Assembly: GCA_037783545.1 (NCBI GenBank)
Contig: JBBELK010001000.1
Location: 124,001-188,000, forward strand
Direction: 5' to 3'
From: Henricia sp. BOLD:AAB3569
Lineage: Eukaryota; Echinodermata; Asteroidea; Spinulosida; Echinasteridae
Length of the DNA: 64,000 nucleotides
How positions within the stretch are numbered: the stretch's first letter is position 1; each line of letters starts with the position of its first letter. A program made the position numbers and the translations under genes. Under the pieces are notes generated by a model, which saw only the letters and a program-made list of their open reading frames with translations, was not told where the DNA came from and did no database searches. Positions 1-64,000 of the stretch are shown here, piece after piece.

Positions 1-1778
1 TTTAACACTTAAAAATCAGAACAAATATGATACAATCGGACTAGTAGGCAGGTATGCACTTTTGGAAATATGTCGTGTTCAGAGTTGGTCATGTGTATGA
101 AAGGGTGGAAATTGGCACTGGCTGTGTTAGTGTGTATGATAACCAATACACATGTACCAACAGGTATACAGCTGCACTATAAGACTATCATTAGATTGGA
201 CTCTACAAGTTTGGAGCCCCCACCTTATCCATGGCAGGAGTCCTTTTGGCATAGTCTGGTACCCGGACCAAAAATTATTTGACTAGACTGAATTTAAGGT
301 CCGGCAGCCGCCAATTCCGCCATTTTGAAACAGGAGGAATTCCTCCTTTTTCCGAAGGTTCCCGAAGTTACCCGAATGCACGTCCGGTCGTCCGGACGTT
401 ACCGTTAATCGTCGGGTACAATTCGTCATTGTTTCGAGAATTTTAATCGACGTTATTTATGGTGATGCCACGGATTTAAAACTACGCAGTGGCTATAGTT
501 ACGGTAACCGTAGGAGCTCACTGGGTGCAGGTGATGCAGACAAGGTTTGAATTTTCTTTTTGATGCTATCCTACATGTAAAATGGGCATATTTAATATTT
601 TAAGGTTAATATATTAAATTTATATTAGTCAAATAAGGAATAACCCCTTTTAAATTGTTGTACACTCATGCCATATAGCGCGCAGCGCGCTTTGAAAATT
701 AACGGTTATGTGCTCCTAAAAATAAATGCATGACGTAATGCTTAAAGTGCTATTTTAAACACGACAGTAGCCGGTCCTCATATTCAGTCGTATGTGGAAT
801 ATGTGGAGCGGGAACCAGTCTACTTTTGGCATGGCACTTTGCTATAAATTGCCTCCCTCTACCCAGGAGTAAATGGGCACCTATGAGGGTATAGCAGTGA
901 TTGTGATGTGATTTCATAGATTCTTGTAGGTTCCAGAAAAATAAGATTTTAGAACAGATGTGATGCAAATTTTTAAAGTGAATCGTGCAGACTATTAAGG
1001 CATTTAATTAGCAGTAATTGGTAGCGAATACAGCCGGTGCAGGGTTAGCAAGCTCGTGGTCAAAATGTTAGTATTTTATAAGAGAAATGTTACCAATACC
1101 TTTCACCTCTGAGTATTACTGGTCTACAAAAGTTGGAGAGAAAAAATAATTTAACTGCCGAATTCTGAAGTTTTGTTTAGGTGTATTGCAAAAATATATG
1201 GCATGCTATCTATGTGTGCTTGTTTTATAATTAGACATGTACCATACATGTAGCTACGTCAGCGTGTAATGGTACATAGATTGTTGTGAACTTTAAACAA
1301 TTTGGGGAATTATTTTTTGTATAGCTTGCATAGTTACAAACTGGGAATTTACTACATGTACATAACTGCCGGCTGAAGCGGATTGCAGTCACTTAAAGCC
1401 CGCCACACACGTGAGGTATTTTGCTGAGCAAACGGTCATTCGTGGCAGTTTTGCTCAGCTGCGAGACACAAATCTAACATGTTTGATTTCTTTTGCCTCG
1501 CGTGGCCAAAATCTTAGCGTGTGCGGGGGAGCTGAGCCAAGTGCTGAGCTAAAATGAATGTAGCTGGCCAATTAAAACCATCCCCTATCATCAGATATTC
1601 ACCTAAAGTTGGAGCTTAAACCGTGGTCAACCGTAGCAGAGGGACACCGGGATGCAAAACTGGGAATTTGTGAGTGGCCTAAAAAAAGCCAAATAAAGCA
1701 AACAATTCCCCACAGAGAAATATCCCAAGGCACGAACAACCACCATAATTAATGAGCTGGCTACATAGTTCCAGTTGT

Positions 1779-2003
1779 GACCCCTTTCGAACACGTGCGA
1801 ATATGCCATTTTGGGAGTCAAATAATGCCGAGTCATTGTGGAAGCGATGTGCGTGCGCGTTGTGTTTCTCTCTGGTGGGCGCAACGCGGTTTAGTTCACC
1901 AATGGGAGCCTCAGCATAGCGCGTTACGCGCGCTATGGACACACACAACGTGCACGCACATTGCTTCCACAACAACGCGGCATTGTTTTACTCCCAAAAT
2001 GAC
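1779..2003. mobile_element. foldback transposon family 1, copy 1 (MITE-like)
   Basis: It begins GACCCCTTTCGAACACGTGC, continues through GCCATTTTGGGAGTCAAAT and returns as the reverse complement near 1950-2000 (CTCCCAAAAT). The interior has GC-rich inverted arms (GATGTGCGTGCGCGTTGTG). The right terminus lacks the last 15 or so bases of the inverted repeat that copy 2 keeps. Confidence 0.75.
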
Positions 2004-2712
2004 GTCATTGGCACGAGCTTAATAGACATACATAGGGTGGATGATAAAGGAAACATGATGCGAGCATTTAAAGACTAAAGTCAAACAAAATAGCAAACCT
2101 TTTTTCAGGTCCAACAACGCTACAAAATACAACGGAATGAAAAATGTGGGACGTTGAAAATTTACACCAACCACATTGCTGCACATTCACTGGCAGAATA
2201 ATTATGAAAGGCAAACATCGTTTTGAAGTTATATTGTTCCTGTCTGGGCCACTTTTACCTATTAAGTGTGGATAAAAAAAAAAAAATGTTTGTTTCATTT
2301 ATATAAATTATTTTGTATAATGGGGTATCCCAGTCTGGGCATTGCAATTTTCTCGTGTTTCTAAATTCATCTATAAATTATTTTATTAAGAATATGCAGA
2401 ATGCACAATATATACTTCCCTAATGCACTTACTGCAATTTTAAACTGCTTTGCACATTAGCTATTGAATACAAAGCTAGAAATACTATCTTTTGCAAAAA
2501 GATCACTGTGACTATGCACTACTATAGACTGTATCAAATAGCTGCCATCTTGTACGGCAGTTTCTTTGCTCCGTGGTGACATGAATGGTTGCGTGTATGT
2601 AATGGAAGCGCACTTTTCGTTCCAACAGCAACATATAATGCACTGGAAGCCCCCTAGCTATGGCAGATATACAGAGAAGGATCAGAGACCATAGTTACCG
2701 GATTGGTCTATT

Positions 2713-2949
2713 AGCCCCTTTCGAACATGTGCGATCACGCCATTTTGGGAGTCAAATAATGCTGAGTGATTGTGGAAGCGATGTGCGTGCGCGTTGTGTG
2801 TGTCTCTGGTGGGCATAACGCGTTTTAATTTACCAATAGGAGCCTTAGTATGCTAGCGCGTTACGCGTGCTATGGACACACAGAACGCGCATGCACAGTG
2901 CTTCCACAATGACGCGGCATTATTTGACTCCCAAAATTGGAAAGGGGTC
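2713..2949. mobile_element. foldback transposon family 1, copy 2 (MITE-like)
   Basis: A diverged second copy of the 1779-2003 element, about 700 bp away in the same orientation. Both ends are intact: it starts AGCCCCTTTCGAACATG and ends CCAAAATTGGAAAGGGGTC, reverse complements at the tips. It has no coding capacity. Confidence 0.8.
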
Positions 2950-3091
2950 AATACCGACGAGGAACATTCACTAGATGCTAGATGAAGTACATATGAGTAT
3001 CCAGTTCCCCGTTTTAATTTCCACAATTGAATATGGCCCAATAGGTAAAATAATGTCAAAAGAAAGGAAATTTGATTTGAGAATAACTTAC

Positions 3092-3180
3092 ATTTGTGAT
3101 TTGAGTTCCTGGGCATGTAGGTAAGCCTGCTGATCACAGTGTAAAACAAAGATCAGTGGAGCCAGTACTTCATGCATACC
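3092..3180 (-). CDS. TBC1D5: TBC1D5 exon 6 (last exon found)
   Basis: It encodes GMHEVLAPLIFVLHCDQQ followed by AYLHAQELKSQ and two bases of the next codon, then donor GTAAGT. It follows the YKQ of exon 5 in phase 0 and matches the family's GMHELLAP helix. I found no following exon between here and position 1. Confidence 0.94.
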
Positions 3181-6100
3181 CTGTGGAACACAAGTCAGGA
3201 TTAAAGTGTTTGGTCATACAAAATCAAAAAACAGAATTAAATATTATTAAAACAACAAATACAAGCTAATGCACTTTTTATGACTTGTCTGACATAACCC
3301 TAGAACTATGAGAGATATACATATCCCCATAGTAAAAAAGCATGGTGGCGCAAAAGAGCTCTACACCAACTTTAAAAACATTGACTAGTGCAATAAACTG
3401 CTGCCCAATCACCACCAAACTCTGTCTGTTAATTCTTGAGAACCTTAGCTTAAGTTAAAAAAAGAGAAACAAGTTTTAGGCAAAAAAAAAGAAAAAAAAA
3501 ACCAAAAATATTCCGAGCAATAAAGTCAAGTTGACATGAAGCCAGCAGGCATGTTTTTAATCGAAACAACAAAAAAACCTTTGAAAAAAAAGCTTTGACG
3601 CGCAGCATTGAGAGTGACGCGTAGTTTGATCAAGTAGGCCCTGGTCAATTTAGGGATTTATGATTCATATGTATTCATTTTTGGTGTACTTCACTCTCCA
3701 ATTTGAGAGAACCCCATGTAAATACCAATTTTGGTTAGAAATTTATATTTGTTTTTATAAACACTGTGTAAAATACGAGCTTCTTTTGGAAATAGTTTCA
3801 GATTTGTTGACAGTCATCAAACATGGAGGGGGGAGGGTTGGGGGAGGGTTGGGGGGATGGAGGGTTGGGGGGATGGGGGGATGGGGGGGGGGGGGATGGG
3901 GGATGGGGGATGGGGGATGGGGGGAAATGGGGGAGGGGGGTGGTGGGGGATTGGGCGGGATGAGGGAATGGGGGAATGGGGGAATGGGGGAATGGGGATG
4001 GGGGAATGGGGATGGGGGAATGGGGATGGGGGGATTGATCTCCCTATACTCCGTGCACAACCAAACTCTCTATGGGGGTGTGCAGTAAGGAAGAAAATCC
4101 ACAGAGTAACCAAAAAGGTGGTTACTGTGTGGATTGTGCAATTTACACCGCTCACTATGTGGAACGCGCTCACTATGTGGACGGTGTAACTATGTGGATC
4201 GCCAGTTGGGGAGCCCTCTCGTCGATAATTTTCGAAATTTCAGAGGGTTAGGGAGTACTGTTTTGTGTCGAAATAGGAAAAAAAGAGAGGCACAATAAAA
4301 AGAACTCCCCATCCAGTAAAAAAGGGTTCGAAACCATTGGTGGCAGTTTCGCCCCAAAATCCACATAGTCGCCAAGAAATCCCGCAGGGGGATGGGATGG
4401 TGGGGGGATGGGGAGATGGGGGGGGGGGGGGGGGGTGGGGGGATGGGGAGATGGGATGGTGGGGGGGATGATGGGGGGAGGTAAATTGTTTGTTTTTTTC
4501 ACTTCCCTTCTAAATTTCATTAAAAAAAAAAAATTCATGTGAATAGAGAATGTTTTTCCTTGCAAAAAGAGTCAATTTTAATTTTTCCACCTTTGCATAT
4601 TTTGGCCCGTATCTCAAAAAAAGAATTGGCAAGTTGTGACTGAGTTTCCAAATGTAAAAAAAACCAAGTGTTCGAAATTTTGCTTTTTAATTCACAACCC
4701 TATCAAACAACTGACCTGTTTGTAGCACAATTCCTCATGCTCTTTGCAGTAGCAGAAGAGAATATTGACCATCATGTCATGCATGTAATCCGTCTGGAAG
4801 AACTCAATCTCAGGGAAGGTTCGCTTGACGTCTTGGCTTATCTCCTGACGAGACTCTTCGTCTTGGAAGAACTTGTTCCAGGGACTCTGATGAAAAAGGC
4901 AGATCAGAAACCATGCAAGCCTTGACATTGACTGAGACCACCAAGGCCAATGCACCTTCAAAATAAGACCGGCTCGGCAGTACAGGGGCCAATTTCGTGG
5001 CGCTGCTTAAGCGCTAGCTGAAAACGTGTGCTTACTGTAGCAGAAAAGTTGTGCTAACTTTAAGGCTATTTCACGAGCCAATAAAGCAAGAAAAGCGCAT
5101 TGGTTGCACTTACTTCTGTTGCTTAACCTTGCTTTATGTTGTTGCGCCATGGCTGTTGTATCGATAAAGATAAAAATGTATTTCTTTAGGCTAAAAATCG
5201 CGATGAAGTAAAAACACTTTCATTTTTACAAGCCGACTACATGCTCAATAATTTGAACGTATTGCAATGCGCGCGTGCAGCATTTTCGAATGAAAATACG
5301 CTGGTGAGTATTTTTTACGCGTGTTCATGTGCATCTATTGGCGCGCACGTGTATGCGCGTGACCGGTGACACCCAAACATGGGTGTTTTACGTCACGGAA
5401 TGTTTTACGTCACGGAATGTTTTACGTCACGGAATGTTTTACGTCACGGAATGTTTTACGTCACGGATGTTTTACGTCACGGAAAGCAATCAATACCCTA
5501 TCCTCTTAAATTTCCTGAGGCTGGTATGTACACTAAAATCCAGAACACATTTGAAACAAAGTTGGCCATTATGACTCTCCGGTTGGCATCAATGCCCTTT
5601 AAAATTCAGTCAGTCCTTCGCAAAAACATCATGGCGGCCACCATCAAGTCAGTGATGAATTCTTACACATGTCAGAAAAAATCATCTCACATTAGGCCTA
5701 CAGTTAAAATCAAACTTACCATTCTGATCGTCGTTCTCCAAGAATTCTGTGCAATGATTGTTTTTTTTCCCAATGAATCTTCCAAACAGCAGAACAAGTG
5801 TGAACGTGCATTGTTTTTACACAAATCATACCCGTATCACCCGTATGATATGCTGTTTAGAAGATTGATTGGGAAAAACTGATCATTGCACAGACTTCTT
5901 GATTGATTTATCTTGCGTCGGGGAGACAATGTTAATTAGGGTTTGTTTTGCCCTTAACCGACGTAATTATTAACGCTGTATACTCAGTGCTTTCCTGAGA
6001 CACTATGAATAACTTCATGGTGTGCTGGGGTGGGACTCAAACCCACGACCTTCTGCAAACAAGGCAGACGTCTTAACCACTCGACCACCGAGCTAGCTGG

Positions 6101-9100
6101 TGTTGAATGGCCGGTTCAAATCATTTCGCACCAGGGATCGCAATTAATCAGAAATTGATTTAGCTTGCGTCGGGAGACTGAATGTTAATTAGGGTTTGTT
6201 TTGCCCTTACCCGACGTAATTGTTAAGATACTCAGTGCTTTCTCAAGACACTATGAAAAACTTCATTTTAAAGTACTTCTACCCCATTTCCCACACCAAC
6301 CTTCCATTCCCCACCCCAACCCTTACCCAACGTCACCCCACCCCAGTCAACCCCCTCCCTCATCCCTATTCTCTCCCCCAAAAGCTCCCCATCCCTTGTG
6401 GCTCTTCCACTCCCCTTAGGCTCCCCCATCTCCCAAGTTTCTTCCAAACCTCACCTCTTCATCTTGTGACAGAGGGTTATTGAGCTTGAGGTCAACCTCA
6501 CGACTCTTGGAGCCCGTCTGCGTGTCGATGACATGCTTTCTCTTTATGCTGGAGTATTTCTCGCGGTCATTCTGAACCGACGTGATCCACTGGTCCTGTA
6601 TCTCAGGAAGTACTTCCAGATAGACCTGGATCAAACAGGAAATGGCTCATTCATCTATGCTACGCAACTACTCCATTTATTTACGGTCATAAAAACCCTA
6701 CAAGGAAGTTGTTTTGGGGGTTAAAATCAAGGTTTTTGATTTTTATGCTAATGAAAATGTACATATTCATTAGCAAAGTTGTGATGTCACATTAGGCAAA
6801 CACAAAAAAAATCTCATTAAACTGTGCACAAAAATATTTATTTCATGCATGTATTTTCTCTATTTGCCTGTTGTAAGCCATGAAAAAACTAAGGTTGGAA
6901 AGTCTTTTCTTCGCTTTTCTGCCGTGTGTTCCTAAAGTGACATGCCCCAAAAAGTACCCCCTTCGTAGTAATGTCTTTCTAAACAAGTGATCCTCCATAC
7001 ATGAAGCAAAAACTGTGTGTAAAATTATTGAGCATTTCAGGGGCCTTTAAAAGTCTTCCTATCCGCACTCATAAAGGGGGCGCCTAAAGCCATGTCCACA
7101 TTGGACTAATTTTGATAAAATGTACGGAGATCTTCGTTAAATTTACAAAATTTAGTCCAAAACGGACGGCTGGAAAACACCCGAAATTATAAAGTGTTGA
7201 CTGTCGATTGTAACTTTTACAGAGCGAGCTGGGTCGTGGAAGAATTACATTGTACATTAGAAATTCCCTTGTGGATGGGCATTGTAATGTAAAACCAATA
7301 GAACACATATTGTGGTCTTGTAACTTGTGTGTGGACCTGAATTATGAGGTGACACATTTCATCTACAATTTACATATATATATATAAGTCTGTTTTCAAT
7401 ACTGGAGACTTTTTCACCAGGATCATAACTCTGTGCAATGCCTTTATCTTCTCTCAAAACAAAAGAAATACATATCTTATGACAGATCTAAGAAGATAAC
7501 TTAAGCAACAAATAGTGCAACAACATATCTTTCTGAAAACTCTGTGTACAAATTTCCTATTTAACGTATGTAACATATGACACATACTTTGTGACATATT
7601 TGTTGGTGTCCTTGTTACATATGGTATATTGGAAATTTGCACACAGGGCTTTCAGGAAGGTATGTTGTGACACTATTCGTTGTCGTTCTTCAGCTGAAGT
7701 TATCTCCTGATATCCATCTTAAGATATTTCTTCTGTTTTGAGAGAAGATGAATGACATTGTACAGAGATATAACCCTGGAGGAAAGGTCTCTCCAGTTTT
7801 TAAAACAGATACATATACGTGGCGGAGGACATTCTGCGGGCCAAAAATAAATCCACGTGTGGAGGCACGGAAAAATTACCACGATGGAATGTTAACAGTG
7901 ACTCACGGAAACTTTTTACAAAAATTAGTCCAATGCGGACATTTGTTTTTCCCGGAAAATCTTACCCTCCAGCAGACACTGCGAAAGCGACTGCTTCTAA
8001 GTCCACCATTCAGACCCTCTTTCCTTATGACACTGATGTAGTCTGGACGTTCAAACAGTCGCAACCATTCATCTCTGGAAAAAAACAATCAAGACAGGGA
8101 TGGATTTTAACCAATGATTGCAAACGATTATATTATGAAATGTAGAGTTTGAAAATATCTTGACTGTGGTTGGCTGCTGTTTTCATATGATGGACATTCT
8201 ACTCTGCTATTGGTCCATTTCATCCAACAAGCTCCACCAAAGTTGGGCGATAGCTACATGTCCCAAATTGTTGGATGATATTGAACATTGTCTGGAGTGG
8301 TGTTCACACCATCCAACTTTCAGTCGGCCGACATCGTCGGGCAAATGTTGGACCTTGTTGGCCAACAAATCATCGCTGACATCATGAAGTGACACCCAAG
8401 TGCTCTTCTGTTACAGTTTGTGAAAACCGCACAGTGAGGGACACAAGTATTCACGAACTGACATCTGAATTTCAGTTTCCACAAACTGACACATAAGTAA
8501 AGGTTGCATTTATTAAAAATAAAAAAGCTTTGAAAATGCTTTACACGAAAAATAACATCTATATACTTGTGGAATATAGTAAAAATCTGACTGAAACACT
8601 CCCTAATTTGTTAATTTATGATAGGAGTCACTTTATGAAAACAGAATTGTTCGTTGTTAGTTTGCGAAACCACAAATTATGTGCTGATGCCAATTTCCAC
8701 CCGAGAGGCATGCTGGTTAAGTGCCACTGCGTATCAGTATGTGGCGTCACTGACGACATGTTGGGTCATGTAGACAGGCCTTAAAGCGATAACCTTATCC
8801 GCTCAAGTTAGCACATGGTGGAGTTTAATATTAATGTAAACCAGGGGGCAGATTGTACCATTTTAGACTTATTTCAAGTCTGAGATCGCGCATACTTCAC
8901 AAATTTATGAGAAGTATACCTGATACATAAATGGTGATATGCAATATCAGACTTGAAATAAGTCTATAAAATGGCACAATCCGCCCCCCGTACCTGATAT
9001 CAATAATTTTTTCTTACGCTCCCCCCTGATGTAAACAGGGCTCTTTTTGGATAGCCAGCCCATCACTGGCCCAGACTCCCACCATACGTGTCTAACCTGT

Positions 9101-12100
9101 ATGAGTTTGAGGTACTAATACTAGTCGAGACTTCAGCCTCTGTTTCATCGTTTCTAGCCTCGTCCCCATCCAAATCCTCGTCCCCGTAGGCCCACGCTAG
9201 CCTCCCGCCGCTGGCGACTTGTAGGGGGTCTTCCAACATCACACAGTCTTCATCAATACTGTGCTCAATCAGTAAACGCTCTAGTACGGGAAAAAATAAA
9301 CAGAGCTCCATCAAAATACTCCAGTAGATGGTTATGTTGCAACCTGGGGCTAATTTCATAGCACTGCCTTAAAGGAGATGTTCAGATCACATTTTTCAGC
9401 TCCCCATTTTTCCCATTGGTGTTGAGATTTTGATACCATATCATTTGTCATATTTTTTCTTATAACCATTCTGAAATTTCGCACTCTCAATCCGTATTTG
9501 TTAAAGGATATCGTCAAAATAACACTGAAGTTAAGCAAACTAATTTATGGGGTTGCATAAATCAGTGCAGTGATTACACAAACCTTTCTGCTTCCACATC
9601 CAAATTGGAGATTGCAAATTTCCTGTTTTCGTCTCATAGATAATATTTTGGGGATGCATATATTTTATTTGATTGTTAGGTTAGAACAAAATCCAATTTC
9701 TGGAAAAATCTGAACACGCTCCTTTTAGGCACAATTAGCCCCTGAAATTGGCCCCTAATCAAGACTCAGGTATGTCCGAAACTACATGTATATATAGAAC
9801 ACCCGAGAAATAATATTTTTAAGGCATATTGCAAATCAAGATTAACAGAAAATGCAAGATTACAAATTTTTAAGCAATGTTTTTCGATATTAAACTCAAA
9901 ATAGCACAGTAGTATGCACTGCATTAAACTGTATGAATATATTGATGCAAACAAAATACTGTACTGGAAATGCGTTGGACATGAAAATGTAAATGATGAT
10001 CATTATTATTCTTCAAAATAGCCAGTGGCAATGCAGCTCACAAGCCTGAAGAAACCTGCGAAGAGAAGATAGACATGCTCAATTTTAGATGTGGGAGAAA
10101 AACCCGTACAGACGGTGAAAGCCTATAAAATCAAGCAGAGACTGAAAACAATATGCTTTGATATTTGATGGTTACATACATGTAATAATCTCCTTTTAAC
10201 ACATTGTTGTTGTCTTCTTTTGGTCATGGAGGAAGGCTTAAAGGCCCTATAAGTGATCTGTTTTTGAGCGATTCTGAGAACAAAACCATTATAATCAAAA
10301 GGACATAAAAAAGAAGAAGAAGTTTCAGCTATGTCAAATGTACCACGTTTTCCAAAAACATGAAAATCCATGTGCATTTTGCCAGAGCTTGACACGGAGT
10401 TTCATAATGATTGTTCGTGACTTATTCTAAATTTATCTCTTACTGGTAGTTCTCAGTCGGTCGGTTACGTACGTATGCACTCTGTGGCTAGCTTCATACT
10501 GGTTGTGTGTTTTGGTCGAATTGTCATATTATAAATGTTTCCCCCAGAGTTGTTTGTTTGGCAGCGAATTTGTAATCTAGCTTAGCTGATTAAAAATTAA
10601 AAAAATAGCTGTTTGCTCAGCAGCGATTTCCATATTTTTTCTTTTAGCATGTTGATTCACAAAATAAATAAAACATGCATAAAACTAATCTACAATTCAA
10701 TCCGCAGTTTTATTATAAATACAGTAAACTTACTCTTGTTATAACACTCTCTGATATGAAGCTCCTTTTTCTAAGTCCCAGCTGTTATGCTGTTCATTGT
10801 GTATGCAATGGTTATAGGGCTCTTTGGATAAAGCTCCCATTTCGGTCACTTGAGGAGTGTTTTAATGAGAGTTTACTGTACCACGTACATACTGACAGTC
10901 AATGAAAAAACACCAATAATTTTGACTTTTTTAACTATTCTGTTTCTGACAAAATGTTACTGTGGAGAGGGGATTAAGCAGACAGTAGGCATTTCCTTCA
11001 CTTTCTAAAGTCCACATTGGACTTGTTTTTCGGCAGGTTTTACCCAGACGATGGTAACGTGAAAAATTGCTAAATTTTACTGCTGTTCGCATTTGGACTT
11101 TTTTGACATGGTAAAATTTACCGAGACCGTGGGAGAGCATGCGCAGTATCCCTTATCGGGATGACCTTCACAGCCCGGACGTACACTTTCAGAGTGCTTT
11201 TACCGACTTGTTTGTGTCCACATTGGACTTATCGTCTCGGGAAAAGTTCCCTGGTCAATTTTCCTGGGCAGCAGTTGGCCAGGAAAAGTAACCGCTGGAC
11301 TCAGAGAAAAGTTACCGAGAGAAAAATGTCCTTGTAGGCTGTCCACACTGGATTAAAAATGGGAAAAGTACCCATCGTCTCGGTAAGTTTTTCCAAAAAA
11401 AGTCAAATGCAGACAGGTCTTAAGCATCAGTGTACCCATTGTTGTTCAATGCAATTCAAAAACTACACATGTAGCAGTGTGTCATTGACTGTCGGTGTAT
11501 TAGCAGCCGCAACCTACAGTACATGTACATGTACTTGTACACAACTGTGGTTTTTTTGTGATGAAAATAACATTTTCTGACAAATGCTTCTATATACTCT
11601 GAAAAAAGAAGAAATAACCAGACTTTGTTCTAACTACATAACTTAAACGTAAAGGAGCGTTTCCAGATCACATTTTTGAGACTCATTTTCCCCATAGGTG
11701 TTGAGATTTTAATACGCCATATCATTTGTCATATTTTTCTCATTACCATTCTGACATTTTGCACTCTTAATCCGTTAATTTTCAAGGATATCGTAAAAAA
11801 AAATCACCAATGTTTTGTAAACTAATTTATCTGGTTTCATATACATGTAGCAGTGCAGTGATTACTCCAACCTTTTCGCTTCCTCATCCAAATTGGATAG
11901 TATTTTAAGGAGGTATTTAATTTGATTGTGATTAAAATCTGAAGAAGCTCCTTTAAGCCCCAAAAGGGAACAACAAAATACAGTCTGACAACGTATCTTT
12001 CTAAGTGTAAATTTCCCATATAAATTATGTAACAAGGACAGGCAAAGATTTCACAGTTGTCTGTCCTTTTACATAAGTTTTGGGGATTTTTTTGCGTATT

Positions 12101-14808
12101 TTTTTCGTATACATTGAACAAAGCTGTTAAGGAAATTACCTTCTGGAATCAACACATAATGTAATTTTAAGATATACTTCCCACTTGCACTTTTGTCGCA
12201 AATGTTGCTTTTCTGTAGAAAAATCACGTTTTCTTCTTCAAAAATTGCCTTCAGTTAGTGCACAAGATAACCATTCACGCGCGCGCAGCGCCCTCTGTTG
12301 TCACGCTTACGCACAGACCGCTCGCCACGTCATTTTGTGCATTACTTTATGCAGTAATTTTATCATTTATTCATCTCAGAAATGCAACATTTGCGACGGA
12401 AGTGTCAGTGGGAAGTATATCTTAGAATTGAATAAGCTATCGCTTCCAATATATAAATTCACCCAAATCCGTGTTCAATGTATATGAAAAAACATCCTTT
12501 TTTTTGCCACACTATATGTTACCTTTCGGGGGTTTAAGTTGTAATTCTACAAATTTGAAAAAATGAAATCTTCATGACATGTTCCCATAAAACCAGAGTA
12601 AATTATGTCACGGTTGACAGTGAATGTACTCGTGAGTGTAAGCGAGTCTTTCCACGGTAAAGGCCTTGGGAGCATTTTGGCAACACAGACCATATTTTTG
12701 AGAAAATATCTTTGTCTGGTCTCAAAATAAAAGAAATAAGTTTCAGTTGTTCTGAAGAGATAACTTAGTCCCCAAAAGAGTTAAAAATAGTGTGACAACA
12801 TGCTTTTCTAAAAACCCTACCGGTATGTACAGATTTCTAATATAACGCGCGGAACCGGGACGGACACTTGTGATTTCATTTTAGGCCGTCCCGGTTACGA
12901 GCGTATATCGGAAGTTTGTACACAGGGTTTTTAGATAGGCATGTTGTCATGCTATTTGTAACCCTTTTGGGGCCCAAGTTATCTCTTCAAACAACTTAAA
13001 CTTATTTATTTTTTTGGAGACCAGACAAAGGTATTTTCATTGAAAATATGGTCTGTGTTGCCAAAATGCCCTTTTTACCGTGGAAAAACTCGCATACATG
13101 TATGAGATCAAAGTGAATGTCTTTGCTTAGTCCTTGGACCAATTTCATGGCACTGCTAAAGTGTTAGTTGAAAATACTTATTATAACAGAAAACATGTGC
13201 TGACGTTAACGCTATTTCACAGCCACAGCATGCTTTTAAAAGCAGGGGAGTGCTTAGAAATAGCCATTGTTGTGTCACTGTCTTGAGCAAATTTTGCCTC
13301 TGAAGCTAACGAATGTTTTGCAGTGCTTATAAATGGTTACGGTCACCATGAAATAGCTGAAGCCTCCGTTAGCACAAAACTCAGCTGCTAAGCAGCGCCA
13401 TGAAACTGGCCCAAGTGGCCCATGGGGTGGAGTGCAATATAACCGACTTAAGTCTGAGACACATCATACATGTATGTCCTAACTGAATTTATGACGTCTT
13501 GGCTACGACACATTGAAAAATGTCTTGCAATATCCAAAAGTTATGACGTCTTAGCTAAGACATAAATGTTTGTACATGTCTTCACTGTTGTGAATGGCGT
13601 TTCAACCACAGCTGGTGTGTTTGCATACCGTCGGCTCGCACATGCACATTTACTTGCCGGTCGTTGCTGCCATACCGTACGTGTGGTAGTGGCATGAAAA
13701 GCGTTGAGAAAACTTTCGTAATTAACATAGGCTCAGCTTGAATCGTATAATTTCCTTTCAGCAGAAACTGAGTTCAAGAAAAAAAAAAGAACTTTTGATC
13801 CGAGTCACAATGCTCCTTTTGTCGAAAATAACTTAGGACACATTATTAGGTGTCTTAAATGTTATGTGTCCTAGGACACAAGTTAGGACACATAACTTTT
13901 TATTGCAAGGCAAAACAATCTATGATATCTCACTTAGTGATGTATGTCAGAGTTAGGACGTCTTAAGAGTTAGGACGTCCTAACTTTCCTTATTGCAATC
14001 CACCCCCAGTCTGTACCATTGTGTGATGGATGTGCAATACACAGTCATATGTGACTCACTCTGTGAAAAAGAGTCACAGTTTGCATAGCCTAGGCAGAAT
14101 TTTTGCAACCGTAACTAGAAATTGATTGGAGATCCAGGCTCAATAAAGGCTCAATGCTTGTTTGGTAATTACCCTCCAAAAGAAATTCTGAATTATTATC
14201 TTTAAGCTTACTTGTTATCTAGATGGTAATGGTAGTAATCATCCTGTGAAATTATTTTGTCTGAATTGCCCCCATTCATGAGAAAAATGACAAAATTATT
14301 TGGAGCCATTCATTCATGCACAAAAACCGTACTTAGGTTTTCTGAAGTATTACTGCATCTATGTGGCTGAAATTTCTACAAGGTAGTTTTCTCTACCTAT
14401 CTATGCTTTCACCTACCAGTGGAAATAATGCCGTTTTTAACAGTTTACCAAACAAGTATACTACCTTAAAAATACAAACACACAATGGAAATTCCTGGTG
14501 GTACTCAAATACTGCCTCAAATTTCCGGATACCGCACAGAATTTCAATTGTATTTTCGTACTTTAATGAGCCTAGATCTGCCGCTGATTTCTAGTTAAGG
14601 TCGGAAAAACTCAGCATAGACAGTGCAAGAAACCAATCATTTTCGCAGAGCGTGTCATATTTGTGTTTGTTCATGATCATGTCTGCTTATAATGGCCTGT
14701 GCTGAATCTTGCGCATGTAGTACCTTTGTTGTCTCCTGGAGTGAAGCATTCTATAGCTGTAAATATATCCTCCTCTCTTGTCTTGACAACCGCTGGCTTT
14801 TCTTCCAT
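3092..14808 (-). CDS. TBC1D5: TBC1 domain family member 5 (Rab GAP), N-terminal part, gene continues past left edge
   Basis: TBC1D5 is a Rab GTPase-activating protein that acts with retromer and autophagy factors on endosomes (known for the family). Six exons on the minus strand join in frame: 14808-14724, 9280-9097, 8074-7966, 6625-6455, 4886-4716 and 3180-3092, about 269 codons. Splice phases are 1, 2, 0, 0, 0 and 2, and each acceptor completes the preceding donor's codon. Diagnostic stretches are SNSYRDEWLRLF, RSSRFRSVCWR, NNPLSQDEE, the arginine-finger motif ISQDVKRTFPE and the glutamine-finger motif CYKQGMHE. The TBC domain therefore looks catalytically intact as far as it is visible. 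The rest of the TBC domain and the long C-terminal region must lie left of position 1. The introns hold many short transposons and G-rich tracts. Identification rests on remembered family sequence, but the match is long and collinear. Confidence 0.93.
3825..4037 (+). repeat. G-rich low-complexity tract (GGGGGATGG type)
   Basis: About 210 bp of plus-strand G runs of 3-10 separated by AT, TT or AAT. The period drifts from a GGTTGGGGGGAT type to a GGGAATGGGGGAATGG type. It lies in the TBC1D5 intron between exons 5 and 6, so the pre-mRNA carries the C-rich complement. It has many potential quadruplex or i-motif registers. Confidence 0.95.
4385..4482 (+). repeat. second G-rich tract
   Basis: Another GGGGGATGGG-type block with an uninterrupted G run of about 17. 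It lies about 350 bp from the first tract in the same intron. The spacer has short repeated phrases (CTATGTGGA), so the two blocks may be one array split by other sequence. Confidence 0.9.
4716..4886 (-). CDS. TBC1D5: TBC1D5 exon 5 (arginine finger)
   Basis: Exactly 57 codons in phase 0. It opens SPWNKFFQDEE, carries the IxxDxxRT arginine finger as ISQDVKRT and ends EELCYKQ, the first part of the YxQ glutamine finger. Donor is GTCAGT. Confidence 0.96.
5384..5483 (+). repeat. 17-bp tandem repeat, about 6 copies, with CRE-like core
   Basis: The unit ATGTTTTACGTCACGGA is repeated almost perfectly; the last unit lacks one A. Each unit carries TACGTCA, close to the CREB/ATF half-palindrome. It lies in the TBC1D5 intron between exons 4 and 5. 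Any regulatory role is inference. Confidence 0.92.
5906..6265 (-). repeat. tRNA-derived SINE-like unit flanked by a direct repeat
   Basis: A tRNA-like block on the minus strand (about 6096-6027) has a D-arm-like GTCGAGTGGTTAAGAC, an anticodon-arm hairpin with a TGT triplet and a box-B-like GGGTTTGAGTCCC. About 115 bp to each side repeats the other in direct orientation (5906-6022 and about 6150-6265, both containing TGTTAATTAGGGTTTGTTTT). The acceptor stem does not pair, so this is a tRNA-derived repeat and not a functional tRNA. Confidence 0.65.
6455..6625 (-). CDS. TBC1D5: TBC1D5 exon 4
   Basis: Exactly 57 codons in phase 0, from VYLEVLPEIQDQW to NNPLSQDEE. The NNPLSQDE block is a TBC1D5 hallmark. 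Acceptor TTTGATCCAG, donor GTGAGG. A C-rich stretch lies just downstream in the intron (plus-strand 6280-6440). Confidence 0.95.
6690..7052 (+). mobile_element. dispersed repeat family 2, copy 1
   Basis: It shares a long stretch with 54585-55078, including TTTTATGCTAATGAAAAT, the phrase GATGTCACA and GTAAGCCATGAAAAAACT. It has no coding content. It ends near TTTCAGGGGCCTTTAA, the kind of terminus seen on several other short elements here. Confidence 0.7.
7085..7942. mobile_element. terminal-inverted-repeat element family 3, copy 1, with a nested insertion
   Basis: Tips are GTCCACATTGGACTAATTTT on the left and AAAATTAGTCCAATGCGGAC on the right, an inverted pair. The copy at 46034-46891 has the same tips and interior (AATAAATCCACGTG-like, TTACCACGATGGAA). 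Here the interior is interrupted at about 7380-7755 by a diverged inverted-repeat element of family 4. No transposase was seen. Confidence 0.78.
7380..7755. mobile_element. foldback family 4, diverged copy nested in family 3
   Basis: Long imperfect inverted repeat with arms containing TTCTCTCAAAACAAAAGAAA and TTCTTCTGTTTTGAGAGAAG, and central arms CATATGACACATAC / TTGTTACATATGG. It resembles the larger elements at 12640-13093 and 36545-36987 in arrangement (arms with AAAACCCTGTGTACAAATTT-like sequence). Confidence 0.65.
7966..8074 (-). CDS. TBC1D5: TBC1D5 exon 3 (start of TBC domain)
   Basis: It encodes DEWLRLFERPDYISV followed by GLNGGLRSSRFRSVCWR, the highly conserved entry to the TBC domain. 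Acceptor TTTTTTCCAG, donor GTAAGA. The right end of a short inverted-repeat transposon lies only about 25 bp beyond the donor. Confidence 0.95.
8846..8992. mobile_element. short palindromic MITE
   Basis: About 147 bp. The left arm has GGGGGCAGATTGTACCATTT and AGACTTATTTCAAGTCTGA. The right arm returns TCAGACTTGAAATAAGTCT and AAAATGGCACAATCCGCCCC. Nearly a perfect foldback with a short loop. TBC1D5 intron. Confidence 0.85.
9097..9280 (-). CDS. TBC1D5: TBC1D5 exon 2
   Basis: It follows a pyrimidine-rich tract ending in TACTAG and ends AACTCATACAG before a GTTAGA donor. It encodes an acidic, Ser/Thr-rich linker ending STSNSYR. The family has a similar NSYR-[KD]EW junction immediately before the TBC region. 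The middle is rich in Asp and Glu (DEDLDGDEARND). Confidence 0.85.
9369..9731. mobile_element. AAAGGAG-family MITE, copy 1
   Basis: Starts TTAAAGGAGATGTTCAGATC and ends AACACGCTCCTTTTAGG, short inverted tips. The interior phrase GTTGAGATTTTGATACCATA recurs in copies at 11650, 16259 and, more diverged, 25056. Confidence 0.8.
11007..11421. mobile_element. element related to family 3
   Basis: Left tip AAGTCCACATTGGACTTG, right tip AGTCAAATGCAGACAGG, with the internal repeat GTGTCCACATTGGACTTATC. The interior is rich in TTACCGAGA / TCTCGGTAA motifs in both orientations. A fragment of the same type lies at about 39470-39595. Confidence 0.6.
11650..11957. mobile_element. AAAGGAG-family MITE, copy 2
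   Basis: Starts GTAAAGGAGCGTTTCCAGAT and ends GAAGCTCCTTTAAG. Same internal order as copies 1 and 3, with a deletion near the right end. Confidence 0.8.
12640..13093. mobile_element. foldback family 4, copy with intact arms
   Basis: Outer arms GAGTCTTTCCACGGTAAA and TTTACCGTGGAAAAACTC, then GGCAACACAGACCATATTTT against its complement near 13045. The centre pairs ACCGGGACGG with CCGTCCCGGT. Relatives lie at 36545-36987 and 47130-47653, with more diverged copies at 7380-7755 and 29710-29985. Confidence 0.85.
13425..14010. mobile_element. TIR element with GGGGTGGA tips
   Basis: Left tip GGGGTGGAGTGCAATATAA, right tip TTATTGCAATCCACCCCC. The interior repeats GTCCTAACT / AGTTAGGAC in both orientations, so most of the element can fold. 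No coding content. Confidence 0.75.
14724..14808 (-). CDS. TBC1D5: TBC1D5 exon 1 (coding start)
   Basis: It begins with ATG at 14808, encodes 28 codons starting MEEKPAVVKTREEDIF, and ends with one base of a split codon before a GTACTA donor. An in-frame TGA lies three codons upstream, so this is the first possible Met in the frame. The leftover G joins AG of the next exon to give Glu, which supports the join. The sequence itself is not conserved enough for recognition; the call rests on phase and position. A non-coding 5' exon further upstream is possible. Confidence 0.65.
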
Positions 14809-15213
14809 GCTAAATCATGAACAGTTCATATTAACAGCAAACTCTCAAAAACACAGATATTAGTGAAAACATTTCAGTTGTCTCTCTGATGACCTAGCAT
14901 TGAACATATGAAAAAAACTTGAATGCAGATTCTAGCCACCCCTTTGACAAACGCAAATGAAGCGCAAGTATTCCCTTTTTTTAGCCACACCACCAGACTG
15001 AAACCAGCCTACCATGAGAAATTTGTTTACGACGTTTATGTACTTTAGCAACACTTTTCCATAGATAAATACTGTAGTTGATGCGATGAACAGCGCCCTC
15101 ATGCAGTTTTGCACGCGCTTAATATCGAAACCCGGTCACAATTTCTTTCATTTATGGTCTGATGAACAGCGCCCTCTATGACTATGGTCGGTGTTGTGAA
15201 TCTGCCCAATGAC

Positions 15214-15353
15214 TTAAAGGCACAGGCTCGTCAGCAATGCGCGCCCGCCAAATTCGTGCTCGAAACACGCAGCTCCATGCCTTTGCTATGGAGCTGCGTA
15301 TTGCGTTGCACACATTTGGCGGGCGCGCATTGCTGACGAGCCTGTGCCTTTAA
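15214..15353. mobile_element. palindromic MITE family 5, copy 1
   Basis: Arms TTAAAGGCACAGGCTCGTCA and TGACGAGCCTGTGCCTTTAA are exact reverse complements. The arms run on through GCAATGCGCGCCCGCCAAAT and CAGCTCCAT to a short loop near TGCCTTTGC. About 140 bp. Other copies at 18012-18090 (shortened) and 30426-30562. Confidence 0.9.
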
Positions 15354-16258
15354 TAAGTGATTTTAAAGAGTGAAGAACATTCAATTTTCTTGAAAATACT
15401 GCCCTGTTCCATACTAGTACACACGGCGCCTCATCAGTGGCGACCAGTGAACGGAATTCATACGGAAATTTATAAAACCTGGAGGTCGGAGGTGGTCGGA
15501 GGTACCCAAAGGTACCCGGAGGTAGATTGTTTTTGCTAACGTGTAGTTGGTGCGTTGACGGTGGCCCGGAGCTACGCAGTATTAAAATAACAAGCCGGAG
15601 GTAGGTTGTAGCATGGAGGAAGTTGTAGCATGTACTACACGGTCACAACAAATTCTACCTCCGGGTTACCTCCGACCTCCGGGTTTCAACGACACCCAAT
15701 TCATACCAACTTGTCTTTTTTCCTTCCTCCATGGTCAAACACACCTGTCAACACTTACACTGGCCACCGCTAGAGACGAGTTGTCCCGACGACGACGTAC
15801 GACGTAGTTGTCTCGTATCGACCGTTTCAACACACAAACTCCTGTCCTGGGAAGAAACGACCACCTTCCTCCGTCAAGTTAACAACGCAATAAATGCAAA
15901 TTTAACATTTTCCCCATAAAAAAAAATACAAACTGTCCGCAGTCGTCACACGACTCGATCGACTGCCCGACCCACTTTTTCGTGTGACTTATTAAACTGG
16001 CATCCTGTCCTTCGTCATACACTGTATCTGTATTACACCGCACTAGCACTGCAGACGGCCGGATGCGTAAATTTGACGCGCAAAAAGCGATATGGACAGA
16101 ATTTGGAATAAAACGACGCACTGAAAATCACAGAATCACAAAAATGCTTTCCGTTCGAGTTGATTCTGTAACTTTTCAGTGCGTCCTTTGACTCCATATT
16201 TTCCTCCATGCCTTTTTTTCTCAAGGCGCGCAACGCGCATCAAAATTACCTGCGAAAC

Positions 16259-16626
16259 TTAAAGGAGCGCGACCACATTTTGAGCCCCCATTTTCCCCAT
16301 GGGTGTTGAGATTTTGATACCATATCATGTGTCATATTTTTTTCATTACCATTCTGAAATTTCGCGTCCTCAATCCAGATATTTCTAGGGATATCGTCAA
16401 AAATCCACCAATGTTTTGTAAACTAGTTACATGCAGCATAGCATGGCATGCAGCAATGCCGAGATTACGGTAACCTTTTTTTGCCGGCTTCTACATCCAA
16501 CTAACTGGGAAGTGAAAATTTCCTGTTTTCTTCCCATGGATAGTATTCTTTGGGAGGTACTATTTTATATGATCGTTAGGTTAGAACGAAATCCATTTTT
16601 AAAAAATCTGGTCACGCTCCTTTAAA
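16259..16626. mobile_element. AAAGGAG-family MITE, copy 3
   Basis: Starts TTAAAGGAGCGCGACCACAT and ends GGTCACGCTCCTTTAAAG. Contains GTTGAGATTTTGATACCATA and the TTAGGTTAGAACGAAATCC phrase also seen in copy 1. Confidence 0.82.
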
Positions 16627-16759
16627 GGCTAGTATCTTTGTTTTATCATTTGAGAGGAGTGCAGTGTTTTATGGTGAACAAGTAAAATGTTTTTGCTAGG
16701 TGAATGCTAAAACAAAATTTGTGTACTTCGCTCTTTTATTAAAATCACCTTTATAGTTA

Positions 16760-17365
16760 TATACGTCTGCTACTAGTGACATGAAAATGAATGCTCACAT
16801 CACTAAACTCTGCCGGTCTTTGAATTTTCAGATCCGAAACCTCAGCAGAATCCGAAGGTTCCTTAATTTCGATGCCTGCCACAATGCAGTTCGTTCATTA
16901 ATTCTGTCCAGATTGGACTACTGCAATTCTCTGTGAATGGTCTGTCACAGAAGAACATATTTCGTCTGCAAAAAAATACAAAATAGGTGTGCCAGACTCA
17001 TTTTTAGGAAACCCCAAAGTGCACATGTAACACCACTCCTGCGTGAGCTTCATTGGCTCCCAGTTGCTAAACGTATTCAATTTCGCACTCTTGTCTAGGA
17101 ATTAGGAAGTCTTCATCATATTCACTACGATCTTAAACTAGCACATGTCTTGATATTCCCAGATCACGCACTCAAGCTGGCGATAGGGCTTTTTCCGTCT
17201 CTGCTCCTCGCCTTTGGAACAACTTGCCAGCTACAGTCAAGAATTCAACTAACATCACTTCTTTCAGAAAGGCTCTTAAGACCCACCTCTTTCTCTAGGA
17301 TTTGAGCGATTCGATATCCCTCATTTCTTTTTATCTCCCTGCGCTTTGTATCCTTCGGTTAAAAG
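16760..17365 (+). pseudogene. degenerate non-LTR retrotransposon, reverse transcriptase C-terminal fragment
   Basis: Translating across at least one frameshift gives the typical C-terminal end of an RT from the CR1/L2/jockey-like LINEs. It shows SDMKMNAHITKLCRS, then NAVRSLILSRLDYCNSL, then a frameshift near 16934. After that come FRLQK, a TPLLRELHWLPVAKRI-type block and finally GDRAFSVSAPRLWNNLP followed by a short tail and stop near 17298. Several stops and shifts make it inactive. The 3' end runs into a short ATT-rich stretch (TATATTATTACTAATGAG). The family call is from these motifs only, and the exact clade is uncertain. Confidence 0.85.
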
Positions 17366-18011
17366 CGATTATAAATGCCATATATTATTACTAATGAGTA
17401 ATGAATGGATGTTTTTTTTTTTCAACTATACATGTAACTTGTTCAAGTTGGGTCATTACGATGGCTCCGTTTTAAAACCTGTTTTCACGCACAAAAAAAG
17501 TTGTGATTGGGGTTGAAATATCGCACCTAGAATTATTTGGCAAATTGGCTCAATTGGGCAAATTATATCCAAACATGTTACTTGTAACACAAAAATAAAA
17601 ATATCCGACAAGAAAAAGCCGAATATGCCCGACAAAATTCAAATGTCTGAAAAAGCCAGAGTATGACCGAAAATACCCGGGAATATCCGACACAATAAAA
17701 TTCAACAAAATGAGTGTAACAATTTACGCGTATTACAGAAAGAAAGGGGCAAAAGGACGCAATTTTTTGGGCACAAATAAAAATCCGCCGTTTTCTGACA
17801 TTTGATAAATTACCCCGTCCTATTTGGGCCCAATATGTACAATGCAGTGGAAGATTGAGCTTATAAGTTATACATGTACGGATGTCAGTCAAGTCGAGTT
17901 GGTAAACGGTCGACTTGACCTGACTCCACATGTACACCTGTTGCAACAGGCCTAAATATATATATTTTAATACAAAAGGTTGAACCATTGAGAAAGCTAA
18001 GGTTAGTTCGC

Positions 18012-18090
18012 TTAAAGGCACAGGCTCGTCAGCAATGCGCGCGCGCCAAATTCGTGCCACGAAATACGCAGCTCCGAGCCTGTGCCTTAA
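18012..18090. mobile_element. palindromic MITE family 5, internally deleted copy
   Basis: Left arm TTAAAGGCACAGGCTCGTCA is intact; the right arm is reduced to GAGCCTGTGCCTTAA. About 80 bp against 140 in the full copies. Confidence 0.8.
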
Positions 18091-18348
18091 GAATTTTGGA
18101 TTAAAATAATTTCGGTACAAGTCGTGCGTAACGAGCTCCGCCAATATTAAGGACCGCATTAATGATATTTAGCATCTTCGGGCACATTTTGGGGTTTTGT
18201 GGGCAAAAATTGTTGAAATTCAATCTTTAGTAAAGAATTTAATTCAACGAGAATGTTTGTTTGGTACATAACGTCGATACTCATGTCGGTCTGTGACGTT
18301 GGCGGCGCTCCTCGTGATCATGTGCCAGCCACTATATATAGGCCTTTT

Positions 18349-18445
18349 TCAAAATCTCGACTTGGGCTCAGGCTTAGGCTCCGGCTCCATGTAAACCCTA
18401 TGGAGACGGAGACGGAGACGAAGCCGAGATTTGGAAAAGCCACAT
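18349..18445. mobile_element. foldback MITE family 6, copy upstream of SELENOW-A
   Basis: Arms TTCAAAATCTCGACTTGG and GAAGCCGAGATTTGGAAAA with a CTCCGGCTCCATGTAAACC / GGAGACGGAGACG centre. It lies about 170-270 bp before the SELENOW-A start codon, so it is in the presumed promoter or 5' UTR. A relative is in intron 3 of SELENOW-B (28155-28250). Confidence 0.72.
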
Positions 18446-18618
18446 GCTTCGCAAAAGTGCGTCATTCAATCATTGATTGATTGAGTGCATGCAGGCGATG
18501 CAGCTAGCTAGCTAGCTACAGTGAGTTTGCATTTTTACAAAAAGGATCGCGGCGTTGAGGTTGTGTAAGAACAAGAAAAACTCTAAGAAAACAGAACTAC
18601 CCCGCCAACAGTGCAACG

Positions 18619-18650
18619 ATGGCAGCGAAAAAAATAGAAATTGAATATTG
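18619..18650 (+). CDS. SELENOW-A exon 1
   Basis: MAAKKIEIEY plus TG of the Cys11 codon, then donor GTGAGT. The 5' flank has no other ATG close upstream. Confidence 0.93.
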
Positions 18651-21600
18651 GTGAGTGCAAGAATTTAAAGGCTAGCGCTGTCTAGCTGAGCCATTCCTTC
18701 CTCCATGCTGAGCCTGAGCCTGAGGCTGAGGTTTCCTAACTTTATCATGTGGATTTATAGGGCTGAGGGAACTTGTCAACATGAACACGATATCTCAAAA
18801 CATTGAAATCAAAATGTGTCATTTTATCCCCGTGCCACACTAATTCCCCCTGGGACCATGGACGAAGTTCTTCCTCCATGCTGGGACTCGCCCAAACCTT
18901 GTCAGGCATAAACCACTATGATTGTAGGTCGAGTCGCCCCCTGACCGAGTCGCCCCCTGACCGAGTCGCCCCCCTGACCGAGTCGCCCCCCTGACCGAGT
19001 CGCCCCCTGACCGAGTCGCCCCCTGACCGAGTCGCCCCCTGACCGAGTCGCCCCCTGACCGAGTCGCCCCCTGACCGAGTCGCCCCCTGACCGAGTCGCC
19101 CCCTGACCGAGTCGCCCCCTGACCGAGTCGCCCCCTGACCGAGTCGCCCCCTGACCGAGTCGCCCCCTGACCGAGTCGCCCCCTGACCGAATAATGGTTC
19201 CAAGGTTGGAATCGGAAAATGTTTATACAATTATAAGGAAATACGGCAGCCAAGAACCTACATTGTATTCAGCCGTGTGTGTACTATTTTCCATTAACAT
19301 ATCGCCCCAAAATACATCTCCAAAATCGGCAGTTGGCGGGCACCGTCAACTACCTAGTCTTGATACAAGACACCAATACGGGCACGGCCATAAGCATAAC
19401 AAAGCACTCTCATGCTCTGCTTAGCACCGCTGTTTAATGTCATCGATGGCGCCCTGTTTACAGTCTGCTCTTAAAGGACAAGATAAATAACGCTTGAATT
19501 TTAGACTAACCAAGAAAAAATAACAATATAATGCTTCGTGCCAAAGAGGGCGATTTGCATCACATCACAATTTTTGAAGTTGCCGTCTATTCATTTTCAT
19601 TGACGATTCCGCACGTAAATTGGACGCATTTTAACAAGCATACAACAGCAACCGCTTGATGAATTTTTGCAACAAAAGTATTTTTGAAATCTATTGCAGC
19701 TTGTCTGTTGTGTAAAAGTGGTTTTAACTCAAAATAAAAATTATGAATTTGTTTTCTAAGTCGCTAACTTCGCCAAACACTTCATAATTCGCGATTGGCC
19801 ACTTTACATAATTGGGTCAAGGGGGCGAGTCGATCAGGGGGCGACTTGGTAAGGGGCGAGTCGGTCAGGGGGCGACTTGGTAAGGGGCGAGTCGGTCAGG
19901 GGGCGACTTGGTAACGGGCGAGTCGGTCAGGGGGCGACTTGGAAAGGGGGCGACTTGGAAAGGGGCGAGTAGGTAAGGGGCGACTCGGCCAGGGGGCGAC
20001 TTGACCTGATTCCACCACTACACAGGTCCTTGAGGGAATCAATTGATCAGTAGAGGCGCACTGTGGGTTACACCGTTGACACTAGGGTCGTTTAAGTGGC
20101 CTCATTGGATTCCTCATAAAAAAATCTTTGAAGCTGCCATTTAAAAAAAACATCTACCGTTTACTTCTTAGGTTACAATCGGAAAAAGAACGCAGGCATC
20201 ATTAATCGATACTTTTATTCTCACTAGAGTTGTGGAATGAATCAAAACACCTTTGTATTGTGCACGGTTGTCTGCATGTTTAAATCAAAATTTGTCTCTT
20301 GGGTCTGATATTTGCTCAATATGTGCACTCACCCAAGCGTTTAAATATTCAGACGCATGGATCTGAAGTCTAGTTTCGGTGAAATCTTAAGGCAAAATTT
20401 TGACCCTCCGTGTGATAAAAATAAAGCAGTTTACTCCAAAATATCAAATGTGCGCAAGAGCGGAGAGGTCAACATGTTGCGTTCAAGCGTACAGTTCTCT
20501 CTCACCGACCGGGAGTGTCGTGACTGTCGTCCACGTAGAGTGGGAGCGGGGCGAAGTGGGAGCGGGGCGAAGTGACTGTAAACATGGTAAAGCCAAGACA
20601 AGACACATCAACGTCGCAAGAACAAAACGTAAAAGTGGCTGAAAAAGTTGTACGCCCAAGTGTTTTCTCAGCTACGAAAATCTGTAAATTTCCCAATCCC
20701 AAATTTGGGATTTTTCAAGCTCTTAAATAACCTTTTGTCATTTAAACATTTTTCTTGCAGTGGTGGATGAGGTTACTATTCCCACTTCAAGTGTCTGAAG
20801 GACATTATTCGTTCTAAAGTCCCTGGAGTGGAAGTGGAAGGCAAGGTTGGCCGCAAAAGTGAGTTATCGTTCCTCATATCTCCTGTTTTTAACCCCTTGC
20901 TTTGGTAATCTTTGCAGTGCTGTAACAAAGATAGAAAGTTCAGGTTTGGTGCGGTAAAAGCTTGAACATTTTTTCCCAAACATTGGTTCGGTTCGAGTTT
21001 GGCAACTGATACTGGAGGTTTCTCAATTATAAAAATGTTTCCCAAATACTACTTATCATGGCAAGATTTCAACCAAGGCTTGGAAATGAGAATATTTCAG
21101 ATTTAACCATGTATTTAATTTTTGTTTTGTTTGTCTTTAAGCTTCGTTTGAAGTCACCATCAATGGCAACCTGCTGTTCTCCAAGTTGAAGGCTGGAGGA
21201 TTTCCTGTTGATAAGGAGGTAAACAGAATGGGCCTTGATTACTTAGCGTTTTTAAGTCTAACCCCTTCACAATGAAATCTTGATAAGTCAAAATCCTGAC
21301 GGCTAGTCATCAATAGAGCTTGGTCTTTGTTGCAATTGAATTAAGACATTGTGGCTTGAATTATAACAAAGGGGTTCGTTTGACAAACATCCCAAGATGT
21401 ATCTTAAGGGTTCTTAACTGCCATTGTAGGACTTTAAGAGAAGACAACTCCTGTGTCTAAGACCCCGTTTGACGAAGATTTAGTTAATCATCGTTATTTA
21501 ATGAAGTGTTCTTACACATCTTACTTAATAAAGATCGAATGAAGATCAAATGAAGAGCCGTACTTTTCACATCAGACAATCTCTAACGAAGATCAAATGA

Positions 21601-22099
21601 AGTTGTGGGATGCCACAATGGCCTGGTTGTACTGAGCGTCAAACTTTGAGCGTCAAACTTTGAGCGTCAAGCATTTGACCCTCTTTTTAAGTGGTTGTCA
21701 AGCGGCGCGTCAACAAACAAAACAATGGTTGCCATATGCTCAACACGCTAGGTCTGTCGAATTGCTTCGCTTTGAAGGGAGCGTGCAAATGAAGCTATTT
21801 TGCTTTATCGAACGAAGAGATTCTGAACTTCATTAAATAAAGAGGTGCGCATTCACAATTCAAAAATCCTTTTGTCGCACCCTCGTCAAATTTTCATTGA
21901 ACAAGGCCAGAGACCCTTTCCAGGGACTTGTGATGGCTTCTGAACATTGATCCTGGGACCCATTTGAGCTCATTCTGTTTGAAAGTTCAATGTAATTTTG
22001 AATTCCTCCCAACAGATCATCGAGGCCATCAAGAACTACAAAGGAGATGGTGATGTGACGCTCCTCACCAACACTGAGAGCGGTTGCATCTTGCTGTAA
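18619..22099 (+). CDS. selenoprotein W-family protein with C-terminal CaaX box (SELENOW-A, MIEN1/Rdx12-like)
   Basis: Four exons: 18619-18650, 20761-20858, 21142-21218 and 22016-22099, joined in phases 2, 1 and 0. They give 96 residues if TGA at 20768-20770 is read as selenocysteine. Read this way the protein has EIEYCGGUGYY at residues 7-17, the CxxU redox motif of the Rdx (SelW/SelT/SelH/MIEN1) thioredoxin-like fold. GKVGRKTSFEVTING and LFSKLKAGGFP follow, both typical of SelW. The tail TLLTNTESGCILL resembles the MIEN1 tail and ends in a CaaX box whose last Leu predicts geranylgeranylation (known rule). Vertebrate MIEN1 has Cys in place of Sec. A SECIS-like hairpin lies downstream at 24127-24177. 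The start ACGATGG is a fair Kozak context. SELENOW and a Sec-form MIEN1 are both reasonable names, so no symbol is given. Confidence 0.95.
18931..19189 (+). repeat. 16-bp satellite array, about 16 copies
   Basis: Unit GAGTCGCCCCCTGACC, nearly perfect; two early units have an extra C. It lies in SELENOW-A intron 1. Open frames on the minus strand (GRLGQGATRSGGDSVR repeats) are a by-product of the period, because 16 is not a multiple of 3 and all frames repeat every 48 bp. Confidence 0.97.
19818..20008 (-). repeat. same satellite in inverted orientation, composite 31-bp units
   Basis: Units such as GGGCGAGTCGGTCAGGGGGC alternate with GACTTGGTAAG. The core GGTCAGGGGGCGACT is the reverse complement of the 18931-19189 unit. 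The two arrays face each other across about 630 bp in the same intron. This array is more diverged than the first. Confidence 0.9.
20761..20858 (+). CDS. SELENOW-A exon 2 with Sec TGA
   Basis: Acceptor TTTTTCTTGCAG. The first T completes Cys11, followed by Gly-Gly-TGA(Sec)-Gly-Tyr. It ends VEGKVGRK plus one base, donor GTGAGT. The 98-bp length equals that of exon 2 in SELENOW-B. Confidence 0.95.
21142..21218 (+). CDS. SELENOW-A exon 3
   Basis: 77 bp, encodes TSFEVTINGNLLFSKLKAGG then FPVDKE. Acceptor GTCTTTAAG, donor GTAAAC. The family hallmark FSKL is present. Confidence 0.95.
22016..22099 (+). CDS. SELENOW-A exon 4 with CaaX tail and stop
   Basis: Begins after CCTCCCAACAG in phase 0: IIEAIKNYKGDGDV, then TLLTNTESGCILL and TAA. 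The IEAI helix and the prenylation box are MIEN1-like. Confidence 0.94.
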   Translation: MIEAIKNYKGDGDVTLLTNTESGCILL

Positions 22100-23337
22100 T
22101 GCAGCACTAGCGTTATAATGGACACCTGTTGGCTTCTCAAATGTATCGGATGCTAGATTGAATATTCTTCAAATTAACATATTATATTTTATGTGTAAGA
22201 TAAATAGTATAAATGTTCTCAGGGAGTGAGATTTGTGGGTGGTTAGTTTCACAAACGCAAAATGTATTTCAAATATAAATTTTCTACGCAAAAGTCATGT
22301 ATAGTTTCACATTTTGTTAGGTGCTATGTGGAAACTAGTTTTCAACCAAAAATAAAATGACAAAAACTAACCTGAAAGATGCTGCAAAAATAATCAATTC
22401 CAACTTGAGCCGTGTTCGCATTGGCCGTTTTCTGAGATAAATTGTTAAGCATTTCCAAAGTTAATTTTTGTGTCGCGCAATTACGTAAACTGAAACTGTG
22501 GATTTGGAGTAATAGCTCCCTTCATTGCACACTCTGTAAATGCAAATAAAACAACCCGTCTGCAGTGGAGTTTTTGACAACGTTAAATTGGTGACATTGG
22601 TCAGCTTTATTGAGCAGAGTTTTGATGGTAAAAATAACCACAAGAAAATTGCCAAAGCGGAACGTTTTCCGGGCTTTACCAATTAGTTCGGTAATTTCTA
22701 CAAGAAGAAGTCGATTGTGAACAAGGCTTGAATGATTCATATAAATGCACGTCTTCAATCTATATCTGACCAATTATGAACCTAAGCACTTAATTTGTCT
22801 GTATTGTGGTGTTTATATAATGTAACTTAGTGGAATTGTATTGGTGTAAATTTCTTATTTTTGGTGAAGGATGTATATTTCATTATGTGTTGTCTTTAAG
22901 AGATGGTTGTCTTTTGAAATGACTGGAATGGGATTCAACTTAAGCAATTGGCTTTGATTTCATCCTGATTTCGTCTGAATTTTTGTATTGAGACAGAAAA
23001 ATTGAGAACCAAGATACTTATGTAGGCCCTATGTGCCTTACGTGCCTTTTAACATTTCTGGGAAAAAACCCGGTATATCAAGCCAAATACAAGGCCTGTC
23101 ATTTCAAAAACACTATACATGTATATGCATCAGTCTGACCATGGACAGCCATATTTTTTTTGCCAAAATGTGGAGGAAGAAAATGAGGCCTTCTGGTTAA
23201 AGGCGTAGAATCGCAAAAATTTCTTTACAAAGTTGGAAAAGTATCGCATGAAACCATCTGTAGGCAAAATTACCAATTAGAGTTGTACTTTAGGACCTTG
23301 TTCAACATACACACATGCATGATCAGCATGATGCTTA

Positions 23338-23586
23338 GGGTGGATTCACACTTAAATTTTTCGCACGTAATTTTGACGCGTGCTGCTTTGAGAAAAAGCG
23401 GTATGGAGGGAATTTTGAGGGAAACGACGCACTGAAAACCACATAATCCAAAAAAAAAGCTTTCGGCCCAAGTCAATTCTGTGGTTTTTCAGTGCCTCAT
23501 TTCACTGCATATTCCCTCCAAACCGCTTTTACTGAAAGCGAAGCGCATTGCATTTTTGCCCGAAAAAGCTTGGTGTGAATCCACCC
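23338..23586. mobile_element. TIR MITE with TTA target duplication
   Basis: Tips GGGTGGATTCACAC and GTGTGAATCCACCC, directly flanked on both sides by TTA. TTA duplication and short tips fit PIF/Harbinger-type MITEs (known rule). The interior has the inverted phrases AAAGCGGTATGGAGGGAATT and ATTCCCTCCAAACCGCTTTT. Partial relatives near 16060-16240 and 55646-55815. Confidence 0.85.
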
Positions 23587-23723
23587 TTACGAATGTCGCA
23601 CAAAATGAAGAATATGGCTGTCTATGGTCTACTACTGGCAAATTATTTTTGTAAGTTGATAATTTTTGTACAAGGCCGTTAATGGCATGAATTGTTATTC
23701 ATCTATGCACGGATTATTGCTTA

Positions 23724-23878
23724 TAGACCGTATCGAATATCCGCCATTTCGTGGGGCACCTTTTGTTACTCAAACCGTTCAACAATGGAAGCACAATATG
23801 TGCAACCATGCATGTCCTCCAGGAACAAAGAAACTGCCCCACGAAATGGCGGCTATTCGATACGGCCTATAGAATACA
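23724..23878. mobile_element. palindromic MITE family 7, intact copy
   Basis: Arms TATAGACCGTATCGAATATC / TATTCGATACGGCCTATA and CGCCATTTCGTGGGGCA / TGCCCCACGAAATGGCG. Loop about 70 bp. A copy interrupted by another palindrome is at 29324-29603 in the SELENOW-B 3' region, and a fragment at about 2523. Confidence 0.88.
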
Positions 23879-24107
23879 AACTACTGAATGAAAAGTTGTC
23901 GGCTATATGCATTCCAAATCTCATTGTCAAAACAGGACTGGAATGCGTAATTAGTCTCAATCAGCAGTTTGTTTTCTATAGGACTGATTCAGAGGACACT
24001 ATCGACCGTCCTTCCGTGTGAACAGGGTCTATTCTTCCCAACTCCATACATTCTGAGAGCCTCCGTTGGTGTCCAACACTCTCCCTTGTTTCCCTCGCCC
24101 GTCACAT

Positions 24108-24190
24108 GACATGAAAGACCCAGTGAATGATGGGATAGGTTTAAAAGGGGTACACAACCTCAAGACCTAGCCTTGATAACCAGTCTGGAG
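24108..24190 (+). promoter_or_regulatory. SECIS element of SELENOW-A (form 2 type)
   Basis: The 5' quartet strand is ATGA at 24127-24130 and the 3' strand is TGAT at 24174-24177. Between them TGGGATAGGTTT pairs with AGACCTAGCCT (one mismatch, a few G-U). The unpaired AAAA at 24143-24146 supplies the apical adenines. An extra mini-stem GGGGT/ACCTC with loop ACACA makes it form 2. Outside the quartet, AGAC at 24116 can pair with GTCT at 24183. It lies about 3.4 kb of genomic DNA after the Sec codon and 2.0 kb after the stop. The SELENOW-B hairpin shares the surrounding CCCAGYGAATGATGGG and CCTTGA. Confidence 0.9.
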
Positions 24191-24255
24191 TTTTATGTAT
24201 GTGTCGGGTGAAACAAACATTTGAGGGTGCTTCTTTGTTTCACATGTAGTTTTTA

Positions 24256-24268
24256 AATAAAGAATAAA
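24256..24268 (+). terminator. polyadenylation signals for SELENOW-A
   Basis: Two AATAAA hexamers, 24256-24261 and 24263-24268, about 80 bp after the SECIS core. They are the first such pair downstream of the hairpin. Confidence 0.6.
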
Positions 24269-25782
24269 TATGCAACTTGAAGATGTATGCAAGTGAGACT
24301 AGTCATTTTTGTTTGGTGTTTATTGTTGTGCACTTGACAACCCTATGCTGTCCAATGGAATAACTTTACGGTAGGTTAACGCAAGTTGCAAAACGCCCAT
24401 ATTGTATCATTTGCAATGACCAAACAAATTTTACTTGTTTTGACAATATACACCTTTCTTAAATTGTTGAGTATTGAACAAACATGTTTGTTTTTGCTTT
24501 TTTTTTTGTCAAAAATGTTAACTCTTCTGCAGACTTAACAAATGAATGTGGTTTACCGACATTCTTCTTTAGAAGAAATTGTTTTTTGATTCTGCAAATG
24601 ATACAATGGCCCTTTAAACAAGATTCATAACGTTTTTATTATGCATATGTTCCCATGGTGTACAGATTAATAATGGATTTAAAAAAAAGTACTGTGCTTA
24701 TCAAATGTTACATACAATCCGTAAAGTATAATTCAAGAGTTCTCGGTAAAATCTTCCTCCATGCCCTGACACAGTGCATGCACTGGGCAGATAATCTAAC
24801 ATGTGAGCATGAGACACAGTGATATGTGATACATGTATCATGATTAAACCTGAGACCACTGGCACACTATTCTTCCATGGTTCAAGAGCATGACGGAATG
24901 GCTTTTCTAAATTTACTGTGCACTCTGCAACTAGTCTATCTGCTACAACAAGCATACAGTAATAAATAATTACTGACACCTGTTGCCACACATAAAGTTG
25001 CTCAATGCTTTAGTTCAAGATTTGGGCTGTGACCTGGGAAGGAAAGTTGTACTCCTTAAAGGAGTGTGACCAGATCACTTTTTTTTACCCATAACTCCCC
25101 GGGACTTACCTTATGGGTCATGAGATTTTTATATCATAACATCAGTTATATTTTTCTGATTACGAAACTGAAACTCCCCGCTTCTAGGCCGCATATTTCC
25201 GAGGATATCGTCGAAAATCTACCGATTATTTGTAAACTAATTTTCCAGTATCAACGTTTATCCACTGAAAGCCGACTCGATAGTTTTGTTAAATTTTTTA
25301 CTGGAAATCGCGAATGTTTTCTGGTTTTTGGGACATGGGAGGTGTGTATGGGAGTTATTTTGATAATATTGGTAAGTTACATCGAAAACTATTTTCCAGA
25401 AACTCTGGTCATGCTCCTTTAACTGCCCAAGGCCTGTCAGCTAGTTAATTTCCTATGATGCAAAACTAATGTCAGCAAATTTCCAAAAGTATTCCAAATG
25501 TCAAAATATAAAATTCAATTCAACTGAGAACTGGGACAAGTTTACCAGCAGAATCCTGTGCCTACATGTCACTGATAATAGTCAGTACGTGCCATATCCT
25601 TGACCAGAAATCCATTAACAATGAACACACAAATGAGGTGTGGCCTACCATGCCTATAGCTGTTAGTGTTACTGTTAGTGTCACGTCAGTACAGTGGTGT
25701 ACAAGTACATCGGGCAATATAGTGTACACACACTGCATACATTTGGGAGCACTTGCCTGTCCTGTAACTAACCAAAAAGACA
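24269..25782. other. spacer between SELENOW-A and SELENOW-B
   Basis: No gene seen. It holds a diverged AAAGGAG-type element (25056-25423). The last 200 bp before 25783 is the presumed promoter/5' UTR of SELENOW-B and shows no obvious TATA box. An in-frame TAA 18 bp before the ATG supports the chosen start. Confidence 0.6.
25056..25423. mobile_element. AAAGGAG-family MITE, diverged copy 4
   Basis: Starts TTAAAGGAGTGTGACCAGAT and ends GGTCATGCTCCTTTAA. The interior order matches the other copies (TCATGAGATTTTTATATCATA, then GAGGATATCGTCGAAAATC) but many positions differ. Confidence 0.78.
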
Positions 25783-25814
25783 ATGCCGACCAAAAAGGTT
25801 GAAATCGAGTATTG
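25783..25814 (+). CDS. SELENOW: SELENOW-B exon 1
   Basis: MPTKKVEIEY plus TG of Cys11; donor GTAAGT. Same 32-bp length as exon 1 of copy A. Confidence 0.93.
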
Positions 25815-28800
25815 GTAAGTTGCACGTCATTAAATAAAACGCGGCATGAACTGCAAATACATTTTATTTGGAGTATTTTTCTAGCTGTTACATGGTTTAT
25901 GTTGTTAAATGCTGTTTTCAGAAATATTATTTTGTTAAAAATCAGATTAAATTGCTATGCACCTATCAATTGTTCACTCACCCCCCACTCCCCAACCCCC
26001 CCTCCCCCTAGGCTACCCCAGCCCAGGGGAAAAATTTATGTGACAAAATCCTCACAGGAGGGGAGGACAAAACGTGTGTGATTTGCTTTACCCCATGTCA
26101 GCCATAGCCAGATCATGCAGGCCTATGTGCAGGCTGATAAAAATGTTTTTTTTTTGACTGTGTCTAATTCCACACCCCAAGGCACAAAACAAATGCACGG
26201 GCGCCCTAAATGGGTGAAGCAGTGCAATGGAGGGGAGGAGCAAGTCAGTTTTCTGGGAATTAAGCTAGGACCGTGTTTACACTGGTTCCGAGCTCGGGAT
26301 CGAGATTGATCACCTGATAAGAATGCGTCAGTACAAACCGCAATTATCCTGAGTGCCGCGTCTACATTCTGTTACTAGTTAATCTCAAGTTGCAGTCAAC
26401 TACGTCATACCATGGTCATATATATGCTCTATATGTGTCTGTACTGAGCAATGTGTGCATGTGTGCAGGCTTTCCCCCGCTACGGCTGTGGAGCGGATGC
26501 GGCAGGATGCGGTAAAGATGAATTAATTGCTTATGTCTTATCTAACCGCAAACTGATCCCGAGCTCGGGAGCGAACCCTTTGCAAACGTGAGACCAAAAT
26601 CTCGGGGTCTGATCCGGGGCCAATTTAGTCAGTTTGTGATCCGGGGCTGATCCCGAGCTCGGTGTTTGACCCCGAGATCGGGATCAAATGTGAACAGGGT
26701 GTAAGTGTTTTGGGGATCAAATGCATTAAATAGCAGTACTAGCTGTATAGCAGGCATATTATTGGAGACAATTATGAATTTGCAGAAAAAGTAAACTGCT
26801 TCCCTCCCCCTGAAACGGTACTTACCAAATTTGTTTGTCAGTACCACACCAAGAAATGTCAACATTTTATATACAGCGCGAGTCATACCCGAGCCCCCCC
26901 TCTTCATACACATGAACATGTTGATAATTTTGGCTTCCCGATGTGTGTGTTTTTTTTTTGCAGTGGTGGATGAGGTTACGCCTCCCGCTTCAGGGAGCTG
27001 ATGGAGGAAATCCAAAAATCAGACCCTGAAGTGGAAGTGAAAGGCAAAGTAGGCAGGAAGAGTAAGATTTTTGGAATTATTGTACCCTCCCCCACCAACC
27101 CTCCCCACAACCCTGGCCTCCCCCACCACCCCTCCCCCACCACCCTGGCCTCCCCCACCACCCCTCCTGGCCTCCCCCACCACCCCTCCTGGCCTCCCCC
27201 ACCACCCCTCCTGGCCTCTAGTCACGATGACATAAACTAATTCCATTTCTCTGATTTATGTTGTGGTTGTTTTAAAGCAATATAGTCAAACCTTGTTATC
27301 CAGTTGAAGCCAAAAGTTGATTGGCCAAAAGTTAAGACCAGGGGCCAATTTCACAAAGCTGTTTAGCAGAAAAGTTTGCTTAATCCAAAATTTGTTTGCT
27401 TTATAAAATGAGTTAATACTAAAATTTTATGTGACGTGTATTAAAATTGATTGGTTCACATACAATTTAAGCTATTATAACCCTATCCCCTTGGTCCTAT
27501 GAAAAATCGTGTACAAATTGGAGAATTTGGTTACCGTTTGGGTTAACCCATTTATAATAAAACAAAATTTTTTGGATTAATTGAATTTTTCTGCTGAACG
27601 GGTTTATGAAATTAGCCCGAGGTCAAGCACCACAAATAGGACCGACTCTTGAGAGCCATTTCTACATTCATTGACACTGTACGAATCTTTTCACCAAAAA
27701 GGTAATAACTTTGCAACTGCCATGGAGTGAGATTTGCTACACTGATGACAGGTTATCCACAGGTTCAAGTTTAAAACACAGTACAAATGAATGGTGGAGA
27801 AAGGAATGGCGTCAACTGTTTCAGACAGCAGCAAAGCTGACATTTTAACTTGTCAACCGCCCCTGTGACTATACATTGCCAGAACGTGTTTACACGTCCT
27901 CCGGCAGAGGTCCTTCAAAAATAAGAAAATTACCAAATGATCCCATAATCTTTTGCTTGGTGTTTTATATGTGTTGACTTTCTAACAGGTTGTTTTGAGG
28001 TTGTTTTGAATGGTAAACTGCTGTACTCCAAGCTCAAAACTGGGAAGTTTCCACAGAATCAAGAGGTATGGTACTTATGCAGGCCCGTAGCGGAAGGGGT
28101 ACAATCCCCCTCCCCCTTCCCTCCTCCCCCTCCTCCCTTCGACTCCCCTGAATCTAGGGCCTTTATCCAAAACTCGACTTGGGCTCAGGCTCCCGCTCCA
28201 TGTAAACCACATGGAGCCGGAGACGAAGTCGAGATTTGGAAAAAGGCCTAGAAATCATGGTCCTTTAAAATGATTGGTTGGTGGGATTTACAGGGGAGGG
28301 GCGTGAACAATTCTGAATCGGTCTATTGTAACTTTGACTCTAGCCTAGTTGAAAGTTTAAAGGCCCTATATGTACATGTATCATTTGGAAGATAAAACTC
28401 TTTACAGATTCGTGGAATAAGAGTGTAACATATCTGATGAAGAATGTTGGTAAACTAGCCTGAAGAGATTTTAGCTACATAGATGCATCAATGCTTCAGT
28501 AAACCTTGAAAATCTATATATGGATTTTGTGTACAAGTGAATGGTAAAAAGTCCCATGCACGGGAATTGTTTTAAAAAACCACCTTCGGTTGTCAATTTC
28601 CAGCTTGAAATACCATTTTGGACAGAAATAAATTCATGTGGTGTTTGTTACCATTATAACCATCAACACTTTGAGTAAGGTTTTTCTTGTCAACTCATGA
28701 AAAACAAAATTGGGTTATTGCAAATGATACAATGGGCCTTTAAGTGCTCCTGTCGAGATTCTTTAAAATGCTACAGGTACATGTAACACTAACTGTCTTC

Positions 28801-29145
28801 CCTTAGAATGTACACCCTCTTTGCTTTAATTGTAGTTTTAGAAGCATAGCAATGCAAAATCAACAACCGAAACATCTCTCACTCCGCGAAAAAAAAAGCT
28901 TGGTAAATTGACTTGCTAACCCCCAATGAAAATGCACCTGTATAGGTACTTACATGTACATGAATTTGCTTACTGGTACTTACCAAGTTGCATGCTATGT
29001 GGAGTGCCAAAAATTGCACCTGATCTTAAAGATACCGAATGTTGTAGAACTTAGGTACCTTGCCACTGTACCAACACTGAAAAATGTGGGTTTTTTTTGT
29101 TTTAATTGGCAGATTGTGGATCTGATCATGAAGAGCAGTGATTAG
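25783..29145 (+). CDS. SELENOW: selenoprotein W-family protein, short form (SELENOW-B)
   Basis: Four exons: 25783-25814, 26964-27061, 27989-28065 and 29113-29145, with the same phases as the upstream paralogue. They give 79 residues when TGA at 26971-26973 is read as Sec. Residues 7-16 are EIEYCGGUGY, the CxxU redox centre of the SelW fold. VKGKVGRK and LLYSKLKTGKFP follow, and the protein ends IVDLIMKSSD. It lacks the 17-residue tail and CaaX box of copy A, so it should be cytosolic and unprenylated. By hand count about 60% of the first 70 residues match copy A. Vertebrate SELENOW is slightly longer (about 87). A SECIS-like hairpin at 30194-30243 supports Sec insertion. Its exact reaction is unknown; SelW proteins are glutathione-linked thiol-redox proteins. 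Confidence 0.94.
26268..26704. mobile_element. internally deleted relative of the SANT-domain element
   Basis: 437 bp. Ends CGTGTTTACACTGGTTCCGA and GATCAAATGTGAACAGGGTG, with internal CCGAGCTCGGGATC and CTCGGGGTCTGATCCGGGGC matching 48164-49157. In SELENOW-B intron 1. Confidence 0.82.
26964..27061 (+). CDS. SELENOW: SELENOW-B exon 2 with Sec TGA
   Basis: Acceptor is a long T run ending GCAG. Completes Cys11, then Gly-Gly-TGA-Gly-Tyr, and ends VKGKVGRK plus one base; donor GTAAGA. 98 bp. Confidence 0.95.
27087..27217 (+). repeat. C-rich 22-bp tandem repeat in SELENOW-B intron 2
   Basis: Units like CTGGCCTCCCCCACCACCCC repeat about 5 times, starting about 25 bp after the exon 2 donor. Purely low complexity. 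Confidence 0.9.
27989..28065 (+). CDS. SELENOW: SELENOW-B exon 3
   Basis: 77 bp, SCFEVVLNGKLLYSKLKTGK then FPQNQE. Acceptor CTTTCTAACAG, donor GTATGG. Confidence 0.94.
28155..28250. mobile_element. foldback MITE family 6, copy in SELENOW-B intron 3
   Basis: Arms TTTATCCAAAACTCGACTTG and AAGTCGAGATTTGGAAAAAG, centre GCTCCATGTAAACCACATGG. Counterpart of 18349-18445 upstream of copy A. Confidence 0.75.
28357..28742 (+). mobile_element. dispersed repeat family 8, copy 1
   Basis: About 386 bp from TTAAAGGCCCTATATGTACA to ATGATACAATGGGCCTTTAA. A reverse-orientation copy is at 52541-52916 and a truncated one at 41024-41247, all sharing TTCATGTGGTGTTTGTTACC or its complement. Confidence 0.82.
29113..29145 (+). 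CDS. SELENOW: SELENOW-B exon 4 and stop
   Basis: After AATTGGCAG in phase 0: IVDLIMKSSD, then TAG at 29143-29145. Truncated relative to copy A, but the IVDLI helix aligns with its IIEAI. Confidence 0.88.
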   Translation: MVDLIMKSSD

Positions 29146-29323
29146 AGGGATGGTGTGTGATGGGCAAACCTTGGGCCAGTGGCGACTGATTAGATGTACA
29201 TCGATCTCCAGTCATAGAATTTACTGCGACATATTCACACTTTAATATAAAGCGCAAGTACATAGCACCAAGAATGTACATGTGTATTTGCATTTATAAT
29301 CTACAGTGTTAATATGACAGTAT

Positions 29324-29603
29324 ATAGACCAAAATCGAATAGCTGCCATTTTGTAGGGCACTTTCTTGGTTCCGTGAGGACATGCATGGTTGCACATGTT
29401 GTGCTATAGGGTGCTTTCACAGGGGGTCAAAAGGTCACAGGTCACTATTGCTTGTCCTCCAGCCACGTGCGTTTCTCCACGTGGCTCTATTGTTCTCTTC
29501 CGATCCGGAGGACAAGCAATAGTGACCCGTGACCTTTTGACTCCCGTGAAAGTGCCCTATATTAAAAGTTGCCCCACAAGATAGCAGCTATTTGGTATGG
29601 TAA
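29324..29603. mobile_element. palindromic MITE family 7, split by a nested palindrome
   Basis: Outer arms TATAGACCAAAATCGAATAG with CTGCCATTTTGTAGGGCA, closing as GCCCCACAAGATAGCAGCTA. The interior is interrupted at 29408-29560 by a second foldback element. Confidence 0.8.
29408..29560. mobile_element. nested foldback element with near-perfect 50-bp arms
   Basis: Arms AGGGTGCTTTCACAGGGGGT and its partner ending CCCGTGAAAGTGCCCT. The inner parts GTCACTATTGCTTGTCCTCC / GGAGGACAAGCAATAGTGAC are perfect complements. Loop about 45 bp. Confidence 0.88.
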
Positions 29604-29709
29604 ATAGTAATTTTGTTGATTTTCTACGAGTAGTTTTACACAAACATGTCTGGTTTTTTGGCAATGTCGCAGGCAATGTATATTTCAGCTGATTGCAATC
29701 AATCAAGAG

Positions 29710-29985
29710 ATAATTTTTTCTCAAAATAGAAGAAATAACTTAAATCCCTAAAGGCCAACAAATTGTCTGATAACAAGTTTCTAAAACTTTCTAAAAATGT
29801 ACAAATTTCCCATTAACTTACATAACAAGGATAGACACTTGCGGTCTGTCCTAGTTACAAAAGTTACATGGGAATTTTGTACAAATTGGTTTTAGAAAGG
29901 TATGTTGTCAAACTATTTGTTACTTGTTTCCTAGAAGAAGTTAAAGTTACTTCTTCTGTTTTAAGAGAAGATAAAAGCATACTTT
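29710..29985. mobile_element. foldback family 4, diverged copy in SELENOW-B 3' region
   Basis: Arms TTTCTCAAAATAGAAGAAAT / ACTTCTTCTGTTTTAAGAGA. The centre GGATAGACACTTGCGGTCTG resembles the GGACGGACACTTGTG centre of the 12640 and 36545 copies. Confidence 0.7.
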
Positions 29986-30177
29986 TTGTAGGAAAATTTA
30001 ATTTTTATCGCCAAAAGGGGCTCTAAACCTGAGAAAGACTCGCATATGATTTTATTAGTACAGTTGTATACATGTAAATACAGAATGCCTCAGAAAAAAA
30101 TTGTACTTTGGAAGCCACTAGCCCAAGGCTTATGCCAAATGCTTTGTTGTTCTCAATGCGGCCCACGACATGACATG

Positions 30178-30255
30178 GAAACCAACCCAGCGAATGATGG
30201 GCTGGATTCAAACGGGAAATATTTCCCAAAATTCAGCCTTGACAAATAGACTGGA
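30178..30255 (+). promoter_or_regulatory. SECIS element of SELENOW-B (form 2 type)
   Basis: ATGA at 30194-30197 and TGAC at 30240-30243 form the quartet strands. TGGGCTGGATT pairs with AATTCAGCCT almost without fault. The apical AAA at 30210-30212 is unpaired, then GGGAAATATTTCCC (30214-30227) forms a perfect mini-stem. It lies about 1.05 kb after the stop. The core flank CCCAGCGAATGATGGG is nearly identical to copy A, while the mini-stem differs by sequence but keeps pairing. Confidence 0.92.
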
Positions 30256-30303
30256 GTTTCTTGTATGTAGTGAGGCCACAGCCGAACAGCCAAGATTAAT
30301 GTT

Positions 30304-30309
30304 ATTAAA
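30304..30309 (+). terminator. possible polyadenylation signal for SELENOW-B
   Basis: ATTAAA about 60 bp after the SECIS core. A canonical AATAAA appears only near 31331, so this variant is the better-placed candidate. Confidence 0.45.
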
Positions 30310-30425
30310 TTGTTTTCAGTTTTATTATATTCTTATCCAGAAGTTGTCTGTGGTTATTGTAATGTTGCAATGTACCTTGCACTCCTGCCATTTCATGTAT
30401 ACATGTACATAACCGTTTTCCCACT

Positions 30426-30562
30426 AAAGACAGGCTCGTCAGCAATGCGCACGCACCAAATTCCTGCCACAAAATACGCAGTTCCATAGCAAAGGCATGG
30501 AGCTGAGTATTTCATGGCACGAATTTGGCGCGCACGCAATGCTGACGAGCCTGTGCCTTTAA
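30426..30562. mobile_element. palindromic MITE family 5, copy 3
   Basis: Arms AAAGACAGGCTCGTCAGCAA and TTGCTGACGAGC-type complement ending CTGTGCCTTTAA. Same size as the 15214 copy with several substitutions in the arms. Confidence 0.88.
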
Positions 30563-31039
30563 CTGTTTGATTCCATGGGTTTCCCCACGTTTGTAGGGGT
30601 TTTCCTCCCACTTCTAAAACTGAGCATTTCTTCATCTTCTCGACAAAGGTTTTATTACAGACTTATAAGAGCTATCCTTGGTTTCAGTACCAGAAAAAAA
30701 TTATTAGCGAGGTATTGGTCACATACAGTTAGCCAATATGACTTTTAGTGTGTTTTTTGCGCCATCAGTTTGTGTGTACTTGTGGCATTTGCACAGATCT
30801 TCCCAGTGTAGTTTTGTTGTCGACACTGATAGCAACACTTTTACACCTTGGTGAAAAAAGGACAGTGAAAGATCAAGATTTTGAAGTTTAGCTAAATGTT
30901 GTCGGTATCATACCGTGCATGCCGAAACCTCACTAATAAATACCAATTGCCATCAAATGACTGCTCATTTCTTAAATGAAATATTTTTGTAATATGTCTT
31001 TCATGCATGCTTTATCGATGAACCATTTCGCCTTTCAAT

Positions 31040-31262
31040 TAGCCTTTTGTGTGTTTCGCATGAATAACGTCTCATGTAATTCCTGTCACGTGTACACTTG
31101 ACCAGACTAAATTTTTGTTGCTATGTGATGCACGCGGCAGGTGTGAAGTACAGAACCAATTCCGTGTTCACTGTAGGAGAGAATGGCATATCCCAACCAT
31201 GAATGGCAGGCACTTCCATTTGAAAGTGAAGAATTATGCAAATGTTACACGCACAAGGCTAA
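31040..31262. mobile_element. short TIR-like repeat family 9, copy 1
   Basis: Starts TAGCCTTTTGTGTGTTTCGC and ends GTTACACGCACAAGGCTAA. The second copy, at about 50170-50466, shares ACTTGACCAGACTAAAT and TGTTGCTATGTG. Confidence 0.72.
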
Positions 31263-31674
31263 TTATCTTCCAATAGATTGCAAACCAACCATTGTACATG
31301 ATACTTTATACCTAATTGTTTTGCTGGTATAATAAAACGAAGTAACTGTGTGACAAATCTACATCTTGTTTGTTTTGTTGGAGGCTATAAAACTCAAAAG
31401 AAACACACATGAAGCAAATCGTTCCCTGAATATAACTTTTTTTTACTTTCTACTGAGCAAAAATACTGTCAATCCATTACCAAAATACTGGTATACTTTT
31501 TCATTGTCAACTTAACTGGGGGTTTGTGTCACACTTCAAACAAGATGGCGCAATGTTCTTGCATTAATAATGCTGCATTGAACTGATCATGAAAAATATA
31601 ATTTCCTTTACTAGAAACTCATTTTGGTTATTTTGCACAATGATTGGCATTTAGAGACCCCTTTGCAAATTAGG

Positions 31675-31760
31675 CTGAGAGAAATATATGGGCCTCGAAC
31701 CCGAGACCTCGGACAGAGCCGACTTACCGGGCAGATGCTCTACCAGCTGAGCAATAAAGC
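31675..31760 (-). repeat. tRNA-like sequence (SINE or pseudo-tRNA)
   Basis: Minus strand carries a box-A-like GCTCAGCTGGTAGAGCA and box-B-like GGGTTCGAGGCCC with a longer spacer than a normal tRNA. It resembles the plus-strand unit at 37185-37275. No clean anticodon arm, so not a functional tRNA. Confidence 0.6.
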
Positions 31761-32577
31761 AAAGTGGTATATACATGTTCCCCAGAAACCCAATTTGCTT
31801 AAGACAAAATTTATTTGCAGTCAAAATCATGTTTTGCTACTCTTGCTGTGAACACAAGTTAACATACAATTTTGACTGCTAACCCATTTTTGCAAAACAA
31901 TTTTTGTATTAAGCAAATTTTTCTGGCAAGGTGCCATCCAAAGTTGTCAACATTTTCACGGTTCTACAAAGCGTAGTATTTTTCAAGACCCCCTCCCTCC
32001 CCCAAAATACTACTTAACATTTTTGTCACTACCGTGAAATGTCAACATGTAAAGTCCTACGTGGCCTTCAAAACCCCTCCTTACGCTTTGTAGTTCGGTG
32101 AAAATTTTGAAAACGTTGGACGGTCCCTAAACAAATTTATGAAATTTCCCCTGGTTTTTAAGCTCCATGGACAAAATAACTGTTTTTGAATGGTATAATA
32201 TGCATGCAGAAATTTAAAAAAACTGATATTTTTTTCTGTCACTCACCAAAATAAAATATTCTTTGATGGATTAAAAAAACACCACAGCACAACCCTGTGT
32301 GAAAGCATGACAAGATTATAATTTCAGCTGCAACTATTTGGAATTAAAAAAAAATTCCCAGTTAAGTTGACAATAAATGTACATGTACAAGTACATAAGA
32401 TCTATACAGTTTTAACGACTCCCAAATCTCTCACGTAATTTACAATTGTATATTACAGGGCGTAGGCTTTAATCTTAAAATGAAAACTATTATAAACAGT
32501 TCTTTTCATAATTACAAAGTTTCAGGCAAATTGATAAAATGGTCTGAATGTCACAATGATCAGGAAAAAGAAAAATT

Positions 32578-32698
32578 GAAAAATCCAGTTTTAGAGGCAA
32601 GTGATTTCCTTTTCAGAGTGTTTTAAAAGCTACAGATTAATTTGTCAAAAAAAACAAATTGGGGGAAAAAAAAATCATAATTTTATTAAAATAAAATG
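32578..32698 (+). repeat. local direct duplication, left copy
   Basis: About 120 bp including AGTTTTAGAGGCAAGTGATT and GTTTTAAAAGCTACAGATTA, matched almost exactly at 34491-34612. Confidence 0.85.
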
Positions 32699-34287
32699 TG
32701 TCCCTGTAGAAATACACTACCAGCATTTTTTGTTTTTCAATCATAAAGTGGGATGCATAATAGTAATGTGAATTTCAACGATTCCATGTTTCAATTTCCC
32801 TTTTGGTCATGTGTGTACATTTTTTGAAAGGTCTTCCTTTTCTGTCCTGTGACTGAAGTAGTTATTCTTGGTATCCATACTATTGCTGAGTTGCCAACCC
32901 TCCCGGATTTTGGAGAATACATCTGGGTAAACCAGTCTGTGACTCCAAACACATCTAAAAATCCCCAAGGTTGTTAATTGACAATCCAGGAGGGTTTTTA
33001 TTCATGCCAGGATTCACAAAATAAGTAATTTTCTGAAGAATCTGTTGCAAAATCCGGGAGGGTTAGCAGCTCTGTTATTGACTAAATGACCAGAAACATA
33101 TTGAGACAAAATGTTTTTATCCAAATGCTTTAGTTCAATGTTCAGTCCAAAGTATTGTAACGGTCAAATTCTAATTTGGTGCGAGTCTCTTGACCAACTT
33201 GGCATGGTCTTGTCCCAAAGGGGACATTCACACAAAGGGCCATCTCCGGAGCTACATGTAGCTAATTCCATTGAAATATAGGTCGTTCAGACGAGGGGTT
33301 ACCTCCGGAGCTAGCTGGCTCCACCCCAAACTCCCGTTGCCTGCACACAACTTAGCCCCACCTCTGCATGGAGCTAGCTCTGGGGCTAACCCTCCCCAAA
33401 TTTTGTGGGGCTAGCCCCACTTTTAGCACAGCGGGGTTTCTTTTATGACTTCGCTCCACCGTTATTTACCGACTGAACGCAACTGACCTCGCTCTATTGG
33501 CATATCTGGCCAATGTTAAATATGCTATCCATTTAACCACATCTTAGCTCCTCTAACACTCGATTCGCCTTTGCCGAATCGAACTCTGCAATTTCCAAAA
33601 AGGGGAGTTGAAGCCGGGTAGGCACTAAGTGTAAACGCAAAAGGTGAATTGAAAAAGGCGACTTAGCTCTACCATTTTTTTTGGAATAATACAACCCATG
33701 CAAAAGCTTCAAAATTTAAATGCACGTAGGCTGTAGTGCTGTACTGGTAGGCTGGAAATTTTGATGTGCGAGTGTTTTAATCCATTTTGTAGCTTTTTAA
33801 AAAATTCTCTTTGTGGATAATGGGTCAAAAATTAACAGTCACCTAGTTGTGGACACTAATTTCTCATTGTATGCGCACTTTCAGGAGTGGTATGTTTTTG
33901 AACAATAAACATTAAACAAACCACGTAAATAGACTTAAATCTGGCTAATTACAATATGCACACTTTCTTATTTACATGTACATAAAATTAGCGGTAATTT
34001 ACCAATTAGCACTTCACAATGTTCAATTCCTGACATTTGTTGGTAAATATTGGTCTTATCTCTTGAGACATTTGAACAGAACTACATGTATCTACTTATT
34101 TTTCAAATGTACCCCATTACTGTGGAATGACCCAAATGTAAAATACAAAACAAAAAAATAAGAGTTGCTAGTTTAAATGTTCTACTCTGCCTAGTATTTT
34201 CCAAGCTACATACAGTGCAACTTTATTTTCAAGACAAATTATTTCAGAACTTGTTGGAGTAAGAAACAAAAGGGGCGTTGGGGACAT

Positions 34288-34306
34288 GGGGGGGGTGGGG
34301 GGGGGT

Positions 34307-34345
<39 letters not shown>
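34288..34345 (+). repeat. poly-G tract
   Basis: About 58 bp of nearly uninterrupted G, broken only by a few T. Length may be an assembly or sequencing estimate. Confidence 0.92.
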
Positions 34346-34348
<3 letters not shown>

Positions 34349-34490
34349 CCCCCGCACGCTACAACCTGTGTTGGGTACAAATTTTAAAGCAACATGTTAT
34401 GTAACTGTGGGAAAGTAACGTTCGTACCCCATACTTTTAACAGTTAACGGTCATTTTCTGGGAACCTATCAGCATTTTTCTCAAAAGATT

Positions 34491-34612
34491 TGAAAAATCT
34501 AGTTTTAGAGGCAAGTGATTTCCTTTTCAGAGTGTTTTAAAAGCTACAGATTAATTTGTAAAAAAAACAAAAACAAATGGGGAAAAACATATCATGATTT
34601 CATTAAAATGAA
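34491..34612 (+). repeat. local direct duplication, right copy
   Basis: Second copy of the 32578-32698 sequence, 1.9 kb away in the same orientation, with a few substitutions and a small insertion in the A-rich part. Confidence 0.85.
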
Positions 34613-35025
34613 TATACTTTGCACGACATGAACACATTTGTAACACACACTGAGCGCTAATTAAAAACTTAATCTTTCTGGAAAAAAAATTGACTTGGTT
34701 AAACTCACAAGAGCACAAGACAGCAGTTCTATTTTCAGGTTTGAATTTACACCTAGAAATTAAATCATGATTACACATTTTGGCACAATATGCACTACGC
34801 ATTGGTGATAAGTCCACATGGGGGTTTCTGGGGAAGAAACCCGAGTTTGCAATTCACTACTTGCACGGTTGCGTTCATAACGGTTTCCATCATGGGCTGC
34901 TTTCGAGCGCGGCACCAGGTGCTCCATGGTGCTCCATGGTGCTCGCCCGAAAGCGTGTGTAAGCATGTGTGTGACGTAACGTTTCCACCACCTGAGAGCA
35001 CCAGGGACGAGCGCTCGAAAGCAGC

Positions 35026-35238
35026 CAGGGTTGTAGATGAGTCCACCACAAGTCCTCACAAGCCTTCACAGGTCCACCACTAGTCCCTGGGTCTTAATTC
35101 AAGTCACAAGCTATTCCAATGAACTCCAACAAAGGCATTCTTTTGTACGTGTTCATCCTTTGCTTCTTGTTACTGGACTTGTGATTCTATCGGCTCTGGA
35201 CTTGTAAAAGACTTGTGATGGACTCGACTACAACCCTG
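35026..35238. mobile_element. hAT-like MITE, copy 1
   Basis: Tips CAGGGTTGTAGATGAGTCCA and TGGACTCGACTACAACCCTG. CAGGG-type tips are typical of hAT elements. It abuts an inverted repeat (GCTGCTTTCGAGCG near 34898 against CGCTCGAAAGCAGC near 35012). No clear 8-bp duplication is visible here. Confidence 0.78.
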
Positions 35239-36544
35239 CTTTCCACGCATATGTCTGATTTTTCCATAAACAAAAGTCAGCGTCACAGCAATCGACATTG
35301 TTTATACAAGTATAGCCTCACCATTTTGCCAATATTGCAGTTTCGTGCAAGCAGTGAATGTAATGTTTTTGGCCATTTTCCCCCATTTTTTCCTGAATGC
35401 GACAACCTTTAAAAACAAGCATTTTTATTTACAATGTACATTGTACAATCTGCTAAAACCCCACTCATCTGGGAAATATTTCAGCCACCTATACAAAAAT
35501 GGAACAATCTAACAAGCTCTGTCCACAAAACAACATATCTAGCAACTTTAAAGAGAGCGCACAATAAGTGGCTTACGCGATTGACCATGTACTGTAGATC
35601 ACGATTATCCTCCAAAACGATTTGTTGGTGAAAAACTACACAACATTCCTGGTTTATTTCTTGGCGACTGTAAACGATAAAGCACAAATTCTGCATTTTC
35701 TAAGAAATACTTGCCATTTGAAAAAAAAATATGTCAAAGTATGTGCAGCTTACACATCGAGAGAGTCAACAGTTGGGTAACTTTAACATCCTGAGGTCTT
35801 TCATTTGTTTAATAGCCACCTTCTCAATCTACATGTGTTCCTATTTAACCAGTTAACGCCGAGATTATTTCAAACATTGCTGTATGTAGGCGCGAGTTTA
35901 TTTTTAGTTGAAGCATTGAGGAAGGAAAACAATATTAACCATATGCAGTGAAGTATTGCAGCTATGTCGATGCACTGTCATTGTACACCCTAATGTAAAT
36001 TTGTTATAAACTTGTTTGGCCATTTCTCTCGGGAAATTACCGCGAGTTTAGACGTCAAACGCAGTAACAAACGAATTTCTCCTGAACGTGTTTACTAGTC
36101 CTCCGCTACACCGATGTGGAAATCTTGGCGTATTCACACGGCCTCCGGCATCAACTGGTTAATAGGAGTTTACTAATTTCAGAAACCATTGGTTTTTTTT
36201 AATCACGTTTCTACCGGTTTGGGCAGACTGTACAAGTATAGAGTCTTTCATTCAATATACACTTGATTTATTTTATCATTAGAAATCTTACAAGGGAATA
36301 TAATATAACTGCAAAAATACATCGCTGTTTCCCTCTATTTTAAAATTCCCATCTACCGGAGCTATTTACAACGTACGGAAGGGTGCAGTATACCACCGTT
36401 TCATTTACAACCATGTACAAGATGTTCACATATAAGACAACCCGTACTTTTTTTCTGCCGTAGAATTTACCAGACCTAAAGAGTTGTATTCCTTCCTCGG
36501 TCCAAAGTTACAATCCAAAGTTGTGTTGGCAGTCGAAGTCTACA

Positions 36545-36987
36545 AATGGGTCTTTCCACAGTAAAGGGGGCATTCTGGAAACGCAGACCATATTTTCGAG
36601 GAAATACCTTTGTCTGGTCTCAAAATAAAAGAAAGAAGTTTCAGTTGTTCTGAAGAGATAACTTGGGCCCAAAAAGTGTTATAGTGTGACAACATGCCTT
36701 TCTAAAAACCCTGTGTACAAATTTCTAATATATGCTCGTAACCGGGACGGACACTTGTGTTACATTTTAGGCCGTCCCGGTTACGAACGTATATTGGAAA
36801 TTTGTACACAGGGTTTTTAGAAAGGCATGTTGTCACATTATTTGTAACCCTTTTTGGGCCAAAGTTATCTATCTCTTCAGAACAACTGAAACTTATTTCT
36901 TTTATTTTGAGACCGGACAAAGGTATTTTCTGGAAAATATGGTCTGTGTTGCCAAAATGCCCCCTTTACAGTGGAAAGACTCACATG
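36545..36987. mobile_element. foldback family 4, well-preserved copy
   Basis: Arms GGTCTTTCCACAGTAAAGGG / CCCTTTACAGTGGAAAGAC, then CAGACCATATTTTCGAGGAA against its complement, and a central ACCGGGACGG / CCGTCCCGGT pair. In or just beyond the CTDSPL2 3' end. Confidence 0.88.
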
Positions 36988-37184
36988 CATGTGATGTAGC
37001 ATTTAATGTGATCTTGTCGGCAAAAGGCCAGGCCATTTTCTTTTTTTGTTTTGAGAAATTGCCGTTTAAAGTCACCAAACACAAATTTTGACAAAATACA
37101 GAAAGTCAATTTTGATTCAGACTACAGTATAAGTTGCAATTTTCTCTCTGAATACTCCCGTTTAAACACAGATATAGTATACCA

Positions 37185-37275
37185 CTGAGCCTCATACATG
37201 TAGCTCAGCTGGTAGAGCATCTGCCCAGAGAGTCGGAGGTCTCAGGTTCAAGTCCCAATGGTGAGGCCCATACAA
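37185..37275 (+). repeat. tRNA-like sequence (SINE or pseudo-tRNA)
   Basis: Box A TAGCTCAGCTGGTAGAGCA and box B GGTTCAAGTCCC are clear, and GCCTCAT can pair with GTGAGGC as an acceptor stem. Five extra bases sit before the D arm and the T stem does not pair, so it is probably derived from a tRNA and not functional. Confidence 0.62.
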
Positions 37276-38757
37276 CTTTGTTTTCAGCTCATTTATTTTG
37301 TTTACATTATTTGGAATAAATTCCGACAGGAATGACAATTTTTATTTTAATGGAATTGCCAAAAACTGATGCTTCTATTAATGTGTACAATGTTTGGAAT
37401 TGAATTCCGATTCTTCTTATGGGGAGAAAAAAAATTACCCCCTCCAAAATATTTTGCCAATAACAAACAGTGGTGAATACTTCCCACTGCCACAACTTTG
37501 CTGAATGTAACTTCGGACCAGCACACTCTTTAAGAAGCCGAATACAAATTTTGAAAAAGAATCAAAACCCTTACATACGTTAGAGCAAAACCAACTACGG
37601 TAATTTTAATACGGGTTTTGATCGATGTGCGTATATTTACTCATATTACAACGTATCTGTGGCAAATATGCACAACAGAAACAACTAACAAACGTTCTGC
37701 TAAAACAAAGTGGACCAAGTTTAAAAACCACATTTGTTAAAATCTCAAATCGTATTTACAAGAGAAACGTCAAAATCTTGCGCAGTCATTTTTTGGAGGG
37801 TGGGTGGGTGTACATCGTAGACAAATGGGGATATTGGAATACAAATAATTCAGTTTCAGTCTCCATTCAACACACCTTGAACATGCCTTATTGCTTTCTA
37901 CAATTTCTAATCTCCACAGCTGCTTTTTAAATAACGGAAATGACATATTTCGTTGACATTACATCGAGAGGAAATATCCACACCAAGCAAAAACTTATCA
38001 TCCACAAAGCTCGGAATCCCAAAATCTAAGCTAAAAGCTGACAAACTTTTATCGATGTGATAAAGTTCTTCCTTTTTTTTCCCGAGAAAACTGAACTGAA
38101 AGTTCATAAATGTTTTTTTGTATACCAATTGTGAAATCTTTAGAAATGTAAAACTATTGAATGTCTAAAACATCCGAGCTTGTGAATATGATTCTAATTT
38201 CTAACTAGTGTTGAACAAAATACCAAAGTTTAGTTGAATTTGACAAAATTAAACAACTGTTTTTGATTTTTTTTTAATAATAGGGGAGGGTTTGGGCATA
38301 AATTATGAACCTGAGGTTTTTCTTGTTCAACTTTCTCTGAATGAGTTTGCTTTCACCGTTACGATGCTACTTTGGGCAAGCTTAGGGGGGCATTAAAAAA
38401 CATTTTCTAGTTAGACACGTGTGGCAATACGTATTTCACGTCATATGTACATGTACAACACAAACTTTACACAGTGTTAAAAAGCCATTAATGTCCTAAA
38501 ATCTATAAGAAACGTGATTTAAGAACGCACAGAAAATTCATCCGGACCAAACGGCTTCGTACAAGAATAATACCATTAATTTCTCTCGGAAATCTTTACA
38601 ACACTTAATTACTTCTACTTTTCTCATTTTGATTAAAAAAGTAAAAATTCTTCTTACTGGTCAATTATGCTAATGTCGGTTGTCAGCTCGTAATCTCATA
38701 CCTAGAAACATTTCAGTCTGTACAAGACGGGAGAATCTCATGTTACGTCCACTTTTC

Positions 38758-38823
38758 TCAGTCTGGTGGTAATAACTCGTGCAGTCGAAATTTCTCCCGG
38801 ACATGAGGGCGAACGTCCTCGTT
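38758..38823 (-). CDS. CTDSPL2: CTDSPL2 last exon
   Basis: Acceptor [33 protein letters not shown] then TGA at 38760-38758. The terminal LLPPD is conserved in the family. Confidence 0.95.
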   Translation of the reverse strand, partial: NEDVRPHVREKFRLHELLPPD

Positions 38824-41800
38824 CTAATGCAACAAGAAGAGAAATTTATTACATTTAACAAAAAAACTTCATTTTTTAATATTTCAACTTGATAACTGAC
38901 AGCATTAGCATTAGTATCAGTTGTTTTTCTAAGAAAGTCTAAGTTTGACATGTCAATCCATTTTCAACCGTGAAAAATCCTCCCAAATGTACAGAAAGTG
39001 AATCCACACATCGTACATGTAAGTATTCAGAGGCATCCTGCATAAATTTTCTCCAGTCCATTTTTGACATAATACTTTTCATCAAGGTTTACACTATCCG
39101 TATGAGCAAAGTATCAGTATGAGCAAAGTATCAAGTAGGAGCAAAGTATCAAGTAGGAGCAAAGTATCAAGTAAGAGTAAAGTATCAGTTTCATCTACTG
39201 TACACGTTCACAAATTTAAAGATGATAATTTGTTTTCCATCATTAACCTTTTTTTTTTTGCCATTCATAAATACCTTAGACAGTTTACCCATCCTTATTG
39301 GCAGAGAGCACATCACGTGGCTGGTCTTAAACGGGCGATAAAGACCAGTGATAAAGACCGGCCAGCTGGCTCGCGTTTGTGCCCGCGCTCTAGTCAGGGC
39401 GTATGGAACATGCACACGCACACGGAAACTGCACACTCCCGAAAACAAAATGTGCACTAGCGGTTACTTTTTCTGGCCAACTTCTGCCCAGGAAAATTGA
39501 CCAGGGAACTTTTCCCGAGACAAAAAGTCCAATGCGGACTTAATGAGTCGGTAAAAGTGCTCTGGAAGCATACGTCCGGGTCGTGAAGGTCAAACTACAC
39601 ATGATCCAACAGAACTTTAAGGATGCTAATTTTACGTACCATGGACACCAGACTCTCCAGGAACGGTATCAACTTGAGCAGCTCCACGTCGTTGTCATCT
39701 GCAAACCAACTCTCAATGGGGATTCCATTCTCCAGCTGTGAAAACGACAAACAATATGTTATCAGCTTCTTGTTGATTTGGCAAACTAAAAATTGCAAGG
39801 GGAAAAAATAAACTTGGCAGTGGTTCTAAATAGTCGACGAGACCCAAATAATTATCGTTCAGTAGTGTTTCAGTGTTTCTACTGGATGCGCCGATATTAA
39901 AACCATTTTGGCGTTGGGCAACGCCTTTAAACCGTGGCCATTTCTATTCAAGACAAAATACCGGTTATTTGAAATGCACACGTGACAGTTGGAATTACGC
40001 ACTCCATTCAAAAACATTATCGGCTGTTTCTGCTGCGCAGCACTGAAAACAAAAGTCTCCGAGCAGATTTTAATTTGCCATTGCACGCATTGGCAAACAT
40101 CTGTTTAAGGGTACTGAAAGGATAACGGTACCAAACTAATTTGTTCGAGAATACAGCAGAAGTGATTTACCAATAATCCAATGAACTCTTTCAGCGGTAA
40201 GCCAAAGATTTAGTGCACAATCTCTCAAAATGGTAAGAATTTACAAGTCGGCCATCAACATTTTTGCTTAAAATGACTTCTCAGCCATCAGTAAGTAATC
40301 TAATACTATAGAAATCCAAAATTTGGAAGAGAAAAACCTGAAGATTTTACATTGAAGAACTTTTCAATTTTTAACCAATGACAACGAGACTCAAGTGACG
40401 GTTGACTTGTTAATCCTTTCCATACATTACTATCAACATTATTTGTACAAAATTCCCCCCGCCCCCCACCCTCAAGCAATTTATTTGTCCAAAAACGTTT
40501 GGTGAGCAATACTATCCAGGAAGCGTAATGTTTTTATTTGCCATCAAACAGTTTGGTGAGCAAAAACAAATTTTCTAGAAGGGTTGAGGGCATTTATAAT
40601 TTTTTTCTGCTTCTGATTGGTTCAAATGAATATCAATATCAATATCCTCTATACAGCGCCCTCAGGAGTTGTTAAATAAAAGGATAAATGGAAGAAAATG
40701 AAAGGGTTTAGCGAGTCGCTTGGTAAAGCGTAGAACTATCAATCAAGAGTTGCGAGTTTGAATCTGCTCTCCTACACAATTTTTCCAGTAATTGAGGAAA
40801 GACCTAAGCACTTTCTAACTCCCGAAACACAGCATGGAGTTGTGTTAAGTGACAGCTATTAACAAAACACATCACTATGCAATATATACATGTGGTTAGG
40901 CCAATTAAGAGCACTGTGCCCTCTTCCCTCCTAGGAAAAAAGAATACGTGTCCAGGAACTGGTCTTAAAGACAAATTACATGATTAGAAAACTGTTAAAA
41001 ATAGGAACAGCATTATCTAAATAATAATGTTGATAAACTGCCTTGTAGAAATTTGTCAGAAAATCTTAAAAATCCACGTATGGTTTTTGTGTCGCAATGA
41101 ACCTTCAGTTGGCAATATCTCCCACGAGGGTACCATTTTACACGGGAAAACAAAATCATGTGGTGTTTGTTACCAATGCTATCAATACTTTTAGTCAACT
41201 CATGAAGTAAATTTTCGGGCCACTGGAAATGATGTATTGGGCTTTAACCACAATGCCCTGTGGTGTTTTGCAATGTCATTTTCGCCAATATCAATTGCCT
41301 ACAGCTGTATAAAGCTGGCCTCTTTAAGTGTTGAGGCACTAAGCCCATGTGGGGGAGGGGGGAGGGGGGAGCGCAGCTGGGTGAGGCCAAATTGTAATTG
41401 AAATACAGGCCTTGAAAGGTCAAACGACCAAGTGGAAACGTCTTACATGGCTAAGTTAAGAGACTCGAGTTAGTTGAAGGAAACAGGCTCGTTAAGGACT
41501 TGGAGCAATTGGCCTTAACTAGGAGTCAACAACCGTGCAATGTGGAGATAGACAAGGTGTGCCGCGCTAGTAGGTCAAGAGGCGAAGTGGAAGGCACTTT
41601 ATGATAAGGAAACCAAAGTTTACAAAGCATGGCACGCAGGGATGAACTAAGGACCTTACAAACAAATAATTCAAATGTCGTAAATACACCTCTCACTATA
41701 AAATGAATAATCTTATTTAGTATATGAAAATAATTGATCACGTTCAAATGACGTCACTTCCTACAAATTGTCACGTGCATCAGGATTTTGAGCGTATTTT

Positions 41801-44800
41801 GATGTGACGCCCTTCGGTTGCGCCGTATTTCGAACAAATTTCGAGCAACACGCACGCGTGTTTGGAACATTTTCCAGGGTGTGCGTGCGCGTACTTAATG
41901 GCGTTCATTACGCAGTAGCATTTTTCCTACGAAGATGGCGTCTGTGAGAGTGATCAAGCAGAAAGCAACTGTAATTATGGTACTTTTGACATATCATTTG
42001 TTACAACTGACAAGGTACCGGTATCATGGTTTCAGTGTAATTCATGCCTTTCAACAGGCTGCTCAGCAACAACCATCAGTTATTTCACATGTTGCATAAA
42101 ACGTTTTGAGAGTTGAGCGTTATCGAGCTTATATGCAACTTCAATTTTTTTAAAATAAATTTACAAGTGTGTCTCACACTTTTTGCATCAACTAAAAAGT
42201 GTACCATATGTAACACCAAGGTTGACAGAAATGTCATGTTACTTTAAAACGTCCCATTTTAATTTTTGCATTAAGCAGCAGTCAATCCAGGCATAAGGAG
42301 GTGGTGCTTGGCAGTTATTGATGAAGCAGGTGGATGCAGTTTTTCATAGTTTTCTCAGGAGGTAGATGAGGTACTGAGCTGACTTATACCGGTTGGTTTT
42401 TACCATACACATCCTTAATCACAACATGGGGATAAAGCCATTTTCAATCATGGAATCATATAATCTGCTCCCCCAGCCTAAGGGCTAGTTACCTGATAAC
42501 CGAATGCCTGAGGGGAGTTGTCGATGATGACCGTTTTCCTCAAGTCCCTGCCTAAGATGTTGAGATCCTTGATGTAGTTGCCTTGTACACAGATACAATG
42601 CTCCCTGAACAGCCGATGTCTGAAACAAAAAAAGAAAAACATCCTCGAGATCAAGCCCAGGGGAATTAGTTTGCACCATCACCCGAATAAAGAGCAGTCA
42701 ATATTTGTTTTATATACATCATACTGTACATTTATTGTTTTCGTCTCGTGGTTGGCAATTCATGATTAGATTTTGTTAGGAGTTGATGCTCTTCGACTTT
42801 GTTTGCACAAACTGGAATACTGCACATGCAAATGCACACGCAAACGCGCATCCAAAGTGACAACATAACAGCTCAGCATCATCACATAAATGCATAGTTT
42901 AGGCACTGGCCGCGTCCCAGCTATGGCAGACGTAACAGGAAGGAGTCCTAAGTTACCAGAATGGTCTATTGGATTCAGTGCACTACACCACTTAGCTGGT
43001 CTGTTCTTGACACGGGTTAACTCATTCTCGCGGCTGAATGACGGGAACATGGCACGGGAACAATGCACTCGGAACAGGATCACATACACCTATCAATCAA
43101 GAACAAGTTACCATGTCAAGAACAGACCGCCCGAACTCGACTATTGTGTCCTACTGTAAATGTGCAAGTACATACCTGACCAGTTTCTTGTCAGGATCCA
43201 GTAGATTGAGCAGCTTGTCAGCGTAGACCTTCTTAGAAGCAGTAAAGAGAATGATCTCATACAGCTTGGACATTCTCTCTAAGAACTCATGAAAATAGGG
43301 TCTCGTCCGAACATACACCTTCAAAAATGCAAATCAATTAAATTAAAATAAATTGTTAACATAGCTGGCAAAATTATTGGGTTGCAACAAAAACAGCCCT
43401 CTTACTGTAGGCACCATCTGTCACAGGGTAATTCCAGACATTTAGACATAAACAGGGATGTGATTTGTTCCGGTTTTTCCCGGAATAATCTTTGTCACAA
43501 ACCAACGAGACAAAAGAAAGTTCCGAGAAAAACCTGAACAATCACATCCCTGCATAAAGTAGCGGTGTGCCAAACGAATCGAATGTTCGAATAGCATTTT
43601 ACCGAATCGAATATTCGGTAGGACTTTTTTTTTCATGTGCAAATGGGCCCAAACCAAACCAAACATATCATCTAGTTCGGAAGTGTTTTGGAATGAATAT
43701 CCTGTGGGTGAATTACAGGATGTTTTAATTGAATAACGCAGCCCTTTTCGTTGCCGAAACGGCCGATTTCTTTAATGTCACATTTTGTGTCCAACCACAG
43801 TCCAGTGTACAAGTTAAACATGGGACTTACATGTATGGTTTGTGCAGATATACTAATGCACAGACCTAACAAAGGCTTGTAATCTTTCACATACATATTC
43901 TAGTTTGATTTTTAACAGGTGTTTTTTTTTTAGATTCAGAAAGATGGTTCCTTACTCCAACAAGCCCCACACATCAAAACTTTTATACGACAAACTTAAA
44001 AAATAAAACTGACAAAGCTCAGATTAAGTCTGCAATTCTTTACGAAATAGTAGCGAGGGAAATTGGCCAAATCCGATACAGTGGAAAACAAGTTACTCAT
44101 TTCCTTTTTATAATACAGGCACAGCGCAATAACCACTTTACTTTGGTATTTATAGTTTTATAAAATATTCATAAATACCCCAGACAGTTTACGCATCTTA
44201 TTGGCTGAGAGCACGTCACGTGGCCAGTCCTGAACGGACGATAAAGACCGGCCAGTCTTGAACACTTTTTAGCCTGGCACGCGCCCACGCCCTACTCAGC
44301 GCTTATGGAACATGCACACAAACCCAGAAACTGCACGCTCCCGAAAGCAAAATGTGCATTACAAGTACCCGGTCGTGTGCGTGTAACGCGCGCACGAACG
44401 CGTTTGAACAAATGCGCGTCATGCATGTAACAGAACAATGCAAAACATGGCAAAACAACAAGGTTATCGAATAATTTGTGAGTTTTACCGATTTAAACAA
44501 AAAAGGTATTTAGGGAATAAAAGTGGGTTTGGCCAGTCTTAAACAATTTGTTTAAAACTAATAATGGTCGTGGATGCTAATGGCCCTCACCCACTATCAC
44601 TTGTCCAGGCCCCTTAAATATATGTTTAAGACTGGCCTTGAAAAATACTACGCTCTGGAGAACCGTAAAAATATGGACGGCCCCCTTAGACTGTTTCTTA
44701 GTGTATTTTGGCCGTTATGCACATACCTGATATGTGACGTCTTGAAAGACCACAGGAAACGACATAGTGCAGTTCTCCATCTCGGCAAGGCTGCAATGAA

Positions 44801-47800
44801 CAAGCGTCTCATCCTATGAAGATGAAGAAAATCTTGGTTAACTGAATTATCACCATCCCAAACATCAAACGTGGGATTTTACAGTTTGTGGAAGCACGAA
44901 ACGACTTTTTGTAAGGGACAAAACTTGTTTTCAGAGGGAGTGCTGGGGTGCGATAGGGACAAAACTTGTCCTCTTGTTAACATTCATTTAAAAAAAAAAA
45001 AAAACAATTCTAAATTATATCTAGCTAAGCAAATGTGCTAGGGAAACTCAACTAATTATTGGAAGCAACCCTTTTATAGACTGACACCCAAGTCATGGAA
45101 ATTTGGGATGAGTACTGGCCATATAAGCCAGTTGACTTGTCAAGTGACTTTACTACTAAAGTGAAAAAAAAAGGATTTTGCAAAAAATATAATGTTAAAA
45201 TACCATGCCTGTTGGTGTATTTTGGGCTGAAAGTGACGCGCGCCAACGATAGTTTTATTTTGTTTTTGAAAAAAGAAAAAGCTTTGATGCGCAGGGTTGA
45301 AAGTGACGAGCGTGCTAATGCTAAACATACTGTAGTTATTTTGTTTTGCCTCACATAGATGCAAGAATGCAGCAAGGTGCTTAACGGCATTTGCTCCATC
45401 CTTCAGATGGGATGTAAAGCCATGGGTACAATGCTTTGTTATGCACTTAAAAGTTCCCGATGAATTTGTTCACAAAGAGAAAGGAATTCTCCATAGTGTT
45501 TCATCTTGGCTGCTGAAGGTGCCAGCCCCCTATGATGTACATGTAACTCAATGTTTAGGCGGTGTGTATTTATTGGTGGTAAGAACTGTGATACCTCGTG
45601 TAGAAACGCTACAAAAATAGCTGCAATTATTTAAAAAACAAAACGTACCAGATCAAGAACAAGCGAATACTCTGGAGCCCGTCTTGTTTTCAGAGGGAGT
45701 GCTGGGGTGCGATAGAGGTCCTCCTCTGACATAGGGGGTAGCTGCTTGATGAAGTAATACCTGAAGAAAAATGATCCATCAATACTTCAGTTAACGGCTC
45801 ACTGTACCATTTGGAGATGAAATGTTTTACAAGTTCCCGTAATAGCAGCATTACATATCTAAAGGCAAAATTGTAGTACTCGTACTGTACATTTCTCTGT
45901 ACTTGTGAAAAAAATATTTTTTGGTACTTGTACTCATACTCATGAAATTGTACCCGTACTCATTTTTAAAAAAAAGGTTTAAAGGAGCGTGTTCAGATTT
46001 TTCTGGAAAATGTATTTCGATCCAACTCAAAACTAAAGGCGTGTCCGCATTGGACTTATTTTTGTAAAATTTACAGAGGTAGTCATAAATTTAGTCCAAT
46101 GCAGACAGCCAGAAAACACCCAAAATTGTAAAGTGTTGACTGTTCATTGTACGTTTTATGCTCCAACGCTGTAAAAGCATGTTCCCATTGGACTTTCTTT
46201 TCCGCTGCCTCGCGGGAAGTTACCGCGACCTTCGGTAACATTCCTTTGTGTAATCTTCCCATGCGTTCCCATTTGCAATTGTTTTCAGTGCCCATGCGGA
46301 AAGCTACCGCGACCTTGCAGTAAACTTTTGCCGTGCAGGCGCATAGTTTACTGCAGGGTCGTGTTCATTTTACAGGGCAAAACTGTTCCCATTGGACTTT
46401 TCGATGGCCCTGTAAAACTCCCGCGGCTGAGCGGAAAGTTTCCGCGGCCTCTCTCACCCTGTAAGTTTTACATCGTGGTCGCGGTAGCTTTACAGGGATG
46501 CTAATTCTCCGTGCGTCCCCATTGGACTAAATTTTGTTACTCTCCCGCACAACCACGGGAGTTTTACCAAAATTAGTCCAATGGGAACACCACTTATGTT
46601 TTACATTGTCAATTTTACATTGCTGGAAAGTCCCGTGCTGACAGGCACTGTAATGTACATATGTAAAACTATGATAAAACACACGTTGTGGTCATGTACG
46701 GTAACTTCTGTGTTGACATGAATGATGAGGTGACACGTTACGGTTTAGTTTTACCAAGGTTTTACGTTACCAAAGACATTCTATGGGCCATACGCCGAAA
46801 ATAAATCCAAGTGCGGACGCACGGGAGAATTACCACGATGGAACGTTAACAGTGGCTCACGGAAAAATTAGTCCAATGCAGACACGGCTTGAATCTGCAA
46901 CAGTTTTCAGAAAACCTTTAAAATCCATAAGGAGTGATTGTGAAATGCCAATTATCATTAATAGCCAACAATGAGTAACTGACTATTTCTGTAGCCTTTG
47001 TGGTTTTCTTCCATGGTGATATTAACGTACAAAGGATGCTAGTAATCAACAGGTAAAATGTCATTGAATAGACAGACTAATTCAGCAAACTTTGGCCTCA
47101 GAATATAAACCTGTACATTTATAACTGAGATTTTCCACAGTAAAGGGGGCATTTTAGCAACACAGACTAAATTTATGAGGAAATACCTTTGTCTGGTCTC
47201 AAAATGAAAGAAATAAGTTTAAGTTGTTCTGAAGAGATAACTTGGTCCCAAAAAGGGTTACAAATAGTGTGACAACATGCCTTTCTAAAAACCCTTTGTA
47301 CAATGTACATATTTCCAATATACGCTTGTAACCGGGACGGCCTAAGTGTCCGTCCCGGGCCTTTTTTAGAAGTTATCTCTTCAGAACAACTTAAACTTAT
47401 TTCTTTTATTTTGAGACCAGACAAAGGTATAGACTGCCGAAGTGAATACGTCACCTTTTGTTGGTTGCCTAGGCAATTGGATCTAAACTAAAAATCACTC
47501 AACCGTGTCCCAGTGCTTTTCCAATGGTACTTTTCCCGACGGCCATGATAGTTTAGATCCAATTACCATGGCAACGCACGTCACACTTCGGCTGTCTATT
47601 TCCTCGAAAATATAGTCTGTGTTGCCAAAATACCCCCTTTACTGTGGAAAGACCCAGATACATGTGCAAAGTACACACCCTCTTAGGCCCCCAAAATAAT
47701 CTTTGAAACTTGAAAATGATCATTTTACAACCCAAATAATTTTTTTTCTGGTTACCTGGCTAAACGCCACATCTAAAATATCAACAGGTAAAGGTGTTGA

Positions 47801-50800
47801 TCAATTCATGAAGCCATGTACTGTTTTAATACATGTACCAAGGGCATTTAAAAAAAATACAAAAGTGTGCCGACTTAAGTGGGACACAGAGTCCTGGGGC
47901 CATTCCAGTAAGCCCTGTCAATGTAGAAATGTGTCTAGCAACATCAAAGTGTAGTGATCCATGTAGATCGCCATTGTCCTTCAGAATGATTGGTTGGTGG
48001 AAGTTTCGGGGGCGGGGCTTAAACGCTTCTGGATCAGTCTATTTCATGGCGCTGCTAAGCACACTTTTTGCTTAGCAAAGAATTTCTTTATTTTGCAAAA
48101 ATTGGTTGTCATCTAAAATCGTATACTGTATGTATTTACTGATGTTCTGCTACAGTTTCTATCACCATGTTTACACTGGTCCCGAGCTCGGGATCAAGAT
48201 TGACACCCTGATTAGAATGTGTTGAGGTTAACCGCAATGGCCTCGAGTGCCGCGTTTATATCTGTTGTTGATCCCGAGCGCGGAGCCAGAAGTTGCAGTC
48301 AAAGGTCAAGCTCTTAGTGTCACTGAATGCAGCAGAATTCCGAGATGTTCCGTCCAGTTTAGCCATTATTTCTGCGCTGGCCCAAATGTCCAAAAACTTC
48401 GCCAGTTCGTCGTTGCTCCACGAGCGCCCGCGAACTTCGTTTGCCATCTTTTCACACGAAGACAACTCGACTCGGCTACTTCGTCTTCGTCAACTTCTCT
48501 TCACGACGAAATAATGTCAACTTATGCTATGTCGGAAATCGTTGAATGACACTCCGAAATCCTTGATATAACAACTAAAAACTAAGCTGTATGATAATGA
48601 CGAAGTGTCGCTAGATAGTTGCAGAAAGTAGAGGAAATACAGAAACACTTTTTCTCAATGTGTGAATTTTGTATAATACACGCAAAAGAGATTGCTGAAT
48701 GCAGGATACCAATTACGTTTGTAGTACCTTGTGTTTTCGTAACGGACACCAACGAGATTCTCAGCGTTGCATCACATGAGTCGCGTCGGGCCGGGTATCA
48801 TGCATTTTGTCATGGCATATATTCCTGCACACAATGCATGGAACCAGTGGTACATGTGTGTTCGTATACTACGTGTACACGTGTACATAATACTTGTCTG
48901 TGCTCGAGCGCGGGCTCCCCTGGAATTTTCGTGCGCTTTTGCCCGCAACAGGATGTGGGGAAGATTTATTGCCCAGCTAACCGCAAACTGATCCCGAGCT
49001 CGGGATCGAACCCTCCGCCAACGCGAGACCAAAATCTCGGGGTCTGATCCGGGGCCAGTTTGGTTCCGAGAGCGTTTACACTCATTTGTGATCCGGGGCT
49101 GATCCCAAGCTCGGTGTTCGATCCCGAGGTCGGGATCAAGTGTAAACAGGGTGTAAGAACACAAGTTGACATACAATTTTGGCTGGTAATCAAATTTACA
49201 AAGCAAATAAATTTATTTGCTAAACATTGCCATGAAATTGGCCGGAAGTAAAGGTGTTGATCGATTCACAAGGCCATGTACTGTTTAATACCAAGGGCAA
49301 TCATACTGAAGCCCATCATTTGTTGGAAAAAAAATCCAAAAGTGACAATGTAAGTGGGACACAGGGTCCTGTTTTCGTAAAATGCCTGTAATTTATTTTT
49401 CCAGTTTTGACACAAACTGCTAAATTTCAATGACACCAGAGAAATAGAATGAGACATAAGCCTGTTGTGTCACCTCCATAGCAATAAGTGACTGATATGT
49501 AATATAGATGAAGTGACTGTTGATCAGAAAACCAGGCCCTGAATAATTTATAACTGGTTATACAAAAATCACTGATGACTCATAGACCTAAAAAAAGATA
49601 CACAGAGGCAAAATACTGGCATACACTGTGCTTTTTCTGGCAAAACAGAGTCGGCAGTGAACACAAAACAGGAAATCGGTTGCGCTTGTCTCTTCGGCCC
49701 AATCCATCACACGAATGATGGAAGGCTGTGCTCCGACAATGCATTAGCCTGACTAAATACCCTCTGAATGTTTTGATAGGGTTTAGTGCTTCTTTCAGAA
49801 AGGAGGCTGTCTCCATATTTTGTTTTAGAGTCCATTAGAATGCAGAGTGTAGTGCACACATGCAACGGTTTGTCTATTTGCATGCTGGAATTCGTAGCGA
49901 TACTGAGTCTGTTTATTGGGGATTTGGAAGGGGGAGAGGGGAACACATGGGTGGCATTAATACAGGAAAAAAACAGGTTGTTTGTCGTTGATTCAAGTCA
50001 AACAACTGTGGAGGAATGTCACATGAACTTTCAGGCCAGCGACACGAGTTCATGACCTGTTAATTTGTTGAGTATAAACAAATGGCAGAAATCAGGATGT
50101 TGAAAATTAAAGACGGTGGTCCGAGTATGAATAAGCAATTGCAACATGTGTGTCTGAATAACCAATTAGTCTTTTGCGAGTTTCGCATGAGTAACATCTT
50201 GGGAACTGACGTACATGTACTTTCTTTCATATGCATACATGTACTTAGTATCCACTTGACCAGACTAAATGTTTGTTGCTATGTGGTGTACACGGCAGAT
50301 GTGAAGTACATAATCAATACCATGTTCTCTGTTTCAGACAATGACATAAAGCAACCAAACTGTTGGTTGCTAGGCAATGGTGTGCACCACGTAGCAACAA
50401 CAGCATAGTGTGTGACTTTCAAAACTGCACGTCCATTTGAAAGTGTTACACGCAAAAGGCTCATTTGAGTCTGCTATTAGTGTTCAATGTGTTGAAATCA
50501 AGGCCACCGCGAGGCTTTAACTTTTTTCGTTTTGCCACATCTACAGTATAACAATATTTTGTGGGAAAAAAGTCACATTAAAAAACAATTTTAAAATGGA
50601 ATGACCGGAAAAACTGACATCCCTGTAAACAAACACAGATGATGTCCATGGACTTGTGAGGACTTGTGAGGACTTGTAATGCATTGACTCAATGTCATAC
50701 GTATTACATGTACTTACGGATCAAAGGTCTCCCATTCCTCCATTGAGTAATCAGCGTCCAACCCCTCGTCATCAACGTACGCGTTGCAATCCACTATTGA

Positions 50801-53800
50801 ACAATGCGTCATCTCGTTGTGATTCGCATCTGTAACGGAACAGGAAAAAACATTTTCCTAAATTGTTGGAAATGCAGGAATTGGGTAATTTTGCACTTCC
50901 TCAGTAATGAAAAAATCAGGGGCCAATTTTATGGAACTGTTAAGTACAGAAATTAGCTTGGCACAAAAATTAATTACTTTGCAAAAATGGGTTACCAGCC
51001 AAAAGTGCATGTCAACTTGTGTTCCTGGCAACAGTAGCAGCATACCAGTCAATCGTACAATTTTAGCTAGTAAGCCAGTTTTGCTAAGAAAAGTCTGTGC
51101 TTAACCAAGAAAATATAGCAGTTATACATGTAAAGTTAAAAAAAGAAATGCAATTTATTCTAAATCGTAACAGAAGTATGTTGAATGAAGTAAAATTGTG
51201 GATAACAAGGCACTTTGGAGTCGCTTTCAAGACTGTTCTGCTTCAGTGATTTCGTCCCGGTGTAAGTGGACCCGTTTGAACACAGTGATTCTTATAGCAA
51301 TGAAATGAGACATTTCCTGTTTCTGGGAGAATCCCGTAATAAAGGGCTCTCAAAAAATCAGTTTTGTCGGGTTTCCAGCCCGATTGAACCCGAGTGTGAT
51401 GAGCTGACTTCTGGATCTGCGCATCTCCCAAACAGACCTTGAAGCACAGAAGCTCAGGGATGAACTTTAGGCAGAGTGGCCCACCCTGCCTCAGAGGCTC
51501 TAAAAAGTCTTACGGGGCCTGGAACAGTCAGCCTTGCCACAAGAGGTGGTCATACACTTACAAAATATGCTACATCTCTCAGCCTTCTTGATCTTGCGGT
51601 TAGAGTTTTTTTTTTTTTTGTAAATTTATTTTTTTATCATTTTTAACAAATTTGTTCCCTTTCCTTCTTGCATTTCTTTTCAAACTGTGTCGATGTCGTA
51701 CTGACCTGTGATTGGCTTGTCTTGTTCGTCCTGTTCCGTGTCCCCCTCCTCCTCGTCCTCTAGCTCTGCCTCTTTATTCGTATGTGTGCTACCCTCTGTT
51801 GTTGAGGCTGTGCCAGGCGGTAACTCGGCACCCGTTGTCGTGGCATTGGTCTGGGATATTCTGGGAATTGTCGCCTCTTGGCACATGGAGTCTGTGGGGA
51901 CTGGGTCCAAGTCTAGTCGCTCTGCTACTTTGGGTACGTTTTCCTTGTTTTCTGTCATTATACCTAGTAACAGAGGACATCAATAATTTGTATTAATTAT
52001 TTATTAATATAATATTTATTATTATATTATTAATTATGATTAATTCTCCCTGGAGCGGAAACCAAGGATTCCTTAAAAAGTGCTCCTGGTATTGTACATG
52101 TAGCTACCGGTAGTAATAAATAAGTCTAAAGAAATGCTCAGTTTTAGAGGTGGGAGGAAACCCCCTACACACATGTAAAGGGGGAACCCACGGTCCACAT
52201 ATTGAAGTGGATGGGATTCGAAACCAGGGCCACAAAGGTGGAAGGCGAGGAAGGTACCGCTACGCCAACCTGATTCAACTAAGCCAGACAAGCCTGGTGT
52301 CCCTCTGCTACGGTAAGCCAACGCCTCCAAGAAGTAACAGCAGTGTCTCGGCTTCAATAGGATTGGGTAAGGCAGCACTACGGGCAACTACGGCGATTCC
52401 AGCGGCCCTAGGGTCCACTAGTGCTCCAGTCGGGTCCTGCTAGGTTTTACAATTTTCAATTTCTTCCTGGTTGATCCGGGCAAAGTATTGCATGCAAAAC
52501 TCCAATTGAAGACGGTTGGTAAGGATTGACTACGGGTCACTAAAGGCCCATTGTATAATTTCAAATGACCCAATTTTGTTTTTCATGAGTTGACAAGAAA
52601 AACCTTACTCAAAGTGTTGATAGCAGTGGTAACAAAACACCACATGAATTTATATCCGTCCAAAATAGTATTTCATGTTGGAAATTGACAACCGAAGGTG
52701 GTTTTCTAAAAAAAGTCCTGTGCATGGGACTTTTTTACCATTCACATGTACACAAAATCCATATCTAGATTTTCAAGGTTTTCTGAGGCATTGATGCATC
52801 TATGTAGCTAACATTTCTTCAGGCTAGTTTACCAACATTCATCCTTAGATATGTTACACTCTTATTCCACGAATCTGTAAAAAGTTCTGTCTTGCAAATG
52901 AAACATAGGGCTTTTTACTACGAAGTCCAATAGTAGTGCCACTGGGACGCAAAAACGTGAATGTGTGACTTTAGCCATACTGCAAAAATGCAATCCGTTA
53001 TAATACGATCTGACAAATCCGACAATTTATTTGACCAAATGATTCAATCAAAGCCCTACCATTACAAAGAAACTGGTACACAGGACTAAAAATTGTGCCA
53101 AGAATGGTGCTTCTGGGGGGACTGTCGTACTCCGGCGGCGGTGTTGAGAGAGACTTGGCTGCCATTGCATTCTTAGGACCTGTAAGAAGTCAAAGTGGAA
53201 AACACAGTTATTACATCTATTTATACCCCTTTCCCACTACAAACTACTTAACCCGGAGATTTGCCGCACTGGGTTAAGGTTTTCTTACCCCAGGGTTCGT
53301 TAACCCCGAGTTATGTTCCCATTTGTTTCGTTAATCTGGAGTTTCCCACTAGACGCGGGCATATCTGTATACAGGGATTGGAGGAACGGAAATCTGCAAA
53401 CATCTTATTTCGATTTTCGAGTACTCCCATCGAGTTGTTACTGAACTTGTCTATCGACCAGGCCTGGATGAGGAGCTTTATCTCTTCTTCTTTCCGCACC
53501 TTTGTCCTGTTCTTTTCGTTATGAATTGAAATATACGGTGCTTGGGAAGCCATGCCTTAATAAATTGGAAGAGCAAAAATTTGCACGTACGTACGTATAA
53601 TTATGATGTGTGCCAGCGCAGCGCGCGCTAACCCCGAGATTGCCTGTGAACACTTAACCCTGCTTGGTTTCCCACTACAATGCTAACCCCGGGGTTCGGC
53701 TGTTAACCCCGAGATTGCCATCCTTAACCTTGGTCGCTGGCAGGGTTAACGAACCCTAGGGTAACGGCCGAATTTTTTGTCTTAACCTGTGGCGGAAAAA

Positions 53801-55615
53801 GAGTAGTAGGAATGCTCGCGCTGCCCCGGATTATCTCGGTGTTAAGGATTACCGTTACCCCCGAGTTAACCCGGAGATTTTGTAGTGGGAAAGAGGTATT
53901 ATTGTAGTTGTCAATGTTAGGTTGAAGTGTGCTTTCCAAAAAAGGAAACGCAATTTCTTAAAGATATCAATTCAAAGTTTAAAACAGTCGTTTGTTGAAT
54001 ACAATGAACTTGTGGATAAGGGCACTGATCGACAAATCACTTTCAATACACTGTTCCACTTCAGTGAACTAATTTCATCCAGGTCCAAGTAGACCTGTTT
54101 GAACAAAGTGATTCCCACAGCAATGAAATGTGACATTTCTTGTTTCTGGGGAAATCCTGTAGTTAAGGGCTCTCAGAAAACCAAAGTGGTTGGGTTTTCA
54201 ACCTGGTTAAACCTGCATGGGATGAGCTGGCAACTGGATCCAACCGTCTAAAAAAGAGCTCTAAAAAGTGCACAAGCTCAGGGAGGCACTTCAAGCAGGG
54301 TTGTGCACCCTGCCTCAGTCGCTCTTACAGAGGCTGGTGTAGTCAGCCTCGCCACATGGAGGTGGTTAAACACATTACTTCCTGGTAAAATATGTTGCAT
54401 CTCTAAGCATCCACAATTTTTTATTTAGAGTATGATAGGCCTTTTAAAAATGTTATTATTTTTTTAAAACTGTATATTTGTGGTTGGGTCAAAATACCTT
54501 TACGGGCCCCTTATTTAGGATTTTTATCAATGAAATCTATGCTTTAAAACCACTGTACTCAGTTAAAGTCATAACAATCTTATTTGGAGCTTGCTTTGGG
54601 GGTTAAAACAAAGGTTTTTAGTTTTTATGCTAATGAAAATATGCATATTCATGACCAAGGTCACGATGTCACAAGAGGCAAACACAGGAAAATTCCATTC
54701 AACTGTGCACAAAAGATTCCACTTTTTTCTCAATTTTCCTGAAACGTTTGTAATCCATGGCTGTTTGAGTTTGTTTTACATGTTGCCTGCTGTAAGCCAT
54801 GAAAAAACTGGGGGTAGAAACTGTAGCAATTTGCCACAAGTCCAACTTAAAGTCTTATGTTTTTTCTTAACTTTTCCCTTCTGTCTTCCTTATGTGATGC
54901 ACTCAAAACAGCGCCCTCTGTCTGTGATTTATTGCAATGAAATCTTCAAAGTTGAAAAAGGCCACCTTTTATTGATTTTACATCCAAACGAACAATAGTA
55001 TGTCTTGCTGAACAAGTAATCCGTCATTATGAAGCAAAGCTTAGGCACAAAGTTGTTTAGCATGTCACAGGCCCTTTAAGTGGTGTTTACCTTTTGGAAT
55101 TGAAATGTTAATATACAGTGTGTCCAAAAAAATATCTAGCCCAAACCAGACAACCTGAGAATCAAGGTTTCCTTGGATCCTGATGGGGAATCTTCTTACA
55201 TGAAAAAACTATTGATTATTTTGTTAAAATCAATCAAGACAATGAGTTATGTCATTGTTTGTGCAGCATAAGTCACACCCTAGTCTAGGAACCAGATCTG
55301 ATTATTTGACAAGAACTGGCCGCCCAGTTTAGGATAAGTCAATAGGCATTCACTGATAAAATAAAGACTGTTTTTCATGTATTAGGAATATTCCCTATCA
55401 GGATCCAGGGAAACTAGATTCTGGGGTTGCCTGATTTGGCCTGAACATTTTTTGGGTCAAAGTTTGACAGCATTTAACTCACTTGTATTATTGTTGCATT
55501 CGTCTACCACCGTCTCCGTCTTCATTCGTTTTGGCTTGGGGACGGGTGTCGAGGTGATAAACGTGTTGTCTGTCACCATTTCTCGCTTCCGCTTGCACGG
55601 AGCATCGACCTTTTG
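38758..55615 (-). CDS. CTDSPL2: CTD small phosphatase-like protein 2, all but the N-terminal exon(s)
   Basis: CTDSPL2 is an FCP/SCP-type phosphatase with a catalytic aspartate pair, which acts on phosphoserine in its substrates (family knowledge). Ten exons join in frame: 55615-55483, 53179-53060, 51963-51706, 50829-50718, 45760-45649, 44813-44727, 43318-43176, 42619-42493, 39735-39640 and 38823-38758. They give 417 codons plus stop; every junction phase agrees. The N-terminal half is polar ([18 protein letters not shown], acidic [13 protein letters not shown]). [10 protein letters not shown]-like and [14 protein letters not shown] motifs are family-specific. The domain has [15 protein letters not shown] (DxDxT), [35 protein letters not shown] and NGIPIESWF, and ends [20 protein letters not shown]. 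The human protein is about 466 residues, so some 50 N-terminal residues are not located. They may lie at 55616-64000 or beyond. Confidence 0.95.
39640..39735 (-). CDS. CTDSPL2: CTDSPL2 exon
   Basis: 32 codons in phase 0: [16 protein letters not shown] followed by [15 protein letters not shown]. Acceptor TTTTCACAG, donor GTACGT. Confidence 0.95.
39736..42492. other. CTDSPL2 intron; repeats and one unexplained short plus-strand start
   Basis: Contains a tRNA-like unit (40703-40775), a truncated family 8 repeat (41024-41247) and, at 41935-41970, a plus-strand ATGGCG start followed by 12 codons and a GTAATT donor-like site that I could not connect to any other exon. Confidence 0.5.
40703..40775 (+). 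repeat. degenerate tRNA-like sequence
   Basis: TTTAGCGAGTCGCTTGGTAA resembles a D arm and box A, and CGAGTTTGAATCTGC a box B. The anticodon arm is imperfect. Likely a SINE remnant. Confidence 0.45.
42493..42619 (-). CDS. CTDSPL2: CTDSPL2 exon
   Basis: Completes Arg, then [20 protein letters not shown] through [16 protein letters not shown]. The IIDNSP motif holds conserved active-site residues of the phosphatase fold. Donor GTAACT. Confidence 0.96.
43176..43318 (-). CDS. CTDSPL2: CTDSPL2 exon
   Basis: [20 protein letters not shown] then [20 protein letters not shown] and DPDKKLV plus two bases; donor GTATGT. The TASKK lysine region is part of the catalytic site. Confidence 0.96.
43453..43552. 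mobile_element. 100-bp hAT-like foldback
   Basis: Tips CAGGGATGTGATTTGTTC and GAACAATCACATCCCTG, directly flanked on both sides by CATAAA. Internal pairing is partial. In a CTDSPL2 intron. Confidence 0.72.
44165..44360 (+). repeat. dispersed repeat family 10, copy 2
   Basis: Shares TTCATAAATACC, GAGAGCAC(A/G)TCACGTGGC, GATAAAGACCGGCCAG and TATGGAACATGCACAC with 39262-39460. A more diverged relative starts near 58878. Confidence 0.75.
44727..44813 (-). CDS. CTDSPL2: CTDSPL2 exon (second half of DxDxT)
   Basis: [20 protein letters not shown] then VVFQDVTYQ. An intron separates DL from DET, so the catalytic DLDET motif is split between this exon and the one at 45760-45649. Confidence 0.96.
44924..44956 (-). 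repeat. 33-bp duplicate of CTDSPL2 exon sequence inside the adjacent intron
   Basis: CTTGTTTTCAGAGGGAGTGC and the following 13 bases are identical to 45683-45715 in the coding exon. No flanking similarity and no splice sites, so it is non-coding here. Confidence 0.85.
45649..45760 (-). CDS. CTDSPL2: CTDSPL2 exon (start of phosphatase domain)
   Basis: Completes Pro, then [37 protein letters not shown]. Donor GTACGT. Confidence 0.96.
46034..46891. mobile_element. terminal-inverted-repeat element family 3, uninterrupted copy
   Basis: Tips GTGTCCGCATTGGACTTATT and AAATTAGTCCAATGCAGACA. The interior has further inverted phrases (CCCATTGGACT / AGTCCAATGGG) and GGTAACTTCC-like pairs. Same right half as 7085-7942. 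Confidence 0.8.
47130..47653. mobile_element. foldback family 4 copy carrying a nested TIR insertion
   Basis: Outer arms TTTTCCACAGTAAAGGGGGC and its complement CCCCCTTTACTGTGGAAAGA. The right arm is interrupted at about 47430-47600 by an element with tips ATAGACTGCCGAAGTG and CACTTCGGCTGTCTAT. Confidence 0.78.
47430..47600. mobile_element. nested 170-bp TIR element
   Basis: Tips ATAGACTGCCGAAGTG / CACTTCGGCTGTCTAT. Inner arms AATTGGATCTAAACT / AGTTTAGATCCAATT and TTGCCTAGGCAA-type sequence. Splits the right arm of a family 4 foldback, so it is the younger insertion. Confidence 0.8.
48164..49157 (-). mobile_element. TIR DNA transposon remnant with Myb/SANT-like domain
   Basis: Ends carry inverted GTTTACACTGGTCCCGAGCT / GATCAAGTGTAAACAGGGTG. 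On the minus strand, a 69-codon open frame (48465-48256) starts [20 protein letters not shown]. It continues [20 protein letters not shown] with SRNSAAF, the Trp-rich helix pattern of the Myb/SANT-like DNA-binding domains found in PIF/Harbinger partner proteins and trihelix-type genes. The frame then loses similarity. The 26268-26704 element has the same ends but no coding region. Confidence 0.72.
50170..50466. mobile_element. short TIR-like repeat family 9, copy 2
   Basis: Starts GTCTTTTGCGAGTTTCGCAT and ends GTTACACGCAAAAGGCTCAT. It carries a small extra foldback (TGGTTGCTAGGCAA / CACGTAGCAACAAC) absent from the copy at 31040. Confidence 0.7.
50718..50829 (-). CDS. CTDSPL2: CTDSPL2 exon
   Basis: Completes Asp, then [36 protein letters not shown] and two bases of Pro. 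Donor GTAAGTA. The W-E-x-F-D-P motif precedes the phosphatase domain in the family. Confidence 0.94.
51195..51575 (+). mobile_element. dispersed repeat family 11, copy 1
   Basis: Shares the order GTGGATAA, CAATGAAATG(A/T)GACATTTC, AAGGGCTCTCA and CACCCTGCCTCAG with 53998-54410. About 80% similar by eye; no coding content. Confidence 0.75.
51706..51963 (-). CDS. CTDSPL2: CTDSPL2 exon (acidic linker)
   Basis: After Gly: [20 protein letters not shown], then a Thr-rich stretch and [19 protein letters not shown]. Phase 1 start and one leftover base fit both neighbours. Low conservation; the call rests on phase and position. Confidence 0.85.
52541..52916 (-). mobile_element. dispersed repeat family 8, reverse copy
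   Basis: Reverse complement of 28357-28742 with substitutions: TAAAGGCCCATTGTATAAT, GTAACAAAACACCACATGAA and TGATGCATCTATGTAGCTAA recur in order. Confidence 0.85.
53060..53179 (-). CDS. CTDSPL2: CTDSPL2 exon
   Basis: [40 protein letters not shown] and one base; donor GTAGGG. The PPRS(T)xLGTIFSPV block is conserved. Confidence 0.94.
53223..53899 (-). mobile_element. TIR element with degenerate Myb/SANT-like frame
   Basis: Tips TACCCCTTTCCCACTACAAA and TTTGTAGTGGGAAAGAGGTA, with TTA immediately outside both. Minus-strand frame 53553-53311 reads [20 protein letters not shown] then [17 protein letters not shown], a Myb/SANT-like pattern (one Trp, RNKMF end). TTA flank plus SANT-like frame fit a PIF/Harbinger relative (inference). 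Confidence 0.75.
53998..54410 (+). mobile_element. dispersed repeat family 11, copy 2
   Basis: Second copy of 51195-51575, 2.8 kb away in the same orientation, in the next CTDSPL2 intron. Confidence 0.75.
54585..55078 (+). mobile_element. dispersed repeat family 2, copy 2
   Basis: Longer copy of 6690-7052: TTTTATGCTAATGAAAATAT, CACGATGTCACA, GTAAGCCATGAAAAAACTG, GAAGCAAAGCTTAGGCAC, and ends GGCCCTTTAA. Confidence 0.75.
55483..55615 (-). CDS. CTDSPL2: CTDSPL2 first exon found
   Basis: Phase 0 start after [56 protein letters not shown] plus one base; donor GTGAGT. ITSTP matches the human N-terminal region, where about 65 residues precede it. Confidence 0.92.
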
Positions 55616-56187
55616 CTGTTGAAAGTATACACAGAACCAGTTAAGGCTGGATTCACACAAACATTTTCACACAACGTGCGTATTTGATGGGTGTCGCTTT
55701 ATAAAAACACTGCACGAAAGGAATTTAGAGTGAGAGAACGCACTGAAAACCACAATCAACTTCCAGGGTGGCAAGCATTTTGCGTTGATTTAAGGCTTAT
55801 TCACACAGCCTTTTTTCAAGCGTTAACGCGCGTAAACTTTACATGCATAGCTTTAAGAAAAAGCAGCATGGAGGGAAATTGCAGGGCTTGAAATTCGTCA
55901 CTGAAAGGGCACTGCCATTTCTGTTTTTTGGAGTCGTCTTTCGGAGTTTAAAAAGGGCACTTCCATTGGAAAATGAAAAGTCTATGGCAGGATTGCAAAA
56001 GGGCACCAAGGTCAAGAGCAGGGGCAACAGAGGCAATGGCCTCCGTTAATTTCAAGCCCTGAAATTGTCGCACTGTGGCCACCTCGGAGGTTCTTCAGCA
56101 TACATGTAGCTATGAAATTAGAGAGAACTGGAAGAAAATACTCGGAGATTAGATGCTCAAAGTACATCTACATTGTATAGTCCATGT

Positions 56188-56417
56188 CAGGGTTGTACAA
56201 AATGTAGTCGAGTCCATGACGAGTCCATGACAAGTCCCTGGGTCTTAATTCAAGTCACAAGCTACCGGTATTAAAATGAACTCCAACAAAGGCATTCTTT
56301 CGTGCGAGTTCATCCTTTGCTTCTTGTTACTGGACTTGTGACAGACTTGTGCGGGACTTGTCACAGACTTGTGATTTTATCGGCTCTGGACTTGTGATGG
56401 ACTCGGCTACAACCCTG
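56188..56417. mobile_element. hAT-like MITE, copy 2, with 8-bp target duplication
   Basis: Tips CAGGGTTGTACAAAATGTAG and GGACTCGGCTACAACCCTG. Flanked by GTCCATGT on the left and GTACATGT on the right, 7 of 8 matching, the hAT-type duplication length. The interior is the same as 35026-35238. Confidence 0.87.
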
Positions 56418-57065
56418 GTACATGTAGAATTTTATAAGACATACATGTAGTAATGCAGCACAGTTTAATTTCAAATGCACAGGTCTGTAAACCTACTATG
56501 CATGTATCTTTATACTGCTACATGTCTGTACTCTATCGTATGATTATTATCAAGAATGAACATTTAGGTGCAACCTTGCATATACCGGTATTGTACTTAC
56601 ATGTAAGGTCAACCAAAAAGGGTGAAGGTGCAAGTTTTTAGTAAAATGTGAAAGGTTGTGGGGTGGGGGGTTGAGTGGGGGAGACAATTGTTTCTCTTTA
56701 AATGACATCGTTTATCAAATCCGATCCCAGGGCTCTTAATTCTGCAAAAGATTTACCACACCACAAATTTAGGGGGTCATCCAAATTTTTTTCAGGATTT
56801 TGCAAAATGTTAGGTCATCCATTAACTGTAACACCCCCCTGCGTACGCACATTTTGGATGGCCCCAAGGGACTTCGTGATTTTACTGGCCTTGTTCAGTG
56901 GTCCAGTAGTTACATGTATGTTGAGTCCTGACTCGGTTCAACATTGACAAAATTCTAATGTACACAATGTACCGTACAGTATGTGGTGCATACCGTATAT
57001 ACCGGTACGGTAAAGTGTGACAAACAAAAAACGTGGCACAATAAGTGATAACCCCAATTACATAC

Positions 57066-57495
57066 TAGGCTTGGGCGATTCCACGCCGGAATAGAGTAGA
57101 ATCAATTCCACTTTTTTAAGGAATCGATTCCCAGTAGAAATCTATTCCCTTTCATTTAGATTCGATTTGCAGTAACAGCATGCCGATTTTAGAAATTACC
57201 TAGCAATTCTGAATGCAAAATTCCAACTTTTGTAAGAATATTTAGCTTCTGATCATTTCCACATTATTAAAAAGGTGTGTGTGGTACAGGCTGGCATCAT
57301 TTCAGGGACATTTAGTGCCACTCAGTGCCATTAATTGGGTCGTCGTCGGGACAATAAATAGTATCGTCGATGTACATGTACATAAACACGCTCATTTACC
57401 TATTAAACAAGCTCAGTATATATTTAATGTTTTCCCGCGAAAAATGGAATCGATTCTTTTTTGAACTCTGAAAATGTTGGAGTCGCCCAAGCCTC
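57066..57495. mobile_element. TIR element with GGCTTGGGCGA tips
   Basis: Left tip TAGGCTTGGGCGATTCCA, right tip GGAGTCGCCCAAGCCTC. Just inside, AATCGATTCC / GGAATCGATTC repeat in both orientations. About 430 bp, non-coding. Confidence 0.75.
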
Positions 57496-60238
57496 TCTAT
57501 TTTAACAAAATTTCTCCATTTTCCCACATTGCACCGTGGCCCAGATCTGATTTTTGATAGTACGATAAATTGCAGACTGGTGTTTGAATTGCTGCAAAGG
57601 GGGTTACATGTAGTTTGCTCACTCACACTTGAGAACATGCAATAATGATATTATTTTGAAGAGGGCAGTTAGTATTAAGTGCCAGTTGTGGACTTGAGGC
57701 CAATTTAAAAGGACACTCAAAATGTCGGTCAGAGTGGAGTTTAGGACTGTGAAAAATCTCACGATTGAGCACTTTAGTCCCTACAAAGCACCCAAAACCG
57801 CCCTGCAGCTCTCTCCCCAAAGTTCAACTCAGTGAAATTCAGGTTTCTGAAAACACACCCTCAATTGATAGGTACCGGTATGTACATGTACTTTCAAATC
57901 CCGTGTTCTGTAAAGGTAGGAATTAACTCTAGTTATTGATCTGGACAAGAAACATCATTCAACAATACCGAATAGCTCCGAGGAGTAATAAAACAAAATA
58001 CTTCATTTGTGAGACGGCTGCAAATTGCTAGATCATATAAGTAGGAATCGGGGCTTATTTTCACCCGTGCGTGGCCCCGGGGCCACCCCCGAGATTTTGT
58101 CTAGTGGGAAAGTCTTAAGTAAATGTATTATCAGCTTGAGCTACCCTAAGCGCCGCCGCCATTGTTTTGCAATCTTTCCACAAGCGGAAATACACTGTAC
58201 AGGTACATGTAGGGACAAATATAGTTGGCAAGAAAAGCATGAGTCAGAGGAATACTAGGGTTGATTATGGGTGGGGGCTCAGCAGCTAAACACATGACAA
58301 TCTGTCAGTACAAGGGACTAGGAGAGCTAAACAAGCCCATGTGGGTCATCGGTATTTATAGACTTCTTAGCAGGAGTCTAGGGTTGTCATAATGCTGAGA
58401 ACCATTGGGATTAGCAAAGGAAGAAGCTTCTGAAGTACACGTACCGGTACACTACTCACAATAAGTTAGGGATATAGAGCCTTAGCACCGAAGCCATGAC
58501 AGAGGGCAGTCACATTGTAACAGTTTGTCAAGCACGAGTAGTCACTTTGTGGATCTTTTGTGAAAACCTGCCCCCTGTCATGGCCGCCGGTGCAAAAGCT
58601 CTATTGTAGGATGTATTGCATACACTGTACCGGTATGCAATACGGTATTTTATCGAGGGTATGCTTTCCGCTTGAATGATTTTGTATACGATTACACAAT
58701 TGAATCTGCATGACAGGCGCATCTTGTCTCAGGAATAGGTGAAAACAGTCATTTGAAGAAAAACAAAATCAAATTTCCTAGGAATTACAGATGTACATGT
58801 AACTCGGTTCATGAAATTTGGTCACATTAACTTGGAAACTGTACAGTATGTATTAAGGAACTACAGTATATGTCACATCCATAAATACCTTACGTAATTC
58901 TATTGTCAGAGAGCACATCACATGGGTGGTGTTGCTTAAACATCGTTCGCAGATTCCAATTTACACGATAGAACATTTCCCCTGAACATCGTCATACAAA
59001 ATGTTGGATGAAGTTCTTGAATAAGAGTACCATGTACTTACAATGTATGTATACTGTAGGTATGATTGTGTAAATTGGGCTTTAAACAGATTAAAAAGGC
59101 CCAGCTGGTTTTAAACACTTTCTAGTTTGCCCCTATGATGTTGGTTTTTTTTTAGCACGTATGGAAAATTCAAACAAAAAACGCACATGCTTGACAGCAA
59201 ATTAAACAGTGCGACAAATATTTGCCTTTATCTACATGAGTGCGCTAAACTGCGCTCGCAAGTGTGTACGACTTAGCAAAAACAAACCAATGCACAATGC
59301 ATGTAATAAGGCCTGTAGGGAAAGTACACAAAATGGCGAAACAGTAAAGCATACTGCTGAAGAATAGTAACCGGGAATGTTACTGATTTACACAAAAAGG
59401 TAATTGTAAATGGGAATAAAAAAGTGGTTGGTCGATCTTAAGGACCTAGGTCCTTAAGCACCCGCAACGATTTGCGGGCACGCAACTACCTCATAACCCT
59501 CACCTAAGCTCTTGCGGACTATTCACAAAACCCCCGTAAATCTACATGCACTGGTAAACCACCGGTAAATTTGTGTGACCTCCAGACTTCCTGCAACTTG
59601 CGTGGGTCAGCAGTAGCTATGAGCAGTAGGTAATGTACTGTCACTCAGCGTGCATCTCAATGCTTTATTGAGCACAGTACTTACGCCATTTCTGAGAATA
59701 ATCACGTTACTTGTGTCAAGCTTCGCAGCCTTCGCTACACTTGCTCTTTGCGTTAAGTTGTGGGTGCACACAGTTTGCGGGTCTGCAAAGGAAACTCAGG
59801 GTAATTTGTGAATAACACTTAACACAAGTCTTAACATCCACTTACAGGCCCCACAAACCCAAACATTTACAGGGTACTTTGTGAAGAAGGACCCTGGACA
59901 CTGATAATGGCTGAAGTCAGCTTTCAGATTTCTTTCTAGCCAGTCCTAAACATACAGTTTAAACCAACCACCTACATGTACGGTACACCTTTATTCCCTT
60001 AGTACATGTAGATTTGGGGTTTTCCATTTTTCTCGGAATACACACAGACATGACAGATAAGGTGCATGTAAATAAAATGGGACATCCCATGTGTACATTT
60101 GTCTAGGACTTTGGAATATTGTAGTTTTGAATACATGTTGATGAAGATCAAATAAAAAAATCATACACATCCTCAATCACACATGGAGATAATGTTTTGT
60201 TGTAACTGCTTTTCAATTCTGGAATATCTACCGTATCT

Positions 60239-60725
60239 TAGGCCGAGGTCAGACGAATCATGACATCCCAATTTATTGTAGTATTACTATAGTATGATTA
60301 CAAGATTGTGTGTGTGACCCCAAATTTATTGTATCCGTATCACAATCGGTCAACGACGAGAATGCTCATCGTTCAATTGTGATACGATTGTAATCGTATT
60401 ACAATAAATTGGCAAAACATGCGTGTGACCCCATCTTGTAATCGTATTACAATCCATTTCATATGCCCCTGCATTAACGTGCGTGTACATTCTCGCGCGC
60501 GCTGAGGCAGCAAACACGCACACGTGGAAAGCCACCGCAAGGGAAATTATGGGATGGATTACAATACGATGACGTGATTGTGTTGCTCGTGTGACACAAC
60601 TTTATGACAATATGATTACAATCCGATTATAATAAGTTTGTCGTCTGACCCCGGTCGACCCCGGAAATATCACAATCGTATCATAATCGAGTAATTACGA
60701 GATTTGTCTCGTGTGACCCCGGCCT
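60239..60725. mobile_element. TIR element with GGCCGAGGTCAGACGA tips
   Basis: Left tip AGGCCGAGGTCAGACGAAT, right tip TCTCGTGTGACCCCGGCCT. The interior repeats variants of GTATTACAAT / ATTGTAATAC and CGTGTGACCCC about every 60-100 bp, in both orientations. Confidence 0.78.
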
Positions 60726-61348
60726 CAAACACACTTGCCGTCTTTGATCACATGACTAATTTTTGATCCTACATTTCGATAACTACATGCAATAATAAAC
60801 AAGAATTTGTAGTTATTGTTTGCAATTCCCAATACTTAAAACTCACTATAAATTTCCTTTTTTAAATACATGTAACATGCCCATATCAGCATGGCATTTT
60901 GCTGCTTGATCAAAATGTCAGTCACACAAAGTAATGCCGATCAAGCGAGCAACTCAATTTGTAAATTGAGAATGCATAATTTTGCTTTTTGCCGATTGTA
61001 ATGCTGGTTTGTCTGTGTAGTCCAATCAATTGCCATGGAAACGCCAGGAGACTTGAACCTGTGGCATACCGAGCACAGCTCAGTAAAAATGTACAATATT
61101 TTACCAAAGAAGTTTTAGGTCCTTTTGTTTCAAACAGTACAGGTAAAAACCAAAATGGATTAAATTGAGCACTTTTGGATATACCATAAGAGCATTTTGC
61201 CACCTAACAAGCACGGGTATGGACGTGTTTCCACTGAGCATTTTAGAAAAGCTTTGGTACCGCTATCCATCCATTAGAACCAGCCTTTAAAAACGGTAAT
61301 TTGCAAATGGGGGGTTTTAAAATAAAGTGAAATTTCAAGTTCATGCAC

Positions 61349-62087
61349 TTTAAAGGGGCTGTCACGGTTTGCGCATGCGCAGCAAAACTTGAAAAAGTGT
61401 GGCTAACTTTTTTAAGTTGTCACCAGGTTTTGCATATCCTATTCAATCTTTGCCATCCCTTATAATTCTTTAGTAATTTTGGCAGTGGTGTAAGTTTGTC
61501 AACGTCCAGGATGTCCTGATGCATTACTTTTTACTTGGAATCGCACTGTTTGCCGTATTTTTAAGCCGCCAAACATCGACATCACCGTGTGTGCGGCCGT
61601 CCTTAAAGAGAGAGTTTTTTCATCCCATCAAAAAACTCGACAAAACATGACAGAAACGGCATCGAATGATATGAATGACATGGTTGGATACAGCAATTTA
61701 CTTAACCTTGTTTTCCATCAAAACTGACATGCGTGGTCCTGACAGCAATTTTACAGCATACCTTCTGTTCTTGGAAAGACACAGTGGCCGCCACCGCTGT
61801 ACGATTTTGTTTTTCCAGACATTGATCGTGCAATCGCGTGCGGGCGATGCCAAATCGAACAAATGCGCACACACGATGCACAATGTAGTTGAATTCTGCG
61901 TATTGTAAACACTAATGAACGAACACACTGGCCATGCGGCACGTGCTAAGTACACGATGTACACAACTATAGCACACGCACCAATGGCGTTGTGGAACGA
62001 AATTACACTACATTCATCTGAGCCCGCACGTATGTCAAAATATGAAAGGATTTGGCGCATGCGCAAAAGGTGACATAGCCCCTTTAA
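61349..62087. mobile_element. 739-bp TIR element with GCGCATGCGC subterminal motif
   Basis: Left tip TTTAAAGGGGCTGTCACGGT, right tip GGTGACATAGCCCCTTTAA, both followed inward by GCGCATGCGC. The interior has no recognised domain although open frames cross it. Confidence 0.8.
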
Positions 62088-63748
62088 CAGGCCGTTTAGC
62101 AATAACTCAGTTATTTTACAAGTTTTTTTGAAATACATGTACATACATGTGTATCTTGTATGTTGGGCTTTGCCAAGCTTACATGTATGTGTACCCACAA
62201 ATTTCATTTTATAAATTTTTTTTGAAATAAATGTACATACATGTACATATATGTGTCCCATGCGTAACACTTTTCGCGTCAACCAGAGAATGCCCCATGC
62301 ATAACACCAATTTTGCTGATTTGTCACTTTGATATATCTATTATCTGGAGAAAAAAATAATGACCTTGATGAAAAATACTTAAAATATTGCAACTTCTCT
62401 GTAGAGATGTGGTTATTTAAAGTCACTTAAAATTTGAAAAGTCTGGTTGACAGATATTTCACGTTATTTTGAAGCACCCCAAATGCGTGCAATGGCAAAT
62501 AAAACCCTGCTTAGAGGGGATTTTTTCCCCGATGCGCGCAGAATAAACAGCCCATAATGCTTTTCAAGTGGTGCATGTCATTTCAACTGACATGCACTAC
62601 TGAACCAAAGTATTGGTATTTTGTATGCTGTTGAGAAAGCCAAGACATTTTTCAAAGCATCACCAAACATTATTTAATGCCGATACTCGGATAAGAAACA
62701 TGCATGCCCTCTGTATATTTACTACATGGGTCTTTCCATAAAAACAGAAGCTAAAGTGCGACATTTGGACACATTTGTAAAAATGATACCGGTATTTTCA
62801 TTTAGGAAATTACATGGTCCTTATTTTTCTCTTTTCTTGGAAGAGGAAGGGGTGGAGAGGGAAGGTCAAGTTTACCCTTCCTTGCCACTTTTCCCAAACA
62901 ACACCACCCCAATGGCCATGGTCAAAATTATATGAAACTTTCTGATGCAATCCTATGAAGATGTATTTTATCACTGCAGAAATTGATAACGTAATTTATG
63001 TAAAAAGCTTATGATGCAATCACCTCGGTCATATAATGGAATTGATCTATCCCGCTATAAAACAAATGGACTTTGTCAAATACAAAAAAAGGGTGGCATG
63101 CCACTCATTTCTCTCTTTATAGACTGTAACTTAAACTAATCAACTGAAGCAAGTTATCCCTCATAATATAAATTGGAATTCACATAATAAAAGATGTGTT
63201 GAAGTTTTTTTTATTTCTCTATTTTATCCAATGGGGCGACACTTTTTGTGTAGAGAGTCCTATAAGGGCGACGCGGTTGGTTAGGGCGACAATTTGGCGT
63301 ACATGTAGCCCCAATATTTTGGAAGTCAAAAACAATTTTTTTAGGTCAAAGACCATCTTTTTAAAATCGAGAACCATTTTTATTAGGTCTAGAACCATTT
63401 TTGGAAGCTTCGGGTTACAGAAATTTGGTTTCCAATCGATGTCTTTTAGCCGAAATTTTGGTGGTCGTCTGGCAAAGTTTTACCGGTGGGTCGCCCCTTT
63501 GCAGCATTAAGAGATATTAATATTTTTATTATTATTATTCTGGTTTATTAAAAGTGGTGCCAACTGTTCAATGCAATGATCCCACCCAAGATGATTGGGG
63601 CAAGCCGGGCAGGGTTTTGGGGCGTACATGTATCTTAAGTGATCTCTGGGAGGGGTGGTTATCTCATTGAAGGGTTCATCCCTCCATAGGGCTTGCTAAG
63701 CTCACACGATAGCCAGTCCCAATCAGTGAGGATCAACTGCTCACCAGT

Positions 63749-63821
63749 TGGCTTCATAGCTCAATTGTAGGGCATCTGCACGTTAAGCAGAAGGTCCGCT
63801 GTTCAAATCCCGGTGGAGCCA
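63749..63821 (+). tRNA. tRNA-like sequence, anticodon GTT (Asn) if folded; probably pseudo-tRNA or SINE head
   Basis: 73 bp. A 7-bp acceptor stem (TGGCTTC/GGAGCCA, one G-U), a D stem GCTC/GGGC and a perfect anticodon stem TCTGC/GCAGA with loop ACGTTAA. Position 33 is C in place of the near-universal U, and the T stem around TTCAAAT pairs poorly. These faults argue against a working tRNA. Confidence 0.45.
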
Positions 63822-64000
63822 AGTTGCTTTTCACTGCATCCATATTTCCCCAACTCATGGACAGTTATCCACATTTGTATCGAATAAATTTTTAAAATAT
63901 ATGTAAACAGCAATTGAATTTATTTTTATGATAATGTCTCCATTAGTACATGTATGTACATGTATGTGCAGTTTACAAATAGCCACGGAATCAGCGTGAA

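Follow-up and report, generated by a model that had tools for sequence, protein, structure and literature searches.

A tandem Rdx gene pair of the sea star Henricia with CGGU and a CaaX box in one copy: a probable selenocysteine form of MIEN1

Can a selenocysteine (Sec) redox centre and a prenylation box occur in one small Rdx protein, and would such a protein be a Sec form of MIEN1 or a duplicate of ordinary selenoprotein W (SELENOW)? The question is raised by a locus of Henricia sp. BOLD:AAB3569 (Echinodermata; Asteroidea; assembly GCA_037783545.1), which lies in a 64,000-nucleotide stretch of contig JBBELK010001000.1 (C1000) that was analysed as a whole and is called the window here. Splicing exons 1-4 of the gene, copy A, gave a single frame with CGG-TGA-G inside and the end TLLTNTESGCILL, so that the original prediction of a CGGU motif plus a CILL tail in one gene is confirmed; the span it had given, 20761..22099, covers exons 2-4 and misses exon 1, which sits 2.1 kb upstream of exon 2. 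The product reads MAAKKIEIEYCGGUGYYSHFKCLKDIIRSKVPGVEVEGKVGRKTSFEVTINGNLLFSKLKAGGFPVDKEIIEAIKNYKGDGDVTLLTNTESGCILL. All three introns have GT...AG borders, and the spliced protein matches the Rdx profile (PF10262) at 66.2 bits (gathering cut-off, 22.6). An alternative last exon in place of the tail, which had been named in advance as contrary to the prediction, may exist, although the CILL and the last helix are encoded by one exon.

Table 1. Features of the two Rdx gene copies, in window positions
Feature	Position	Strand	Remark
Copy A, four coding exons	18619-22099	+	on contig C1000 (window = 124001-188000)
Copy A exon 1	18619..18650	+	MAAKKIEIEY and first two bases of the CxxU Cys codon
Copy A exon 2	20761..20858	+	CGG-TGA motif (TGA very probably Sec); Pfam Rdx match on the spliced protein
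Copy A exon 3	21142..21218	+	SFEVTINGNLLFSKLKAGGFPVDKE
Copy A exon 4	22016..22099	+	last helix and tail to GCILL, stop TAA
CaaX box Cys-Ile-Leu-Leu	22085..22096	+	TGC ATC TTG CTG; unchanged on C275
Copy A form-2 SECIS-like hairpin	24104..24203	+	core 24127-24176 (ATGA ... AAAA ... TGA)
Two AATAAA poly(A) signals	24256..24268	+	3' of the copy A SECIS-like hairpin; read from sequence
Copy B, whole coding span	25783-29145	+	tandem after copy A, same intron positions
Copy B exon 1	25783..25814	+	
Copy B exon 2	26964..27061	+	CGG-TGA motif
Copy B exon 3	27989..28065	+	
Copy B exon 4	29113..29145	+	terminates IVDLIMKSSD-stop, without the CaaX tail
Copy B SECIS-like hairpin	30171..30270	+	core 30194-30242

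The second gene of the pair, copy B, matches the Rdx profile at 70.2 bits, keeps CGGU as in copy A, and shares 44 of 79 residues with it. A candidate remnant of the tail 3' of its stop was not supported, as its local score was equalled by 104 of 2000 shuffles. The region is present again on contig C275, where identity over the longer alignments is about 90-99% and indels are numerous, and this second occurrence is probably the other haplotype. Here copy A retains its start, TGA, splice sites, CILL and stop, with four changed codons (three synonymous, plus R28S), and copy B is likewise tail-less (IVDLIMKHSD); the codon at the Sec site is TGA on both contigs. The absence of the CaaX box from close relatives had been named in advance as a sign against the MIEN1 reading, and on this point the evidence divides: the probably allelic copy A has the box, and the tandem paralogue lacks it.

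Comparison with PDB chain sequences revealed a strong match of copy A to human MIEN1 (2LJK; E 3.1e-20, residues 5-96, 35 of 92 residues identical), which runs ungapped to the last residue, and a weak match to mouse SELENOW (E 1.1e-4; 23 of 71 identical). The preference does not depend on the tail, since copy A without it scored 67.5 bits to MIEN1 versus 26 bits to SELENOW, and the naturally tail-less copy B 55.1 versus 23.2 bits (23 of 75 residues identical to MIEN1). The ungapped alignment, with CEPC facing CGGU, also bears out the proposal that MIEN1 has a similar CaaX tail with Cys and not Sec; where MIEN1 proper carries this Cys (CxxC), the copy A codon is TGA. Only 4 of 20000 shuffles matched the likeness of the last 20 residues of copy A to the MIEN1 tail; the 16 residues ahead of the CaaX box show no clear likeness (1020 of 20000 shuffles as good), and the resemblance of the tails therefore rests on exact length, the TN pair and the CaaX box.

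Copy A is most probably a Sec-containing Rdx protein of the MIEN1/Rdx12 (SelW2) branch, with a CILL end that is predicted to be geranylgeranylated and a site at the membrane. By analogy with MIEN1, it would have a thioredoxin-like core with the Sec/Cys redox pair in an exposed loop and Sec as the attacking residue. The Cys of CILL would be modified by GGTase-I, whose pattern of two aliphatic residues followed by Leu it fits, X being Leu as in the proteins that PMC6738349 tabulates as geranylgeranylated, and the tail would bring the active site to the cytosolic face of the membrane, as proposed for human MIEN1. Copy B, which ends ahead of the tail, may be its soluble, cytosolic Sec partner. It is unlikely that copy A is the same Sec protein with a CILL that is prenylated in part or never, its Cys serving as an extra redox thiol or standing idle; prenylation is indeed read from four residues, but these match the GGTase-I pattern and sit at the very place where human MIEN1 is geranylgeranylated, the Cys of its CaaX box (PMC3527542, PMC6738349).

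The same genome has a SELENOW1 of its own on C542, reading CGGUGYGSK / FRRLQTELEDEFDEGQLDI / EGESTPQVTGYLEVTVNGQLVHSKK / DGDGYIDSDAKRQKIFKAVAAAL-stop, with CxxU present, CaaX absent, and 41 of 72 residues identical to mouse SELENOW. Its last two exons were located by tblastn and the second by a weaker tblastn match, the Sec exon was assigned from the sole upstream pattern match, and the first exon is missing from the model. The main tree of 26 rows, with a bacterial outgroup, was derived from an earlier 27-row set by removing bacterial L017 and L020, which had been cut at the wrong CxxC, and adding this SELENOW1. It joined the latter with mouse SELENOW (99/94), copy A with copy B (93/81), and the two copies with MIEN1 (92/79), and 100% of 200 bootstrap trees separated A, B and MIEN1 from the SELENOW pair. 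Grouping A and B with the genome's own SELENOW1 was rejected (p-AU 0.007), and the test rejected neither A and B with the two SELENOW rows (p-AU 0.18) nor copy A with MIEN1 to the exclusion of B (p-AU 0.15). The earlier tree, without the own SELENOW1, gave 93/71 for A, B and MIEN1, p-AU 0.218 for A and B with SELENOW, and p-AU 0.074 for A with MIEN1 and without B. The root of the Rdx tree is uncertain because the bacterial outgroup is far away; judged from sequence, the rooted trees favour A and B with MIEN1, and other rootings remain compatible. A firm position of copy A inside SELENOW, the outcome that had been named as contrary to the original prediction, did not emerge from these comparisons.

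These results bear on the idea that the pair is an ordinary duplicate of Sec SELENOW whose CILL is a chance or convergent CaaX box, which we consider quite unlikely. The tail-less copy B, the unremarkable stretch ahead of the box and the unrejected rooting with SELENOW all speak for it, as do CaaX-like ends that arise by chance: among 1735 stop-bounded frames of the window (at least 25 aa), 4 have one, copy A and 3 others. Such a duplicate is nevertheless at odds with the higher scores of both copies to MIEN1, even when tail-less, with the existence of a genuine SELENOW1 that has other exon borders and whose grouping with A and B was rejected, and with a copy A tail of exactly the MIEN1 length, aligned without a gap.

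Searches of the genome (740.7 Mb) were consistent with a Sec form of MIEN1. Copy A as query gave 10 exon matches, each an exon of one of the two copies on either C1000 or C275. Human MIEN1 gave 6, of which four were exons of A or B, one on C266 was weak with an internal stop, and one on C23, reading VYSCLMLFFISNAIETQLLSTGAFEISLNGRLHF, is what we take to be SELENOT. No Cys-type MIEN1 was found in this genome by these exon-by-exon searches with copy A and human MIEN1, which score the best candidates and may miss a diverged one, since neither query listed the SELENOW1 of C542. A tblastn search of viral contigs (E <= 1e-3) found no relatives. In a comparison with the human MIEN1 neighbourhood (PGAP3, GRB7 and ERBB2; PMC6738349), none of 10 frames hand-picked from the window, L024 and L025, where 614 frames of at least 55 aa had been listed, scored above the Pfam cut-off. 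The prediction of a CaaX-bearing Sec form of MIEN1 thus fits what was found, namely MIEN1 as the best match up to the last residue and also without the tail, a separate SELENOW1, and no Cys-type MIEN1 in the searches made.

The TGA of the copy A CGG-TGA is very probably a Sec codon. The reading frames of both copies are under selection, also past the TGA: in the 78 codons that A and B have in common, of which 64 lie downstream of it, the first, second and third codon positions show 21, 21 and 37 differences, with dN 0.35, dS 0.99 and dN/dS about 0.36. The UGA of CGGU would be decoded as Sec with the aid of a SECIS element in the long 3' UTR. We scanned the whole window on both strands for the pattern NTGA, helix, unpaired AA, TGA and obtained two matches on the + strand, which fall in the 3' UTRs of A and B (2.0 kb past the stop of A and 1.0 kb past that of B), and three on the - strand. 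Ten dinucleotide shuffles of the window yielded 5-12 matches each, both strands together, and their best energies ranged from -11.8 to -21.9, compared with -14.1 (copy A) and -17.7 (copy B), so the scan alone is no proof. When applied to the sense strand of 20 kb around this genome's SELENOW1, the same scan returned 2 matches, one 2.1 kb past the stop and the other intronic.

Since the scan is loose, the case for SECIS elements rests on position, the homology between the hairpins, their fold and their register in Rfam. Homology between the A and B hairpins spans about 100 nt and takes in the two arms of the basal helix, and both hairpins are form-2 shaped, with an apical AAA followed by a further stem; compared with shuffled sequences, their folding gave z -2.23 for copy A (5 of 200 as good) and z -3.97 for copy B (0 of 200). 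In both, the Rfam model SECIS_1 aligned end to end (model positions 1-64) with ATGA, AAA and TGA in register, at 15.5 bits (A) and 13.8 bits (B) against a gathering cut-off of 35, with E-values over 4227 families of 2.2 and 6.7; these matches below the cut-off came from 211-base stretches. In the copy B stretch, the unrelated family CbSR12 outranks SECIS_1. At the gathering score, Rfam reported no SECIS in the 64-kb window, and a relaxed search of 22100-25800 listed four weak, unrelated matches with SECIS absent from the list. By our own scan, the folds and the mutual homology, a SECIS-like element is present in the 3' UTR of both copies. Between C1000 and C275, the copy A hairpin is identical (100 nt with 30 on each side, 160 nt), and the copy B element has one change in 160 nt. 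The longest identical run within 22016-24400, at 24064-24292 (229 nt), lies over the copy A element, an invariance that is little proof because another identical run reaches 224 nt. That the TGA is a stop and copy A a decayed or truncated gene is very improbable: the Rfam scores under the cut-off and the comparable matches in shuffled windows would suit it, but the constraint lies mostly past the TGA, splice sites and frame are intact on both contigs, and homologous SECIS-like elements stand at the right places in A and B.

The relation between Sec and Cys forms in this branch is already published and is not new here: in mammals, Rdx12 was listed as a Cys homologue of a selenoprotein of fish (Lobanov 2008, PMC2397514), and the Sec form, named SelW2 and present in fish, frog and elephant shark, was proposed to have given rise to Rdx12 by duplication and change to Cys (Mariotti 2012, PMC3316567). 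Other animals for which SelW2 is named are flatworms and Trichoplax (PMC3828610) and the sea squirt (PMC2874816). The Cys form of MIEN1 has been studied for its part in cell migration, as a redox protein that is prenylated. We found no mention of prenylation or of a tail for SelW2 in the available text of the SelW2 literature cited here, and no report of Sec and a CaaX box in one Rdx protein in a search of mainly open-access literature. The texts found there to pair selenoprotein W with CAAX concern human MIEN1. Fish SelW2 may carry a CaaX tail too. Read as a member of the MIEN1 branch, copy A is a Sec version of MIEN1 that carries the prenylation box, and no new family.

Such a protein suggests an order of events. 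The ancestor of MIEN1 could have been a prenyl-anchored selenoprotein early in animals, with human MIEN1 as its Cys descendant and copy B as a gene that shed the anchor in this lineage, a scenario that we regard as evenly poised between true and false. The membrane tail may predate the loss of Sec from MIEN1; if the tails are homologous, the tail came first and Sec was lost later. The membrane selenoproteins known to us are anchored by transmembrane helices. Under the ancestral scenario, copy A would be a membrane selenoprotein held by a lipid, its geranylgeranyl group placing Sec chemistry at the inner face of the membrane, and the animal would have two paired Sec proteins, B in soluble form and A bound to the membrane. 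A Sec relative with a MIEN1-like tail offers a natural test of how the active-site residue acts at the membrane; the role of the anchor can be probed by comparing the two tandem genes, of which one has the tail and the other lacks it.

Among known systems, human MIEN1 (also C17orf37, Rdx12 or C35) shares with copy A the Rdx thioredoxin-like core, ungapped spacing over 92 residues and the end TN-x5-C-aliphatic-aliphatic-L; it differs in having CEPC for CGGU and in its N-terminal extension, which is longer, with the match beginning at chain residue 26. SELENOW (SelW1; mouse PDB 2NPB, and the C542 gene) belongs to the Rdx family as copy A does, and the C542 copy has CxxU, whereas SELENOW has a longer middle loop and a different last part, the C542 copy has no CaaX end, and introns interrupt its coding sequence after CGGUGYGSK and after LDI, two places at which A and B are uninterrupted. 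SelW2 (SELENOW2) is the Sec homologue of Rdx12, and in zebrafish SelW2a and SelW2b stand in tandem, as do A and B here (PMC3316567).

Translating TGA as U, we found a CxxU motif in all 20 bacterial relatives (L001-L020), with variants including CMMU, CAVU and CGEU, so Sec is common among these bacterial relatives.

Features in the window and on contig C23
Feature	Position	Strand	Context or source
tRNA match	6022-6094	-	Rfam; ARAGORN (tRNA-Thr, tgt)
Tandem array, 16-base units (CGAGTCGCCCCCTGAC)	18928-19190		Intron 1 of copy A
GGGGGCGACTTGG units, related to CGAGTCGCCCCCTGAC	~19823-20001		Downstream of 16-base array; read from sequence
Inverted repeat, imperfect	23384-23541		3' UTR of copy A
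tRNA match	63750-63821	+	Rfam
Exon (L045)	C23:1694236-1694367		Found with MIEN1 query

The 16-base array appears longer on C275, a contig of the same genome with a second, probably allelic, copy of the region. The inverted repeat, perhaps a mobile-element remnant, gave a weak microRNA-precursor score in a relaxed Rfam search, under that model's cut-off. ARAGORN called only the minus-strand tRNA of the two Rfam matches and did not report the plus-strand one. The exon on C23, found with human MIEN1, is one that we take to resemble SELENOT.
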